This document shows positions 1 through 53,970 of a stretch of DNA of 53,970 nucleotides, piece by piece (within the stretch, counting starts at the first letter, position 1; every line of letters starts with the position of its first letter). Position numbers and translations under genes: made by a program. The notes under the pieces are model-generated. The model saw nothing but the letters and a program-made list of their open reading frames with translations, ran no database searches and had not been told where the DNA came from. Source of the stretch: a virus; the IMG/VR virus record IMGVR_UViG_3300025872_000072, positions 1 to 53,970 of that record. One strand, given 5' to 3'.

Positions 1-207
1 ACGTCATGTGGATCGCTTGAGATTGCACTTCATGCGTTGAAGGCTGAGAAGGACTTCATAGCGCTCACCGAGGTTCTCTTCAAGAACCTTGAAGCTGCGA
101 GTTGCCTGAGTCTTGGACTCAATGACTTCCTTGCAGCAACGGCAAACCAGCACGAGACATTTGTCTACAAGCTGCAGCAGAGGGTCAAGGCGGACATCGG
201 GGCATAG
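1..207 (+). CDS. Possible 3' end of a plus-strand gene, unknown product
   Basis: The plus frame is open from the left edge to a TAG at 205-207 and reads as a helical, uncharged-to-acidic protein tail ending KADIGA. Lysines are all AAG and phenylalanines mostly TTC, as in the other genes here. The antisense frame is also open (about 68 residues with a Cys-rich stretch near its middle), but its only upstream start would be a TTG inside a terminator with no ribosome binding site. I prefer the plus reading, which would make this the only plus-strand gene in the window. The choice is uncertain. Confidence 0.4.
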   Translation, partial: TSCGSLEIALHALKAEKDFIALTEVLFKNLEAASCLSLGLNDFLAATANQHETFVYKLQQRVKADIGA

Positions 208-212
208 CAAAA

Positions 213-236
213 CGGGCCACCTAAATGGGTGGCCCG
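213..236 (-). terminator. Intrinsic terminator after the 255-857 gene
   Basis: An 8-bp GC-rich stem (GGGCCACC pairing with GGTGGCCC) with a short loop is followed on the minus strand by GTTTTG. It lies 20 bases past the stop of the minus gene at 255. It may also stop convergent plus transcription, although no T-run follows on that strand. Confidence 0.75.
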
Positions 237-254
237 GTCAGAAGGAGTAAAGAA

Positions 255-857
255 TCACTTCTTCTTTGCTGCGCCAGCGCCCCTCTTGGCGGCTGTTGCA
301 GCCCCACCCTTCTTACCAAGAGCACCACCTGCAGCTGACGCTGTTGGTCCTTGACCAAGAACTGCAAGGCATGCGTCCGAGGCTATTGTTGCAATCAAAG
401 ACTTAGCCTCATCCTCACTCATGCCTGCCTTGGAAAGGTTAGCAACCCCTGTTGCAATCTCCTTCTTTAGAGCCGAGGAAAGTGAAGCCTGGAATGACTT
501 TTGTGCAGCAAGGGCAGCCTTCTTCACAGCGGCATCCTTGATTGAAGCGATTCCCCTGGTCACGTTCTTCTTGGTATCGGCGGCGGCCTTGGTTATCTTA
601 CCGACAAGGTCGATGGCGGGCTTGAAGGCCTTACCTGCCTCTGTGCCCACCTTGCTGGCTGCTGCGCTTCCGCCTGCAGTGAGGGCAGCAAAGCCTGCCT
701 TGATTGTGTCAAAGAGCCCCTCTTCAAGGACTTCACCTGCTACCCTGTTGGCACGAGCCTCAGTCATCACAAGGCGTGTTTCCTCACCGTCCTGTGAGCG
801 ATTGAACTCCTCCCTGACCATCTGGCGAAGCTTCGCCTCTGTAAGCTTAGTTGTCAT
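255..857 (-). CDS. Leader-tagged Ala/Lys-rich protein, probably packaged or virion-associated
   Basis: This encodes 200 residues. The ATG at 857 has GGAGA eight bases upstream. The N-terminus (TTKLTEAKLRQMVREEF) matches the basic helix shared with the next two upstream genes. The middle is rich in Ala, Lys and small residues, and the C-terminus ends in an Ala/Lys run (KRGAGAAKKK) like histone-H1-type DNA-binding tails. There is no recognised enzymatic domain. It has its own terminator on each side, so it looks like a separately transcribed gene. Binding to packaged DNA is an inference from composition only. Confidence 0.8.
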   Translation of the reverse strand: MTTKLTEAKLRQMVREEFNRSQDGEETRLVMTEARANRVAGEVLEEGLFDTIKAGFAALTAGGSAAASKVGTEAGKAFKPAIDLVGKITKAAADTKKNVTRGIASIKDAAVKKAALAAQKSFQASLSSALKKEIATGVANLSKAGMSEDEAKSLIATIASDACLAVLGQGPTASAAGGALGKKGGAATAAKRGAGAAKKK

Positions 858-910
858 CTGACATTCTCCAATGAGACAATGATAACTATCCATGAAAGAT
901 GATTAAATTA

Positions 911-937
911 CAAACGCCCAACACAATCAGGCGTTTG
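911..937 (-). terminator. Intrinsic terminator after the 986-1450 gene
   Basis: CAAACGCC pairs with GGCGTTTG across an 11-base loop. On the minus strand it is followed by the T-rich TAATTTAATC. It lies 48 bases beyond the stop codon at 986. Confidence 0.75.
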
Positions 938-985
938 CAAGGAAGGTTGATTAGATCAGGTGTCCAGATGCTTGCTTGAGACCTT

Positions 986-1450
986 TCAAGTCTCAGTCCA
1001 CGGGATGGCACCAGGCTTGAGCGGGATGTTGTACCCTGAACCCTGGAGATCTTCGGGACTTGCTGCCTTGTAATCCTGACTGAGCATCCTCCAGACAGCA
1101 GCCTTGATACTTGTGTCCATGGGGTCGGTGTAGCCGGCCTTTCTTGCGAAATCATTGAACTGCCTGAGAGCAGCCTGCTGATGCTTTGGGTCAGCAGCAA
1201 GAGCAATGAACATGACAGCATACGATCTGCCCATCTTTGAAGCCGGATGCTTTGTCTTGCTGAGCTTATCGAACAGACGATCCTCTGCACGTGCCATTGC
1301 TGCTGCTGACTGGTACTTCACACCCTTTACACGTGGCTCAGCGATCGAACCTTCGGGATCTGCGAATCCACGGCGGCCCATCTCACTGAGTGCCCTTATC
1401 TCTTGACGGACGATCTGACGAAGGCGGGACTCTGTAAGACGAATGGGCAT
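986..1450 (-). CDS. Leader-tagged protein of unknown function
   Basis: This encodes 154 residues, starting at the ATG at 1450 with AGGAG upstream. The first 17 residues (MPIRLTESRLRQIVRQE) are nearly identical to those of the 1487-2116 product, while the rest of the two proteins is unrelated. The body is basic and helical (for example a segment around residues 50-110 rich in Ala, Arg and Lys) with no known domain. The shared leader on an unrelated body suggests a sorting or cleavable tag rather than a functional domain. Confidence 0.85.
   Translation of the reverse strand: MPIRLTESRLRQIVRQEIRALSEMGRRGFADPEGSIAEPRVKGVKYQSAAAMARAEDRLFDKLSKTKHPASKMGRSYAVMFIALAADPKHQQAALRQFNDFARKAGYTDPMDTSIKAAVWRMLSQDYKAASPEDLQGSGYNIPLKPGAIPWTET
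1406..1444 (-). repeat. Copy 1 of a 39-base leader-coding repeat
   Basis: This encodes the LTESRLRQIVR leader of the 986-1450 gene. It matches 2072-2110 at 38 of 39 bases, whereas the sequence on either side diverges at once. Confidence 0.8.
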
Positions 1451-1486
1451 GCTCTGCTCTCCTGTTTTAGTGATGAAGCGATTAAG

Positions 1487-2116
1487 CTATCTACCCACAA
1501 GGATTCTTATTATCTCTCTAGCAAGATGGTTACTCGGTGCGGAACCGTGTTGCCTTGCAAGCTTGATGTAGTCTGGATGCTTCATGATCTGAATAAAGAG
1601 TCTATCTGCCTTACCTGTCTTTCTTGCATAATCGATAGACCTCTTCGGAATCAAAGAGGTATAGATTGGTGCCATCTTCTGGGCTGCAGCGAGAGTATCA
1701 GCTCCTCCCTTGCTACCAAGTCGATCGAGAGCAGCCGCCTGTGCCCATGTCTCAGGGGTGTCCTGGAACTCTTCGACCTGGCTCAGGACGTCGATAATCT
1801 GATCGTCATCCATGGACTGGATCTGCATTGAAGCCATTGAAGCCATCTCGGCGGCGAGGGGGTCGTCCTCTGCTCCACCGAGGATTTGGAGGAGGATGTG
1901 CATTGCTCCCTCGGCGTCTCCCATCCCGATGTATGACCTGATGTCACGAAGATCAGAAGCGTGCGGATTCACAAGCGCGATGATCTCTTGAATCGTCTGC
2001 GGGAGGTTGAGGTTGCTGCTTTCCCTCAAACGACGGGAGCGTGGACGACGAGTGAGTTTTGCAGCCTCCTCACGGACGATCTGACGAAGACGGGACTCTG
2101 TAAGACGAATTGCCAT
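1487..2116 (-). CDS. Leader-tagged protein of unknown function
   Basis: This encodes 209 residues from the ATG at 2116, with TAGGAG upstream. It begins MAIRLTESRLRQIVREE, followed by an Arg-rich linker (residues 21-33). The body is acidic and helical around residues 60-125 (many Asp and Glu) and basic towards the C-terminus. I recognise no domain. It follows a strong terminator at 2160-2201, so it probably starts its own transcript. The gap to the next gene holds only a ribosome binding site, so the two are likely co-transcribed. Confidence 0.85.
   Translation of the reverse strand: MAIRLTESRLRQIVREEAAKLTRRPRSRRLRESSNLNLPQTIQEIIALVNPHASDLRDIRSYIGMGDAEGAMHILLQILGGAEDDPLAAEMASMASMQIQSMDDDQIIDVLSQVEEFQDTPETWAQAAALDRLGSKGGADTLAAAQKMAPIYTSLIPKRSIDYARKTGKADRLFIQIMKHPDYIKLARQHGSAPSNHLAREIIRILVGR
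2072..2110 (-). repeat. Copy 2 of the 39-base leader-coding repeat
   Basis: This is the partner of 1406-1444, with a single mismatch. It encodes the same leader at the start of the 1487-2116 gene. Confidence 0.8.
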
Positions 2117-2159
2117 TTGATGATTCTCCTAAACGGACAATCATTATCTATTCACCTGT

Positions 2160-2201
2160 GAGTTAAAACAACACGGGCCCGGCTTTTTTGCCAGGCCCGT
2201 G
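2160..2201 (-). terminator. Strong intrinsic terminator after the 2222-2413 gene
   Basis: CACGGGCC pairs with GGCCCGTG, with an inner GGC/GCC pairing and an A6 loop (minus strand). TTGTTTT follows. It lies 20 bases past the stop at 2222. Confidence 0.8.
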
Positions 2202-2221
2202 GAGGCTAGAGCCTCAGTCGA

Positions 2222-2413
2222 TCAGGTGCGACCCTGAGCGTCCGTGTCGTCGCCGCTGATGTAGGGACGAGTGTTGGGACCACCGCGGACCTGGAAGTAC
2301 CGGCCGTTGTAGCGGACCACGGCGTAGCCGGAGCGCTGGACGGGAACGCGGAAGATGGTCTCGTTGGTGTTGGTAACGCGGATGCCGATGGGGGTGCGAT
2401 TGCTGACGAACAT
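2222..2413 (-). CDS. Small beta-rich protein, unknown
   Basis: This encodes 63 residues. The ATG at 2413 has AAGGAG nine bases upstream. The sequence alternates hydrophobic and polar residues with many Val, Arg and Tyr (RVTNTNETIFRVPVQ, then YAVVRYNGRYFQVR), which suggests a small beta barrel or a virion decoration protein. A good promoter lies about 60 bases upstream and a strong terminator just downstream, so it is monocistronic, as expected for an abundant product. The function is unknown. Confidence 0.75.
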   Translation of the reverse strand: MFVSNRTPIGIRVTNTNETIFRVPVQRSGYAVVRYNGRYFQVRGGPNTRPYISGDDTDAQGRT

Positions 2414-2474
2414 GTGTACTTTGCTCCTTGATTGTTGAAGAATCGGTTGGAAACCATTTCCTTCCGATGATTGA

Positions 2475-2502
2475 ATCATATTACTTGTGGCTGAGTTTAC
2501 AA
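2475..2502 (-). promoter_or_regulatory. Promoter for the 2222-2413 gene
   Basis: TTGTAA (2502-2497), 16 bases, then TATGAT (2480-2475) on the minus strand. This is a close sigma-70-type match and has the same spacing as the TTGAAC promoters elsewhere in the window. Confidence 0.6.
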
Positions 2503-2507
2503 GGCCC

Positions 2508-2726
2508 TTAGATCTTTCCGTCAATCTCATCGATGAGGGTCTCACACTCAGCCTCAGAAGACCCGAGCTTCGACTTGATCTTGACAATTCGAATGGCGGC
2601 AAACAGTGCCTTCATGTCAAGCTTCTCCTTGTACTCGTCAATAAGCGCCTTCTTGTCCTCACCGAGGAGCCGCTGCTCGTTCTCAATGGAGGTAAGCTTC
2701 TCAATGAACTCTGTTGCGATGGACAT
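2508..2726 (-). CDS. GapR-like (DUF2312) DNA-binding protein
   Basis: This encodes 72 residues from the ATG at 2726, with GGAG upstream and just after the preceding stop. A coiled-coil N-terminal part (LTSIENEQRLLGEDKKALID) is followed by KLDMKALFAAIRIVKIK, the pattern of the alphaproteobacterial nucleoid protein GapR: a helix with 'E..KK.L..D', then 'D.KA.R.I.R..K'. GapR binds overtwisted AT-rich DNA ahead of replication forks; phage copies are known. The length matches the conserved domain. The family call rests on pattern alone. Confidence 0.65.
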   Translation of the reverse strand: MSIATEFIEKLTSIENEQRLLGEDKKALIDEYKEKLDMKALFAAIRIVKIKSKLGSSEAECETLIDEIDGKI

Positions 2727-2742
2727 CCTATTCTCCGTTGCT

Positions 2743-3021
2743 CTACTTGTTCTTGCCCTTTGGCTTTTCACGAACTGTTGTTTGCTTGGTTGGTTCGACA
2801 CTCACAGGAGTCTTCAAACTTGGAACTGGCTGGTGGTCGATCCGCTCGACTGGAATTTCCGGTGGAAAGAGTGCTCTCATCTCCTCGTCATCCGGTGGAT
2901 TCACCTCAATAGAGGCAAGATGCGCAAGGAGGTCTGCGCGGCTTCCAATTTCATTGGTTGAAAGGAAACGTCCAATGTCAATGTTTCTTCGCTTCAGAAA
3001 AGCGTTCCAGCTTGTTTTCAT
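2743..3021 (-). CDS. Small protein of unknown function
   Basis: This encodes 92 residues. The ATG at 3021 overlaps the stop of the preceding gene as ATGA. The N-terminal half is helical. The C-terminus is Pro/Lys-rich and probably disordered, ending in a basic tail (KPKGKNK). No domain is recognised. Its place in a run of overlapping genes with the sigma factor suggests an early regulatory role, but only by context. Confidence 0.7.
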   Translation of the reverse strand: MKTSWNAFLKRRNIDIGRFLSTNEIGSRADLLAHLASIEVNPPDDEEMRALFPPEIPVERIDHQPVPSLKTPVSVEPTKQTTVREKPKGKNK

Positions 3022-3275
3022 GCCTCACCTGTGTTCTGTATTCGTGTTGCCTCGGCAACCAGGTAATCGATGAGGAGACCGACCACCTTGTCATCGTACT
3101 CTTCGGAGAGCTTCTTCCTTGCCTGCTTTGGGGCATTTGACGGATCAACACCACCAAGAAGAAGTTCCTTGAAGATGGTGACGGCACGATCAAAGGCCTC
3201 ATCCACCATCTCTTCTTCCCACTCCATCTCTTCAAGGAGCTGCATCCTAATGTGAAGTGGATGGAATGAAGCCAT
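3018..3275 (-). CDS. Small acidic helical protein, unknown
   Basis: This encodes 85 residues from the ATG at 3275, one base after the stop of the upstream gene (TAG-G-ATG), which indicates translational coupling. It has an acidic patch (EEMEWEEEMVDEAFD), then two predicted helices with a Pro/Gly break. The upstream extension of the open frame is Ser/Arg-rich shadow sequence and was discarded. No family is recognised. Confidence 0.75.
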   Translation of the reverse strand: MASFHPLHIRMQLLEEMEWEEEMVDEAFDRAVTIFKELLLGGVDPSNAPKQARKKLSEEYDDKVVGLLIDYLVAEATRIQNTGEA

Positions 3276-3276
3276 C

Positions 3277-3555
3277 CTACTTGACCTCGAGAAGCTCACG
3301 AATGGCAGACTGGAACCGAGGGTCCGCAGCCATGCGGAAGATTTCGGCCTCGGTCGGCTCCGTGCCACCATTGTGAAGCTTGCAGAAGGGACCGGCAATC
3401 TTTGCCAGACCACGAAGAAGGACGTTACGGGCGGTGGCGTGGTTCATCTTGTCGCCATCGTCCGTCATCCGTTCGGCAATCTCGCGGAAGCCCATGCCTC
3501 CCTGGGTGACGGTGGCGTAGCCGTGGGAAGACTTGTGACCCTTGGGCATAGACAT
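3277..3555 (-). CDS. Helix-turn-helix protein resembling sigma-70 region 4.2
   Basis: This encodes 92 residues. The ATG at 3555 overlaps the sigma-factor stop as TGATG and has GGGAGG upstream. Residues 20-53 (FREIAERM ... NHATARNVLLRGLAKIA) follow the region 4.2 plan: first helix of the HTH, turn, recognition helix with an Arg, then 'L..L..I', as in the end of RpoD. The preceding sigma gene stops just after region 4.1. Together they may form a split sigma factor. Alternatively it is an independent small regulator. Confidence 0.65.
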   Translation of the reverse strand: MSMPKGHKSSHGYATVTQGGMGFREIAERMTDDGDKMNHATARNVLLRGLAKIAGPFCKLHNGGTEPTEAEIFRMAADPRFQSAIRELLEVK

Positions 3556-4328
3556 CAGACACCTCCCTGACGGGCATTGAGGACTTCGATCTCGTCCTGT
3601 GTGATTGGGAAATTCTCATCATCCGTCGGTTCCTCACCGAGGCCGAAGCGAAGGCGGATAATCTTCTCCTCACGAGGACTAAGGGAAGCCAGGGCAGAAC
3701 GGAGGATGACCATCATCTTGTCACGATCAATGGCCTCGCCTGGGTCCTGGGCGTTCATATCCTGGATGGACTCGCCAAGGGAGGGGGAGTCCGGGTCACC
3801 GGGAATACGGCCGGCATCCAGGGAGAGGGTGCCGCGGTAGGTGTTCATGAGTGTCTGGTACATGTTCAGGGAGCAACCCATGAACTCCGCCACCTCCTTG
3901 TCAGAAGGAGCGAAACCAAACTCCTCGGTGTACTCTCGAATCATCATCTTGGCTCGATAGTAGAAGATGTTGGCCGAGGCAGGCATCTTGATGTTCGAGC
4001 CGCTGTCAGAAACAAGGCGGCGGACCGACTGGCGAATCCACCAGGTGGCGTACGTGGAGAACTTGACTCCACGGCGCCAATCGAACCGGTCCACCGCCTT
4101 GATGAGTCCGATGTTGGACTCCTGCACCAGGTCCTCGAAGGCGCAGCCCTTGTTCATGTAGCGCTTGGCGATCGAGATGGCCAGCCGAAGGTTCGACTGA
4201 ATCATCCGGTCCCGAGCACGCTTGTCACCTGCCTCCATTGCCTTGGCCAGCATCTGCTCATCCTCACGGGTGAGAAGGTTGTGCCGTCCGACGTTCTTGA
4301 AGTACATGTTGAGGGTGTCGTACGCCAT
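3555..4328 (-). CDS. RpoD-family sigma factor lacking region 4.2
   Basis: This encodes 257 residues from the ATG at 4328, with AGGA upstream. Region 1.2 is at the N-terminus. Region 2 is complete (IQSNLRLAISIAKRY, then FEDLVQESNIGLIKAVDRFD and FSTYATWWIRQSVRR around residues 43-106). Region 3 follows, then region 4.1 (LASLSPREEKIIRLRFGLGEE) near residue 220. The chain ends about 20 residues later without the HTH. It should direct host RNA polymerase to phage promoters, with the next gene possibly supplying -35 recognition. The core is strongly conserved. Confidence 0.88.
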   Translation of the reverse strand: MAYDTLNMYFKNVGRHNLLTREDEQMLAKAMEAGDKRARDRMIQSNLRLAISIAKRYMNKGCAFEDLVQESNIGLIKAVDRFDWRRGVKFSTYATWWIRQSVRRLVSDSGSNIKMPASANIFYYRAKMMIREYTEEFGFAPSDKEVAEFMGCSLNMYQTLMNTYRGTLSLDAGRIPGDPDSPSLGESIQDMNAQDPGEAIDRDKMMVILRSALASLSPREEKIIRLRFGLGEEPTDDENFPITQDEIEVLNARQGGV

Positions 4329-4363
4329 GTTTTCCTGGTGGGTTAGAGGAATCCGGATTTTGT

Positions 4364-4382
4364 AGGAGGATTGTTTCCTCCT
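4364..4382 (-). promoter_or_regulatory. Hairpin in the sigma-factor leader
   Basis: On the minus strand AGGAGGA pairs with TCCTCCT around the loop AACAA, about 36 bases upstream of the sigma start codon. It contains a decoy ribosome-binding sequence. It could be an RNA processing or attenuation element; no T-run follows. Confidence 0.45.
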
Positions 4383-4388
4383 TACATT

Positions 4389-4417
4389 AGTATATTAATC
4401 ACCCTGATCAGGATGAA
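4389..4417 (-). promoter_or_regulatory. Candidate promoter for the sigma-factor gene
   Basis: TTCATC (4417-4412), 17 bases, then TATACT (4394-4389) on the minus strand. The -35 lies within the end of the 4395-4631 coding region. It is embedded in a 30-base element repeated at 7241-7272, upstream of the first FEN nuclease. Confidence 0.45.
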
Positions 4418-4631
4418 CACCCTTTTTTGCAACCCAGGCCAAATGATTTGCACGAACGATCTTGCGGTGCTCAACCTCTCGAGCGAAGTAGCAGGCCTCG
4501 ACCTCGAGCTCTGGGTGGTTCTTTCCCTTACGACGTTCACGTTCGATGTAGGAGACGAGCGACTGGTGTCGACCCTCGAGCTCCTCGTTAGGCATCAATG
4601 CGATGTCATCATTGGTCAGCTTACGGCTCAT
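4395..4631 (-). CDS. Small charged helical protein, unknown
   Basis: This encodes 78 residues. The ATG at 4631 overlaps the GroEL stop (ATGA), which implies coupling. It is rich in Glu, Arg and His with a helical pattern (residues 15-60) and has no recognised family. It does not resemble GroES: no mobile loop with GGI-hydrophobic and no beta-barrel pattern. It is therefore not an obvious co-chaperonin despite its position. Confidence 0.75.
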   Translation of the reverse strand: MSRKLTNDDIALMPNEELEGRHQSLVSYIERERRKGKNHPELEVEACYFAREVEHRKIVRANHLAWVAKKGVHPDQGD

Positions 4632-6232
4632 TCCTTTGTCTCCATGGTGGGGTCCTCAACAATGCTTGCCCCTACCGAAAGTAACAGTAATCCTGCAGAT
4701 ACTGCATGTTCAAGAGAAGAGACGATCACCTTCACCGGATCAATGATTCCCTCCTCGTAGAGGTCACACCACTCGAGGTTTGAAGCATTGTAGCCGAATC
4801 CAGGATCCTCCCGGACAATTCGATCCACGATAGAGTCAGGGGAAACCCCGGCGTTCTCGAGGATCTGTCGAACAGGTGCTAGACACGCCTTGCGAACGAT
4901 ATCTACACCTGAGCGATACGAGTCATTCTTATTGCGTCCAAGGCGACGCAGGGCCTTTGTTGCCTGGACGAGTGATGTGCCACCGCCAGGAAGGATGCCG
5001 CTTTCGATGGCGGCCTTTGTTGCATGAAGGGCATCGTCCACACGATCCCTGCGTTCACGAACCTCAAGTTCAGTGGCGCCACCAACTCGAATAACGGCCA
5101 CAGCGCCTGAGAGCCTTGCAATCCTGCGCTTGGTCACTTGGATGCGATGTTCGTCAAGGGTCGGATCTTCAAGAGATTCACGAAGGTTTGCAATCCTTGA
5201 CTCAACTCGCTTCTTGTCACCAGTAGGCTGGACAATGATCGTGTTTAGCCTATTGACCTGTACACGCTTGCATGAGCCAAGCCGTGACGTGTCAAGTTCC
5301 TGCAACTCCTTCTCACCACCCAGGAATACCTGGCAGCCCAGAAGGGTCGCAAGGTCCTCCAAGGCAGGAACACGTGAATCACCAAACTCAGGAGCCCTGA
5401 TGACGCAGACGTTGAGGATGCCCTTGGCCTTGTTCATCACGAGTCCCTGGAGTGCCTCACCCTCCACATCGTCTGCAATGATGAGCAGCGGTCTTCCAGT
5501 GCCGAGAACCTTCTCAAGAAGTGGAACGATCTCACGCATTGCTGAGATCTTCTTGTTCGTCACAAGAACGAAGGGTTCCTTGAGCTCGCACACCAACTTG
5601 TCATGATCAGTGACAAAGTAGGGACTGATGTAACCACGATCGATCTCTGCACCCTCAGTTACGGCAAGCGAAGTAGCGTATCCTTTTGCTTCTTCTACGG
5701 TGACGACACCCTCACGACCTACGAGGTTGAGCGCCTGTGTCAGGAGACGACCGATCTCACGTTCACCATTGGCAGAGATCGTGCCGACATTCTCAATCTC
5801 GGAATCAGATTCAACCTTCTTTCCCATCCGCCTGATCTCTGATAGGACGACCTCAGTAGAATCCTCAATGCCACGCCTGATGTCCAGAGGTGAGAATCCT
5901 GCCGAGATGAGCTTCAGGCCTTCTGCAAAGATCGCATGCGTCAGGACGGTTGCGGTTGTCGTACCATCACCCGCTACATCACAGGCTCGCCCCGCCGCCT
6001 CCTTTACGATCTGTGCACCAAGGTTTGCAAACCTATCCTTGAGATTGATTGCCTTCGCAACTGTGACGCCATCCTTGGTCACAAGTGGCGGACCGCCAAT
6101 CTGTTCAATCACAACGTTGTTGCCACGTGGACCAAGCGTCACCTTGACGGCATCTGTCAGTGTCTTGACACCCTGTAACAGGTGACGCCTTGCATCATTG
6201 TCAAACTCAACGAGCTTGTTAGTATCGTACAT
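4628..6232 (-). CDS. groL: GroEL-type 60-kDa chaperonin
   Basis: This encodes 534 residues, close to the usual 548. The ATP site GDGTTTATVL is at about residues 88-97 and the catalytic Asp is in RVDDALHAT. The apical groove residues are kept (RGYISPYF, LLEKV, DVEGEALQ), so binding of substrate and GroES looks intact. The Gly-Met tail is missing; the protein ends METKE. No groES lies in the window, so it may use the host's or act alone, as proposed for some jumbo-phage chaperonins. It probably folds phage virion or replication proteins. The ATG at 6232 has AGGA upstream. Confidence 0.95.
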   Translation of the reverse strand: MYDTNKLVEFDNDARRHLLQGVKTLTDAVKVTLGPRGNNVVIEQIGGPPLVTKDGVTVAKAINLKDRFANLGAQIVKEAAGRACDVAGDGTTTATVLTHAIFAEGLKLISAGFSPLDIRRGIEDSTEVVLSEIRRMGKKVESDSEIENVGTISANGEREIGRLLTQALNLVGREGVVTVEEAKGYATSLAVTEGAEIDRGYISPYFVTDHDKLVCELKEPFVLVTNKKISAMREIVPLLEKVLGTGRPLLIIADDVEGEALQGLVMNKAKGILNVCVIRAPEFGDSRVPALEDLATLLGCQVFLGGEKELQELDTSRLGSCKRVQVNRLNTIIVQPTGDKKRVESRIANLRESLEDPTLDEHRIQVTKRRIARLSGAVAVIRVGGATELEVRERRDRVDDALHATKAAIESGILPGGGTSLVQATKALRRLGRNKNDSYRSGVDIVRKACLAPVRQILENAGVSPDSIVDRIVREDPGFGYNASNLEWCDLYEEGIIDPVKVIVSSLEHAVSAGLLLLSVGASIVEDPTMETKE

Positions 6233-6233
6233 T

Positions 6234-6419
6234 TCAGTCCTTTAGGATCCGACGTCCTTCCTGAACGGCCTTGACTGGGCGGCCGATCATTCGGCGTTCA
6301 CGTGACACGACATTCTCGGCCACAAGGAGGTCGCCTACCATGATGGCCACCTCATTCTCACTGATCGTACCTTCACCTCGCATGCGAAGTTGCTCGGCAT
6401 CATGTAGCATAGTTTCCAT
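6234..6419 (-). CDS. Small protein upstream of groEL, unknown
   Basis: This encodes 61 residues from the ATG at 6419, with GGAG six bases upstream. Its stop abuts the groEL start, so the two are coupled. It is helical and charged (Glu/Arg-rich) with no recognised domain. The longer open frame running upstream to 6722 lies antisense-like across the nuclease gene in another frame and was discarded. Confidence 0.65.
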   Translation of the reverse strand: METMLHDAEQLRMRGEGTISENEVAIMVGDLLVAENVVSRERRMIGRPVKAVQEGRRILKD

Positions 6420-6429
6420 ACTCACTCCG

Positions 6430-7218
6430 TTAGTTGAGATTTGCAAAGGTGTTGACGAACTTGTTCCAAGGACCGTCCTTGAGCAGGGAAGCAAAGCCTT
6501 TGGACTCGAAGAAGGTCTTGATTGCCCATGAATCCATGGTTCCGCTTGTGTGCTCGAGGCCACCATCAATGGGCTCGAAGGTGATGAGCGACATATTGCG
6601 ATGGAAGATGTCGCTTCGACCCTCCTCGGCAAGGAAGGCGGTAAGCTTGTGATTGTCCTCAAGAAGCTTGACTGCGGTCTTGCCACCGATACCCTTGAAG
6701 CCTGGGATGCCATCGGAACCATCGCCTACAAGGGACTTCCACATCACGTAATCGTAAGGAGTGGCATCGATCCAGCGGTCCTTGACGGGATTCCAGAGCT
6801 TGACACGTTCATCGTCAGGAACGAGGAGCTGGGTGAAGTCGGAATCGGTTGAAACGATGACGATCGGGTCGTTTGCATGGACGTGATTCGTGAGGTGTGC
6901 AATGACGTCGTCACATTCACGTTCAGGGTGCCGAATGATATGGACAGGAAGGCGGGACATCACGTTGAGGATGTCTCCATGTTGGCGCCAGAAGTCGTCG
7001 CCGGAGGATGCACGGCCTGCCTTGTAGTCACTGAAGGTTTCGTGGCGCTTCAGGGGCCGGCCTTCCTTGACGATGTAAACGCGGCTTGGATCGAAGGTCT
7101 CAACAGCCTTGCGGAAGATGAGCATGAACGTGTAGGTGATGGAATCATCACCCTTACCGAAACCTGCACGGGCACGATGGACCATATTGTTAAAATCGAT
7201 GAGCAGGATTGGCTTCAT
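6430..7218 (-). CDS. FEN-family 5'-3' exonuclease / flap endonuclease (copy 1)
   Basis: This encodes 262 residues from the ATG at 7218, with GGAGG upstream. The acidic metal site is recognisable: LLIDFNNMVHRA near the start, ERECDDVIA and STDSDFTQL in the middle, and GDGSDGIPGFKGIGGKTAVKLL, the helix-hairpin-helix, near residue 190. This is the T4 RNase H / T5 exonuclease arrangement, which removes RNA primers and flaps during replication. A second FEN protein lies at 44456-45412, and the two share only motifs. Confidence 0.9.
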   Translation of the reverse strand: MKPILLIDFNNMVHRARAGFGKGDDSITYTFMLIFRKAVETFDPSRVYIVKEGRPLKRHETFSDYKAGRASSGDDFWRQHGDILNVMSRLPVHIIRHPERECDDVIAHLTNHVHANDPIVIVSTDSDFTQLLVPDDERVKLWNPVKDRWIDATPYDYVMWKSLVGDGSDGIPGFKGIGGKTAVKLLEDNHKLTAFLAEEGRSDIFHRNMSLITFEPIDGGLEHTSGTMDSWAIKTFFESKGFASLLKDGPWNKFVNTFANLN

Positions 7219-7234
7219 TATTTCCTCCACATTC

Positions 7235-7263
7235 AGAATATAATCACCCGTTGAACAGATGAA
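7235..7263 (-). promoter_or_regulatory. Candidate promoter for the first FEN nuclease
   Basis: TTCATC (7263-7258), 17 bases, then TATTCT (7240-7235) on the minus strand. It lies inside a 30-base element (7241-7272) that closely repeats 4396-4425 in front of the sigma gene: AAAGGGTGTTCATC and GGGTGATTA are shared exactly. Confidence 0.45.
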
Positions 7264-7284
7264 CACCCTTTATGGGAACTTTGT

Positions 7285-7707
7285 TTACAGCCCTGGCGGT
7301 AGGATAATTCTCGCCTTGACACCATCATCAAGGACAACAGTCTCACCGTTGATATCATCATCAATCTCTGGCTCAATCTGCCTCTTTTGCGGGACAGTTG
7401 GTGCCACTTCGGCGAAGTGCTTCTTTGCAGCCTGGGTCGCTACATCACAGATCCGCTGTATCGCGGTAGTCGCGTTGACGATTAGGTGCTCCCTCGCATG
7501 CTCGACACCGTCAAAGACTGTGGCATCAAGCTCACTGAGCGGAACACGATTTCTCTTTCCACCCTTGGTTACGATCTCAACCGTGTACTCAGTGCTGGCG
7601 CCTTGGAGGGTCTTCTTCTTCAGCTCCTCGACAACCATGACAGGGTGGATGTTGGTGTCCCCCTTTAGGAGGACAAAAAGAACTTGACCGATGCTGTATT
7701 CCTTCAT
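7285..7707 (-). CDS. Conserved-looking phage protein, unknown
   Basis: This encodes 140 residues. The beta-rich N-terminal half (YSIGQVLFVLLKG, then VMVVEELKKKTLQG) resembles a small barrel, followed by a helix and a Pro/Asp-rich tail. I do not recognise the family. The ATG at 7707 has no ribosome binding site; it sits in the loop of a large inverted repeat six bases downstream of a promoter-like -10, so the message may be leaderless. The C-terminus overlaps nothing. Confidence 0.75.
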   Translation of the reverse strand: MKEYSIGQVLFVLLKGDTNIHPVMVVEELKKKTLQGASTEYTVEIVTKGGKRNRVPLSELDATVFDGVEHAREHLIVNATTAIQRICDVATQAAKKHFAEVAPTVPQKRQIEPEIDDDINGETVVLDDGVKARIILPPGL

Positions 7708-7731
7708 GTTGGAATACTAACATCGGTCAAG
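7683..7731 (-). promoter_or_regulatory. Large inverted repeat around a start codon
   Basis: Perfect outer arms CTTGACCGATG (7683-7693) and CATCGGTCAAG (7721-7731) enclose perfect inner arms GTATTCC and GGAATAC. The start codon of the 7285-7707 gene sits in the central 8-base loop (AACATGAA on the minus strand). It overlaps the candidate -10, so it could be an operator, or an RNA hairpin in read-through transcripts. Confidence 0.65.
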
Positions 7732-7743
7732 CCTAATGTTCAA
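7714..7743 (-). promoter_or_regulatory. Promoter for the 7285-7707 gene
   Basis: TTGAAC (7743-7738), 18 bases, then TAGTAT (7719-7714) on the minus strand. The -10 is six bases from the ATG at 7707. Confidence 0.5.
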
Positions 7744-7755
7744 TGAATCTTGAGA

Positions 7756-8100
7756 TTACTTGAAGCCGATTCCCTTGAAACCCATTGTGACGCCGTTGCG
7801 ATGTGGTGCCTTCTTGCCGAAGACCTGTCCGCTTGCCCACATCTCCTCGAGTTGGGCACGGACCTTACGGCGAACGTGCATCTCAGCCACGTTCTCCTTC
7901 ACCTTCTCAACGGTCTCATCGGACTCTTCGACCTTGTCCTTGGACTCGTCCTTGTCGGCCTTCTCATACATGCTGCCACCGCACTCACATGTGCCGCCTT
8001 CGTACATGCTGCCACCGCACTCGTCACACGATGAAGCCTCCTCAACACTCTCACGGAGGAGTCCAGAAAGCCTCAGCATCCTATTCTTGTTGAATTCCAT
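7756..8100 (-). CDS. Zinc-ribbon-like protein with duplicated Cys motif
   Basis: This encodes 114 residues from the ATG at 8100, with AAGGAG upstream. An N-terminal basic helix (RMLRLSGLLRESVEEA) resembles the shared leader. Residues about 25-47 hold a tandem Cys motif (CDECGGSMYEGG then CECGGSMYE), which could bind one zinc. A strongly acidic Glu/Asp/Lys linker and a conserved-looking C-terminal helix and Gly-rich end follow. The function is unknown; virion association is inferred from the leader. Confidence 0.75.
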   Translation of the reverse strand: MEFNKNRMLRLSGLLRESVEEASSCDECGGSMYEGGTCECGGSMYEKADKDESKDKVEESDETVEKVKENVAEMHVRRKVRAQLEEMWASGQVFGKKAPHRNGVTMGFKGIGFK

Positions 8101-8115
8101 AGCTTGCTCCTTACG

Positions 8116-8133
8116 TCTAACTATACAGTTAGA
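8116..8133. promoter_or_regulatory. Palindrome upstream of the 7756-8100 gene
   Basis: TCTAACT and AGTTAGA are perfect 7-base arms around ATAC. The centre reads GTATAGT on the minus strand, a possible -10, 20 bases from the start codon. Operator-like; no matching -35 was found. Confidence 0.4.
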
Positions 8134-8785
8134 TTGGGACAAGCTTTACAGAGACCTGATTATCAGACTCTTTCCAGAATTTAATTGTGTTCTCAAGCTT
8201 TAGCCTTGACTTCTTTGCACGCTGGGAGGTGTTCAGTAGCTTTTCTTCGGCAGCTTGAAGCATTTTTTCGCTCCTGTTCTCAATGGAACCAATGAGAACA
8301 TTGCACTTTGCAAATGCCTTGTGTTTCGATAGCCTCATCTTTCCCTTAGATCGGACAGAGTTAGGTGCAATGAAGTCCGACTTTACAAGTCCAATGAAGT
8401 GGAGCACTGCAAATTCCTGCATTCCACGATTGACAACGTACAGAAAGTCCTTTGGCTTATCCTCGGTCACTGAGAACTCATCTGCTTGCAAGTTAACTGC
8501 ACCACCAGCAAGAGGAGAGGTGAGCTTGCACTCGAGTTCAACACCAATCTCACCGATCATAATGTCGGGCTTTCCTGTCTTGCCGTCTGCAATTACATCA
8601 GAGTATCTTGTAGACAGTTCCTTTGCGAAGAACTCTTCCTGTGCCTGGGATAGGATGACATTCCTTCGACCAGGATTGGACTCGAGTACCATATCGTATC
8701 TGGTGAAAAGTTCACCAAGTTCCGTGTGAAACTTGCAGAGTCTTCCAATGGCATTCTTAGCATCGGATTGTGTCAGGTACGACAT
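8129..8785 (-). CDS. PD-(D/E)xK nuclease
   Basis: This encodes 218 residues. The core GKPDIMIGEIGVELECKL (about residues 70-87) gives the PD ... E-x-K active site of restriction-type nucleases. An alpha-helical N-terminus and a Lys-rich C-terminus flank it. The ATG at 8785 has GGAGGA just upstream; an in-frame ATG at 8797 lies five bases from the promoter -10 and could be a leaderless start adding four residues. Likely roles are host-DNA degradation or exclusion of other phages; the target is unknown. Confidence 0.75.
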   Translation of the reverse strand: MSYLTQSDAKNAIGRLCKFHTELGELFTRYDMVLESNPGRRNVILSQAQEEFFAKELSTRYSDVIADGKTGKPDIMIGEIGVELECKLTSPLAGGAVNLQADEFSVTEDKPKDFLYVVNRGMQEFAVLHFIGLVKSDFIAPNSVRSKGKMRLSKHKAFAKCNVLIGSIENRSEKMLQAAEEKLLNTSQRAKKSRLKLENTIKFWKESDNQVSVKLVPI

Positions 8786-8802
8786 GATTTCCTCCATGAT
8801 TC

Positions 8803-8830
8803 ATTCTACATGGAGGAGAGCTGTGTTCAA
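8803..8830 (-). promoter_or_regulatory. Promoter for the PD-(D/E)xK nuclease gene
   Basis: TTGAAC (8830-8825), 16 bases, then TAGAAT (8808-8803) on the minus strand, followed by GAATCATG. The TAnAAT-GAATC-ATG block is shared with the promoter at 26151-26178. Confidence 0.65.
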
Positions 8831-9195
8831 GTATTGAGATTCTTTTGCACGGCAGCAGTTATATTCTTACCCTTTGCTGCTGCGTCTCGAAGAGGACTAA
8901 GTCCAAGAATGCTACGAACCTTGTCATATTCTGCTTCGGTGAGCTTCTCACGTAGTATCTTCATATCAACGAACTGGCGTAAGTCCATCTCAAAAACTGG
9001 CACCTCATTTCCGTCATTGCCAGGTTCTGTCTCACCAGTGTTCCTGTTTATGAAGATGAAGAGGAGTGCCGGATCGGCCTCATTCGGTGGGACCTCAATG
9101 AATGGAAGCTGTGAATCCTCCTCATACATGATTTCAGGAATCCAGCTTGTGGGGGCGGTTGACTTCTTCTTGCTCATGGAAGAATCATTCGCCAC
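8827..9195 (-). CDS. Small acidic protein, possibly structural
   Basis: This encodes 122 residues from a GTG at 9195, with GAGG upstream, overlapping the previous stop by 11 bases. An ATG six codons later lacks a ribosome binding site. The middle is hydrophobic and beta-like (LLFIFINRNTGETEPGN), followed by a helical region and an Ala/Lys-rich C-terminus. I do not recognise the family. Its place in the coupled run from 8827 to 14357 suggests virion assembly. Confidence 0.7.
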   Translation of the reverse strand: MANDSSMSKKKSTAPTSWIPEIMYEEDSQLPFIEVPPNEADPALLFIFINRNTGETEPGNDGNEVPVFEMDLRQFVDMKILREKLTEAEYDKVRSILGLSPLRDAAAKGKNITAAVQKNLNT

Positions 9196-10507
9196 TTGAC
9201 CTCACAGGTAAACCCGCCATTTTGATTTTCTGTAAGCCCTCATCGTGCACCTTGAGGAATGCCTTTCCTTCCTTAGTCTTTGATAGAACCTTCCTCACAT
9301 CATCAGTGACATCAGCAGAATACTGTTCTAAGAGTTCAGTGCGAAGAGACTCAAGAGCCTGTAGAAATTTCTTTCCTTCTTCACCCGCAGCCTTCGGATC
9401 TCTTATAGTCATGACAAAGTCTTCAATCGTTTTCTTGGTGACGATGACGACGGCAGCGCTGAAAAGATTTTCATCATTTGCGCTTCCTGCTATGCCACCG
9501 GACTTGAGAAGCTCCTTCTCCTTTCCATCTTTCTTGGCCTTTTCAACAAGATTCTGTGAAAGTTCCCTAATCTTCTCATCGGTTTCTTTTCCAAGACCGC
9601 TGATCTTGATGGCAACAGATGACTGCAACTTTATGAGGTTACGAAGCTCACTGATATCTTTTGCCTTTGCAGCATTTGCGGCAAACACGAAGGGAGAGTT
9701 AAGCTGTTCCACAAAATCCTTTGACATGTTTGACTTGAAATCTATAAGTTTCTTCATGTCCTCAGGCTTGACCAGAGTCTCAGGCGGCATTTTGCTTACA
9801 GCTTCAATGAAAGCCTTGGTCATGAAACGCGTTGCAAGCTTGAACTCTTTCTCAGTCGGAATGCTCCGCTTCTCAGAGGCTGCCTCAACAATTACAGGCA
9901 AAAGTTCTTGACCTTGTAGTCCCTCAGGCAGACCAGTTATTCCAAGCCTTCTATCAAGGTCATTGATGAACTGCCTTTGGGCATCTTGAAACGCCTTCAG
10001 CTGCATGGGTGCTCCACGCAAAAGCTGCTGTGTCATGTTAGCGATACTTGCGTTTCGCTTCTCCTCTTCGGTCTCTGGCTCTTCGCCACGACGTTCAGCA
10101 TAATCGAAATCGAAACCAGATTCTCTAAGAAAATCCTTCATGTCGTTGATCCAGCCTGGCCCTTCTATTATTGCCTTGGCGGCAAGGTACTGCCCAGGAG
10201 CCATGACATAAGCGACAAACTGGAAGTCTGAACCCATTGAACTCGTGATTTCACCAATCTTGTTCTGGTACTCAGAGATTATTCCTTCCTTCGTCGTCTT
10301 ATACCTTTCTTTCAGCTGTTTGATCTTCTCGGGGTTTGATGTGAACGAGATTGCGATAAAATGACGTGTAGAGTTGAGGATGTCCTTGAAGGCAATTTTG
10401 GCAACCTTCAATACGTCAGTGAAAGACGAAAGTAGCGTACCAAGGAATGTTGCTTCCTCACGTAGGACCTCAAGCCTAACATACTTCCTGATGTCTTCCT
10501 CTTTCAC
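9185..10507 (-). CDS. Large helical leader-tagged protein, probable virion protein
   Basis: This encodes 440 residues from the ATG at 10507, overlapping the previous stop. The start DIRKYVRLEVLREEA matches the shared leader pattern and would supply an L-x-E cleavage-like site. The rest is predominantly alpha-helical with long amphipathic stretches and no transmembrane segment. No enzymatic motif is visible. The size and operon position suit an internal head protein or scaffold. A 254-codon plus-strand frame across it is an antisense shadow. Confidence 0.75.
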   Translation of the reverse strand: MKEEDIRKYVRLEVLREEATFLGTLLSSFTDVLKVAKIAFKDILNSTRHFIAISFTSNPEKIKQLKERYKTTKEGIISEYQNKIGEITSSMGSDFQFVAYVMAPGQYLAAKAIIEGPGWINDMKDFLRESGFDFDYAERRGEEPETEEEKRNASIANMTQQLLRGAPMQLKAFQDAQRQFINDLDRRLGITGLPEGLQGQELLPVIVEAASEKRSIPTEKEFKLATRFMTKAFIEAVSKMPPETLVKPEDMKKLIDFKSNMSKDFVEQLNSPFVFAANAAKAKDISELRNLIKLQSSVAIKISGLGKETDEKIRELSQNLVEKAKKDGKEKELLKSGGIAGSANDENLFSAAVVIVTKKTIEDFVMTIRDPKAAGEEGKKFLQALESLRTELLEQYSADVTDDVRKVLSKTKEGKAFLKVHDEGLQKIKMAGLPVRSSGE

Positions 10508-11475
10508 TTTTCCTTCTCAACGATTGGGGGAAGGGGCTGGGTCCTCGGGTTACCACCCATTGCGGACCTTTGCGCAGCACGAAGCTGGTTCTTCAAGGCT
10601 CTTATAGCAAGGCCAAGAACATGCTTACTATCAGACCCATTCTCTTGGTAAGACCTGATTCTCTCAAGGTCCTCAATTCGCATCTCAATGTCTGCGATGT
10701 GTGACCTTGAACCAAAGGGGACGAGCTTGCCATTCCTGACGGGAACGTCAACCTCCTTCAGTCTTCTCTTCACGCCTTCACCAACCATGACAGGTGAGAC
10801 TATGGGCAAATCAGCACTGGCCTTTTGCTGCTTCTTTTGGGGAGCTACAGGCTCACTTGTCTTCTTCTTTACATCGGCCTTCATCCCACTGGGAACAGGC
10901 ACCTCAGACGGATCCATACCTGCGAGTATCATCCTCGCAAGAGCATCGAGGTAAGTGAACATGTCCTTTGCTTGGTTGTCTGTCAGTGATGTGACGTAGT
11001 TGTCTATCGCCTTCATCACCTTGTCATCCTTCATTGAGGAACCAGCGCGTATCTTGTTTACTCGGTCAATGACACTGAGGCCGGTAACTGTGTCAGGCAA
11101 CTTTGCAGGTGTCTTCTTTAGCTCGGCAGCTCCCGGTAACTCCTTTGGCTTCTCAGGCTTATCTTCAGCTTCAGCATCAGTATCGGCATCTTCCTCACCT
11201 CCGCCTTCCGCATCACCTGACTCTTCCTCACCAGAAGATTCCTCACCGCCCTCTTCGCCACCCTCATCACCCCCCTCGTCAGGGGTGTCAGAAAAGAGAT
11301 CGTCGCCTGCATCTTCACCACCTTCCTTCTCTTCGTCCTCTTCCTCAGAAATAGAACGAATCTTGATTGCAGCGTTCGACATCTTTCGCTGCTTCTTAAT
11401 CTCATCTGTGTCCTGTTCCTCTTTGAGGAGGCCAAGCGCACGAAGGAGACCAGACTTGGTGTTTATCATTCTCAT
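10504..11475 (-). CDS. Acidic low-complexity leader-tagged protein
   Basis: This encodes 323 residues. The ATG at 11475 forms an ATGA overlap with the previous stop and has GGTGGGAAAG upstream. The N-terminal helix (SGLLRALGLLKEEQ) resembles the leader. About residues 45-105 are a hyperacidic Glu/Asp/Gly tract, followed by a Pro/Lys linker, a helical domain (residues 130-190) and a basic C-terminal domain. This architecture is common in scaffolds and portal-associated proteins, but no family is recognised. Confidence 0.75.
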   Translation of the reverse strand: MRMINTKSGLLRALGLLKEEQDTDEIKKQRKMSNAAIKIRSISEEEDEEKEGGEDAGDDLFSDTPDEGGDEGGEEGGEESSGEEESGDAEGGGEEDADTDAEAEDKPEKPKELPGAAELKKTPAKLPDTVTGLSVIDRVNKIRAGSSMKDDKVMKAIDNYVTSLTDNQAKDMFTYLDALARMILAGMDPSEVPVPSGMKADVKKKTSEPVAPQKKQQKASADLPIVSPVMVGEGVKRRLKEVDVPVRNGKLVPFGSRSHIADIEMRIEDLERIRSYQENGSDSKHVLGLAIRALKNQLRAAQRSAMGGNPRTQPLPPIVEKEK

Positions 11476-11639
11476 CTTTCCCACCGAGTCCTATTTTGTG
11501 GAAGTTCACGATAACGTTGTGCATACTCACGCTGTGGTGTAAGTTCCTCCTGCTTTGGAGACTCCTTCACTGACTCACGCTTCACAATGTCACTCATGAA
11601 CTTATCAAACTCAAATGAGTGTTCCTGGTTGTCGTTCAT
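11472..11639 (-). CDS. Short charged protein, unknown
   Basis: This encodes 55 residues from the ATG at 11639, with AGGAG five bases upstream. It is rich in Glu, Lys, Arg and Gln, ends ELPQNRTRWER and is probably disordered. It is coupled to the next gene by ATGA. No family is recognised. Confidence 0.7.
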   Translation of the reverse strand: MNDNQEHSFEFDKFMSDIVKRESVKESPKQEELTPQREYAQRYRELPQNRTRWER

Positions 11640-11653
11640 ATGCACTCCTTTCA

Positions 11654-11941
11654 CTAACTATTGACTAAGATCCCGGATAGTTTAACTGTTCCCGTACTTG
11701 ATTCATAGGAAGCTTTGTCAACTGCAAGTTTCAATGAAAGAGTACGTCCTTTGACGACAACCTGCTTGCCAAACAAAAACATGGACTCTTCGATGTCGCC
11801 AGCATTCTGCACCGTGACTTTTGCTCTAGTTGCAGAACCCTCAGCAGAAAGCCTAATGCTCAATACACTGGAAGCTTCAATCACAACGTCGTCATCAAGC
11901 TCAATGACATCACGAAGAGCGTCAGACATGATGATTGACAT
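11654..11941 (-). CDS. Small beta-rich protein, unknown
   Basis: This encodes 95 residues from the ATG at 11941, one base after the previous stop and with AGGA upstream. Repeated short strands (VVIEASSVLSIRLS, AKVTVQNAG, KQVVVKGRTLSLKLA) suggest a beta sandwich such as a small virion or baseplate protein. No recognised domain. Confidence 0.7.
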   Translation of the reverse strand: MSIIMSDALRDVIELDDDVVIEASSVLSIRLSAEGSATRAKVTVQNAGDIEESMFLFGKQVVVKGRTLSLKLAVDKASYESSTGTVKLSGILVNS

Positions 11942-11942
11942 T

Positions 11943-12281
11943 TCACAATCCTGTGATCTCGCTGTAGACCTCGTCCAAGCTTTTGGTGAACTCATCATCA
12001 CCAAAGCTTCTTGATTCACACTTGACTTCGACTTTTAGTCCTGTCACCCTGAGTATCACACTATGGTATGTTTCATCTTCTAGTTCAAGAGCGGCAGACA
12101 CAAAATCCTTCAGATGATTCCTCTGAGTAAAGTTGTAAGCACGAAGCAAGCTGTCTTCTTTTCTCTTCCAATCTGACTTTAGCGGACTGATTGGGAGATT
12201 CCTGCCTACGAGATTTTCAATAAGAGTTCCCCTCTCTTGCGCAGTATCGAAGTATTCACTTAGCAGGTTACTTACCTTCAC
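11943..12281 (-). CDS. Pterin-4a-carbinolamine-dehydratase-like fold (tentative)
   Basis: This encodes 112 residues from the ATG at 12281. The C-terminal 65 residues (LKDFVSAALELEDETYHSVI ... LKVEVKCES ... DDEFTKSLDEVYSEI) follow the layout of the PCD/DCoH domain: a helix, a His-containing turn, a central V-x-V strand, then a second helix beginning after a Thr/Asp. The typical double His of the active site is reduced to one, so it is more likely structural than catalytic. An N-terminal basic helix precedes it. The call is tentative. Confidence 0.5.
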   Translation of the reverse strand: MKVSNLLSEYFDTAQERGTLIENLVGRNLPISPLKSDWKRKEDSLLRAYNFTQRNHLKDFVSAALELEDETYHSVILRVTGLKVEVKCESRSFGDDEFTKSLDEVYSEITGL

Positions 12282-12283
12282 TT

Positions 12284-12670
12284 TTATGCCCTCGGTACGT
12301 CAAGATCAGGCTCATCATTTCCTACATCCAGCGTCCTCAAGAACTCAAGATAGAACTTTTTGACATTTTCCTCGGGAACAAGCTCAGAAAGAGCCTGAAG
12401 GGCATAACCCAGTTCCTTTGATGAGCCAGGTACGTAAGAAGGATCCTCAACGGGAGGCCTCTCGGTTGAGAGCTGAACTGCCGTCTGCTGCGACGCTGAT
12501 ATTGGGACATTCTTTCCCAGGGTGGAGCTAGACATCTGCTTGTCGTCATTGCCGCTCTGACCTGCAGTTACATCACCTGTGAGCGCAATCTCACGCAAAA
12601 GCTGCCGTATCACTGTTTCATTGACAAGAATCCGATCAGTTGATGTATTCTTTCTTGTTCGATTTGACAT
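12284..12670 (-). CDS. Leader-tagged protein of unknown function
   Basis: This encodes 128 residues from the ATG at 12670, with AGGG eight bases upstream; another ATG two codons earlier has poor spacing. An N-terminal segment RILVNETVIRQLLREIALTG matches the shared basic helix, offset by about 12 residues. A Ser/Thr/Gln-rich linker and a short acidic C-terminal helical domain follow. It overlaps the upstream gene by 35 bases. Virion role inferred from the leader and the neighbours. Confidence 0.75.
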   Translation of the reverse strand: MSNRTRKNTSTDRILVNETVIRQLLREIALTGDVTAGQSGNDDKQMSSSTLGKNVPISASQQTAVQLSTERPPVEDPSYVPGSSKELGYALQALSELVPEENVKKFYLEFLRTLDVGNDEPDLDVPRA

Positions 12671-12869
12671 TGACATTTCCCTTGTGATGTGAGTTTCTTT
12701 GTTCAGCGTCGAGGGCCTGTAGTGCTTCTGCCATCTTCTCAATGGCGCTGTTAGTACCCTGTAGCGCACGCACCATGAGGGTCACGTTGTGCTCTAACAC
12801 GGCAACCCTCTTCTCTAGAGCGTTTATGCGTGCTGTGTTACCACCGAACAGCCGTTCAAACAGGCTCAT
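12636..12869 (-). CDS. Small coiled-coil protein
   Basis: This encodes 77 residues. The ATG at 12869 overlaps the previous stop. The hydrophobic/basic start (MSLFERLFGGN) is followed by a clear heptad coiled coil (INALEKRVAVLEHNVTLMVR) to about residue 55 and a basic tail. It may be a small spanin- or scaffold-like protein. There is no transmembrane segment. Confidence 0.75.
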   Translation of the reverse strand: MSLFERLFGGNTARINALEKRVAVLEHNVTLMVRALQGTNSAIEKMAEALQALDAEQRNSHHKGNVNVKSNKKEYIN

Positions 12870-13120
12870 TCGCCCTCACCAATCGCATCATAGATTGTGT
12901 TTGCCTCAACCTTTGACAGTCTCTTGATAGTCTTGTTTCTCTTCGTCTTTACAACCCTATCAAAGATCCGCTTAGTTTCTTCATCATTGTCAAGTATTCC
13001 AACAATGAAGAACTCAAGGATCTCTTGCATTGTCACATGATTCTCAATACAGGCCTTGCGAAACGCAATGTGCATGTCCTCTGAAACCTGTATGTGAATT
13101 GCCTTACGAGGAATGTTCAT
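12866..13120 (-). CDS. Ribbon-helix-helix-like DNA-binding protein
   Basis: This encodes 84 residues. The ATG at 13120 overlaps the previous stop (ATGA). The start, KAIHIQVSEDMHIAFRKACIENHVTMQEIL, has an alternating beta strand followed by two helices with 'S.D...AF...C.....T..E..', the MetJ/Arc/CopG plan. A basic C-terminal extension (KTKRNKTIKRL) follows. It is a plausible transcriptional regulator; the target is unknown. The palindromes near promoters in this window are possible operators for such a protein. Confidence 0.65.
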   Translation of the reverse strand: MNIPRKAIHIQVSEDMHIAFRKACIENHVTMQEILEFFIVGILDNDEETKRIFDRVVKTKRNKTIKRLSKVEANTIYDAIGEGE

Positions 13121-13653
13121 ACTGCTCCTCCTCCTCCTGGCATTGCGCCTACTGCGAAATGACGTCCTACACTCTTGTCATCATCAGAAGTTGTTGGCCC
13201 ACCCTCAGGTGAGGGTTCATAATCGAACTCTGTCTTTAGAATTTCCATGAACTTCTGTGCTGTATCATCGTCATACTTTGTCTGCAGGTAATCCTCGGTC
13301 CTATTGACTATAACCGATGGTATATCGAGCAGGGTGTCGTAATTTTTAACGATACGCATAACTTCAGTGGCAAAAATTCCCAGGTCGATTGGAGGCATTC
13401 CCGTCTTTTCTTCGCCCTCAGTTTCGCCCTCAGCCTCGAATAGGAAAGCAAGCGATGTTCGCCTGATGGATTCCGTTGCGGTCATTGACTGTTGGCCCTT
13501 GCCTACCTTAACAGCAGTACGCTCAGCATCCATGATGTGTCTGAGTATCTGCCTGTCGACTGATGCGTCCTCGGTGGGCTTAGACGATATGGATGACTCA
13601 GCATCCTCATCGGCCTCAAACATGAGCTTGAGGCTTGGTTTAAACAGGTTCAT
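13117..13653 (-). CDS. Acidic protein with repeated FEA motifs, unknown
   Basis: This encodes 178 residues from the ATG at 13653, overlapping the previous stop. The N-terminus LKLMFEADEDAE and an internal copy SLAFLFEAEGETE (about residue 67) share the form hydrophobic-x-F-E-A followed by acids. A helical central domain and a Gly-rich C-terminus (GAMPGGGGAV) follow. The motifs look like prohead-protease sites of the L-x-E type, which would release the intervening peptide. No family is recognised. Confidence 0.7.
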   Translation of the reverse strand: MNLFKPSLKLMFEADEDAESSISSKPTEDASVDRQILRHIMDAERTAVKVGKGQQSMTATESIRRTSLAFLFEAEGETEGEEKTGMPPIDLGIFATEVMRIVKNYDTLLDIPSVIVNRTEDYLQTKYDDDTAQKFMEILKTEFDYEPSPEGGPTTSDDDKSVGRHFAVGAMPGGGGAV

Positions 13654-14357
13654 GATAGCACCTTCGCGGCCTTCTCGGCCTTTTCAAACCTTGCGTGCAC
13701 CTTTGTCCAGTTGATCTCTCGCATCATGGCAAAGACGTATGACTTTCTATCAGTGAGATAGTCACGATAATAGGCGTGCTCCCAGCAGTCCATCACGATC
13801 ACAGGAATGCAACCCATTGGAATGTTGCCATTGTGAAGGTCAACCATCACGTTGATGTAACGCTTGAGGAATGTGTTGTAGCAAGTGACTGCCCACCCAT
13901 TTCTTGAAGAAATGCTACATGCTATGAAGTCTTTCTGCCAGGCATCAAATGAGCCCCAGTCACGTTCAAGTCTCATGTATGTGAGTGAATCGGTTGTTAT
14001 TGATGACTTTGGGTCACCGATGTTATCGAAGTAAAGCCCATGCAGGAATGCTGCATTGAGATTATGAGACTCATCGAGCTTGAGGCAACGAAACTCACTG
14101 TGGTTCGGTGATGCGTCGTCGCGACTAACTGAGTCCAACTTTGCAGAAACTTCATTCAGGGTCTTTACATACCCGTCAAGGAGTTTCTGGTGCGATGCCT
14201 TTGTCTTCTCGGACAAAGACTCTGTGTTAGTCTCAAACGTCTTTGACTGTACGACGTAAGCCTCGTCGACCTTCTTTGGCTTGGCACTCTTTGGAATAAC
14301 CTCGCTTACGGCTTCACTCACAATCTTGCCAAGAAAATCATTCTGTCTGGTCGCCAT
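13650..14357 (-). CDS. Fe/Mn-type superoxide dismutase
   Basis: This encodes 235 residues. An N-terminal extension of about 40 residues precedes the SOD domain. The metal ligands are recognisable: His56 (KASHQKLL), His106 (NAAFLHGLYF), and Asp190 and His194 in MDCWEHAYYRDY. The C-terminal helix (REINWTKVHARFEKAE) also fits. It dismutes superoxide to peroxide and oxygen. There is no signal peptide. It sits among probable virion genes rather than metabolic genes, so it could be a packaged enzyme or a structural re-use of the fold. It starts at an overlap (TAATG) with the upstream gene. Confidence 0.9.
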   Translation of the reverse strand: MATRQNDFLGKIVSEAVSEVIPKSAKPKKVDEAYVVQSKTFETNTESLSEKTKASHQKLLDGYVKTLNEVSAKLDSVSRDDASPNHSEFRCLKLDESHNLNAAFLHGLYFDNIGDPKSSITTDSLTYMRLERDWGSFDAWQKDFIACSISSRNGWAVTCYNTFLKRYINVMVDLHNGNIPMGCIPVIVMDCWEHAYYRDYLTDRKSYVFAMMREINWTKVHARFEKAEKAAKVLS

Positions 14358-14857
14358 TAGGCCTCCTCGTATTCTTTTTCAAAAGCCGCCTGGTCAACTA
14401 CAAAGATTCTCTCACCTTCATCAGGCTTGCTTGGTGTCTTTGGATAAGCCTTCTTTCCGCGGTCGACAGTGTCTTCCTTCTCATCAGGCTTCTCATCATC
14501 GGTCTCGTTCTCCATGCCTATGATGTCATGGGCAGCTTGATCTGCAAGTTCCTTGGCTTCGCGGTCTGCTTGGATCTCAGCACCCACTTCCTTTGGAACG
14601 ATCTTAGTGACATCAGTCGTGCTTGGACGAGGAGTTTCGGGAGTACGAAGTGTGACCTGGGCTGTTCCGTCCTTGCCGGACACTTTGTCAACAGTGTACT
14701 CATAGCCAGATGACTTGTGGAGGACCTTCAAGTCCTGACCGATTATCATCTTGCCCCTTGAGTCGAAGACGTTGATCTCACTAATGAGCCCCCTCAGGTG
14801 AGATACATACTCTTCCTTCATCATCTTGATGAGTCCCTTGTCGTCGATCTTTCTCAT
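14357..14857 (-). CDS. Unknown protein with basic N-terminal helix
   Basis: This encodes 166 residues from the ATG at 14857, with AGGGA upstream. The start, KGLIKMMKEEYVSHLRGLIS, is a leader-like amphipathic helix. A small beta domain (about residues 30-70, GQDLKVLHKSSGYEYTVDKV) is followed by a Pro/Glu/Asp-rich disordered tail. The beta part resembles short DNA- or protein-binding barrels, but I cannot assign it. It directly precedes SOD and overlaps it. Confidence 0.7.
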   Translation of the reverse strand: MRKIDDKGLIKMMKEEYVSHLRGLISEINVFDSRGKMIIGQDLKVLHKSSGYEYTVDKVSGKDGTAQVTLRTPETPRPSTTDVTKIVPKEVGAEIQADREAKELADQAAHDIIGMENETDDEKPDEKEDTVDRGKKAYPKTPSKPDEGERIFVVDQAAFEKEYEEA

Positions 14858-14881
14858 GACGGTCCCTACAATGTATAACTA

Positions 14882-15364
14882 TCAATCCGTGTATCGTCTG
14901 ATTAACACACCGGCATTCTCAAGTATTCCCAAACCCGAAGCATCCCTGTATGGATTCATGTATATGACCTCTTGAATGCCTCCATTCACAATGGCCTTTG
15001 CACACTGCCTACAGGGCGAGTGTGTGAGGTACATCTTCTTTCGCTTTGGATTGTTGAAATCAAGTTTGATAAGAGCATTGATCTCGGCATGTATGAAACC
15101 TGATTGACCAGGCTCAGATGACTCAACCTCATTGGGTCCTCCTCTCTGGTCTCCATTGTAACCGACAGCAAGCACCTGGGTGTTGTCATCCGTCACTATG
15201 ACGGCTCCGACGGATGTCCGTTGGTCAACAGACCTCCTTGAGAGAATCATTGATGTTTCCATCCAAACTTGATCCCACGATGGTCTCACGTTTCTCTCCG
15301 TTGAATCAGGATAATCACAAGAAGTCGTGTTGGTTATTACCTTATCAATCGTGCTGTTTGTCAC
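14882..15364 (-). CDS. dCMP deaminase
   Basis: This encodes 160 residues. It converts dCMP to dUMP for thymidylate synthesis. The zinc site is complete: HAEINAL (His ligand and catalytic Glu, about residue 92) and SPCRQCAKAI (Cys ligands, about residue 117). The N-terminal WDQVWMETSMILSRRSVDQR and TSVGAVIV are typical of the family. The start is a GTG at 15364 without a good ribosome binding site, so the N-terminal 20 residues are uncertain. It feeds the dUMP pool used by ThyX. Confidence 0.93.
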   Translation of the reverse strand: MTNSTIDKVITNTTSCDYPDSTERNVRPSWDQVWMETSMILSRRSVDQRTSVGAVIVTDDNTQVLAVGYNGDQRGGPNEVESSEPGQSGFIHAEINALIKLDFNNPKRKKMYLTHSPCRQCAKAIVNGGIQEVIYMNPYRDASGLGILENAGVLIRRYTD

Positions 15365-15377
15365 AGAGGGTCACACG

Positions 15378-16232
15378 TTACTTATCGAACAAGGTTTCGA
15401 TGCTAGTGTCTGCTGGTAGGGCAAAGCCGGCTGCCTTCCTGTGTCCTCCGCCTCCGTACCTCTTGGCGACCTCGCTGACATCCGAGTCCTCATGGTGTGC
15501 GCGAAGGCTCACCTTCACCTGACGAGTATCGTGGTCATAGTACCAGATCACTGCAAAGTCACACTTCGGGGATAGGGCATTCCCAATCTCAGACATCCAG
15601 TGTGGAGAGTTCACCACGAGGACTTCCTTTCCGTCCATCTTTCTTGCCGTCGCGTGCTTGGCGATCTTGGAGATGACAGTCTTGGAATAGGCGAGGATGT
15701 AGGCTCCCCTCTCCTGGGCATTGTCGACTGCAGAGTCGTCGAGGTATTTGTCGAACTCCTCGAAGTCGAAAGGTACCATGTCGAAGGCCGCAGCGAACTC
15801 CTTCGAGTACGGGATCTCCCACTTCCAGAGGTCCCTGTCCTCGATATGACGGATCATGCGAGGGGGCTCTTTCGTCGGATGAAAGAACTTCCAGGCCAGC
15901 ATTGCACCGCTCTGTCCCATATCGAAGTGGGTGCATGAGATGTCGTGGAGCTCCACCATGGCAGACTTGTGGTGGTCGAGGACGAGGAAGCCCTTGGCCT
16001 CCTTGATGAGACGCTTGGTGGTGGCATTGTCGTAGGAGAAGTCCACCACGAGGACGTTCTTTCCGGATACGTCAGGCGGTGGCTCACCGTACTTTGCTGC
16101 ATGGTATGTCGCCCTATCACCGAGCAGTTTCCAAGCAGCGTATGCCGCACCGAAACCGTCTGTGCAGGATGCGTGGTAGATGACGAGGTCCACACTGTGC
16201 GGATCAAGAAGGCTTCCCATATTGGCGGACAT
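15378..16232 (-). CDS. DHH-family phosphoesterase (nanoRNase-like)
   Basis: This encodes 284 residues from the ATG at 16232, with AGGAG upstream. Motifs in order: HASCTDGFGAA, VVDFSYD, VLDHHKS (the DHH signature, around residue 85), FDMGQSGAM and EDRDLWKW; then the DHHA1 ending GGGGHRKAAGF. This is the layout of NrnA/NrnB-type oligonucleotide phosphodiesterases. It probably degrades short oligonucleotides to mononucleotides, recycling host nucleic acid for the neighbouring nucleotide enzymes. A cyclic-dinucleotide substrate cannot be excluded. Confidence 0.88.
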   Translation of the reverse strand: MSANMGSLLDPHSVDLVIYHASCTDGFGAAYAAWKLLGDRATYHAAKYGEPPPDVSGKNVLVVDFSYDNATTKRLIKEAKGFLVLDHHKSAMVELHDISCTHFDMGQSGAMLAWKFFHPTKEPPRMIRHIEDRDLWKWEIPYSKEFAAAFDMVPFDFEEFDKYLDDSAVDNAQERGAYILAYSKTVISKIAKHATARKMDGKEVLVVNSPHWMSEIGNALSPKCDFAVIWYYDHDTRQVKVSLRAHHEDSDVSEVAKRYGGGGHRKAAGFALPADTSIETLFDK

Positions 16233-16244
16233 CTCCTATTCTCC

Positions 16245-16826
16245 TCAATTATGCCCGATGCCTGTGGTAAGAGGATGGCATGCCCAGCACATGGGCTCGT
16301 ATGTGTCTGCACCACCTACAGAAATTTCATCAAGTGATGGAACGCGCCTGTGTGTGAGCTGGGCATCATCGCCGCACGATACACAGACAGCCGTGCACTT
16401 TTCGACCTTCGTTGCGAATGGGAGGAGCTTCTCTACTTCTGTGAAAGATCGTAAGTTTGCTGAGAGTTCAATTGACGAGACATACACGGAGATTCCCATA
16501 CGAAAAACCTCGATGAGGGCATCTGCGATACCATCGATCATGAAGGCCTCATCTACTGCGACAACTTCGGGTTTCTCATTTCGAATGATGTGAAGGACTT
16601 CCTGTCCACTAGAGACAGCGATGGCCGCCATCGAGGCGCCTGAATGGGTTACGATTGCACTGTCAGAATACCTGCTATCAATCACAGGTTTAAAGCAGGA
16701 GACTTTCGTCTCACGGAGACGGTGTCTCTCAATCGCTCCAACTAATCTCGTTGACTTTCCTGACCACATTGGTCCCGTAAAAACAACGAACTCTCGATTA
16801 ATCCTTGCCCGACGACGTACGGCCAT
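16245..16826 (-). CDS. tdk: Thymidine kinase (type II)
   Basis: This encodes 193 residues from the ATG at 16826, chosen because GGAGG lies six bases upstream; it overlaps the previous gene by 29 bases. Walker A is GPMWSGKST (about residues 18-26) and Walker B is VVAVDEAFMI. The lasso and zinc region has C-x2-C pairs (CVSCGDD, CWAC). It phosphorylates thymidine (and deoxyuridine) for salvage. Its place between the DHH phosphoesterase and the cupin/epimerase pair suits nucleotide scavenging. Confidence 0.92.
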   Translation of the reverse strand: MAVRRRARINREFVVFTGPMWSGKSTRLVGAIERHRLRETKVSCFKPVIDSRYSDSAIVTHSGASMAAIAVSSGQEVLHIIRNEKPEVVAVDEAFMIDGIADALIEVFRMGISVYVSSIELSANLRSFTEVEKLLPFATKVEKCTAVCVSCGDDAQLTHRRVPSLDEISVGGADTYEPMCWACHPLTTGIGHN

Positions 16827-17208
16827 AATCATCCTCCAGTCTAACGAACGTGTCCCTTGACCTATCACCGATCTCGATGATAGTTGAATCATCTACTGAC
16901 TTAATTCTATAAGGACACTCGGACTGTATAGAAAAGGTTTCACCTGCTACAATCACCACTGTTGAGTATGGATTTTCTGCGGTGTTTGAAACAGTGAAAG
17001 AGTTTCCAAAAGTGATCTCAACACAACCCTGAAGCACAAAGAATGACTTGTTCTTTAGCCTGTGATACTTGAGACTTGTCCTGTTTCCTGCTCTAATCTT
17101 TATGATCTTGCCCACCAGCGTGTCAGGTGTTGACCAGGTCCATGTCTCACCCCAAGGAGTCATCTCCTTCTTAGCGGGCCCTGCCCATCCTATCTTTGGT
17201 TCTGTCAT
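16798..17208 (-). CDS. Cupin-domain protein, sugar-metabolism type
   Basis: This encodes 136 residues from the ATG at 17208, overlapping the epimerase stop (ATGA). A single cupin barrel is visible: TSLKYHRLKNKSFFVLQGCVEI (motif 1) and a second strand set ending FSIQSECPYRIKS. It resembles the C-terminal domain of mannose-phosphate isomerase / guanylyltransferase proteins. The usual metal His set is only partly present. Coupling to an epimerase suggests nucleotide-sugar modification; the exact reaction cannot be told. Confidence 0.7.
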   Translation of the reverse strand: MTEPKIGWAGPAKKEMTPWGETWTWSTPDTLVGKIIKIRAGNRTSLKYHRLKNKSFFVLQGCVEITFGNSFTVSNTAENPYSTVVIVAGETFSIQSECPYRIKSVDDSTIIEIGDRSRDTFVRLEDDYGRTSSGKD

Positions 17209-18188
17209 AGTCCCCACCACTTCCAAGTCATCTCAAGACCTCTAGCTAGATCAACCTGCGAGACAAACCCAAGGTTTGTTGCGGCCTGCTCAGTGTTTGC
17301 CCGTGTGTGCTTAATGTCACCAACTCTGGCAGGAGCATTCGACACGTTGATCTTTCCGAATTTCAATCTGAACATGTCGAGAATTTCATTGTTTGAGTAG
17401 CTCCTGCCTGTCCCAATGTTGTATGCCTGCCCTCTAAACGGTTCAGTCCTCGTTGCAGCAAGCAGGTTTGCTCGAACGACATCACCAACAAATACCATGT
17501 CGCGTGACTGCTCACCGTCACCATCTGACCTGAGTGAGTTTCCATTTTTGACGCAGTTGCACCAGGCTGTTATTGCAGTTGCGTATGCAGAATCTCCATA
17601 CTGCCTGGGTCCGTAGACATTGAAGTATCGTAAAGAGACAGCATCAATACCGTGAAGTTCAACTGCGATTCTGATGTAGTCCTCGACAAAGAGCTTCTGT
17701 AGACCGTATGGAGAGCTGGGCTTTGGTCTTGAATCTTCGCCTGTTGGAATCTCAGCATCACCATAGAGTGCGCAAGTGGATGAGAACACGAGCCTCAGTG
17801 GAGACTTACAGTCACGTACAGCTTCAATCAACGAGAGGGAGCGTGTGCAGTTAACGTCTGTGGTCGCCGCAGGGTTCTCTACGGTCTGGCTTACCCTTGG
17901 GTTTGCAGCAAGATGGAAGACCACATCATACCTGCCATCACGAATCCTATCAAGGACATGCCTATCCTCAATGTCAGTCTCGAAGAAGACCACATCATCC
18001 TTCCCCCTCCTGTCATCAATGTGCATTGAAAGGGCAGAAATCACAGGCCTCACCCTCAGATCATCAAGATTCTCAAGCCTGCCTGTTACAAGACTGTCCA
18101 CGATATCAACAGTCCAGCCAGTCTCAACAAGCTTGTGAACAAGATTAGAACCGATGAAACCACAACCACCTGTCACAAGAGCGCGCAT
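17205..18188 (-). CDS. NAD-dependent nucleotide-sugar epimerase (GalE-like, extended SDR)
   Basis: This encodes 327 residues from the ATG at 18188, with GGAGG upstream. The Rossmann start is ALVTGGCGFIGSNLV. The catalytic set is Ser/Thr in FSSTCALYGD and the Tyr-x3-Lys in SPYGLQKLF. The C-terminal substrate region has RYFNVYGPRQ and AYNIGTGRS. It probably epimerises a UDP- or GDP-hexose. With the cupin gene and the phosphomannomutase at 37371-38150, it suggests that the phage makes a sugar donor for glycosylating DNA, capsid or host surface. No glycosyltransferase is recognised in the window. Confidence 0.88.
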   Translation of the reverse strand: MRALVTGGCGFIGSNLVHKLVETGWTVDIVDSLVTGRLENLDDLRVRPVISALSMHIDDRRGKDDVVFFETDIEDRHVLDRIRDGRYDVVFHLAANPRVSQTVENPAATTDVNCTRSLSLIEAVRDCKSPLRLVFSSTCALYGDAEIPTGEDSRPKPSSPYGLQKLFVEDYIRIAVELHGIDAVSLRYFNVYGPRQYGDSAYATAITAWCNCVKNGNSLRSDGDGEQSRDMVFVGDVVRANLLAATRTEPFRGQAYNIGTGRSYSNNEILDMFRLKFGKINVSNAPARVGDIKHTRANTEQAATNLGFVSQVDLARGLEMTWKWWGL

Positions 18189-18228
18189 AGTACCTCCGAA
18201 CCAATCATACACGTCGTACGTGAGTTGA

Positions 18229-21200
18229 TTAGCACTCCACAAGTTTCATTCGATACATGTTTGTTGAGGCGCCCCAGCCTGAACTGTTCTCGACATCGGC
18301 AACCCAGATGGTATACGGCTTGATATCTCCTTCCTTGACGCTCCAGATCCTAATCCATGTGTTGGCATTGGTAGTGTCAGTCACCTTTGCTCGAGCAAAG
18401 ACCTTATTGTTCTTTGTGGTCTTCATCTCAATTGCAAGGACACAGAACCACACAACATCCTTCTTGCCATCCTCAAGATCACCAAGCGGTGGAATCTCTG
18501 CCTTGTGAATCTTACGCATGATCTCTTCAGGGAAGAGGACATGATGAGGGGCTGAGCCCGATATCTCGGCCTGCATTGCAACCTTCTCAACACGAGACCA
18601 GTCCTCAGTTCCTGTGGTCTCATCGATGAGCCTATCGACTAGTGGCCGAGGCTTCAACTTTGCAGCCTGCTTTGCGGTCATCCCATAGCGGCCCTTCTTC
18701 AGGTCACCATAGTTTCCGATGATGATGTCATGCAGTTGCTTGTGATTTGCAACCTTGCCGCTTATCATCTCATCGATTGAGCCGAATGCCTCCATGCCAA
18801 GGAGGGCTTCGAAGCATCGACGATTGAGCTTTGAGTGTCGCCAGCCACCGTCCTGGTTATAGAGAAGCTCATCAATATTCTTGTAGGGTCGATTCTCGAT
18901 GATCTCATCGACGGCGGCGCCACCAACACCCTTCAGTGAAGAAAGGGGTGGAACGAATGCCTGAAGCTTCTCGGACCATGACCATACGTTTCCTGAGGAG
19001 TTGATGTCAGGAGGCGAGATCTTGTAGCCAAGCTGCTTGATCTCAGACATCATTACCGCCATGCCTTCCACATTGTGGTTTTCTGTCTGTAGGCATGTGG
19101 CAAGCCAGTCATGTGGATAGTAAGTCATCAGCCAGGCACCGTAGTACGAGTCGATGGCATACGCAACCGAGTGGGACTTATTGAAGCCGTACAGTGAGAA
19201 GAATGCAATCGTATCGAACAGGTCAGTTGCCTGTTTCAGGTTGAGGCCTGAACACTCCATACAACCCTTGATGAACTTCTTTTCCAATGCCTCCTTCTCG
19301 TCGGACTTCTTGCCAAGGGAGGTGAGGTCCTTCTTCACCAGGGTCTTTCGCATCTTGTCAGAGTCGCCTGGCGAGAATCCGGCAAGCTTCTGCGCCAGCA
19401 ACATGAACTGTTCCTGGAAGACGATGAACCCACACGTTGGGCCGAGAATCTCCTCGATGACCGGATGATCGTACTTGATCGCAGCCTTGTTCTTCTTCGC
19501 CTCAACATATTTCTTGTGGACGTTAGCCTTTAGGGGACCAGGCCGGTAGATTGCCGTGACGGTCGAGAGGTCGATGATGTTCTCAACCTCAGCCGCCACA
19601 CAGAACTTCCTTGCGCCGTCCGATGTGAACTGGAAGATGCCTGGCCACTTGCCTTGCTGGTAGACATTATCGAACACCTTCCTATCGTTGGGTTCGACAT
19701 ATCGACAGTTGAGCTTGTCATCATAGAACTTCTTAATGTCGACGAATGTCGGTTCACAGGCAAGTTCACGGCGAAGAATTCGACGAATGCAGTCCTCGAC
19801 CATCTGCATTTGCTTCAGACCAAGGAAGTCGAACTTGAGGAAGCCGTTCTCTTCAAGGTTTCGAATGTTGACACCCTCGGTCCACGGAGTCTGGAGTTCG
19901 CCTCGGACAGCAATGAGAGGCATGTGCTTCTCAAGTTCGGGACAGACGAGGACACCGCCGGCATGACGACCGATCGATCGATTCATCATGAAGAGAGATC
20001 GAACCTGGGACTCGACGTGTGGGTACTTCTCCATGAACTCACGGTACCTTGCCGAGTGCTCCATACAATCCTCATGCTTGAGGATGAACATGGACTTCTC
20101 CATGTTTGGGTCACGTGACTTATCAGCAACCTCCCTCTCAAGGGGACCTGTGACGGCATTCACCTCATCAAAAGGAATCTGGTAGAACTTTGAGACGTCC
20201 TTCACCAGGGACTTGAGCTTGAGGGTGTTGAAGTTAGAGACCGGAATAACAGACTCATCACCGAAGATCTCACGTGCGGCATCAATCAAGGCATCACGGT
20301 TTCCGACATCCGTGTCGATATCAGGCCAACCTGCTCGATGGCGTCCAAGGAATCGTTCCCAAAGGAGGTCGTACTTTAGTGGATCGACATGGGTGATTCC
20401 AAGGAGGTAGTTGACAAGCGAGCCTGCACCGGAACCACGACCGGCGCCTGGCAGGGTTCGATTCTCAGCGACCTTGAACACCTTCTGGAGGGTCAGGAAG
20501 TAGTTCTCGAAGCCAAGATGCTTGATATCACCAAGCTCGAACTTGGCACGCTCGACATATTCCTTGTTGTTTGCCAATCCTTCATCGATAAGCGCCTGCT
20601 TCACAAGCCCAGTGAGCTGGCTCATTGCCGTGCTTTCACTCGTTGAGAATGATGGAAGCTTTGCCTTGTCCTCGAACCAGATCTCCTCGCAAAGGTTCCA
20701 GGCAATATCATGACCGCGCTCAATGGAGTCCTTTACGATACCCTCCTTGCCGCGATAGAACTCAAACTTTTCCCAACGCTCGAGGAACTCACCCCACATC
20801 TGGGTGTGGTTCTTTGGATAGAGTTCAGCCTTCAGCTGTTCCTTAGTCGGTAGGACGGGAGCAGTTCCGTCGTTCTTGATTCGACCTGGCTGAAGCTGAC
20901 GATAGATTTCACGAGATTCCCAGGCATCAGGCGACGGGTAGTGGGCATCCGAGGTCGTAAGAAGGTTGATGCCTGTCCTATCTGCAAGTTCAAGCATGCA
21001 CATGTTCGTGAGGTCCTGTGCACCAAGCTTATTGAACTGCATCTCAAGGAAGAAGTTCTCGCGGCCAACGCAATCTACGAACCGATCGACCATGTTCGTA
21101 AGCCTGCCCATGATGCGATTCAGCATGGCAGGATCAGTGATGAGATCGGGACTCAGCTGGTCGAACTTTGCTTCAGGAAATTCGCGGTAGATGAGACCAC

Positions 21201-21777
21201 TTGGATAGCCTCCAACACAGGCGGTGGAAACAACAAGGCCCTCACCATGTTCCCTGAGCATGTTGAAGTCAATACGAGGAAACTTGTAGAATCCATCCTT
21301 GAAGGACTTCTTGACCAGAGTGAAGAGGTTGGAGAGTCCGACACGGTTCTTTGCAACAACGACGAGATGATAACGTCGGTTTGGATTGTCTTCCTGCTCG
21401 GTACGAGTCTCATCGGCATCTTCGACGACGAGACCTGCCGCCTCCTCATCTTGGTCAGGTGCGGACTCGCCTGAGAGGTCTTCAAGCTTCACCTTGGAAG
21501 CCTCGTAGGTTCGCTTCCACTCCTTCAGGTCAGGAACAAAGTAGAATTCAACGCCATAAAGTTGACGGAACTGCTTGCCCTTGGACTTTACCTTCTTTGC
21601 ATGCGCATGCGCATGTGCAAGACCGTTGCCGTTGCCGTGGTCGGTCAAAGACCATGAATCGAGACCATTGTTCAGGCAGAAGTCGATGTGCTCAGCAGGA
21701 TTGCCGAGACCATCGTACGGTGAGAATGTCGAGTGATTGTGAAGGCTTGCATACCGTGTTGGCGCAGAAAAGTTCAT
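18229..21777 (-). CDS. dnaE: DNA polymerase III alpha subunit (family C)
   Basis: This encodes 1182 residues, full length for DnaE. A PHP domain at the N-terminus has its metal motifs (LHNHSTFSPYDG, TDHGNGNG). The catalytic core includes PGAGRGSGAGSLVNY (443-457) and PDIDTD (485-490), the two catalytic Asp. The C-terminal HhH and OB-like regions are present. It is the main replicative polymerase candidate. No DnaN clamp or clamp loader lies in the window. The ATG at 21777 has AGGAG seven bases upstream, but both fall in a cloverleaf-like inverted repeat (21775-21837). Confidence 0.96.
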   Translation of the reverse strand: MNFSAPTRYASLHNHSTFSPYDGLGNPAEHIDFCLNNGLDSWSLTDHGNGNGLAHAHAHAKKVKSKGKQFRQLYGVEFYFVPDLKEWKRTYEASKVKLEDLSGESAPDQDEEAAGLVVEDADETRTEQEDNPNRRYHLVVVAKNRVGLSNLFTLVKKSFKDGFYKFPRIDFNMLREHGEGLVVSTACVGGYPSGLIYREFPEAKFDQLSPDLITDPAMLNRIMGRLTNMVDRFVDCVGRENFFLEMQFNKLGAQDLTNMCMLELADRTGINLLTTSDAHYPSPDAWESREIYRQLQPGRIKNDGTAPVLPTKEQLKAELYPKNHTQMWGEFLERWEKFEFYRGKEGIVKDSIERGHDIAWNLCEEIWFEDKAKLPSFSTSESTAMSQLTGLVKQALIDEGLANNKEYVERAKFELGDIKHLGFENYFLTLQKVFKVAENRTLPGAGRGSGAGSLVNYLLGITHVDPLKYDLLWERFLGRHRAGWPDIDTDVGNRDALIDAAREIFGDESVIPVSNFNTLKLKSLVKDVSKFYQIPFDEVNAVTGPLEREVADKSRDPNMEKSMFILKHEDCMEHSARYREFMEKYPHVESQVRSLFMMNRSIGRHAGGVLVCPELEKHMPLIAVRGELQTPWTEGVNIRNLEENGFLKFDFLGLKQMQMVEDCIRRILRRELACEPTFVDIKKFYDDKLNCRYVEPNDRKVFDNVYQQGKWPGIFQFTSDGARKFCVAAEVENIIDLSTVTAIYRPGPLKANVHKKYVEAKKNKAAIKYDHPVIEEILGPTCGFIVFQEQFMLLAQKLAGFSPGDSDKMRKTLVKKDLTSLGKKSDEKEALEKKFIKGCMECSGLNLKQATDLFDTIAFFSLYGFNKSHSVAYAIDSYYGAWLMTYYPHDWLATCLQTENHNVEGMAVMMSEIKQLGYKISPPDINSSGNVWSWSEKLQAFVPPLSSLKGVGGAAVDEIIENRPYKNIDELLYNQDGGWRHSKLNRRCFEALLGMEAFGSIDEMISGKVANHKQLHDIIIGNYGDLKKGRYGMTAKQAAKLKPRPLVDRLIDETTGTEDWSRVEKVAMQAEISGSAPHHVLFPEEIMRKIHKAEIPPLGDLEDGKKDVVWFCVLAIEMKTTKNNKVFARAKVTDTTNANTWIRIWSVKEGDIKPYTIWVADVENSSGWGASTNMYRMKLVEC

Positions 21778-21837
21778 CAGGCCGCTCCTGTTAGGACGAT
21801 TGACTTACAATCAAATCCTATTAGGAACGGCCTGATG
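21775..21837 (-). promoter_or_regulatory. Cloverleaf-like inverted repeat over the dnaE start
   Basis: Perfect 10-base outer arms CATCAGGCCG (21775-21784) and CGGCCTGATG (21828-21837) enclose three further hairpins that nearly fill the interior: 21786-21796 (TCCT/AGGA), 21798-21812 (GATTG/CAATC) and 21816-21826 (TCCT/AGGA). The dnaE start codon ends one outer arm, and the ribosome binding site lies in a hairpin. Confidence 0.7.
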
Positions 21838-21842
21838 TTCAA
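21815..21842 (-). promoter_or_regulatory. Promoter for dnaE nested in the cloverleaf
   Basis: TTGAAC (21842-21837), 16 bases, then TAGGAT (21820-21815) on the minus strand. Transcripts from here would start inside the cloverleaf and lack its 5' arm, freeing the ribosome binding site, whereas read-through transcripts would contain the whole structure. Confidence 0.55.
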
Positions 21843-21860
21843 TCAGGAGTGGTGCTTAGA

Positions 21861-22295
21861 CTACTCGATGTGACCGTAGTACGGCTCGAATAGGACCTTT
21901 CGCTCGTCAATGCAGCGCTTCAGGTAATCACGAAGCTCATCGTAACTCGTGGTCACCTTCACGCCTGACTGGGCCAGCATCAGGTTGAAGTTGCCAGTGA
22001 GACCCTGGGCAAAGTAAACGATCGGAACGTTTGCATTGTATGCCACACCTGCCTCGAAGATCGTGCCCATGTCCTTGTCTCGCGTGTTGCAAAGGACAAA
22101 GTCGGCAGTTCGAATGTGCTCAATGTTTCCCTTGAACGTGTCCTTCTGGACGTCAAGAGAAGCATTTGGTGGACAGATGAAGATCTTGCGTGGAGATGCC
22201 ACGTTGAGACCGAGGTCACCGAGAAGATTCTCAAGTGCCTCAACCTCTTCAAGAGCCTTGGGTGTGAACCAGCCAGATGCGAGATATACCTTCAT
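21861..22295 (-). CDS. Nucleoside 2-deoxyribosyltransferase-family enzyme
   Basis: This encodes 144 residues from the ATG at 22295, with AGGAA upstream. MKVYLASGWF at the start and GNIEHIRTADFVLCNT, then DMGTIFEAGVAY with the catalytic Glu, mark the family. Members swap bases on deoxyribosides (NDT) or hydrolyse deoxynucleotide glycosidic bonds (DNPH1/MilB type); the sequence does not settle which. It heads the cluster 21861-26145 with a flavin reductase, a kinase and a ThyX-like enzyme. Its stop is 84 bases from dnaE, and the dnaE promoter lies between. Confidence 0.85.
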   Translation of the reverse strand: MKVYLASGWFTPKALEEVEALENLLGDLGLNVASPRKIFICPPNASLDVQKDTFKGNIEHIRTADFVLCNTRDKDMGTIFEAGVAYNANVPIVYFAQGLTGNFNLMLAQSGVKVTTSYDELRDYLKRCIDERKVLFEPYYGHIE

Positions 22296-22306
22296 GTTTC
22301 TATTCC

Positions 22307-22876
22307 TCAGTAGTTGAGATTGATATTGTTTGCTGAGATTCCGAATTGTTCAACATTCGATCTGATGGACTCCAGCAACTCTTTCGTTCCTGCAAAGAAC
22401 ACCTGCGTTCCAACAGGAAACTTGTCAACCCCGAAAGGGGTCAAAGGAGTTGCTGGACGATCACTTTCCCTTGTGACCCACGAGATCCCACCTGCACTCT
22501 CAACATTCTTCTGGAACGGGTGGGGCCAACGAGAGTATGAAACAAACCATGTGCGAAGACCTGCATTGCGACGATAGTCAAGGACGCTGATACAAGCTCC
22601 GATGCCAGTTCCTCCGCATATGACTACGGCATTTTCGCAGTCAACATTCGGAAAACCATTCCCAGCTGGACCAGACAGGTCCACATCAGAACCGACATCA
22701 ACATCAAGCGGCCCCCCATGACGAGTGAGCACAGTTACCTCGCCATCGCTGGACTCAGCAACGGCAAAGTACCTGCCACCAATCACGACACACTGCCCAG
22801 GCTTCACTTCAGAATCAAGTGCATATGAGACTGTCATGAAATCAGGGCCAACATTCTTCCTTGTGACCTTTGCCAT
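22307..22876 (-). CDS. FNR-fold FAD/NAD(P) oxidoreductase, small
   Basis: This encodes 189 residues. An N-terminal flavin-binding barrel has RYFAVAES in the place of the R-x-Y-S motif and GPAGNGF. An NAD(P) domain follows with VICGGTGIGACISVL and a C-terminal FFAGTKELLESI. It resembles minimal ferredoxin-NADP reductase / PyrK-type reductases without a 2Fe-2S cysteine set. It would pass electrons from NAD(P)H to a flavin or a partner. The neighbouring ThyX-like flavoprotein is the obvious candidate partner, but this is inference. Confidence 0.82.
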   Translation of the reverse strand: MAKVTRKNVGPDFMTVSYALDSEVKPGQCVVIGGRYFAVAESSDGEVTVLTRHGGPLDVDVGSDVDLSGPAGNGFPNVDCENAVVICGGTGIGACISVLDYRRNAGLRTWFVSYSRWPHPFQKNVESAGGISWVTRESDRPATPLTPFGVDKFPVGTQVFFAGTKELLESIRSNVEQFGISANNINLNY

Positions 22877-22877
22877 A

Positions 22878-23414
22878 CTACACCCAAGCCTTCACGAGGC
22901 CTTGCATTGTTTCTCGCATCTCGCGGTCAAGGTCCTCATCATCAACATTCACCAGCACCGTCTTACACTTGGTCCACTTTGCAAACTGCATGTAGAGGTC
23001 ATGAATCCTTGTGATGTTGTCGTTGATGTTGTCATACTCATCCTTGACACCTGCATACGAGGATCGATGAGGAATGACGATGACCGTGCCAAGCCTTGCA
23101 TGACGTTCATCAAGCTGCCGAAGGAGCTCAAAGTCAGTCTGCCTTCCGAGGGCTTGAGAGTATATCCACTCGGAAGGCCAGGCGCGGTCGAGGATTACCG
23201 ATGAATCAGAGGACTCGAGGTACGAGGTGAAGTAAGTGTCCACATAGCGGATCGCATTGAGGAAGTAGCTTGGGTCCTTGAGGAAGTACTCGTGTTCCGC
23301 GGTATTCTTGAAGTACGGGATACCGAGTCGACGGCTAAGCTCCTTTGCCTGCTCGGTTTTTCCCGTGCGATCTGGACCATCGTAAATGATGATTCTTTGT
23401 GTTTGCTTATTCAA
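22878..23414 (-). CDS. Deoxynucleoside monophosphate / thymidylate kinase
   Basis: This encodes 178 residues. The P-loop IIYDGPDRTGKTEQA is at about residues 9-23, the DR motif is in VILDRAWPSEWIYS (about residue 75), and a lid region lies near residue 115. It converts a dNMP to dNDP; thymidylate kinase is the nearest match, but the base-binding residues differ enough that a modified substrate is possible. It lies one base from the FNR gene and ten bases from the homing endonuclease stop. Confidence 0.85.
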   Translation of the reverse strand: MNKQTQRIIIYDGPDRTGKTEQAKELSRRLGIPYFKNTAEHEYFLKDPSYFLNAIRYVDTYFTSYLESSDSSVILDRAWPSEWIYSQALGRQTDFELLRQLDERHARLGTVIVIPHRSSYAGVKDEYDNINDNITRIHDLYMQFAKWTKCKTVLVNVDDEDLDREMRETMQGLVKAWV

Positions 23415-23423
23415 TTACAACTC

Positions 23424-24203
23424 CTAAAGAAGGACAACGTCAGAATTGCTTGCAGCTTCAGACTTTGTGATTGTAGTAGACAACTCGGTAAAGATCAAAA
23501 ATGTCAATCCATTTTGAGAACAAAAGTTTTCTGCAGCCTCAAACTTCATGAGATTCGACCTTGTCTTCACAAGCTTAATGGGTTTTGCCTCAATCAATAG
23601 TCCAAGCTCCTCAATCAAAAAGTCAGGACGATATGTCCTTTGTGTTTCTGCGTCCTTGTACGGAATGAGAAAGGGCTCATGACGCATTTTCTCAAGAGGA
23701 ATTCCCTCTCTTTCATAGTGCATCATGCAAGTCAATTCAAGCAAACTCCTAAAGTAGCAGCCTTTGTAGTATCCCTTTGTGCCCTTGCCTGAGAGCTTTG
23801 GTGCAGGTTTCCCATACATTGGGTTCCTTTCACCGGGATGAGACTTTTTGCTTGAGATCTGCGCAGCCCGCTCAGGTCCATACATCTCAGCATCAGACTT
23901 TCCCTTTCTAGCTCTGCACCATTCATGAGCCTTTTTTATCTGGTCATTTCTCCCATACATGGGATTCCTTTCGCCAGATGTGACAATGCTCATAGTTTTT
24001 ATGAACTCTTCGTGCCTTTTTGTGCCTTCTTCATCGCCATATCTTTCAACAAGAAATGCTAATGACATGTTCATGCCCTTTATTGCGTTGGCATTTCTAG
24101 TTCCTTTTGCATGCCCATGCTTATTAGAACATGACTTGCTGCAGAACTTTTTACCCTTATTCAAGGGGCCATCGCAAAATAAGCACTTTTTGACATCTTC
24201 CAT
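23424..24203 (-). CDS. Free-standing homing endonuclease, PD-(D/E)xK type with NUMOD3 motifs
   Basis: This encodes 259 residues. An N-terminal zinc-finger-like segment (CLFCDG ... CSKSCSNKH) is followed by two NUMOD3 DNA-binding motifs (SGERNPMYGR and PGERNPMYGK). The C-terminal nuclease core has RTYRPDFLIEELGLLIEAKP, giving PD ... E-x-K, near residue 200. It sits between the kinase and ThyX-like genes without an intron. Codon use is more AT-rich than its neighbours (many AAA, TTT), a sign of separate origin. Its ribosome binding site is buried in an 11-bp hairpin. Confidence 0.82.
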   Translation of the reverse strand: MEDVKKCLFCDGPLNKGKKFCSKSCSNKHGHAKGTRNANAIKGMNMSLAFLVERYGDEEGTKRHEEFIKTMSIVTSGERNPMYGRNDQIKKAHEWCRARKGKSDAEMYGPERAAQISSKKSHPGERNPMYGKPAPKLSGKGTKGYYKGCYFRSLLELTCMMHYEREGIPLEKMRHEPFLIPYKDAETQRTYRPDFLIEELGLLIEAKPIKLVKTRSNLMKFEAAENFCSQNGLTFLIFTELSTTITKSEAASNSDVVLL

Positions 24204-24206
24204 GGC

Positions 24207-24236
24207 GTATCCTCCTACCTTTAATTAGGAGGATAC
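24207..24236 (-). promoter_or_regulatory. Hairpin sequestering the homing-endonuclease ribosome binding site
   Basis: Perfect 11-base arms GTATCCTCCTA and TAGGAGGATAC surround an 8-base loop. The TAGGAGG ribosome binding site, seven bases from the ATG at 24203, lies in the 3' arm on the minus strand. The same logic controls several T4 homing endonucleases. Confidence 0.7.
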
Positions 24237-24280
24237 AATCCACATGTGTCAGATCCCTCAAAAGAAGGCCAAACTATCTC

Positions 24281-25207
24281 TTACTTTCCCTCGACCTTAC
24301 GGATTCGTGCCTCGTAACCGATGGTCTTCCAGTCCTCGATCATCTCCTTCTCACCTGGGAAGAGGAGGTGGTCAGGAAGCTCCTGTAGCTCGAAGAACCA
24401 TGCGGACTTCTCGAACTTCCAGTCAGGCTGATTCTCAGGATTCGTGAGGGATGGAATGTGCTTGCCGGCGGAAGGGGCACGACCGGTGTTACCGAAGACC
24501 TTGTCGGTGTTGAGACAGGTCTTATTCGCACCCATCGCCTCGAGCTTGGTGAGGAGGTTTGCCCAACCGGAACCCTTCACCTTCTCAGTGCCGTCCTCGT
24601 TGAGGTGTGCCTTGATGAGCTCATGACGAATGAGACGACCGATGAGGTTGAGCTCGTCGGTGAGGCCGTTCTCACAGCGGCGGGCAAAGTAACCACGAAG
24701 TGCCATGAAGTTGACGACACAAACGAGGTTGGTCTGCTGGCCATGGAATGTCATGTAACGACAGTCCTGTGGAGGAACACCCGCATCAACCATCTGATCA
24801 TAAAGGGCCTGGGACTGCTGGACAAGCGCGGCTGCCTTCTCACCAAAGAGAGGGTGCTCGTAGATATTCTTGGGAATCGTCACACGATGCTCGATGGCCT
24901 CCGGCATCTGGGAAGTGACACAGTAAGCCCAACCAACCCGACCACGGGTAAACTGTGCCAGACCAACGCGGCTAATTCCCTCAACACGGATCTGGAAGTT
25001 GAGAGCCTCCTGTGGAACAGGAAGCGCGGTACCAGCAAGGACCTCCTTGCAGGCCTCAATGTGCTTTGGGTTGGTGTGATCGTATTCCTGGTTACGAAGA
25101 GAGTACCAGGTCTCACGGTACCAGTTCCAGAACATCTGGTATGGATTGTCAATGCCAGAATCGAGAAGGGTTACCTTGATATCGCCAAAGCCGTTTGAAA
25201 TGCTCAC
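24281..25207 (-). CDS. Divergent ThyX-like flavoprotein
   Basis: This encodes 308 residues, longer than typical ThyX (about 220-250). It is recognised by QFTRGRVGWAYCVTSQ in the position of the RHRx7S signature (here RGR, 7 residues, T-S), followed by EHRVTIPKN, then a helix pair PPQDCRYMTF and NFMALRGYFARRCENGLTDELN like the ThyX C-terminal domain. The signature His is Gly. A C-terminal extension of about 90 residues is unique. It probably acts on a pyrimidine nucleotide; the genome already has a canonical ThyX at 38150-38782. The ATG overlaps the upstream stop. Confidence 0.65.
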   Translation of the reverse strand: MSISNGFGDIKVTLLDSGIDNPYQMFWNWYRETWYSLRNQEYDHTNPKHIEACKEVLAGTALPVPQEALNFQIRVEGISRVGLAQFTRGRVGWAYCVTSQMPEAIEHRVTIPKNIYEHPLFGEKAAALVQQSQALYDQMVDAGVPPQDCRYMTFHGQQTNLVCVVNFMALRGYFARRCENGLTDELNLIGRLIRHELIKAHLNEDGTEKVKGSGWANLLTKLEAMGANKTCLNTDKVFGNTGRAPSAGKHIPSLTNPENQPDWKFEKSAWFFELQELPDHLLFPGEKEMIEDWKTIGYEARIRKVEGK

Positions 25208-26145
25208 TTTACCTCCAGACTGTTGATAATTGAACGAAACTCGGATGAGTTGCCGTACATAGAAATGTTTCTTACGCCTTCAAGTTGTTCATTGTATGGG
25301 ACCCTTGGTGACAGGGTCATTACGCCATGGGATGCGTATTCAAGGGCATGCTTCGGTGAATCGTCAATTGCAAAGAGAACATGACCCTTAGTGTAGAAGT
25401 CTTGACCGTATAACCAACGATACTTCTCAGGACTGAATGCGACCCCATCGAATGGAACACCATTCTCCTGCAACCAGGAGAACGTTGAGCATTCAACCAT
25501 TGGGTTCTCTTGCGGTCGAGCCGTGAGGATCTGGACCCAGACTCCTCGACTCGAAAGGGCACGAAGCTCATTTACGAGCCAATCAATGGGACGAAGCCGC
25601 GCCATGCCACCCTCATTGATAAACTCATCAAATGCGCGGCTTGGTTCAAGCCCTGCATCAAGAAGCGCCTGGGTATTGTAGTACTCCTTTCCAGTAAGGT
25701 TAGTCTTTACACCCCTCTTCCCAAGCCAATCGTAGAAGTCAGTCCTGAAGTCTGCAATCACGTCGTCCATGTCAACGATGACGACAGGCTCACCTGACCA
25801 CTTCTTTGTCAGCAGCCTCTGTCGGATGCTGAGGTGGGAGTCACGTAGTTCCATTGCAAACTCAAGGTCTTCATGGGTAAAATCCCATGTGTTCAGGATT
25901 GCTGCGACATACCTGATGACATCAACCGACTCAAACAACATCTTGTTTCGATTCAGGAACCTGTCATCGATGTGATGCCTGAAGTTGATGCTGTTGGTAA
26001 GCTGGCCTACCTCATTGTGAAGCGAGAGGAGGAGGGTCTTTGTTAGTTCAAGCCTTCCCTCATCGTCCTTTCCAAACTGGCCAACAGTCTCACCAAAGAG
26101 ACGCTGTGAATAGAGGATGCCCTTTACTGTGTTGAAGTTCTTCAT
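25204..26145 (-). CDS. All-alpha NTP pyrophosphohydrolase-like domain fused to HAD 5'-nucleotidase
   Basis: This encodes 313 residues. Residues 1-110 (ELTKTLLLSLHNEVGQLTN ... LFESVDVIRYVAAILNTW) match the dimeric dUTPase/MazG helix pattern with E-x3 and E-x2-D metal positions. Residues 118-300 form a HAD phosphatase of the deoxyribonucleotidase type: VVIVDMDDVIADF (motif I), ILTARPQE (motif II) and FAIDDSPKHALEYA (motif IV). Together it could turn a dNTP into a dNMP and then a nucleoside. The ATG at 26145 lies five bases from a promoter -10, so the mRNA is probably leaderless. Confidence 0.78.
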   Translation of the reverse strand: MKNFNTVKGILYSQRLFGETVGQFGKDDEGRLELTKTLLLSLHNEVGQLTNSINFRHHIDDRFLNRNKMLFESVDVIRYVAAILNTWDFTHEDLEFAMELRDSHLSIRQRLLTKKWSGEPVVIVDMDDVIADFRTDFYDWLGKRGVKTNLTGKEYYNTQALLDAGLEPSRAFDEFINEGGMARLRPIDWLVNELRALSSRGVWVQILTARPQENPMVECSTFSWLQENGVPFDGVAFSPEKYRWLYGQDFYTKGHVLFAIDDSPKHALEYASHGVMTLSPRVPYNEQLEGVRNISMYGNSSEFRSIINSLEVK

Positions 26146-26150
26146 GATTC

Positions 26151-26178
26151 ATTGTAATATGATAGAAGAACTGTTCAA
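26151..26178 (-). promoter_or_regulatory. Promoter for the 25204-26145 gene and cluster
   Basis: TTGAAC (26178-26173), 16 bases, then TACAAT (26156-26151) on the minus strand, followed by GAATC and the ATG. This is the clearest leaderless promoter in the window. It probably drives the genes down to 21861. Confidence 0.7.
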
Positions 26179-26408
26179 CCCACCTTGACAAAGTCTTCGG
26201 CAGGCAATCCTCTATACACACACCCATCAGACGGATTGATGACATCTATGACGATTCCAACCGATATAACCCTGTCTGACCAGAAGACATTGCCCTCATG
26301 GAGGCCTCGCAATACAAGAAAGACTGTGTCCTCAGATATGTCCCAGGAGTTCTTGTTGATAATCACACTTGAGTGTGTGACCCTCTTTACTAGATCACCT
26401 GCCTTCAA
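26175..26408 (-). CDS. Small beta-rich protein, unknown
   Basis: This encodes 77 residues. The ATG at 26408 overlaps the previous stop. Strands such as DTVFLVLRGLHEGN and VISVGIVIDVINPSDG suggest a small SH3-like barrel of the kind common among short phage proteins. No function is assigned. The promoter -35 of the next transcript lies at its 3' end. Confidence 0.7.
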   Translation of the reverse strand: MKAGDLVKRVTHSSVIINKNSWDISEDTVFLVLRGLHEGNVFWSDRVISVGIVIDVINPSDGCVYRGLPAEDFVKVG

Positions 26409-26599
26409 CTCTTGAGCACCAAGGTGTGAAATCCAGCAGGATAGTAGCGGACTTGACCCTCAACCTGTATGGCATAGTGCTTTAGGTGCGGATAGCGAGC
26501 CTGCACGTCCTTCGATGGAACGCCAAGTCCAAGGTACTGTCCTGTTGCACAGATGTTTCCACCCTCATCAATCACGTTGACCCAATTTCCGACGTCCAT
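26405..26599 (-). CDS. Small protein, unknown
   Basis: This encodes 64 residues from the ATG at 26599, with GAGG upstream. It is beta-rich (GNWVNVIDEGGNICATGQY, then YAIQVEGQVRYYPAGFHTLV), similar in style to the following gene. Coupled by ATGA overlap. No family recognised. Confidence 0.7.
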   Translation of the reverse strand: MDVGNWVNVIDEGGNICATGQYLGLGVPSKDVQARYPHLKHYAIQVEGQVRYYPAGFHTLVLKS

Positions 26600-26605
26600 G
26601 TTACC

Positions 26606-26836
26606 TCACAGGGGGTTGTTCTTGTAGTGTTCAATGATTCCAAGGATTGTGTCAAGGTCATCGTCCTCGCACTCCTTGTAATTTTTGCCCATATCATGGG
26701 TTATCATGTCCCATATGAAAGAGTAGGGATTGAGAGCGGGCAGCTCATGCACGTCTTCCATGGTCTTGAAAAGGTGGTCTCCCGCCTTTCTCACTTCGTT
26801 CTTGATCGTGTTGGAGACTTCGTTCGATAGAGGCAA
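26606..26836 (-). CDS. Small helical protein, tandem paralogue A
   Basis: This encodes 76 residues starting at a TTG at 26836. The start is supported by alignment with the neighbouring paralogue, which begins with an ATG at the equivalent place. The conserved end is GKNYKECEDDDLDTIL ... IEHYKNNP. The ribosome binding site is weak (GGAAAAG). The function is unknown; the all-alpha acidic fold could be a small inhibitor or adaptor. Confidence 0.7.
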   Translation of the reverse strand: MPLSNEVSNTIKNEVRKAGDHLFKTMEDVHELPALNPYSFIWDMITHDMGKNYKECEDDDLDTILGIIEHYKNNPL

Positions 26837-26847
26837 TTCTTTTCCGA

Positions 26848-27078
26848 TTAGCAGGGATTATTCTTATAGTGCTCAATGAGCTCAAGTATACGGGGAACTT
26901 CATCTTCATCACAATCCTTGTAGGACTTTCCGAGATGATGTCGAAGGCGTTCCCATACATGGGCAAATGAATTTCTAGTTGGATGTGATTCGGATGTAGG
27001 CAACTTTCCTGCGAGGTGTGTGCCTGCCTCATCGACCTTCATGCGAATCAATCTGGTACTCTCTTGTGTCAGTGCCAT
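26848..27078 (-). CDS. Small helical protein, tandem paralogue B
   Basis: This encodes 76 residues from the ATG at 27078. It has the same length and layout as the next gene: GKSYKDCDEDEVPRIL ... IEHYKNNP at the C-terminus and a similar first helix. The identity is clearly diverged, so the duplication is not recent. Function unknown. Confidence 0.72.
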   Translation of the reverse strand: MALTQESTRLIRMKVDEAGTHLAGKLPTSESHPTRNSFAHVWERLRHHLGKSYKDCDEDEVPRILELIEHYKNNPC

Positions 27079-27087
27079 GGTAACCTA

Positions 27088-27729
27088 CTACTTCTCCTTT
27101 TGAGTTTCCCAGAATGAACGCAGGTACACTTGGAGATGGTCTATAAGTCCATCCATATCTTCCTTCATGACAGAGGCTGCGATCTCAATCCTATCGCCCT
27201 TTGCAGCGATCTCGACTGAATCACGCCGTGGGACCCCAAGTGGTGTGGAACACAGCTCGTGCTCAGAGATGGGTGTGTAACCCCAGAGATCAACGCAAAC
27301 GTTGACCTTCCTGCCATCGACAACAGGAAGGGAGTGTCTGTGGCCATGAACCTGTAGGTCATGGCGTCCTATGACGGAATCAGGCAGGGGCTTATGGCTG
27401 AGCAGCGCCTGCCTTCCATCCTGTAGTATGAGGTTCTTCCTTTGCCAGACTTCGTCAAAGCCTACCTCAAGCATCGTTCGACGTGACCTATCATGGTTGC
27501 CAAGAATGAGGACCTTTCGACCCCTCAGTTTCCTGATGAGCGGTTCTGCATTCTCGGGCTTTCCAAGGAACATGTCACCAACAACGTAGACAGTGTCCTC
27601 CTCACTTACCCTGTCGTTCCAATTGCTGATGAGGACATCATTCATCTCTTCAGTTGATGAGAATGGTCGACTACAGTACTTGATGATGTTATCGTGGTTG
27701 AGATGCAGGTCGCTGGTGAACCAGTTCAA
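27088..27729 (-). CDS. Calcineurin-like metallophosphoesterase
   Basis: This encodes 213 residues. The start is taken as a TTG at 27729, six bases after GGAG and just past the upstream stop; a GTG at 27762 would overlap the upstream gene. Metal motifs: TSDLHLNHDNI (D-x-H), YVVGDMF, ILGNHDRS, LLSHKPL and VHGHRHSLP. It is a small single-domain phosphodiesterase or phosphatase, as in many large phages. The C-terminal 70 residues are unassigned. Substrate unknown. Confidence 0.87.
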   Translation of the reverse strand: MNWFTSDLHLNHDNIIKYCSRPFSSTEEMNDVLISNWNDRVSEEDTVYVVGDMFLGKPENAEPLIRKLRGRKVLILGNHDRSRRTMLEVGFDEVWQRKNLILQDGRQALLSHKPLPDSVIGRHDLQVHGHRHSLPVVDGRKVNVCVDLWGYTPISEHELCSTPLGVPRRDSVEIAAKGDRIEIAASVMKEDMDGLIDHLQVYLRSFWETQKEK

Positions 27730-27730
27730 A

Positions 27731-28759
27731 CTAGACTCCAAAGATCTGTCGGACCCTCTCACCCTGCGTGACGTTGAGCTTCCTCATCTTCGCCTCCTGT
27801 TCAGGAGTGATGTCCTTGGAGAGCTTGCGACCGACATTCTCATCCATCCCCTCTACGAAGGAATTGTAGATTGTCGTTAGCATCTCCGTGGAGTCAACGT
27901 CACCGGCTCGTTCCATGGTCCTTGCCAGTCCTACAATACCATAAGCAAGTTCCGAGATGTTTACATCGTCTGGGTTGAGACCGGGATGCTGTTCGAGGAG
28001 TGAGTCTGCGACGTATGCACCCTCGATGACGTAGTCCGCAATGTCCCTGAAGAAGTTCCTGAAGTCCGTGGATATCGACTGGTAGGTGACGCCTGCCCTG
28101 AACTTCGATGGGACACGTTGGCCGTCCTTTATGCGGGCCATCACGCCCTCAGTGCCGATGGTGAGGACGAGGTAATCACCAAGAGCCTTGTAGAGGTTGC
28201 CGGTGACGTAGCCCTTGATACCACGCTCTGGTGTGTACCTTCCCTTCATCCACTCTGAGTAGGCTGGGTGTGTGACGACAGTGTCGACCTGTGCCAGTCC
28301 CCCTGATGGAACCTTGACGATGATCATGAGAGGGTGACCACCGACTGTGAGCTCTACATCAACCGTGGGAGGCCTGACTGTCGTGAGATACTCGGTAAGA
28401 AGGTCAGTGTATTCCTTGACAGAAGCTGACTCCTCCTTTCTCCTCTCAGTCATGTCCTTGCCTGTGTAGTTCACTGGAAAGGAGACGAGGTAGTCGATGT
28501 CACCATATGTCGCGCTGGGCCTATCGACAATGTCACGCTCTGCATGAGTGGAAGAACCAGTCGGACGTATGGGTTCGAGTGGTGCCTTGCCCTTGGTGGA
28601 GAGCCAGCCGTTGAAACCTTTTAAAAATTCTCTGTAGACAGAGCTCGCTTCTCTTACTAAGGACGGAGTAAGATCTCTACGATGCTCAGGCGGCAGTTTA
28701 AGTCCACCCTCCCTGAGGAGATGCCTGATCAGATACCGAAGTTCATTTAACTGATGCAT
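27731..28759 (-). CDS. Nucleotidyltransferase-fold protein with leader-like N-terminus
   Basis: This encodes 342 residues from an ATG at 28759; a GTG at 28771 is also possible. Residues 3-18 (LNELRYLIRHLLREGG) match the shared leader. The middle has TGSSTHAERD and YGDIDYLVSF, a G-S ... D-x-D pattern of the pol-beta nucleotidyltransferase superfamily, with VDVELTV as the third acidic strand. It may transfer a nucleotide to RNA or protein, or be an inactive relative used in the virion. No closer family is recognised. Confidence 0.62.
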   Translation of the reverse strand: MHQLNELRYLIRHLLREGGLKLPPEHRRDLTPSLVREASSVYREFLKGFNGWLSTKGKAPLEPIRPTGSSTHAERDIVDRPSATYGDIDYLVSFPVNYTGKDMTERRKEESASVKEYTDLLTEYLTTVRPPTVDVELTVGGHPLMIIVKVPSGGLAQVDTVVTHPAYSEWMKGRYTPERGIKGYVTGNLYKALGDYLVLTIGTEGVMARIKDGQRVPSKFRAGVTYQSISTDFRNFFRDIADYVIEGAYVADSLLEQHPGLNPDDVNISELAYGIVGLARTMERAGDVDSTEMLTTIYNSFVEGMDENVGRKLSKDITPEQEAKMRKLNVTQGERVRQIFGV

Positions 28760-28788
28760 TTTAATGGTCACTCACGAGCTTTTGTAAA

Positions 28789-29658
28789 CTACTTGACGTC
28801 CTTGAGCAGCCTACCGTAAAGGTTGGTGCCATCTGAGACGAACATCGCGATGTCTACGGCGTTTGCTGCTGTCGACAGGGTCTTGATTCCACCCTCAAAC
28901 TTGTAAACAGCGTTCCAGTTCAAGCTCCTGCTTCCATTAGCGTCCTGCTTGATTATCATGGTGTAGTTGCCTCCTGCGACAAGGTTGGTTGGGGCTGCCA
29001 TTGTTCTGTTGCCACCAAGAGTCACCTGGAAGACTCCGCCCAAATCGGCATTCCAATTTAGGATGGGTGCATCAGCGACAACCTGGACAGAGGAGCCTAT
29101 CTGCTTTCCCTGGACCCTTGCGGCGCTGAGGTTGTTGGTCACCGTTGTAGAACCCAAAGAGCCCGATCCAATCGTGATAAGACCATCAGCCTGTACCTGG
29201 AGAAGCGTTTCTACAACTGGCCCTGTGTTTCTCCTAACCCGGAATTGCGGTGTGGAAGTTGAACCAGACAGTGTTACTTCAAATCTATTGTTCAAGGGGG
29301 TGCTAACAAGCAAGTGACCTGTGTTGTTTGCAATTGCTGCGTTTGCACCGTCGTGAAAGATCTGTAGGTTCTGCCCGTTGCCTGCCTCTAGCTTGATTGT
29401 GTTATTGAGCTCGAGGTCACCACGGACTATCTTGATTGCAGGACCAGATGCAGAAGGCCCATAGATCTCAAGGGTTCCTGATACTACTATTGCAGTTCCG
29501 GAGGCGGCGTCTATGTTTAGTGGACCAGCATCAGCCACAATAGATCGACCCAGTCCTAAACCGCCATTGTCGTATGCGTCATCTAGTGAGTAGACGATAT
29601 CGCTTGAGTCAAGACTGTCTGCGCCTACCTGTGCTCCCCTGATTCTTGTCTGCGGCAT
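28789..29658 (-). CDS. Tail-fibre or virion beta-structured protein
   Basis: This encodes 289 residues from the ATG at 29658, with GAGGAA upstream. Repeating beta segments with Gly/Ser/Thr and Asn (TLEIYGPSASG, TTVTNNLSAARVQG) lead to a C-terminal NWNAVYKFEGG ... FVSDGTNLYGR pattern frequent in phage fibre and baseplate appendages. No enzymatic motif. It lies beside other virion genes (31257-35479). Confidence 0.75.
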   Translation of the reverse strand: MPQTRIRGAQVGADSLDSSDIVYSLDDAYDNGGLGLGRSIVADAGPLNIDAASGTAIVVSGTLEIYGPSASGPAIKIVRGDLELNNTIKLEAGNGQNLQIFHDGANAAIANNTGHLLVSTPLNNRFEVTLSGSTSTPQFRVRRNTGPVVETLLQVQADGLITIGSGSLGSTTVTNNLSAARVQGKQIGSSVQVVADAPILNWNADLGGVFQVTLGGNRTMAAPTNLVAGGNYTMIIKQDANGSRSLNWNAVYKFEGGIKTLSTAANAVDIAMFVSDGTNLYGRLLKDVK

Positions 29659-29664
29659 GATTCC

Positions 29665-30435
29665 TCACTTAATTCTTTTCTCAGGCCTAACACCAAGCTT
29701 CCGCCGATCAGCACCTGACTTTATCCTCTTTACCCTGCCGAGCCTATCGATGACATCAAACTCTGGCTGAGATTCAAGCTCCTTCACGATATCTATCAGG
29801 GTCTTCTCATCTGGTGCAGAGATTTCCATGATGGTGCAACAACGACGAAGGACGAGAACACGTTTAGGAAGGTCACCAAATGAAGTGCCCCACACCCAAC
29901 TCAGTGTCCTTTGCATGCCCTCCATCTCTTTCCTAATTGATGCTATCTTCTTCTCAAGGGCTGTCTCAATTTCTGCATCAGGAAGATCCAACTGTATGTC
30001 TAGTTCTGCTGCGACCTGTGCTACAACATCATAGTTTCCCGTTTGGTAGGCCTCAGTTGCCTCCCTGTACAGTTCGACCATCCTCTCACGTTGAGCGTCA
30101 GTTAGATTTTCATCCGGACCAACACGGTCCGGATGAGTCAGAAGCGCAATTTGCCTGTAGGCTTTCTTTGCCCACTTGGGCCTATCATCGACTGAATCCT
30201 CATGTGTTTCCTCTGGGATAGGAGGATTTGAAGGAGGTGAAGAGTCAGGTTGTGCCTGCTGCACAGAACGACGATTGTCTGGTGTCTTTGATTGCTCGAC
30301 TACACGATTGAACTTGGCAAGAGCTGTGACCGCTCTGTTCGTGTCAAAGTCATACTGAGCTTTTCTTTCAAGGAGCTCATCGTGTTCAATCTTGAGGTTA
30401 CGAAGAGTCCTCGCAAGTGCTGAGGACCTGCTCAC
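29665..30435 (-). CDS. J-domain-like protein
   Basis: This encodes 256 residues from a GTG at 30435, adjoining the upstream stop (TAAGTG). After a coiled-coil start and a Pro/Ser linker, residues about 87-140 read AKKAYRQIALLTHPDRVG and then a helix ending YREATEAYQTGNYD, the J-domain with its HPD tripeptide. J proteins stimulate DnaK ATPase. The C-terminal half is helical and unassigned. It could recruit host DnaK to virion assembly; the phage also has GroEL. Confidence 0.75.
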   Translation of the reverse strand: MSRSSALARTLRNLKIEHDELLERKAQYDFDTNRAVTALAKFNRVVEQSKTPDNRRSVQQAQPDSSPPSNPPIPEETHEDSVDDRPKWAKKAYRQIALLTHPDRVGPDENLTDAQRERMVELYREATEAYQTGNYDVVAQVAAELDIQLDLPDAEIETALEKKIASIRKEMEGMQRTLSWVWGTSFGDLPKRVLVLRRCCTIMEISAPDEKTLIDIVKELESQPEFDVIDRLGRVKRIKSGADRRKLGVRPEKRIK

Positions 30436-30687
30436 TTACTTGCCCTTCCGAAACTCTCTCCACAGCTCAAGGGGCCACAGAAGTGACTGCGAATAGCGAG
30501 ACTTTAGTTTCTCTTCCATATCAAGGCACTCCCTCTTAGTCTCACGTGAACGAGATACCTCGCCAAGGTCACGAACAAAATTCGTAACGACTACCTTTGA
30601 AACGAGTGATGAAAGGGCGATGAAGGTGTACTCGATTGGTACAACAACGGCAAGTGTGACAAGGATCGTCTGTAGTGTGTCTGACAT
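30436..30687 (-). CDS. Small single-pass membrane protein
   Basis: This encodes 83 residues from the ATG at 30687, with GAGG upstream. A hydrophobic segment at residues 6-32 (TILVTLAVVVPIEYTFIAL) is followed by a charged cytoplasmic-like tail rich in Arg, Lys and Glu. Size and layout would suit a holin-like or inner-membrane protein, but no lysis genes are near. Function unknown. Confidence 0.7.
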   Translation of the reverse strand: MSDTLQTILVTLAVVVPIEYTFIALSSLVSKVVVTNFVRDLGEVSRSRETKRECLDMEEKLKSRYSQSLLWPLELWREFRKGK

Positions 30688-30700
30688 TTTGACCTCACAT

Positions 30701-31174
30701 CTAAGTATCAGTCTTTCTTTGCTTCTTGATTCGTTCTGCTTCCCTAACTGTTGAAATCTTTTCAGGATGACGCGGATCTCCAGTTCCATCGACAACCCTG
30801 TTTATTGCTGCCGCCTTTCCCTCGTATGATCCTCGCCTGCCGCCGATGAATGATATAGTTCCCTCGATCACGGCGACTCTCTCGCTAAGTGCTATTGCTC
30901 TGTCCCGCAACCGTAGCGGTTCCGTCCTTGCAAACTCACCAAGCTTAGCGAGGCCCCCAACGGCTATCTTCACCTTCTCATCATGCGATTCGTTTCTCGA
31001 TATTTCGTCGTTCACAGACTTGATGAACCGCTCTATCTCGTTAAGCACTTTTGTGCATCGCATGTCAGCCTGTGCTTCCTGCTGTTCATGCCTTGCATTT
31101 GCAAGGTTCTCCTCAAGGGAGCCAATGACTTCGGTGAGCTCTACTATTCTGTCTTCAATTTGCTGTAGTTGCAT
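30701..31174 (-). CDS. Coiled-coil protein, unknown
   Basis: This encodes 157 residues. Residues 1-60 are a heptad coiled coil (IEDRIVELTEVIGSLEENL ...), followed by a helical region and a basic tail (ERIKKQRKTDT). The ATG at 31174 lacks a ribosome binding site and lies six bases after TAACAT, which could be a -10 just beyond the terminator at 31195-31232. A leaderless message is possible. Confidence 0.7.
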   Translation of the reverse strand: MQLQQIEDRIVELTEVIGSLEENLANARHEQQEAQADMRCTKVLNEIERFIKSVNDEISRNESHDEKVKIAVGGLAKLGEFARTEPLRLRDRAIALSERVAVIEGTISFIGGRRGSYEGKAAAINRVVDGTGDPRHPEKISTVREAERIKKQRKTDT

Positions 31175-31194
31175 GAAGTAATGTTAGTGCCGAT

Positions 31195-31232
31195 CCTTAA
31201 AAGTAAACGGCGGGGGCCGCAAGGACCCCCGC
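31195..31232 (-). terminator. Intrinsic terminator after the 31257-33122 virion gene
   Basis: GGCGGGGG pairs with CCCCCGCC (31208-31232), a very stable 8-bp stem. It is followed on the minus strand by GTTTACTTTT. The stop codon is 25 bases upstream. Confidence 0.85.
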
Positions 31233-31256
31233 CGACCCGTTACCGGGCTTTACTGA

Positions 31257-33122
31257 TCAGCGGATGATTGCCACGACCACATCTTCGGCCTTGATGGGGA
31301 AGGCGAAGTCGATACGGTCGGAGGCGATGGCCACTGTGTAGTCGCCGCTGGCTCCCTGCACCATGAGCTGGCCGTTCAGGTAGACGTCGAGGCGTGAAGC
31401 GGCGACGCCGGCATCCGCGAAGACGCCCATGTCGAGGCTTGCGAGGGTGACAGGGTACTTGCTGGTGCCAACGTCCTGCTGCACGTCTGTGGCAATCGAG
31501 ATGACCTCCTTGCCCTTTCCACCTGCTGTGCCGTTTGCAAGCTCAACGAGTGCGCCAACGATCGACGTAGCAGTGAATGCTGCATCGAAGAGTGCGTACT
31601 CACCTGCCTTGGCGAGCTCGTATGCACCCTGTGCATCGTCGAACTTGATGTAGCCAGTAGTCTCGAGCTTCAGATCGGAGCCATCAGCAAGGATGTCGTG
31701 TGCAGTTCCGATGTTGAGGGCGGCAAACTGCGGTGAGGCAGTGCTGCGGAGGTCCTGTGACTGGGACAGGGCGACCTTGAAGCCTTCCTGAGCGATGGAG
31801 AGGCCAACGTCAGCCTGGACCGTGAAGAACTCGTTCCAAGCTGCGGCAGACACCGCACCGTTTGCACCAACCTTGAGGGCCTTGCCAGCGTCAGCTGCGA
31901 GGTCACCAAGTGTGAGGCTGTCGAACTCCACGTCTGCATTGGTGTCGATGCTCTGGGGGAGGCTGAGGACCACGCTGCCTGCAAGGGATCCCTCGGCAAG
32001 GCTCACCTGGTTCAGAGTACCAGTGATGAAGTCCATTGCCTTGGCATCCACGAGCTTGCCATTGGAGTCGGCCTTGACCAGCTTGAGGCTGAGGTTCGAG
32101 AAGGTGCCAGAGGGGGCCAGGATGCCTTCGGAGAACTCCCAGTACTTGCTGGTGTTCGACCAGATGATTGTCTTGTCGGTTGCACCCTTGAGTGTGATAC
32201 CGCCACCATCAGCTGTGGTGTCGGTGGGAGAAGCGACCGAGGCAAGCTCGATGTTCTTGTCATCGACTGACAGTGTGGTGGAGTTCACCGTGGTGGTTGT
32301 GCCATTGACGGTGAGGTCACCGGCGACGACGACATTCAGACCGAAGGTGCTTGTTCCCACGGTAAGGACGTCGGTGGATGCATCGTATGTGAATCCACCC
32401 TCATCCACGAGCTGCTTGTTGTCACCAACGTAGACAACACGACCTGCAGTGAGGTTGCTGCCTGTGATGACTGCAGCCTGGAGACCACCGCCTGGGATGA
32501 ACTTCAGGTTAGCATCTGACCTGAGGTCCTTGCCACCACTCTGGAAGACAAGGGCACCGCCGCCGCCGGTGAGAGCCTCAGAACGAAGGTCCTGGGCGAC
32601 GTGGATGACGGATGATGAGACCACAGTGCCTGCAACGCTCAGCTTCAGACCACCACCGGCCCAAAGGTCAACCTTACCTGCAGTTCCCATGCCGACAACC
32701 TCGACCTTCTGGTCGTTGCCTGCAGAGATCTTCATTCCACCGAGAGCTGCCTTGATGCTGAGGTCATGCTGCTCGGCCCTGAGCTCGTGCTGGAAGTTAC
32801 CAACGAATGCGAAGTCGCCTGAGCCGCTGACGTGACCAGCGCCATTCAGGACAACGAACTTGTCGTCGCCTGAAACGTTCTGCACCTTGAGGTCACCGCC
32901 CTTGACGGTGGTGTTCTGGGTGAAGAGACCTGCGTCCTGGTTTGCGAAGTCAGCGCCGTGGATTCTCTTGATGGCTGATGCCATGTCTGAGAGGACCTCG
33001 GAGACGTCGTTTGATGCCATCGAGCCGAATGCACCGCCCTTTGACTTTGCCTGACTGATCTGGCCAGCGCCTGAACCGTATGAGCCGGTGAGGGAGTCTA
33101 GCCTAAGCTGTGTACGTGCCAT
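31257..33122 (-). CDS. Large virion protein, fibre- or baseplate-like
   Basis: This encodes 621 residues from the ATG at 33122, with AAAGGA upstream. The Ala-, Gly-, Ser- and Val-rich beta repeats include the common fibre motif DLTVNGTTTTVNSTTLSVDD near residue 270. The C-terminus has a compact ending typical of trimeric appendages (LYLNGQLM-like segment: VYLNGQLMVQGASGDYTV). The strong terminator, long leader with hairpins and high GC third positions suggest high expression. It is probably a major appendage protein. Confidence 0.8.
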   Translation of the reverse strand: MARTQLRLDSLTGSYGSGAGQISQAKSKGGAFGSMASNDVSEVLSDMASAIKRIHGADFANQDAGLFTQNTTVKGGDLKVQNVSGDDKFVVLNGAGHVSGSGDFAFVGNFQHELRAEQHDLSIKAALGGMKISAGNDQKVEVVGMGTAGKVDLWAGGGLKLSVAGTVVSSSVIHVAQDLRSEALTGGGGALVFQSGGKDLRSDANLKFIPGGGLQAAVITGSNLTAGRVVYVGDNKQLVDEGGFTYDASTDVLTVGTSTFGLNVVVAGDLTVNGTTTTVNSTTLSVDDKNIELASVASPTDTTADGGGITLKGATDKTIIWSNTSKYWEFSEGILAPSGTFSNLSLKLVKADSNGKLVDAKAMDFITGTLNQVSLAEGSLAGSVVLSLPQSIDTNADVEFDSLTLGDLAADAGKALKVGANGAVSAAAWNEFFTVQADVGLSIAQEGFKVALSQSQDLRSTASPQFAALNIGTAHDILADGSDLKLETTGYIKFDDAQGAYELAKAGEYALFDAAFTATSIVGALVELANGTAGGKGKEVISIATDVQQDVGTSKYPVTLASLDMGVFADAGVAASRLDVYLNGQLMVQGASGDYTVAIASDRIDFAFPIKAEDVVVAIIR

Positions 33123-33156
33123 TGTCTTTGTCCTTTTGTCTTGAGTTTTTGCCTTC

Positions 33157-33280
33157 GGCCACCATGGCCTTGGGCCACCTGGACTGGACCGTGGTCCAAA
33201 GAAGTTCCGTCGTCCGGGCTCGTAGCCCTTAGCGGTTTCCTACTCGACTTGGACTAGACTTTTTACTGGGCTCATGGCCC
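33157..33280. promoter_or_regulatory. Cluster of short GC hairpins in the leader of the 31257-33122 gene
   Basis: Four small inverted repeats are spaced about 30 bases apart: GGCCA/TGGCC (33157-33169), TGGACC/GGTCCA (33185-33198), GGGCT/AGCCC (33216-33228) and GGGC/GCCC (33268-33280). They occupy the largest gene-free gap in the window. No clear promoter was found in it. Confidence 0.45.
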
Positions 33281-33487
33281 GTAGAGTCTCCGCTTCAGTT
33301 GTCGCATTGCTGCGTCATACCTCGGAAACTCTGATCTTACATATTCCTGCTCAAGCTCATTTTCACTTTCAGAGAAACTTTCAAAAATAAATTCGAACTT
33401 TCCTCTCTCGCGTCCAACAGACAGGAGGCGCTTCCCACGCATCACAAGAAAGGCCGCTAGGGAAATGTCCGATGTGGTGAAGTTCAT
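33272..33487 (-). CDS. DUF5659-like small protein
   Basis: This encodes 71 residues from the ATG at 33487, with AGGA ten bases upstream; an ATG at 33505 lacks a ribosome binding site. The pattern TTSDISLAAFLVMRGKRLLSV ... FEFIFESFSESENELEQEYV ... MRQLKRRLY matches the short DUF5659 family found in phages and bacteria, of unknown function. Confidence 0.65.
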   Translation of the reverse strand: MNFTTSDISLAAFLVMRGKRLLSVGRERGKFEFIFESFSESENELEQEYVRSEFPRYDAAMRQLKRRLYGP

Positions 33488-33544
33488 TGATGTTGCGTCC
33501 TGCATTTCAAAATATGCAACCCACGTAAGTCATGAAACGATTCA

Positions 33545-35479
33545 TCAAACATGTGTGTAAGTTGCCAGACAGACATCATCTTGTTGGTAGGATGTCCCCG
33601 TGATCTCAAGGTTCTTACCAGTAAGAGTGTAATCTTTTGTACCACCTGCAGTGAGGAGCTGGCCGTTGTAGAAGAGCATCAGTGAGTTTGGAGGATCGGG
33701 TTCGTGCTCAAGAACACCCTGTGTGATGCCATCTGTCACGGTTAGCTGCACACTCTCATTGAACTTATATGACTTGGCATCTGTTGCATAACGATACATT
33801 GCAAAGATGACATCATCAGGCAGGGGCATGACATCCGGATTGAATGTGATGACCCTTCCGTTAAGGACAAAATCGTGTGATTCTCCAACCTTGAGCAACT
33901 GTCCATTGTGAAACAATAGGAGTGATGATGAGGGACTTGGAACGTTTGCAAGTTCAAACTCCCTATTGACCCCATCTATCACACCAACAGGAACTTCATT
34001 TAGGACAATCTGCCCATTCACGGCAGTTCCTGATCCACCACCGCCTGTGGCACGAAGAACGTTGATGTCCTGCGCAATGCTAGAGCTTATCGTGAGGATT
34101 GATGACTGATTCGCAGAAACTGCAAGACCGATACTGCTAATATCGGTTGCAACTGAGCCCGACAAACTTGTTATAGAGTTCAATATGCTGCTGAACTGTG
34201 ACTCATTGAGGGCGGATATTGCTTCTAGCTCACTTACTCTTGTCGAAAAAGATGATGACACAGAGCCGAACGTAGTTTCAAACGTTGAAAAGTCCAGTCT
34301 CAGATCACTATAGTCGAGAGCAATTGATGACGATAGGTTTGACAAAGACGATGAAACGCCGTTAATGCTCGACGAAAGTGTCAAAATACTTTGAGCAAAC
34401 GATCCTGACGTTGAGTAGTAGCTTGAACTCACACTATTGAATCTTGCCGTTATCTGACTATCGTAGGTTTTTAGTGACCTGATGTCAGATGCTATTGATG
34501 AAGAGGCACTAGTCAAGGCCTGCGAGTTTAGTTCAATGCTTGATGCAAGTGACTCAGAAACACTGAACAATGAAGCGTTCAGGTTTGCAATAGCATCATT
34601 GGTGTTTGTGGTAAGCGCCTGTATGTTGGCAGCAAAAGCGCCAGATGCACTTTCAAGTACAGTTACTCTTCCCGAAAGGGATGATGAGAGAGCAGATTGT
34701 TGGGAAGAAAAGGATGAGGATGCGATCTCTAGCCTTGCAACTCTCGTTGCGAGAGATGATGAGAGTGAACTTATTGTGCTAGTGATCGACGATGATAACG
34801 TTTGCCTTGCAGTCGTCTCGGCGTTGATCATGGTTGTCAAGGTGTTGACGTTTGTCGTCAGGGCATTTGACAGAGTAGATCTTAAGGCAATCTCATTGTT
34901 GAGGCTCGTCTGTAGGTTTGATATGCTTACATTCTGAGCGCTTTCGGCAGCTGCGACGGAAGCTACTGTAGACTCTACGCTCGTAAGCCTAGCATCATAA
35001 GTTCCAACATTAGCGTTGAGGGCATTGAACTGATTTGTAATCGTAGTGAAGCCGCTTGAGACATCATCAAACTCATCGGATATTGAACTCCACCCTGCCT
35101 GTATTGTAGAGAACTGGGACTCAACAGAGTCCATCCTCGCCTCAACGGACTCAGCAATGGCAAGTATCTCGGATACGTCTCTGCCTTCTGTCGTGTCTAT
35201 CGTGACTGAGCCGTCTTCGTTGAGGACTACGGATGTATTCAAGCCCTCACGAATGGAACAGGTGCCATCAGGGAACTTATAGACCCCTGTGGCACCTCCT
35301 GTTACGCTTAGTTCACCGTTGACAGTGAGGTCTGCCTCATCTCCAACGACGCCGATGTATGTGTCATGTGCAGTGAAGACCGTCTGAACTTCAGACGACA
35401 ACTTCTTCCTGATCGTCAGGAATCCTTCACTGTTGAGTACTTTACGCTCTACTGGAGCGCTGAGGGGTGCTTTTGCCAC
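33545..35479 (-). CDS. Ser-rich coiled-coil tail-fibre protein with duplicated C-terminal domain
   Basis: This encodes 644 residues from a GTG at 35479 (weak ribosome binding site). The N-terminus (about 1-100) is a beta-rich attachment part (DLTVNGELSVTGGATGVYKF). Residues 110-475 are a long Ser/Ala/Leu coiled coil or beta-helix with repeated SSS spacing. After GGGGSG come two copies of a roughly 80-residue domain, each with L-F-x-NGQLL ... DDV. It is very likely a trimeric tail fibre that binds the host surface at its C-terminal tip. Confidence 0.85.
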   Translation of the reverse strand: MAKAPLSAPVERKVLNSEGFLTIRKKLSSEVQTVFTAHDTYIGVVGDEADLTVNGELSVTGGATGVYKFPDGTCSIREGLNTSVVLNEDGSVTIDTTEGRDVSEILAIAESVEARMDSVESQFSTIQAGWSSISDEFDDVSSGFTTITNQFNALNANVGTYDARLTSVESTVASVAAAESAQNVSISNLQTSLNNEIALRSTLSNALTTNVNTLTTMINAETTARQTLSSSITSTISSLSSSLATRVARLEIASSSFSSQQSALSSSLSGRVTVLESASGAFAANIQALTTNTNDAIANLNASLFSVSESLASSIELNSQALTSASSSIASDIRSLKTYDSQITARFNSVSSSYYSTSGSFAQSILTLSSSINGVSSSLSNLSSSIALDYSDLRLDFSTFETTFGSVSSSFSTRVSELEAISALNESQFSSILNSITSLSGSVATDISSIGLAVSANQSSILTISSSIAQDINVLRATGGGGSGTAVNGQIVLNEVPVGVIDGVNREFELANVPSPSSSLLLFHNGQLLKVGESHDFVLNGRVITFNPDVMPLPDDVIFAMYRYATDAKSYKFNESVQLTVTDGITQGVLEHEPDPPNSLMLFYNGQLLTAGGTKDYTLTGKNLEITGTSYQQDDVCLATYTHV

Positions 35480-35497
35480 ATCCCTAAGTATTCAGGA

Positions 35498-35881
35498 TCA
35501 GTAGCCCTCTTGAATACGACGCAGGATCTTGTTGTGCTTTGATCGATAAGCTTTCACAAACTCATCGGCATCAATTCCAAGTAGCACAAGGACTGACAGA
35601 AAGTAGTTCATCGCGTCTACGGTCTCTTCAAGGAACGCATTACGATCAAAGTCAGGAAGGTCCGTCTGCCTGTGCGGCTTTGAGTTCTTCAGATGCTGGA
35701 TCGCCTCGAACATTTCCTCAACACCACGTAGAGCAACGTCCTTAATCATGACCTGGTTTGACTTTATTGTTGGGTCAACAGGCCACTCACAATACGTGCC
35801 TGGCACATTCTCACGCAAAGCAAGCATAAACTGCTCACGTAATTCAAACATCTCTTCGAGCTTATCGATTTCCGAGCTCAT
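35498..35881 (-). CDS. Dimeric dUTPase / MazG-type NTP pyrophosphohydrolase
   Basis: This encodes 127 residues from the ATG at 35881, with GGAG upstream. Helical metal motifs: LRGVEEMFEAIQHLKN (E-x2-E) and FLEETVDAMNYFLSVLVLLG (E-x2-D), then the C-terminal YRSKHNKILRRIQ. The arrangement matches phage all-alpha dUTPases, which convert dUTP to dUMP and keep uracil out of DNA. It would supply dUMP to ThyX. It overlaps the upstream small gene by 20 bases. Confidence 0.85.
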   Translation of the reverse strand: MSSEIDKLEEMFELREQFMLALRENVPGTYCEWPVDPTIKSNQVMIKDVALRGVEEMFEAIQHLKNSKPHRQTDLPDFDRNAFLEETVDAMNYFLSVLVLLGIDADEFVKAYRSKHNKILRRIQEGY

Positions 35882-36068
35882 TTGCGGTCTCCAGCATGCG
35901 ATTAATGCTATCGTCAAGACCCTTTAGGAAATCCTGATCGGGATCGATCACATCACCGTTCAAGGTGAAACGCATGAGACGAAGATTGTCGGTCACGTCC
36001 GTTCCAGTCAGGATGGCCATCTGTATGAGCTTTGCAATTGAGGCAATTGAATTGTCAGAAAGTCGCAT
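35862..36068 (-). CDS. Small protein upstream of dUTPase, unknown
   Basis: This encodes 68 residues from the ATG at 36068, with AAGGAG upstream. It is helical (SIASIAKLIQMAILTG ... FLKGLDDSINRMLETANEL) and moderately acidic. The longer frame extending upstream is a shadow over the glycosylase gene. No family recognised. Confidence 0.7.
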   Translation of the reverse strand: MRLSDNSIASIAKLIQMAILTGTDVTDNLRLMRFTLNGDVIDPDQDFLKGLDDSINRMLETANELGNR

Positions 36069-36108
36069 GTCTTCTCCTTCTTGAATAGTAACCCGTGAAT
36101 ATCCGTGT

Positions 36109-36900
36109 TTATAGCTGAACTCGTGGAACCCACCATGTCGTCCGTCCGTCCTTCGTCTCCTGGCAGACGACATCATCACCATTTGGATCTCGCTTTCGAC
36201 CGTAGACCAGCATTGAGTGCTTGCCCTCCTTGCCATCGAATCCCTTGTATGTGAGGATTGTTGAACCGCCGTTGAGATAGGCAGTTCGGATGACATCACT
36301 CACGGATTCACTAAGAAGCGTGAGCTGCTCATCTGTTGAATCCCCTACCTTTCGCCAAGGGCTCAGCTTTGCCAACCAAAGCGAGTCAGCCTTCAGGTAA
36401 TTCCCGACACCGGAGACAACGCCCTGGTTCATGAGAACCTCTGCTAGGGTTGCATCAGGATGCTTGCGAAGCCTCTCGATGAATGTACTGGGCTTCACGT
36501 TCTCGTTGAGCATGTCAGGACCAAGGGATGCCAACTTCAGCTTCAGGTCCTTTCGATTACAGAACTTCACAGTTCCAAAGTTGCGAGGATCATTGAAGTA
36601 GAGGTCACCCACAGATGTCTCAAACTTCACTCTAGCATGACGAGGAACATTCGACCAGGCTCCGGACATTCCAAGTGTGTTGAAGATGACAACATCAGCG
36701 TTCTTGAAAGTCCAGTAGATGAACTTGCCCTTGCAACCAACGCTCTCAACAGTTAGGGGAAACTGTGTGCTTGTAAGACCCTCAATCGGCTTCTTAGTGT
36801 AGCGACCGGACAACGGAGTTACTGATTGCAGTAGGTCACCCTCGGTAAGAAAGTTGTTGATGGAACGAACAAAGTTAGTGACTTCCGGACCCTCAGGCAT
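36109..36900 (-). CDS. Nei/Fpg-family DNA glycosylase with zincless finger
   Basis: This encodes 263 residues beginning MPEGPEV, with catalytic Pro2 and Glu3. Also visible are FNDPRNFGTV, the H2TH region GVVSGVGNYLKADSLW (about residue 165) and the end GRTTWWVPRVQ. The usual four-Cys zinc finger is absent: only one Cys remains and the Arg of the intercalation loop is kept, so it is of the zincless type. It removes oxidised pyrimidines or related bases and nicks the backbone. It overlaps the adjacent MBD4-like gene by eight bases. Confidence 0.9.
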   Translation of the reverse strand: MPEGPEVTNFVRSINNFLTEGDLLQSVTPLSGRYTKKPIEGLTSTQFPLTVESVGCKGKFIYWTFKNADVVIFNTLGMSGAWSNVPRHARVKFETSVGDLYFNDPRNFGTVKFCNRKDLKLKLASLGPDMLNENVKPSTFIERLRKHPDATLAEVLMNQGVVSGVGNYLKADSLWLAKLSPWRKVGDSTDEQLTLLSESVSDVIRTAYLNGGSTILTYKGFDGKEGKHSMLVYGRKRDPNGDDVVCQETKDGRTTWWVPRVQL

Positions 36901-37336
36901 GTACAGTCTCCTCTCGATACAGGTTCTTCAGATGATCGTGATAAGCGTTCAAGGCATGGTCCTTGGGGTGAACATTACGCCAATCACCAAGGATGAAGAT
37001 TCGATAGGCGTCCGAGGCATACTTGCCGACACCATGAAGCTCATTCACATCCTTCCACTGTGCGGAATGGAATTGTGCAGACATTCGCTTCAGTGTCTGA
37101 GTTCGCTTCTTCTGCATCCCAAGAGTCTTGATGGTCTCCTCGAGGTCGGCATCATTTGCCTGTGATAGGGCAAGAGCGTTAGGCCATTTCTGGAACAGAA
37201 CTTCAACGACAGGTTCCATCTGCTTCCTTGTCGTCAGATTAAGACACAGGCAACAGACGAGTATCTTCCACTCGTCTGGCCAGTACTTTTCCTGGATGAG
37301 ACCGAACTTGGGGGGATGCCACACGTTTGCCTCCAT
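36893..37336 (-). CDS. MBD4-like HhH-GPD DNA glycosylase
   Basis: This encodes 147 residues, the size of an isolated catalytic domain. ELHGVGKYASDAYRIF is the helix-hairpin-helix and VHPKDHALNAYHDHL carries the catalytic Asp; these match the C-terminal glycosylase domain of animal and plant MBD4 more closely than MutY or Nth, and there is no Fe-S cysteine loop. MBD4 removes T or U opposite G and 5-hydroxymethyluracil. The ATG at 37336 lacks a ribosome binding site and lies six bases from a promoter -10. Coupled to the Nei gene. Confidence 0.85.
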   Translation of the reverse strand: MEANVWHPPKFGLIQEKYWPDEWKILVCCLCLNLTTRKQMEPVVEVLFQKWPNALALSQANDADLEETIKTLGMQKKRTQTLKRMSAQFHSAQWKDVNELHGVGKYASDAYRIFILGDWRNVHPKDHALNAYHDHLKNLYREETVHA

Positions 37337-37342
37337 ATTGGA

Positions 37343-37370
37343 ATGGTAATAGCAAACAATGAGTTTACAA
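37343..37370 (-). promoter_or_regulatory. Promoter for the two-glycosylase operon
   Basis: TTGTAA (37370-37365), 16 bases, then TACCAT (37348-37343) on the minus strand, six bases from the ATG. This gives a leaderless start. Confidence 0.55.
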
Positions 37371-38150
37371 TCAGTAAGGAGTTCCGTGTCTCACGTGTCC
37401 CATGATTTCGTCAATGATTCCCGCAGTCTCATCGTGGTCACTTACGCTGTATGCACGATCATGATTCTTGAGGGCTTCATAGATCTCATAGTCGTTTCCA
37501 TTTGCCTGACACCTGTCTCCCACAAACCAGACTGTTTCATCTGGAAAGTGATTGAGAGCGTATGTCTTGTCCCAGCCTACCGGGTAGATATCGAATGAGG
37601 TAGATCCACCAAGCTTTGCAACAAGCGGAGTTCTAATCGTCATGAGACGAAGCTTCAACAGGGAAAGGATGCCAAGTCTGAAGTCATTTCTTGCATCGAA
37701 ACTCTCAAACCAGGTCCTGCTTGAGCGATCTGCTTCCCTGCCAATTGGACACCAGTTGACCATTGAGCTCCGTGAGGAAACAAAGTTTCCAGTCAGGGGA
37801 AGGTCTCGAACGTTCTCCATGACCTCACGCTGCATGGTATTGAGAATGAGGTGAAGGTCACGCCACTCCTGTCCCAGGTGATTCATCATAGACTTGGGGA
37901 CCGCCTGGGCCTGCCAGTGACCATTGACAAGTTTCCAGTGTTCAGTGCCATTGCACGGCAATGCTTCCACGCCATGCTCAAATGCCTCAAGCGGAACCTG
38001 CTCCTTGACATAGTCGAGTGCAGAACCTGTCACAATTCCAACCCTTGCAAAGGCAGAGAGTTCAGTAAGCTTCTGTAAGTTCTTTTGAGTGATTCCCTGA
38101 CGCGGTGGTGTCAAAGTTCCATCAAGATCAAAGAGTACAACGTCTCGCAT
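37371..38150 (-). CDS. Phosphomannomutase, eukaryotic (PMM/HAD) type
   Basis: This encodes 259 residues. The HAD motif I is VVLFDLDGTLTPPRQG. NFVSSRSSMVNWCPIGR is the PMM substrate region, and the FDIYPVGWDKTYAL, VWFVGDRCQANGNDYE block is diagnostic of PMM1/PMM2-type enzymes. It interconverts mannose-6-phosphate and mannose-1-phosphate for GDP-mannose. Bacterial hosts normally use unrelated ManB enzymes, so this was probably acquired. The stop and start overlap with thyX is TAATG. Related sugar genes are at 16798-18188. Confidence 0.88.
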   Translation of the reverse strand: MRDVVLFDLDGTLTPPRQGITQKNLQKLTELSAFARVGIVTGSALDYVKEQVPLEAFEHGVEALPCNGTEHWKLVNGHWQAQAVPKSMMNHLGQEWRDLHLILNTMQREVMENVRDLPLTGNFVSSRSSMVNWCPIGREADRSSRTWFESFDARNDFRLGILSLLKLRLMTIRTPLVAKLGGSTSFDIYPVGWDKTYALNHFPDETVWFVGDRCQANGNDYEIYEALKNHDRAYSVSDHDETAGIIDEIMGHVRHGTPY

Positions 38151-38782
38151 TAGTATCCAAATGCCTCAATCGTATGTTTGAAAGGATTGCCGTCAATGTT
38201 CCTAACGAGATCCAGCATCTTCTCTGCAAGTTCCCTAACTTCGGTCTGGGCATCAGGCTTCATGCGCAGGCCGAGAAAGTGATTGAAAGATCGCCAGTTG
38301 AACATGACGTCCATTGTAATCTGATTCCCATAGGGTAGGTAGAACCTGGCAGACTCCTTGGCACGCTTACGATCCATTCCGCTGTCGACAAGCCGTTGAA
38401 GGGTTTCGTGATAACGCATGAGTGCGTCCTCCATGAAAGCAACATACTTTGCCTTCTCAGTGAGGGGCCAGTCCTGGGGGACATAGTATTTGTCGTCCTT
38501 AAGTTCTTTATAGCGTGCAGATTCACCGTTGATCGAGACACCAATACGGTGTTTCAAGAGATGAATATGGACACTCGTGTCAACAGTTACAAGAAAGTGA
38601 AGGCTTGACTTCTCAAAAACGGTGTGATGTCCCTGTTCAGCAAGCATCTTGAGAAGTTGCGAGATCCTATTTTTCTTTTCATCGTTCAAATCACGAGAGG
38701 TCGATGTCCAAGCTGACAATGCGTGTGTTTCATCTGAGCCATACCATCCGATGAGCTCTACTTTATTCTCCTGACACGACAT
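38150..38782 (-). CDS. thyX: Flavin-dependent thymidylate synthase ThyX
   Basis: This encodes 210 residues. It methylates dUMP to dTMP using FAD, folate and NAD(P)H. The signature KHRIGVSINGESARY (variant of RHRx7S, His present) is near residue 77 and the C-terminal LRMKPDAQTEVRELAE carries the substrate Arg. The ATG at 38782 has GGAGG upstream, and the first 19 bases overlap the GIY-YIG gene. A diverged fragment of the same N-terminus lies just beyond that gene at 39558-39722. Confidence 0.93.
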   Translation of the reverse strand: MSCQENKVELIGWYGSDETHALSAWTSTSRDLNDEKKNRISQLLKMLAEQGHHTVFEKSSLHFLVTVDTSVHIHLLKHRIGVSINGESARYKELKDDKYYVPQDWPLTEKAKYVAFMEDALMRYHETLQRLVDSGMDRKRAKESARFYLPYGNQITMDVMFNWRSFNHFLGLRMKPDAQTEVRELAEKMLDLVRNIDGNPFKHTIEAFGY

Positions 38783-39518
38783 GTTTTATCCTCCACCCGT
38801 TGATAGTTCTGTCTTTGTTCACAATTCTTTTGATTGAAGAACCTGATATCTTGAACCTGTGATTTGCAAGAATCATGCACAATCGATTCACAGATTCAGC
38901 AGTCACGGTTTCTCCGGTTGCCTCATGGGTTGCAATGCAAGATTTTGCATTGTGTGTAATCTCCCCTTTGGCATGTCCTTTGCATCGAGGATCTCCACTC
39001 ATGCCCTTGTTCCACCTTTCTTTTTCGAGCATGTTTTTCATTCTTGCTCTTTTGTGCTCTTCATCCTCGACTTTCCCATAATTCGGATTTTTGTCACCTC
39101 TTCTGGACTCTGACATCATACTTCTCCATGCCATTCCAGCCTCGGATGCAAGCCACTCTTTGCGTTTTTCACCCATCTTCTTTCGAGTTTCATCAGTGCC
39201 AGTCCAACCTTCTCCACCATCAGTGAGATTACAAAGAGACTCACGAAACTCTGCTATTAGAGACTTTTCACGTGCATATGCATCATTCTCTTCTTCGAAT
39301 CTCTCTACTATCTCTACAAGAGGTTCGTGACCACAGTCCCAGATCTTTGAGATCAATCTGAGTAGGTGAAAATTATGAGAACCGCAATTTGTCGGCTTGC
39401 CTCTTTTTACCCATGTTCTTGCACGATACAAGTGAACCTTTGATCTGTTCCCTTGCCCCTTTCCGATGTAGAAAACCCTTTCATTTGTAGGATCAACGTA
39501 TCTGTAGACATACCACAC
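38763..39518 (-). CDS. GIY-YIG homing endonuclease, free-standing
   Basis: This encodes 251 residues from a GTG at 39518, five bases after AGAGGAGG. The N-terminus VWYVYRYVDPTNERVFYIG is a GIY-YIG core, with catalytic Arg and Glu (NAREKSLIAEF-like segment: YAREKSLIAEF) at about residue 85. GDKNPNYGK is a NUMOD3 motif, and CIATHEATGETVTAESVNRL near the end is a NUMOD1/IENR-type DNA-binding part. It is wedged between a thyX fragment and intact thyX, so the thyX gene is the likely target. AT-rich codon use sets it apart. Confidence 0.88.
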   Translation of the reverse strand: MWYVYRYVDPTNERVFYIGKGQGNRSKVHLYRARTWVKRGKPTNCGSHNFHLLRLISKIWDCGHEPLVEIVERFEEENDAYAREKSLIAEFRESLCNLTDGGEGWTGTDETRKKMGEKRKEWLASEAGMAWRSMMSESRRGDKNPNYGKVEDEEHKRARMKNMLEKERWNKGMSGDPRCKGHAKGEITHNAKSCIATHEATGETVTAESVNRLCMILANHRFKISGSSIKRIVNKDRTINGWRIKHVVSGE

Positions 39519-39520
39519 AA

Positions 39521-39547
39521 TCACCTCCTCTAATAGGTATTAGGTGA
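39521..39547 (-). promoter_or_regulatory. Imperfect hairpin over the GIY-YIG ribosome binding site
   Basis: On the minus strand TCACCT pairs with AGGTGA, with CTAAT/ATTAG as an alternative inner stem. The AGGAGG ribosome binding site lies in the 3' arm. It is weaker than the hairpin at 24207-24236 but similarly placed. Confidence 0.4.
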
Positions 39548-39557
39548 ATGTGTGTTG

Positions 39558-39722
39558 TTATGTCTCATGTCCATGTTCAGCTAGCATTCTCAGAAGGGAA
39601 GGAATTCTCATTGCCTTCTCCTCTGTGAGGTCCCGGCTCGTGCTTGTCCACGCCGATAGAGCATGGACCTCGTCCGAACCGTACCAACCCACTAATTCTA
39701 CCGTGTTGTCCTGACAGGGCAT
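39558..39722 (-). pseudogene. thyX: Truncated thyX 5' fragment (relic)
   Basis: This encodes 54 residues (MPCQDNTVELVGWYGSDE ... RMLAEHGHET then TAA) aligning to the first 50 of the intact ThyX at 38150-38782, then ending abruptly. The two copies share about two thirds of residues and differ widely at the DNA level, so this is not a recent duplication. It is more likely the remains of a resident allele replaced during homing. An in-frame ATG at 39743 could add seven residues. It probably has no enzymatic function. Confidence 0.75.
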
Positions 39723-39927
39723 TTCTGATCCTGTGTCTAGCATGTTTGTCCCAAACTATCTCGAAACCCCACTGGAGGATTGTGAGTGTGGAACCTGTCA
39801 AAAGAACTATACCTGCAGAGTCAGCAACGTTACTTGTGAAGAAGAACGCTACGGCAAAGCTGTAGCACATGGAGAACAACCTCCATGCTACAACCTTGCT
39901 TAGCAGTTCTATCTTTGCAGGCTTCAC
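39577..39927 (-). CDS. DUF2061-like membrane protein with run-on C-terminus
   Basis: This encodes 116 residues from a GTG at 39927, directly after the clpP stop. Residues 1-70 (KVVAWRLFSMCYSFAVAFFF ... WGFEIVWDKHARHR) match the DUF2061 inner-membrane family with two hydrophobic helices. The last roughly 45 residues overlap the thyX relic in another frame and look like run-on sequence rather than a domain. The original stop may have been lost with the thyX rearrangement. Function unknown. Confidence 0.65.
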   Translation of the reverse strand: MKPAKIELLSKVVAWRLFSMCYSFAVAFFFTSNVADSAGIVLLTGSTLTILQWGFEIVWDKHARHRIRNALSGQHGRISGLVRFGRGPCSIGVDKHEPGPHRGEGNENSFPSENAS

Positions 39928-40530
39928 TTAGTCCAGAATGTAGTTGAGGTCGATCTTGCAGGTGAGAGTTGGGATACGAAGCTCATTCGCAAGGTTGTGA
40001 CCCTTTGCATCGTTGGCATCCAAGTACCAGTCGGCATGTCCACGCTCATGAACCATCTTCAGGAAGTAGTCCGAGGGCTTGCCACAGTTACGTGCCATCA
40101 TCTCGTAGACCTTCTTGTTGAGGCGCTCGACCTCCTTCGCGTCGGCCTTGATCTCCTCGACCTTACCCCAGGCTCCACTGGAGACGTCGTGGATCATGAG
40201 AGTGGCATCTGGGTCCATGTAGCGCTTGCCCTCGGCACCAAAGCTGAAGAGGATTGCCCCACAGCTCATAGCCTTGCCCTCAATGATGGTCGCGACTGGA
40301 ACCCGTGAGGCCTTGATCGCAGCGATCATTGCCATGAGAGAGTAGACCTGACCACCGTATGAGTCGATGACGATGGGAATCACCGTCTGGCCGGTGTTCT
40401 GTGCACGGCTCATTGCATCCGTGAACTCCTTGGCCGACTCCTCGTCGAACTTGTTGACACGGATGATGATGGGGTCGACCCGGAGCTCGACTGCCTTGAT
40501 GTGATGAGAAACGTCTGCGATGAAGTTCAT
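39928..40530 (-). CDS. ClpP-like serine protease
   Basis: This encodes 200 residues from the ATG at 40530, with GGAG six bases upstream; the longer frame to 40692 would overlap nrdJ. Catalytic Ser is in EGKAMSCGAILFSFG (about residue 98), His in ATLMIHDVSSGAWG (about residue 123) and Asp near the C-terminus. IDSYGGQVYSLMAMIAAI is the oxyanion strand. It could act as a prohead protease (a ClpP/S49-type fold is used by many phages) or with a host ClpX. Maturation of the leader-tagged proteins is a tempting role. Confidence 0.85.
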   Translation of the reverse strand: MNFIADVSHHIKAVELRVDPIIIRVNKFDEESAKEFTDAMSRAQNTGQTVIPIVIDSYGGQVYSLMAMIAAIKASRVPVATIIEGKAMSCGAILFSFGAEGKRYMDPDATLMIHDVSSGAWGKVEEIKADAKEVERLNKKVYEMMARNCGKPSDYFLKMVHERGHADWYLDANDAKGHNLANELRIPTLTCKIDLNYILD

Positions 40531-40582
40531 TGCATACTCCGGTTGTGTTAGATTGCGAATTGCCTTTTCGAAGTCTTCTTCT

Positions 40583-43072
40583 TCACTTGCACTTGGAGAA
40601 GCCGCACGCCTTGCAGGAGAGGCAGCCCTCCTGGTAGACGAGCTCGGAATTACCACACTCAGGGCATCCCTTTTCGGTTGACTTTGTACCATCCTTGATG
40701 TACCCCTTGAGAACTCTTGCGATTACCCTGGCGAATGAGAACATGTCACTGTTCTTGTCCTTCTGTAGTTGCTCTACGACGTAGTGGAGAGGGACCTCGT
40801 GACGAAGCGCAAGCGATACTGTCCTCGAGAAGGCTCCCTGTGTGGGATTGTCGAAGAGGTTGACGACGTCCTTGAAGACGAGGTTCTCATCGTCACCGAC
40901 CGGAACGAGGAGATTGTATGTTGCAACTCCATCACGCTTACCATTTTTAACCAACGTGCCTGACTTGTATCGCTTGGGAATCTCAATGTTCTCAGGAATT
41001 CCACAGAACACCTCATAGGGCTTTCCTTCATTGAGACCGACAAGGACGAGCCAGGAATCGGTGTTTTCACCGTTGCGGACGTTGGCACGATGTATGTCAC
41101 AGTGAAGAGACTTGGGGCGCTTTGGTGTAAGACGACCGTCGTCTGCCTTCTTCTCCTTCTTCGGCTCATCGTTGGAGACAAGTACGCCTGTCCTGCATCC
41201 GTCACGGTAGACTGTGAATCCCTTGCAGCCTGTCTTCCAGGCCTTCAGGTAGACGTTGTTGACAGTCTCCTTTGTTGCAGAGTTGGGAAGGTTACATGTC
41301 TTGGAGATGGAGTGGTCGATCCACTGCTGTGCAGCAGCCTGGATGTCGACTGACTTCTCCCAATCGATGTCATTGGCAGTGCCACCCCAGTATGGGCTCT
41401 CCTGTGGATCAGTCTTGCCGGTGATGTCCATCCACTTCTTGAACCAGTGATGATAGACAGTGTACTCCTGCCACTTGTCGCCCATCGGATCCACGAAATC
41501 GACCCGGGATGTGAGGTCTCCCTGAGTGATCTTACGACGGCGCTTGTACGAGAGAAGGAAGGCGGGCTCAATACCGGATGTCGTGCGAGTGAGACATGAA
41601 ACAGAACCGACCGGTGCAGTTGTAGTGAGCGCGATATTTCGGCGTCCAGTGCTCTTCCACATGTCGTGGTATGGACCATTGCATGCGTTGATCACCTTCT
41701 TCAGGTATGTGTGGTTCTTCTCCTTCTCGAAGTCAAAGACCGGGAAGGCACCACGCTCCTTGGCCATGATGAGTGAAGAACGGTGAGCACCCACAGCAAG
41801 AGCCTTGTAGATCTCCTCAGTCACAGTGACAGAGCAATCACTTCCATACTTGATGTTCATTGCAGCCAGGGCATCACCAAGACCCGTGACACCAAGGCCA
41901 GTCCTTCGACCATTGAGGCCCGCAGAGCGAATCTTTTCCCAAAGGTCCCTCTCAATCTTCTTGACATGGAACGGCTGTGGGTCCCTATCAATCTTCTCAA
42001 GAATCCGATCGACACACTCTACCTCAAGATCGACAAGATCATCCATCAGGCGCTGGGCCTTCATGACCACATCATTGAATCGACCGAAGTCGAAGGTTGG
42101 ATTGTCGCTGAATGGATTGTTGACGAATGAGGTGAGATTGACAACCATCAGTCGGCAGGAGTCGTACGGGCTTAGTGGAATCTCGCCACAGGGATTCGTC
42201 GAGATCGTCTTGTAGCCGACGTCACGGTAGCAGTCTACGATTCCCTCGCGGGTAATTGTATCCCAGAAGAGAGCACCAGGCTCAGCCGAGGACCACGCAG
42301 CGTCCACGAACTTCTCCCAGATCTGTCTCGCATCGACCATCTTGACGATCTCAGCGTCCTCAGGATGGGCCTCCACAGGCCAGCGAAGACAGAAGCCGGT
42401 GTTGTTTTCCACGGCCTGCATGAACTCATCGGTGAATCGGATGGAGATGTTGGCACCGGTCACCTTCTTCAGGTCTCTCTTGATGTCGATGAAAGACTCG
42501 ATCTCAGGGTGACGACAGTCGATGGTGAGCATGAGAGCACCACGACGTCCACCCTGCGCAACCTCACGAGTGGAGTTGGAGAACCTCTCCATGAAGACGC
42601 CGATACCATCGGTGGTTCGGGCAGCGTTGGTGGTTGGCTGACCCTTTGGTCGAATGGTAGAGACATCGAATCCGACTCCGCCACGTCTCTTCATGATCTG
42701 GACCTGCTCCTGGTCAGTGAAGAGAATGCCACCGTATGAATCATGAGGCTGTTCCACAACGAAACAGTTTGACAGGCTCTGTAGTTGGTAGTAGTTTCCT
42801 ATACCAGACATCGGAGAACCCTGAGGGACTACGTCCCTGAAGCCCTTCAGAAGCTCATAGATCTCATCTTCACCCATTGCATTGGGATACTTCGCTTCGA
42901 TACGAGCGAACTCCCTCGCAAGACGACGATGCATCTGGTTGGGATTGGTCTCCAAGAGGTCATCATTGGAGTCGCGAAGCGCATACTTCATGAAAACATC
43001 GGGAGCAAGTTCATCTCCCTCGAAGTATGTCGAGGTCTCCCTCAAAGCAATCTGCCTTGTTACGTCATTCAT
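40583..43072 (-). CDS. nrdJ: Adenosylcobalamin-dependent (class II) ribonucleotide reductase
   Basis: This encodes 829 residues from the ATG at 43072 (TGATG overlap with the helicase stop; GGGAG upstream). QSLSNCFVVEQ carries the first redox Cys, and NPCGEIPLSPYDSC the radical Cys. The domain layout (RRGGVGFDVSTIRPKG, GRRGALMLTID, TTAPVGSVSC) is NrdJ-like, and the C-terminal zinc ribbon has CPECGN and CKACG. It reduces ribonucleotides to deoxyribonucleotides without oxygen dependence but needs B12. No second subunit is needed. It directly follows the helicase. Confidence 0.96.
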   Translation of the reverse strand: MNDVTRQIALRETSTYFEGDELAPDVFMKYALRDSNDDLLETNPNQMHRRLAREFARIEAKYPNAMGEDEIYELLKGFRDVVPQGSPMSGIGNYYQLQSLSNCFVVEQPHDSYGGILFTDQEQVQIMKRRGGVGFDVSTIRPKGQPTTNAARTTDGIGVFMERFSNSTREVAQGGRRGALMLTIDCRHPEIESFIDIKRDLKKVTGANISIRFTDEFMQAVENNTGFCLRWPVEAHPEDAEIVKMVDARQIWEKFVDAAWSSAEPGALFWDTITREGIVDCYRDVGYKTISTNPCGEIPLSPYDSCRLMVVNLTSFVNNPFSDNPTFDFGRFNDVVMKAQRLMDDLVDLEVECVDRILEKIDRDPQPFHVKKIERDLWEKIRSAGLNGRRTGLGVTGLGDALAAMNIKYGSDCSVTVTEEIYKALAVGAHRSSLIMAKERGAFPVFDFEKEKNHTYLKKVINACNGPYHDMWKSTGRRNIALTTTAPVGSVSCLTRTTSGIEPAFLLSYKRRRKITQGDLTSRVDFVDPMGDKWQEYTVYHHWFKKWMDITGKTDPQESPYWGGTANDIDWEKSVDIQAAAQQWIDHSISKTCNLPNSATKETVNNVYLKAWKTGCKGFTVYRDGCRTGVLVSNDEPKKEKKADDGRLTPKRPKSLHCDIHRANVRNGENTDSWLVLVGLNEGKPYEVFCGIPENIEIPKRYKSGTLVKNGKRDGVATYNLLVPVGDDENLVFKDVVNLFDNPTQGAFSRTVSLALRHEVPLHYVVEQLQKDKNSDMFSFARVIARVLKGYIKDGTKSTEKGCPECGNSELVYQEGCLSCKACGFSKCK

Positions 43073-44454
43073 CACTTAGCTCCCATAACTTGGTTCCACT
43101 TATCGCGTAACACTTTCTTACGATCACTCTCATCCTGCTCGATACTCTCTTGAAGGGTGAGACTGTTCTCATCAAGAATCTGTATCTTAGATCGAGATGT
43201 GTCGATGTGTACTGGGAAGAGAATTCCGTCACGACCTGCTCGATTCTTTGCAACAAAGAGTCGGCCTGCACCTGTTGCCTTCTCAGTCGGCTTTCGTGAG
43301 ATTGAAAGGACCACATCAGCAACCATTGCCTTGCCATAGGACTCGCTCATGTTCTCAAGGCCAACGACATCCGCTGCCGAGGCATCTCGATTTGCCTGTG
43401 ATGCAGTCCATACAGGAATACTACGTTCCATTGCAAGGTTTCGCAGGTCCTCATAGATGAGCTTCAGCTCCATTCGAAGAGCATCATACTCTCGACTTGA
43501 ACGCATGATGTCAGCGTAGTCAATGACAATGACGTTCGGAACGAAGCCTCGAAGCGCCAGCTTCTCAAGGTGATTACGAATAGTCGCTACCGAGCAGCTT
43601 CCGGTCGGATACTCCTTGATGATGAGCTTGCCAAGTTCCATCTCCTTGTACTTGTCCAAGACTTCCTGCTTTGAGTCCTGAATCTCGTTGGAGGGGATGT
43701 TCGTTAGATTGGAATCATACCGAATGCCGACGGCAGTTTCTGTGAGCTCAAACGTGTAGTGAAGGACGTTCTTTCCCATTCGAAGTGCATGTGCACCGAT
43801 CATTACAAGGAAGTGAGACTTACCCACACCGGTTGGCGCAACAACCACACCAAGCTCGCCCCTTCCAAGGCCACCATTGAGAACAGTCTTCTCATCAATC
43901 TGGTCAAGACCTGTTGGACATGCAAGCCGATTGATCTTTACAAACCTTGCCTCCATGTCTTCAAAGAAGTCGTGCCCAACGGAAACGGGTAGGCCGACTG
44001 ACACAGCATTCTTCATCAGGTCAAGGACTGAATCATACTTGTCCTTTGAGATGAGCTCAACAGACTTCTCAAGCGCCTCCTTCATTGCCTGCTTTCGACA
44101 GAAGTCAAGGCTCTTCTCCTTGATGTACTCAAGATCACCGGAGTTGGGGTTGGAGCGCAGGCGGCTGAGGAACTCCACCACCTGTTCTCGAAGGACGGCA
44201 TTATTGTCTGCCTTGAGCTCGTCCTTGATGATGGAGACTAGGAGCTGCATCGTCGGGAAGCAGCGATACTTCTGGTGGTACTTGAAGTACTTGTCGCTGA
44301 GATACGCGAGGTAGCGCAGGTCGAAGTAATCCGGCTGCATCACCTCTGAGATCTGAGCAGCCCATTCGTGGTCGGTTAGCAACCCAGAAAAGATTCCTTC
44401 CTGAAAGTGCTTGCCATAAGACTTGAAGAGGGCCTCAGTTCCATTCTCTGACAT
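43072..44454 (-). CDS. DnaB-type replicative DNA helicase
   Basis: This encodes 460 residues from the ATG at 44454, one base past the upstream stop and with AGGA upstream. The N-terminal helical domain resembles DnaB/gp41. Walker A VVAPTGVGKSHF is at about residues 204-214, Walker B NVIVIDYADIM and the sensor ITASQANR-like segment PVWTASQANRD. The arginine finger region follows (FVAKNRAGRDG). A hexameric 5'-3' helicase at the fork is expected. A DnaG primase was not found in the window. Confidence 0.92.
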   Translation of the reverse strand: MSENGTEALFKSYGKHFQEGIFSGLLTDHEWAAQISEVMQPDYFDLRYLAYLSDKYFKYHQKYRCFPTMQLLVSIIKDELKADNNAVLREQVVEFLSRLRSNPNSGDLEYIKEKSLDFCRKQAMKEALEKSVELISKDKYDSVLDLMKNAVSVGLPVSVGHDFFEDMEARFVKINRLACPTGLDQIDEKTVLNGGLGRGELGVVVAPTGVGKSHFLVMIGAHALRMGKNVLHYTFELTETAVGIRYDSNLTNIPSNEIQDSKQEVLDKYKEMELGKLIIKEYPTGSCSVATIRNHLEKLALRGFVPNVIVIDYADIMRSSREYDALRMELKLIYEDLRNLAMERSIPVWTASQANRDASAADVVGLENMSESYGKAMVADVVLSISRKPTEKATGAGRLFVAKNRAGRDGILFPVHIDTSRSKIQILDENSLTLQESIEQDESDRKKVLRDKWNQVMGAK

Positions 44455-44455
44455 T

Positions 44456-45412
44456 CTAGTTCCTGATGTTTGCGGTGATTTGTAGTATGAATCTATCAAC
44501 GTCAAAAGTTTTTACACCGTGACGAATCATTAGTCTCATGAGTTCCAACTTGTTGGAACGAGGAAGCTCAATATCGAATGAGGAGTTGAGCTTTGAAATT
44601 TGATTGCCACTGAGGTTTGATACGTCAAGGTGCATCAACTTCCAGTTTCTCTTTACGATATCAGCGTTCTGTGTGATCTCTTTGAGAGCCTTCAGGCGAT
44701 TTTTGCTTGGGTGAGCATTGGCAGCCTGCAAGACATCATCGACAGTAATGTCCCTATCTTCTGCCAACATTGGAAAGCGCTTGACAAGGGTTGTGATGCC
44801 TACGCCCTTGATTCCCTCAATTGAGTCCGAGGTGTCTCCTGCGAAACACCTTGCCACACAGACGTTCCTTGGGGGAACGCCAAATCGTTTGATGACATCC
44901 TCAACACAGACCAAACCCTTCAGTGTCGGAGACCAGATTCTTACCCTGTCACTGACCAACTGTGCATAGTCATGATCCGATGAAACGATTATAACTTTTC
45001 TGTCCCTGAGGGTGTGCCTTGCAAGGTATCCTATGATGTCGTCAGCCTCACAGTCCGTGATGTACAGTTGCCTGACTGGCACCTGTTTCAGACACGCAAC
45101 AAGGAACTTCAGTTGCCAGTTGTGATTCTCCACAGTGTCAGGAATGTCACCCTCATGAAACCTGTTCAGTTTCACAGGCTTTCTCCTGCTTTTGTACTGT
45201 GGGTAGATCTGACGTCTACGAGTTGAACCGCCACCTTCCCAAACGACTATGCACTCACTGGGAGAGTGAGCATCAACCAGTGCGCCGAGCGATTTCATGA
45301 AACCGATGGCCCCACCAACATGCTGGCCCTCGGCCATTAGTGGGTTCGCAATGAAGTTCCTGACAAATAGGTTGAAGCCGTCTACGACAAGTACGGGACC
45401 TTCACCTGACAT
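44456..45412 (-). CDS. FEN-family 5'-3' exonuclease (copy 2)
   Basis: This encodes 318 residues from the ATG at 45412, with GGAG upstream. Motifs: VLVVDGFNLFVRNF, CIVVWEGGGSTRRRQIYPQY, CEADDIIGYLA, SSDHDYAQL and DTSDSIEGIKGVGITT. It is longer than the copy at 6430-7218 and closer to T4 RNase H in order. It probably removes primers during lagging-strand synthesis. Placed directly between recA and the helicase, it fits a replication module. Confidence 0.9.
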   Translation of the reverse strand: MSGEGPVLVVDGFNLFVRNFIANPLMAEGQHVGGAIGFMKSLGALVDAHSPSECIVVWEGGGSTRRRQIYPQYKSRRKPVKLNRFHEGDIPDTVENHNWQLKFLVACLKQVPVRQLYITDCEADDIIGYLARHTLRDRKVIIVSSDHDYAQLVSDRVRIWSPTLKGLVCVEDVIKRFGVPPRNVCVARCFAGDTSDSIEGIKGVGITTLVKRFPMLAEDRDITVDDVLQAANAHPSKNRLKALKEITQNADIVKRNWKLMHLDVSNLSGNQISKLNSSFDIELPRSNKLELMRLMIRHGVKTFDVDRFILQITANIRN

Positions 45413-45415
45413 TGA

Positions 45416-46630
45416 TTACTCCGGAGACACCATGCCATCATCGGACAGGAGGTCTGAGACTGCCTTCACCTCCTCATAGGACTCAGGGTCGATGTCAACA
45501 GCAGCGGGGTTTGCCGCCAGTCGAACCATCGCCTTCTCAAGGAGTCCATCGACCCAAGGCTTGTACTCAGGTGTGTTCATAATCTCACCGAAGTCAGCCT
45601 TATAGAACTTCTTCTCGATGATGTTGACATTCTGCTCGTTGGTGACTCGCAGCACCTTCCAGGAACCTGAACCCTCGATCACTACCTGGTGCTCTTCCAC
45701 CATATCAGGCCCATGGTCACGGAGGATGTCAAAGAGCTCCTCATGCTCCTCGATTCCCTGGCCAAAGATGATTCGGAAGTTTGCCGATCGGAATGGCTTC
45801 GCCACCTTGTTCTTGATTGTCTTGGCCGAGACGTGGATGCCGAGAACCTCATCGTTGGCACCCTTGATCTGCTGGCCTGCACCGAGCTTGATGCGAACTG
45901 ACGAGTGGAACGGAATGGCATTGCCACCCGGCACCGCTGTCGGGTCACCGTACATCACACCGATCTTGGTTCGAATCTGGTTGAGGCAGACGAAGAGGAC
46001 GCTCTGGTCACCAATGACACCTGTGATCTTACGCATGCCCTTGGAAAGGACTCGTGCTTGGAGGCCTATCGTGTCCTTGTCATAGTTGCCTTCAAGCTCT
46101 GCCTTTGGTGAGGAGGCTGCAACCGAGTCCCAGATGATTGTGATCGGTACATCCTTGCTCAGGGCCTTCGCTTTCAGGATGGTCTTCTCAGCGATATCGA
46201 AGACCTCCTCTGTGCAGTGTGTGTCCACATAGACGAAACGCTTGCCAATGTCAACCCCAAGTGCCTGAAGGTTCTCGGGGTTCGTAGCGTTCTCAGTGTC
46301 GATGTAGACGGCAATCCCACCCATCTTCTGGGTAGAACGACAGATCTGGGCTGCGAGATGTGACTTGCCAATGGACGGTGGGCCGAACACCTCCACAATT
46401 CGACCCTCAGGAAGGCCACCATTCCGACGGTTTGCAATGATGTAGTCGAGACCCTTTGAGCCCGTCGAGATCCAGCGCTTCACATGAGTAGGTGAAGTCT
46501 CTGATGCAAGGTTGTATGCCACACGGTGACCGAGGTCACGGTTCAATGAATTGATGAGGTCAGAAGTAAAGTCCTCATTGACGCTGCTAATACCGTCCGT
46601 CGAATCAATGCTTACACGCTTCTTTGCCAC
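45416..46630 (-). CDS. recA: RecA recombinase
   Basis: This encodes 404 residues from a GTG at 46630, with AGGAGG upstream. Walker A GPPSIGKSH is at 83-91; the loop regions (GLQARVLSKGMRKIT, NQIRTKIGVMYGDPTAVPGGNAI) and HSSVRIKL are bacterial RecA-like rather than T4 UvsX-like. It is longer than typical RecA (about 350) in the C-terminal domain. It performs strand exchange and repair. Own promoter upstream; the stop is three bases from the next start. Confidence 0.95.
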   Translation of the reverse strand: MAKKRVSIDSTDGISSVNEDFTSDLINSLNRDLGHRVAYNLASETSPTHVKRWISTGSKGLDYIIANRRNGGLPEGRIVEVFGPPSIGKSHLAAQICRSTQKMGGIAVYIDTENATNPENLQALGVDIGKRFVYVDTHCTEEVFDIAEKTILKAKALSKDVPITIIWDSVAASSPKAELEGNYDKDTIGLQARVLSKGMRKITGVIGDQSVLFVCLNQIRTKIGVMYGDPTAVPGGNAIPFHSSVRIKLGAGQQIKGANDEVLGIHVSAKTIKNKVAKPFRSANFRIIFGQGIEEHEELFDILRDHGPDMVEEHQVVIEGSGSWKVLRVTNEQNVNIIEKKFYKADFGEIMNTPEYKPWVDGLLEKAMVRLAANPAAVDIDPESYEEVKAVSDLLSDDGMVSPE

Positions 46631-46645
46631 TTTTCCTCCTGTGCA

Positions 46646-46673
46646 ATATTAGACTTCATGTCAGGATGTTTAA
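46646..46673 (-). promoter_or_regulatory. Promoter for recA
   Basis: TTAAAC (46673-46668), 16 bases, then TAATAT (46651-46646) on the minus strand, one mismatch from the TTGAAC type. The -35 overlaps the T-rich end of the ssb terminator. Confidence 0.5.
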
Positions 46674-46703
46674 AGAACAATGGCCGGCCACAAGGACCGG
46701 CCA
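46668..46703 (-). terminator. Intrinsic terminator after ssb
   Basis: TGGCCGG pairs with CCGGCCA around a 9-base loop (46681-46703). TTGTTCTTT follows on the minus strand. It separates the ssb and recA transcripts. Confidence 0.75.
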
Positions 46704-46718
46704 AAGCCTCATATGAGG

Positions 46719-47537
46719 TTACTCAAGGTCTGCGAAAGCATCCTCGAGGTCATCCATCGACTTCTTGGTTGAGGAACCATTCGTCTTCTTGAAGGACTTC
46801 AGGTCTTCCTCATCGTCGGCGGTCTTACCACCACGAAGGGTTCCAACCGACTCAGTCTTCACATCTGGCTCGCTGCTGCCACCGCGAAGCCAGTCATTCA
46901 CTCGCTTCTCAATGTCCTCAGCCGGAAGGGTCTCCTCGTAGTCGTCAATCTTTGGAACCGAAGAGAGCCAGGACTTCACCTGTGCGGCATCCTTTGAAAG
47001 GGGCGACGGATTCGCACGAGGCTGAATCTTGGTGTCTGCATACTGCTTGCCTGGCGTCTTGGTCACGGAGACCTTGATGTCACGACCGCTCTCAACGTCC
47101 GTGATGTCACCGTAGTCCTCATCAAGCATGAGACGAAGGAGGTCCTGGTAGATCATCTTGCCGAAGGCCCAGAGGCGAACTCCCTTGTCCTCCTCCCCAC
47201 GAACCACGACGGCAGCATAGGTGCGCATCTTCGGGTAGAGCTTCTTGGCCAGCTCACGGCTGGCATCGGAACCGTCCTCACGGAGCTTGTTGATGAGGTC
47301 CTGGATCGGATCCTTCTTCCCGAACTGGTGGGGAGCCAGGATCGCACCGGCCTTGTCACCACCGATGCCGTAGTAGTACCAGCGATCAACGAACGGCTGA
47401 CCGTCATTGTTGGGGATCGCCACGATCCGGACATTGTAGTCCTTGCCCTCCTCGGGGCGCCACATAATGGTGGACTTCTTGTTCTGTCCAGAGAGGTTGT
47501 TCAGCTTCTTACGAAGTGCTTCAAAGTCGATTGCCAT
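46719..47537 (-). CDS. gp32-like single-stranded DNA-binding protein
   Basis: This encodes 272 residues from the ATG at 47537, with AAGGAAAG upstream. Basic N-terminal region, then an OB-fold core (MWRPEEGKDYNVRIVAIPNN ... WYYYGIGGDKAGAIL ... FGKKDPIQDLINKL), and a strongly acidic Asp/Glu C-terminus (MDDLEDAFADLE) for partner binding. The order is that of T4 gp32, although the Cys zinc motif is not present. It coats exposed ssDNA and organises the replication proteins encoded nearby. Confidence 0.88.
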   Translation of the reverse strand: MAIDFEALRKKLNNLSGQNKKSTIMWRPEEGKDYNVRIVAIPNNDGQPFVDRWYYYGIGGDKAGAILAPHQFGKKDPIQDLINKLREDGSDASRELAKKLYPKMRTYAAVVVRGEEDKGVRLWAFGKMIYQDLLRLMLDEDYGDITDVESGRDIKVSVTKTPGKQYADTKIQPRANPSPLSKDAAQVKSWLSSVPKIDDYEETLPAEDIEKRVNDWLRGGSSEPDVKTESVGTLRGGKTADDEEDLKSFKKTNGSSTKKSMDDLEDAFADLE

Positions 47538-47623
47538 GTTTGTTCTTTCCTTGCTTGTTGTTGTTTGAGTCCAGGAAGGCGTCACCCCCTTCCAAGACCT
47601 CGATGTGGGGAATCCACATAGAG
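47538..47623 (-). promoter_or_regulatory. ssb mRNA leader with two hairpins and an unstructured A/C-rich stretch
   Basis: Hairpins at 47603-47619 (ATGTGG/CCACAT) and 47574-47593 (GGAAGG/CCTTCC) are followed by about 35 bases of A/C-rich sequence that include the ribosome binding site. The layout resembles the T4 gene 32 autoregulatory leader. Confidence 0.5.
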
Positions 47624-47652
47624 ATTGTAGAAACTTGTCAGTTATTGTTCAA
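47624..47652 (-). promoter_or_regulatory. Promoter for ssb
   Basis: TTGAAC (47652-47647), 17 bases, then TACAAT (47629-47624) on the minus strand. It leaves a leader of about 80 bases. Confidence 0.65.
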
Positions 47653-48224
47653 GATGCACGACCAAGCCACTGCCTTGCCTGGGTGAGGAGGATTGCCAGG
47701 TTGGGCTCGTGACCACCATAGAAGCGATTCTCCTCACGGTGGAGTCCGCTCGACAGCATGATCGTCGTCCACTCATCGTAGTCCAGCTGGACACCGAACG
47801 ATTGGAGCAGGAACAGGCTTCGATGGGCCACCGGCATCTTTGCGATTTTGTCGTGGTATGTGTACATATTCCCACGCTCGACGTGCCAGTTGGACTTTTG
47901 CTCCACGAGGTAGGGTGTAGTCAGGTCACCGACCATTCCAACATTGTGGAATAGACCAACGAGGATGAGTGACTCAGTTGGTACTGTGACCTCAAGAGAT
48001 TTGGAAAGCTGCGACATTCGACGTGTCACATCAAGTGTGGTCTCAACTAGCCCGCCCGGACCACAGCCAGGATTGTGCACATCGATAGATGCAGAACAGG
48101 TTATGATCCGCTCGCCAAGTGAAGTGACAAGCTCATTCACACCTGGCCTCATCACCTTTGACGCCAACTTTGTGTACTTGCCCCACAGGGATTCGAGGTC
48201 ACGATCTTGCAATTTTGTGTCCAT
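47649..48224 (-). CDS. HD-superfamily phosphohydrolase-like protein
   Basis: This encodes 191 residues from the ATG at 48224. Ligand-like positions: His in SIDVHNPGCG, GLFHNVGMVGD (HD changed to HN), and a C-terminal HREENRFYGGHEP. The pattern LVGLFHNVG ... HRSLFLLQSFGV fits the HD fold, but the replaced Asp weakens metal binding, so activity is doubtful. HD proteins hydrolyse nucleotides or phosphodiesters. It lies directly upstream of ssb. Confidence 0.65.
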   Translation of the reverse strand: MDTKLQDRDLESLWGKYTKLASKVMRPGVNELVTSLGERIITCSASIDVHNPGCGPGGLVETTLDVTRRMSQLSKSLEVTVPTESLILVGLFHNVGMVGDLTTPYLVEQKSNWHVERGNMYTYHDKIAKMPVAHRSLFLLQSFGVQLDYDEWTTIMLSSGLHREENRFYGGHEPNLAILLTQARQWLGRAS

Positions 48225-48226
48225 AA

Positions 48227-49015
48227 TCAAACCATTGCCTGCATGACTGCAGACCAGGTCTTTGGAAAGTTATTCTTATTGATACGGGGAGTGTGCCTTA
48301 CACCCTTCATTGCACTGGACTCGAGGTTTCCTGCCTGGTAGAACCCTGCAACCTGCCATAGGTCGGCACCCCATGCAACGATGACGACCTTTCCCTGCCT
48401 GTGCGCTTCTCTTGCAAGGGGCACACACACATCATACGACACAGAACTCATACAGGAAGGAGTCCAAGAGGCAGATCCCCAGGGGGAAAGGTCAAGAGTG
48501 CAACCACGCTGCGAGATACGCTTCCAAGCTTCTTGTGGTGCCATTCCCATTCCCACAAGCTCCTTGTGGATATCCTTCCAGACGATACCGGCATGCCAGT
48601 TGCACTGTTCACGACCGCCTGCGGCATTCCATGCGGCAAGAGCCTTTCCTCTGGTGGGCTTCCTCCCACGCAATGGTTGGAAGTTTGGTCGAAGGCCTGC
48701 ATTGGGGAATGCAGGATCAAACTTGCCAACGGCCATCTCCTCCATGTAGCGACGAGTCAGCGAATCGTTCAGCGGACCATTCTGTAGGTTGGAGTTCGGT
48801 CCAAATGCAGGATTCTTCAAGAGGATGATGACGCTTGCATTCCATGGATCGCCTGCCCATGCGGACGGAATAGCAGGTCCTGCACTTGTCTGGAGGAGGA
48901 CTTGCTTGTCAGGCTTTGCACTGGCATTCCAGGCAGCGAAACGTTGCCTATCATCCTGCGTGAACCAGTCAGCATTCAGGCCAATTTGACGACCGGACCA
49001 GGGATTCTGTACCAT
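48227..49015 (-). CDS. Conserved-looking protein, possible uracil-glycosylase-like fold (weak)
   Basis: This encodes 262 residues from the ATG at 49015, with AGGAGG upstream. It is Trp- and Asn-rich. An N-P motif after a hydrophobic strand (SVIILLKNPAFGPNS) and a later strand VVIVAWGADLW resemble the positions of uracil-DNA glycosylase superfamily motifs, but the match is too weak for a call. No zinc or P-loop. It is transcribed from its own promoter. Confidence 0.6.
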   Translation of the reverse strand: MVQNPWSGRQIGLNADWFTQDDRQRFAAWNASAKPDKQVLLQTSAGPAIPSAWAGDPWNASVIILLKNPAFGPNSNLQNGPLNDSLTRRYMEEMAVGKFDPAFPNAGLRPNFQPLRGRKPTRGKALAAWNAAGGREQCNWHAGIVWKDIHKELVGMGMAPQEAWKRISQRGCTLDLSPWGSASWTPSCMSSVSYDVCVPLAREAHRQGKVVIVAWGADLWQVAGFYQAGNLESSAMKGVRHTPRINKNNFPKTWSAVMQAMV

Positions 49016-49030
49016 TTTGCCTCCTGATTG

Positions 49031-49058
49031 ATTGTAATGGAGGCACCAAAGTGTTCAT
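49031..49058 (-). promoter_or_regulatory. Promoter for the 48227-49015 gene
   Basis: ATGAAC (49058-49053), 16 bases, then TACAAT (49036-49031) on the minus strand, followed by CAATC and the ribosome binding site. One -35 mismatch from the family pattern. Confidence 0.6.
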
Positions 49059-49525
49059 TTGAATCCGCGAACTATTCCGTACTGGTCCTTTACCTGCTTT
49101 CCTGTAGCGTACTCCATCTCAATCTTACCACCCTTCCAGCATGCTATACACAGAGTTTTCGTGTATATTGCAAGCCTACCAACTGGTATTAGAGCCCTAG
49201 TCGTTCCCTCTTCAGCGATCTCAATCATTTTCGGATAGACGTGTATCTCGTTACCAACGACCTCAAACTTGTCTACGGTGGCCCCTATCGCCCTGTCAGA
49301 GTTTCGAAGGAACTTTAGGATACTTGCCGCTTTTTCAATGTTTGTGCTACCCGTTGGAATGAAGTTTGTCAGCCCAAATGCTGTCAACACTTCTTTGGGT
49401 CGTTCAGCAGCTCTGCCACTCAGTGCCACCGCTGACCTCGAGGCACGGCCTGTCACTGTTTCCTTGCCCTTTTCCTCGGACAGGTAAGCCCTGATCTGCT
49501 CTCTTATGAACTCTACATCATCCAT
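49055..49525 (-). CDS. Unknown protein
   Basis: This encodes 156 residues from an ATG at 49525, just after the polymerase stop; an ATG at 49546 inside the polymerase gene is also possible. The first helix DDVEFIREQIRAYLSEEKG is followed by a basic linker and a beta-rich C-terminal half (KFEVVGNEIHVYP, LIPVGRLAIYTKTLCIAC). No family recognised. Its 3' end carries the -35 of the next transcript. Confidence 0.7.
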   Translation of the reverse strand: MDDVEFIREQIRAYLSEEKGKETVTGRASRSAVALSGRAAERPKEVLTAFGLTNFIPTGSTNIEKAASILKFLRNSDRAIGATVDKFEVVGNEIHVYPKMIEIAEEGTTRALIPVGRLAIYTKTLCIACWKGGKIEMEYATGKQVKDQYGIVRGFK

Positions 49526-49529
49526 GTTC

Positions 49530-50663
49530 CTAACTATTGTCCTCATCGATCATCTTGACGGTGAGATAAAACTTACCAAGAGGTTCAATATCAATCTCAA
49601 GGCCGGTCTTTCCAAGTTTCTGTAGCAAGTCTCTCTCAGCATCGACCACAATCGCATCATGAATGATGAAGAGCGGCACCATCTCACGATAAGTGTCACA
49701 CAGTTTTCCAAATCCCTTCAAGGCAACGTCCACAGCGGTCGACTGGACGAAGTGTGGGAGTCTCAGGCGTTCATCTCCAGAACTCAGTGGTCGTCCATAT
49801 AGGTTACCATATGTCTCACCTCCCAAGTGTCTTCGATGAATCTCGGGTAACCCGAAGAACCTGGATATGACCGACTGTGGTATTGATGTCTCACCCCGCT
49901 GACCGTACAGTGCAGAGATTGTCGCAACCTTCAGCTGGGCCCTGGTGTGCTGTGAACCAAGCTCACTTCTCATTGCCTCGTAGATATCGAATGGTGCCTC
50001 ACCACGAGTGAGAAGCAGTGCAGTCCTCGGTTCAAGGGAAACGAAATCGATGATTCCAATGGCGCCCTTCTTGAACCTAGAGCGAAGTATGTTTCTATGC
50101 TCCTTGTTGAGGTTGAGAATCTTCGGCCCAGACCTGACTGTCAAACGTCCTGTGGTTGTTGCGTGAGAGTACCGAACTTTCTTTGTGAATCCATCCGCAG
50201 TTGGCATGAAGGATTCGGCAAATGCTGTATTGCCTTGGCTCAAGGCCTTCTTCAGGGCTTCCTCATCGATGAGTGAAGGTTGCAGTTTACCAAGGACTTT
50301 TCTCGATTCCTGTAGGTGCGGGATATACCTGTGATTGACTATTTGCGTTGCATCATCGTGCACAGTTGCATAGAGCCTCTTGAGCATCTTGGCAAACCTT
50401 GCCGTTCCTAACGCTTTATGCCAATCAATTTTTTCTCCTCCCATGATCGTCTCATATGAGAGCCTCAATGGGTCGGATACAAGGCTCGGCACTTGACATC
50501 CGAAGATTGGAAACGTGTCTTCGATGCAAAGAGGGTAAACAGCATCTGAACCCATAACAAACTCACCGTCCAAAGGCTCATCAGCTTTTCGTAAGACAGT
50601 ACCTGAAATTCGGAAGGATGCCTGTGTTCCGGTTGAATCCTTTGACAGGAAGACGTTTAGCAT
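49530..50663 (-). CDS. Miniature family A DNA polymerase
   Basis: This encodes 377 residues, far shorter than Pol I (about 930), with no exonuclease domains. TTTGRLTVRSGPKILNLN (170-186) is the template-binding block. Motif A is IIDFVSLEPR (catalytic Asp206), motif B R241 ... K245 ... Y253-G, and motif C IIHDAIVV (Asp336; the following Glu of HDE is Ala). It is probably an active but divergent gap-filling or lesion-bypass polymerase beside DnaE. The start codon sits in a palindrome and lacks a ribosome binding site. Confidence 0.8.
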   Translation of the reverse strand: MLNVFLSKDSTGTQASFRISGTVLRKADEPLDGEFVMGSDAVYPLCIEDTFPIFGCQVPSLVSDPLRLSYETIMGGEKIDWHKALGTARFAKMLKRLYATVHDDATQIVNHRYIPHLQESRKVLGKLQPSLIDEEALKKALSQGNTAFAESFMPTADGFTKKVRYSHATTTGRLTVRSGPKILNLNKEHRNILRSRFKKGAIGIIDFVSLEPRTALLLTRGEAPFDIYEAMRSELGSQHTRAQLKVATISALYGQRGETSIPQSVISRFFGLPEIHRRHLGGETYGNLYGRPLSSGDERLRLPHFVQSTAVDVALKGFGKLCDTYREMVPLFIIHDAIVVDAERDLLQKLGKTGLEIDIEPLGKFYLTVKMIDEDNS

Positions 50664-50675
50664 GTTAAATGCTAA
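50657..50675 (-). promoter_or_regulatory. Palindrome over the start codon of the miniature polymerase
   Basis: TTAGCAT (50657-50663) and ATGCTAA (50669-50675) are perfect 7-base arms around GTTAA. One arm contains the -10 TAGCAT, the other the ATG. Confidence 0.6.
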
Positions 50676-50696
50676 TCACTTTAGTAGGAAGTTCAA
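50669..50696 (-). promoter_or_regulatory. Promoter for the miniature polymerase
   Basis: TTGAAC (50696-50691), 16 bases, then TAGCAT (50674-50669) on the minus strand, five bases from the ATG. A leaderless start. Confidence 0.55.
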
Positions 50697-53600
50697 GTAA
50701 GAACGTCTTTCCAGTCTTCTTCCAAAGTTTTTGCGAAGTACAACGAAAACATGTTTCCATACCCTGGCTTTGAAGATCCTAAAGTACTGCTTACAAGAGA
50801 AGAGCCTATACTCGAAGATGCGCCTAAGTTGTTGTAAACACGAGCGTATCCATACTTGCTGCTCTTAGTCAAACCCTCCATAACCAAGTACCATGAATCG
50901 CTTTGTCCTGCACGAAGTGAAGGTGTAAGAGCCTGATTGTTGTCAATCCAGGAGTCTGAGTTTCTTAGCGTTTTACCGTCAGGTGCAAGCTCAAGCATGA
51001 GAGTGTAACTATACACTGTTGCTTTAGAGATTAGACCTACCTTCCCTCTGAGTTTTGCTTTCTGTTCGGTTGATATGACAAGCTTTCGCAAGAAAGATCC
51101 GCGTGTGCCCGCCTTTTTGGCTGTCTTTGAAGCTCCTGTGGAGTCTTGTCCCGACTGTTCCGGTATGCCAAGAATTGACTTGAGGCTTTCGATTGCGATG
51201 CCCGCCTTGGTGATTGGTGACTCGTAAGAAGCGTAAGCATCGCCTGGTGATACCAGCTTGAAAGATGTAGTGAAACCGTCAAGGCCAATCTTGTGGTCAA
51301 TGCCTGTGATGGCGTAGATATTGTCCGCTGTGGTGCCGGTCTTCAGGTCAACAAAGACCTGTTGCATGTACTGCAGCGTGGGCATTCCCATCATATCAAC
51401 TGTCATCTCAGTTGGAATGATCCGCATTGGGATGCCCCTCGTCTTCGTTGCATCGGGCTTTGCACCGTCCTCAGGCGCATTCCTCATCATGTTCGCAGTT
51501 GCAAGTGCGGCATCATTCATCGATGAAACGCCTATGCTGTTGATCATTCCACCTGACCTACCATATAGCAGTGTAGGAAGTCCAGTCGATACGTAACGCT
51601 TCACCTCATCAATGCTTTTCTTCGTCTCAAGCACCTTGCCTGCGTCTATTGTGACTGTGCCTGTGGTTCCATCATCAGAGGTCTTGTATGGTCCAACGAT
51701 TCCATTGTCAACAAGCTCCTTAATGATCGCCTTTCTCCTTGCGGCATTTGTCTTGGCGTCTGTCTCAGGTGCCTTTGTGAGAAGCTTATGATCGGGTGAG
51801 TTGTCTATTCCGAAGGTTGTGATATCGCCGGATCTCGCTGCCTTCAAAAGGTCGTGGTATGTCGTGAACGATGAGCATGCTTCATCCACGACATGAAGCC
51901 TCAGGATTGACTTCCTCTCATCACCACTGACCGGCACACACTCAGGATACAGGCTGAGCTTTGGGCTTGTGAACTTGCCGCTTGGAATTCCAGCCTCCCT
52001 TAGGGCCTTTGCCTCGGCCTCGGCGTCGTCCGCCAGTGCCTTTGTCTGTGCATCTTCCTTCTTGGAAGCTGACTTCTTAACATAAGTCGTCTTACCATTC
52101 TCAGTCTTTTGTTCATAGAGGCTATTGAAACCGTATGGCACTGCGTATATTGCACTGCTGACCATGTCAGACAGAAGGATTCTTGCCATTTCAAGGCAAC
52201 TCACCTTTGTCCTCTGCTTGAACTCGTCCTGAATCCTCTTAACGACAGCCTGCTTGCTGATGGGAAACTTCGCAATCGAGAGATCTCTAACGAAGCTCGC
52301 GTACTCATTGAAGGTGTGGAAGATCATGTGGACCTCCTCATACTCCCCAGTATTTGCAAGTGGAAGTCCAACGAAAGCTAGCAGAAGTTTGCCCAAAGAG
52401 ATTGGGTCACTGATTGTCTTGTTTCCTGCACTTAGTGCGCTGATGGTGAAAGCGGTATTCCTTCCGATCTGTGCATCAGTGCATGGGAATATCTCAATAC
52501 CGCTACCAATTGCATCGAGGCTATCAGTAACAGCCTTGTCAGAGCTCTTCTTAATCGTCGCAGATACCGAGTTCTTGTTAGGGTCGAGAAGTTTCTCTAT
52601 GTTCTTTACAAGTTCTGCATTTGCCTCGCCGCCTTTCTTGAGCTTGTCTAGACTCTTTTTAAATTCCTTCCAGCTCTCTGCATCGAGTGAGAATGCGGAA
52701 TCGGTGCTTGAAACCGCGTTCAGTATAGTCTCATCGCAGAGTTTCTTGAACTTTTCACTTCCCCCACGAAGCTCTTGAATCTTTTTAGAGATCTCACCCA
52801 ACTGCTCTTCAAAGCTTGCAAGCTGTTGATTATTTGCCATTGAGATGTCTGTTGTCTTCAGTGCAGGAGTACCAACCATTGCAAGTGTGAGGTTTATCTC
52901 TACCTGACCCGAGTCATCAAAGCTGAAGGATGAGTTCACAACGCTGTACTTCTCACGGACTCTCAGTCCATCAAGAAAGGCACCCATAGGATTGTCTGTA
53001 GCATTCCTAGTGACGTTATTACCGAATGGATGGCTCCAACCGTACTCAATGTCAAGTATTGTCTTCTGGTAGACTGATGCGTTGACGAACTGTGTCACTT
53101 GGGCAAGCCTGCTTCTGTCATGAAGGGTGAGCGACATTTTGGCAGACTTATATGCAAACCATCCGCCAGTAGGAGTGACACTAATGTCGAGTCCTTTCAA
53201 AGACATGAAAGGCCTGAACCTGTCAAGGACCCTTTCATGCCCCTTGGTCGGATTGAAAGCGTTTGAGTCAAGTGGTGAGACCATCGTCTGGGGCGAAGTA
53301 AAGATCTCCATACCTGCGGTCCTGCTCACATCACTGGTTTCCGACCTGCTGAATGCTATCGTGCTGTCCATTAGAGACTCGCTGAAGTCCGATATGTTCT
53401 TTCCCATTCCGTTGATGTAACTCAGGATGGAGAGTCCGCTGATGTCTCCTGCGCTGTTGATTCCTCCTGAACTTCCTGATACGCCTATTGAGACATTCAG
53501 GTATGGGACGCATCTTGACATTTCAATCGGTGATATGATCGATGTAAAGATACCGAAGGGTGTGGTGTCCCTTGTGTGACTTCCAATGCGAGGATTCAGC

Positions 53601-53941
53601 ATCTCAATCGCATACAACTTCTTTGTACCTGGCGAAGGGCTCATGTTAGAAGTGTTGACTGCGACATTCGCCTGGTCGAGGATGCCTGCAACCAGCATGC
53701 TGTACATTGTGCCCTCGCTGAAGCTCGTGACGCTGGTGTCATAGGTTCCTGACCAGTTCAAGAAAGATGTCGTTTCTTGGTCTCCCCAGTCATTTCCCGT
53801 GAACGTGATTCTCATGAACTGACTTATGAGCTTCTCAGTTGCAGCTTTGTCAACTTCCTCACCGCTGAGGAAGTTTTTGATCTTTTCATGCAGTGAGTTC
53901 TGGTTTCCTATGGGCATGATGGTCGTCCCACCCTTCATCAC
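50693..53941 (-). CDS. Large tail/baseplate-type virion protein (5' end unresolved)
   Basis: This encodes at least 1082 residues. The frame stays open to the right edge, so the true start may lie outside; an internal ATG (MPIGNQ) has GGTGGG nine bases upstream. The first 300 residues have Ser/Gly-rich beta parts; a coiled coil is at about 385-480. The C-terminal part IIPTEMTVDMMGMPTLQYMQ ... YAITGIDHKIGLDGFTTSF follows a pattern common in baseplate hub proteins of myoviruses. I cannot give a more precise name. Confidence 0.65.
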   Translation of the reverse strand: MMKGGTTIMPIGNQNSLHEKIKNFLSGEEVDKAATEKLISQFMRITFTGNDWGDQETTSFLNWSGTYDTSVTSFSEGTMYSMLVAGILDQANVAVNTSNMSPSPGTKKLYAIEMLNPRIGSHTRDTTPFGIFTSIISPIEMSRCVPYLNVSIGVSGSSGGINSAGDISGLSILSYINGMGKNISDFSESLMDSTIAFSRSETSDVSRTAGMEIFTSPQTMVSPLDSNAFNPTKGHERVLDRFRPFMSLKGLDISVTPTGGWFAYKSAKMSLTLHDRSRLAQVTQFVNASVYQKTILDIEYGWSHPFGNNVTRNATDNPMGAFLDGLRVREKYSVVNSSFSFDDSGQVEINLTLAMVGTPALKTTDISMANNQQLASFEEQLGEISKKIQELRGGSEKFKKLCDETILNAVSSTDSAFSLDAESWKEFKKSLDKLKKGGEANAELVKNIEKLLDPNKNSVSATIKKSSDKAVTDSLDAIGSGIEIFPCTDAQIGRNTAFTISALSAGNKTISDPISLGKLLLAFVGLPLANTGEYEEVHMIFHTFNEYASFVRDLSIAKFPISKQAVVKRIQDEFKQRTKVSCLEMARILLSDMVSSAIYAVPYGFNSLYEQKTENGKTTYVKKSASKKEDAQTKALADDAEAEAKALREAGIPSGKFTSPKLSLYPECVPVSGDERKSILRLHVVDEACSSFTTYHDLLKAARSGDITTFGIDNSPDHKLLTKAPETDAKTNAARRKAIIKELVDNGIVGPYKTSDDGTTGTVTIDAGKVLETKKSIDEVKRYVSTGLPTLLYGRSGGMINSIGVSSMNDAALATANMMRNAPEDGAKPDATKTRGIPMRIIPTEMTVDMMGMPTLQYMQQVFVDLKTGTTADNIYAITGIDHKIGLDGFTTSFKLVSPGDAYASYESPITKAGIAIESLKSILGIPEQSGQDSTGASKTAKKAGTRGSFLRKLVISTEQKAKLRGKVGLISKATVYSYTLMLELAPDGKTLRNSDSWIDNNQALTPSLRAGQSDSWYLVMEGLTKSSKYGYARVYNNLGASSSIGSSLVSSTLGSSKPGYGNMFSLYFAKTLEEDWKDVLT

Positions 53942-53970
53942 ACTGAGCAGCTCTTGTGCCAGTATGACAA

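What the first reader, a model, noticed from the sequence alone, without database searches (positions are those of the whole stretch)
21861..26145. Possible pyrimidine-modification or recycling cluster built around a divergent ThyX-like enzyme
One transcript encodes a deoxyribosyltransferase-family enzyme, a small FNR-type reductase, a dNMP kinase, a ThyX-like protein with a changed signature, and a dUTPase-like/HAD-nucleotidase fusion. Canonical ThyX, dUTPase and dCMP deaminase are elsewhere in the window, so this set is redundant for dTTP. A dedicated flavin reductase next to a ThyX-like protein is unusual, because known ThyX enzymes reduce their own FAD. A modified pyrimidine nucleotide made by the ThyX-like enzyme, activated by the kinase and policed by the hydrolases would explain the set. 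This is inference from gene content.
Basis: partly seen in the sequence, partly recalled or inferred. Interest (0 to 1): 0.75.

Follow-up and report, generated by a model that had tools for sequence, protein, structure and literature searches.

The report
Phage's second, re-tooled thymidylate-synthase-like enzyme
An uncultured phage carries, besides a normal enzyme that makes the DNA letter T, a second one with a rebuilt active site and its own kinase; this pair probably makes a modified DNA letter, but no chemistry has been shown.

Summary
The gene set is real, with corrections. ThyX2 has the ThyX fold but fails the thyX family cut-off (36 vs 87.9 bits). In 14 of 14 ThyX2 sequences the Arg and Tyr of the substrate-recognition peptide are lost. 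A canonical ThyX coexists.

Relatives narrow the claim. ThyX2 and the kinase are inseparable: independent scans of 2.9 million viral contigs with each gene found the same contigs. One relative has two overlapping pairs, canonical ThyX + dTMP kinase and ThyX2 + this kinase. The reductase is optional. Deoxyribosyltransferase, phosphatase and dUTPase belong to an older neighbourhood, which in a wider uncultured phage clade holds another divergent ThyX (ThyX3; also in cultured Geobacillus phage GR1).

Best reading: ThyX2 makes a 5-substituted pyrimidine dNMP other than dTMP and the kinase activates it. Closest precedent: Bacillus phage SP-15 (hypermodified uracil; two Thy1 proteins, the divergent one beside NDT and reductase genes). 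Substrate and product are inferred. Confidence 0.45.

The parts
24281..25207 (-). ThyX2: divergent 308-aa ThyX-fold protein with about 100-aa C-terminal extension; motif R88-G-R-V-G-W-A-Y-C-V-T-S-Q-M-P102 in place of RHRxxSxNxxSxRY
   Evidence: PF02511 58 bits; AF2 pTM 0.82 and 156 PDB matches with E<=0.001, all 50 listed being ThyX; TIGR02170 36.2 vs cut-off 87.9; 14/14 invariant changes
22878..23414 (-). P-loop kinase, remotely dTMP-kinase-like, partner of ThyX2
   Evidence: phrog_761 1e-13; PF13521/PF02223 below cut-off; next gene after ThyX2 in relatives, apart from inserted genes; independent scan recovers the ThyX2 contigs
25204..26145 (-). Fusion: degraded all-alpha dUTPase_2-like N-terminus + HAD (NT5C-like) phosphatase with all four HAD motifs conserved
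   Evidence: PF06941 3e-6, PF08761 weak; alignment A5: D125, D127, T208, K241, D261/D262 invariant
22307..22876 (-). Minimal FNR-superfamily NAD(P)H/flavin reductase; optional, fast-evolving
   Evidence: AF2 pLDDT 92.5 and Foldseek to cytochrome b5 reductase, PyrK, Fre; absent at the locus in L008, L017, L022
21861..22295 (-). Nucleoside 2-deoxyribosyltransferase family, DxGTxxExG and NLM motifs kept
   Evidence: PF05014 7e-13; 6evs_A N-deoxyribosyltransferase 1e-10
23424..24203 (-). Inserted TnsA/homing-endonuclease-like gene between ThyX2 and kinase (mobile element, not part of the pathway)
   Evidence: PF08722 2e-9; only L009 has it at this place (53%); relative carries NUMOD3
38150..38782 (-). 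Canonical ThyX (ThyX1), motif KHRIGVSINGESARY
   Evidence: PF02511 128 bits; TIGR02170 111.7 vs cut-off 87.9
35498..35917 (-). dUTPase_2-like NTP pyrophosphatase (separate gene)
   Evidence: PF08761 0.0012; phrog_12184 6e-14, phrog_18650 dUTPase 7e-6
18229..21777 (-). DnaE DNA polymerase III alpha, neighbour used as independent marker of the phage clade
   Evidence: tblastn to DnaE-like phage polymerases; clade scan
14882..15364 (-). dCMP deaminase-like
   Evidence: PF00383 4e-20
16245..16892 (-). Thymidine kinase
   Evidence: PF00265 2e-35

Best explanation
ThyX2 is a neofunctionalised flavin-dependent thymidylate synthase. It still holds and activates a pyrimidine deoxynucleoside monophosphate, most likely dUMP, but installs at C5 a group other than the methyl of dTMP (for example it stops at hydroxymethyl, or accepts another aldehyde-type donor). 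The neighbouring kinase phosphorylates that product towards the triphosphate, parallel to canonical ThyX and dTMP kinase. The phosphatase, the dUTPase-type hydrolase and the deoxyribosyltransferase edit the monophosphate and nucleoside pools so that the product can enter phage DNA. The FNR protein is an accessory electron donor in some lineages. Shown here: gene set, fold, rebuilt motif, conservation, coexistence with canonical ThyX, pairing with the kinase. Inferred: substrate, product, kinase specificity, incorporation into DNA.
For: Fold is ThyX, but TIGR02170 is failed (36.2 vs 87.9) while the window's own ThyX1 passes. All 14 ThyX2 keep the residues equivalent to PolB Arg86, Arg88, Ser96 and Arg193 (the last is T. 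maritima Arg174, which activates N3 of dUMP, PMC8316439). All 14 replace His87 by Gly, Ser91 by Ala, Glu94 by Val, Arg98 by Met, Tyr99 by Pro, Gln206 by Thr, and carry ALP[VTI]PxE where canonical ThyX has GHxSxxEH (residue roles from PMC5003785 and PMC8316439). R90A and Y91A in T. maritima ThyX strongly slow consumption of the flavin carbinolamine, the methylene donor (PMC8316439). Conservation is strong: dN/dS 0.06, 57-93% identity in relatives where RecA and DnaB are 53-92%. Canonical ThyX coexists in 8 ThyX2 records. Kinase and ThyX2 co-occur and lie together away from the other genes in G009. G005 carries canonical ThyX + dTMP kinase (84713-85486, 85483-86064) and ThyX2 + kinase (94810-95742, 95739-96266), each pair overlapping by 4 nt. 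Precedent: SP-15 with 5-dihydroxypentyluracil DNA has two Thy1 proteins; gp130 is proposed as the modified-dUMP synthase (PMC5977210) and lies beside NDT gp127 and reductase gp129.
Against: No assay, no virion-DNA chemistry and no downstream hypermodification enzyme was identified. Loss of catalytic residues could also mean loss of catalysis. Kinase-ThyX adjacency is equally natural for plain dTTP synthesis. SP-15 gp130 is not detectably related to ThyX2 or ThyX3, and its role is itself a hypothesis. HAD and FNR are not constant partners.
Confidence: 0.45

Rival explanations
1. ThyX2 + kinase is a second, ordinary dTTP route: ThyX2 makes dTMP with an altered cofactor or electron supply, and the kinase is a divergent dTMP kinase. 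Two ThyX genes give higher flux or cover different hosts.
For: Kinase beside ThyX is the canonical arrangement (G005 and G032). Arg174-equivalent and Ser88-equivalent are kept. GR1 has a divergent ThyX3 as its only recognisable thymidylate synthase. Mixed ThyX1 types show that phages of this clade replace ThyX freely.
Against: Residues needed for efficient methyl transfer are invariantly lost. G005 already has a canonical ThyX-dTMP kinase pair. Strong conservation of two different non-canonical motifs (ThyX2, ThyX3) after a long stem suggests a different product.
Confidence: 0.25
2. ThyX2 acts on dCMP, giving 5-methyl- or 5-hydroxymethyl-dCMP, as T4 gp42 and gp1 do with unrelated enzymes; canonical ThyX then supplies dTMP separately.
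For: Both residues that contact the pyrimidine O4 in PolB (Arg98 directly, Gln206 through water; PMC5003785) are changed, to Met and Thr. Canonical ThyX stays needed. The window and relatives G002, G013, L110, L111, L117, L140 carry an MBD4-like glycosylase, a type known to remove deamination products of 5-substituted cytosine (established knowledge).
Against: ThyX activates uracil through N3 deprotonation by Arg174 (PMC8316439), kept in all ThyX2; cytosine has no N3 proton and would need another activation. MBD4-like genes are patchy and also occur with ThyX3.
Confidence: 0.15
3. ThyX2 is no longer a DNA-precursor C5-transferase: it is a non-catalytic or regulatory ThyX-fold protein, or works on a ribonucleotide or signalling nucleotide.
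For: Motif residues on the phosphate and cofactor side are changed. PolB shows that ThyX paralogues can turn to ribonucleotides (PMC5003785). Neighbours vary.
Against: Residues kept include the base-activating Arg, and the partners are a kinase plus deoxynucleotide enzymes.
Confidence: 0.15

Closest known systems
Bacillus phage SP-15 gp130 (second Thy1 protein, proposed modified-dUMP synthase; PMC5977210, KT624200)
   Same: Two Thy1-family proteins in one phage, one canonical and one divergent and long; NDT (gp127) and a reductase (gp129) beside the divergent one; large phage
   Different: gp130 gives no significant match to ThyX2 or ThyX3 profiles; its reductase is annotated as 3-oxoacyl-ACP (SDR-type), not FNR; no such kinase beside it; SP-15 has a chemically known modified uracil, this phage does not
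Canonical ThyX / TIGR02170 (T. maritima ThyX, window ThyX1)
   Same: Fold, Arg174 and Ser88 equivalents, RxR core, PF02511 match
   Different: His79, Arg90, Tyr91 and His53-loop equivalents lost; about 100-aa C-terminal extension; below equivalog cut-off; coexists with a canonical copy
PolB, UMP/dUMP C5-methylase of polyoxin biosynthesis (PMC5003785)
   Same: A ThyX paralogue kept beside a normal ThyX for a purpose other than dTTP
   Different: PolB keeps the full motif (SFNEESARY); ThyX2 does not; cellular secondary metabolism versus phage
ThyX3 / Geobacillus phage GR1 UDY80709 type (found here)
   Same: Same syntenic slot (dUTPase-HAD-X-NDT-DnaE), N-terminal and ALPxPxE features shared, profile match 98.8% over 200 columns, sister clade 97/88
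   Different: Motif RHRxxSFxAQCTGDR with Cys at the Ser88 position; no ThyX2-type kinase; different C-terminal sequence
dU-DNA phage dTMP phosphatases (PBS1 Dtm NT5C-like, DSS3_VP1 Dtm HD-type; PMC12697855)
   Same: The same two phosphatase families, HAD/NT5C or HD, sit beside ThyX2/ThyX3
   Different: Substrate of the HAD/HD here untested; canonical ThyX present, so full loss of T is unlikely
T4 gp42/gp1/gp56 hydroxymethyl-dCTP module (established knowledge)
   Same: Logic: modifying enzyme, dedicated kinase, NTP pyrophosphatase
   Different: Unrelated enzymes; gp42 is a ThyA homologue, and no ThyA-family protein was found in 12 of these records

Membership tests
Canonical ThyX (flavin-dependent thymidylate synthase) | PF02511 match / ThyX fold | tested here: met
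   58 bits vs cut-off 24.8; Foldseek 3fnn 3e-7, PolB 4p5b 2e-6
Canonical ThyX (flavin-dependent thymidylate synthase) | NCBIfam equivalog TIGR02170 cut-off | tested here: not met
   36.2 vs 87.9 bits; window ThyX1 111.7 passes
Canonical ThyX (flavin-dependent thymidylate synthase) | Signature RHRxxSxNxxSxRY with Arg90/Tyr91 | tested here: not met
   14/14 have RGRxGWAYxVxSQMP; His to Gly, Arg to Met, Tyr to Pro
Canonical ThyX (flavin-dependent thymidylate synthase) | dUMP to dTMP activity with FAD and NADPH | not testable with these tools
   needs purified protein
Phage modified-pyrimidine (precursor-level) pathway | Paralogue of a nucleotide C5-transferase beside a canonical one in the genome | tested here: met
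   both Thy1 proteins in 8 ThyX2 records and 9 of 17 records of the wider clade
Phage modified-pyrimidine (precursor-level) pathway | Dedicated kinase for the modified monophosphate | tested here: inconclusive
   co-extensive kinase but specificity unknown
Phage modified-pyrimidine (precursor-level) pathway | Hydrolases depleting the competing nucleotide | tested here: inconclusive
   HAD/HD phosphatase and dUTPase_2 neighbours; substrate unknown, not constant
Phage modified-pyrimidine (precursor-level) pathway | Non-standard base in virion DNA | not testable with these tools
   uncultured phage; needs LC-MS
SP-15 gp130 family | Sequence homology beyond the superfamily | tested here: not met
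   hmmsearch E 0.04, 0.6 bits
FNR superfamily reductase | FNR fold with flavin barrel and NAD(P) domain | tested here: met
   pLDDT 92.5; 7rom 7e-11, 1ep1_B 5e-9, 1qfj 3e-7
FNR superfamily reductase | Constant partner of ThyX2, as a dedicated electron donor would be | tested here: not met
   absent from L008/L010, L017, L022 loci and not found in 117-kb G009; fragments, so presence elsewhere in the genome is not excluded
dTMP kinase | TIGR00041 / PF02223 cut-off | tested here: not met
   21 vs 83.25 and 19 vs 27 bits

The most novel reading that the evidence does not exclude
A whole branch of uncultured large phages uses ThyX-fold enzymes (ThyX2 with its own kinase, and ThyX3) instead of ThyA-type hydroxymethylases to make a modified deoxypyrimidine for their DNA, giving a flavin-based precursor-level DNA modification with a new ThyX reaction.
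Probability: 0.4. Interest if true: 0.85.

Novelty: new variant of a known kind. Interest (0 to 1): 0.6.

Why it matters
The precursor-level phage base modifications whose enzymes are known (established knowledge) start with ThyA-type enzymes. A ThyX-based start was only proposed, for SP-15 gp130. Here are two large conserved ThyX-like families with rebuilt active sites, one with a co-extensive kinase, coexisting with canonical ThyX in many genomes. That makes the question testable: clone ThyX2 + kinase, or read the nucleosides of the cultured ThyX3 phage GR1. If true it would add a new reaction to the ThyX fold and a marker for unseen DNA modifications in metagenomic phages.

Tried and rejected
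Five-gene unit: rejected as stated, because FNR and HAD are optional and NDT/HAD/dUTPase also go with ThyX3. FNR as obligatory ThyX2 reductase: not supported. Kinase as plain dTMP kinase by family cut-off: not met. Relation to SP-15 gp130 by sequence: none detectable. PDB sequence search with the ThyX2 profile gave only PPR and esterase noise; the fold search was needed. Cellular ThyX2 in 84,980 genomes: none found. ThyA-family hydroxymethylase in the relatives: none. AdoMetDC in the clade: only the G009/G010/G011 branch. A gene in L005 that I read as glycosyltransferase-like gave no family, PDB or phage match. Literature searches found no published ThyX-based base modification other than the SP-15 hypothesis; only open-licence papers were searched. 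The presence of ThyX2 in all ThyX2-found contigs is by construction; the DnaE scan was run to remove that bias and showed that ThyX2 is confined to part of the clade.
Full report
OBSERVATION. The minus strand holds, 5' to 3': HAD fusion 26145-25204, ThyX2 25207-24281, an endonuclease-like gene 24203-23424, kinase 23414-22878, FNR-like 22876-22307, NDT 22295-21861, then DnaE 21777-18229. HAD and ThyX2 overlap by 4 nt, and kinase and FNR are 1 nt apart. They place the kinase only loosely near dTMP kinase and identify the missed gene as a TnsA/homing-endonuclease type. Among relatives only L009 has that gene at this place, so it is an insertion that split a conserved ThyX2-kinase pair. Canonical ThyX, dUTPase_2-like, dCMP deaminase and thymidine kinase are elsewhere in the window. 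The record is a 53,970-bp virus fragment.

FOLD AND ACTIVE SITE. An AlphaFold model of ThyX2 (pTM 0.82) has 156 PDB matches with E<=0.001, and the 50 listed are all ThyX. The thyX equivalog model is failed by ThyX2 (36.2 vs 87.9 bits) and passed by the window's ThyX1 (111.7). Published roles (PMC5003785, PMC8316439) allow a residue-by-residue reading: PolB Arg98 binds phosphate and O4; T. maritima Arg90/Tyr91 (PolB Arg98/Tyr99) take part in acid catalysis; PolB Arg193 (T. maritima Arg174) contacts O2 and activates N3; Gln206 contacts O4 through water. In 14 of 14 ThyX2 sequences Arg193, Ser96 and the two Arg of RxR are kept. His87 is Gly, Ser91 Ala, Glu94 Val, Arg98 Met, Tyr99 Pro and Gln206 Thr. 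Mapping rests on MAFFT alignments at low identity and is least certain at Gln206. The kept Arg argues that a pyrimidine base is still activated. The lost Arg/Tyr argues that the ordinary methyl-transfer step is not.

CONSTRAINT. dN/dS against L003 is 0.06 for ThyX2, 0.09 for the kinase and 0.06 for NDT. FNR is 49% identical to L003 where ThyX2 is 93%, and 37% to L005 where ThyX2 is 77%. In the tree ThyX2 is one clade (100/99) on a stem of 2.56 changes per site with short inner branches: a long change followed by strong constraint. Canonical ThyX1, by contrast, is of different types in G005, G006 and G009.

CO-OCCURRENCE. ThyX2 scans found 16 viral contigs besides the window, none among 84,980 genomes, and nothing above 32% identity among 50,697 phage records. 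An independent scan with the kinase alignment returned the same contigs. The one mismatch on each side is two contigs of the same metagenome, each ending beside the partner gene (L015, L099). In a divergent member, G009, ThyX2 and kinase lie together 60 kb from NDT, dUTPase and DnaE. FNR is missing at the locus in L008/L010, L017 and L022 and was not found in the held sequence of G006, G009 and G015. HAD is missing or replaced beside ThyX2 in L005, L011, L013, L014, L017 and L027. So the ThyX2-kinase pair is the unit and the rest is neighbourhood.

TWO PAIRS IN ONE PHAGE. Relative G005 carries a canonical ThyX (139.7 bits, passes TIGR02170) overlapping by 4 nt a PF02223 dTMP-kinase-family gene, at 84713-86064. 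It also carries ThyX2 overlapping by 4 nt the divergent kinase, at 94810-96266. G032 has the canonical pair next to each other too. This is the best single argument that the ThyX2 pair does something other than dTTP supply. It remains inference.

THE WIDER CLADE. To escape the bias of finding contigs through ThyX2, DnaE was used as marker. The same slot, dUTPase-HAD-X-NDT-DnaE, is held in many contigs by another divergent ThyX, called ThyX3 here (motif RHRxxSFxAQCTGDR, C-terminal extension), without the kinase. In eight loci an HD phosphatase stands beside ThyX3 in place of HAD. ThyX3 coexists with canonical ThyX in 9 of 17 records tested. ThyX2 and ThyX3 match over 200 columns at 98.8% probability and are sisters in the tree (97/88), with the usual caution for long branches. 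ThyX3's best PDB match is a T. maritima chain with Cys aligned at the Ser88 position (3g4c), in line with ThyX3's invariant Cys there. A cultured ThyX3 phage exists: Geobacillus phage GR1 (46% identity), where ThyX3 is the only Thy1 protein and no ThyA is found. That weakens redundancy as a general argument but gives a test object.

PRECEDENT. Phage SP-15, whose DNA carries 5-dihydroxypentyluracil, has two Thy1 proteins; its authors propose that gp130 makes the modified nucleotide (PMC5977210). Gene 130 lies beside an NDT (127) and a reductase (129), with the canonical Thy1 (gp9) elsewhere. The architecture matches, but sequence homology to ThyX2/3 is not detectable. dU-DNA phages PBS1 and DSS3_VP1 use NT5C-like and HD-type dTMP phosphatases (PMC12697855), the same two families found here next to ThyX2/3; the substrate here is unknown.

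MECHANISM. Most likely ThyX2 converts dUMP (less likely dCMP) to a 5-substituted dNMP other than dTMP, and the kinase activates it; phosphatase, NTPase and NDT edit pools; FNR is optional electron supply. Steps shown: genes, fold, residue changes, pairing. Steps inferred: flavin use, substrate, product, kinase specificity, entry into DNA. Plain dTMP synthesis remains a real rival at about 0.25.

VERDICT. It is a new variant of a known or proposed kind; interest 0.6.

Noticed in passing
window 36893-37336 (-): MBD4-like DNA glycosylase (E about 1e-32 to MBD4 structures), next to an Fpg-like glycosylase (36109-36900); homologues in G002, G013, L110, L111, L117, L140. Would fit repair of deaminated 5-substituted cytosine.
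   Followed up: partly
L110:7482-8453 and about 30 further DnaE loci; OK896991 28752-29720: ThyX3: a second divergent ThyX family with invariant QCTGDR motif, in the same slot without the kinase, with a cultured member in Geobacillus phage GR1.
   Followed up: partly
L127, L131, L132, L139, L141, L148, L164, L166: An HD-type (deoxy)nucleotide phosphohydrolase stands beside ThyX3 in place of the HAD phosphatase.
   Followed up: partly
L015:6703-7713, L016:6704-7720, G006:1499-2536: Glutamine-synthetase-like gene between NDT and ThyX2, and in G006 beside canonical ThyX1.
   Followed up: no
L011:5119-5496, L013:7711-8088, L014:4451-4828: AdoMet decarboxylase-like gene downstream of ThyX2-kinase in one branch only (G009 is 25% GC).
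   Followed up: partly
L005:6758-7948: 396-aa gene directly upstream of ThyX2, where other relatives have HAD; I read it as glycosyltransferase-like but no family, PDB or phage match was found.
   Followed up: partly
window 23424-24203; L009:8966-9793; L007:10183-11361; L009:11046-12188; L007 DnaE: Repeated invasion of this locus by mobile elements: TnsA/HNH-type genes, GIY-YIG-like sequence in frame with NDT, and a probable intein in DnaE (the last two by reading).
   Followed up: no
L027:9698-10789; L022:8705-9754: IMPDH/GMP-reductase-like gene between FNR and NDT; SAM-methyltransferase gene between ThyX2 and kinase.
   Followed up: no
window 37371-38150, 17205-18242, 16798-17226: Phosphomannomutase-like, NAD-epimerase and cupin/mannose-6-P-isomerase-like genes: a possible nucleotide-sugar route.
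   Followed up: no
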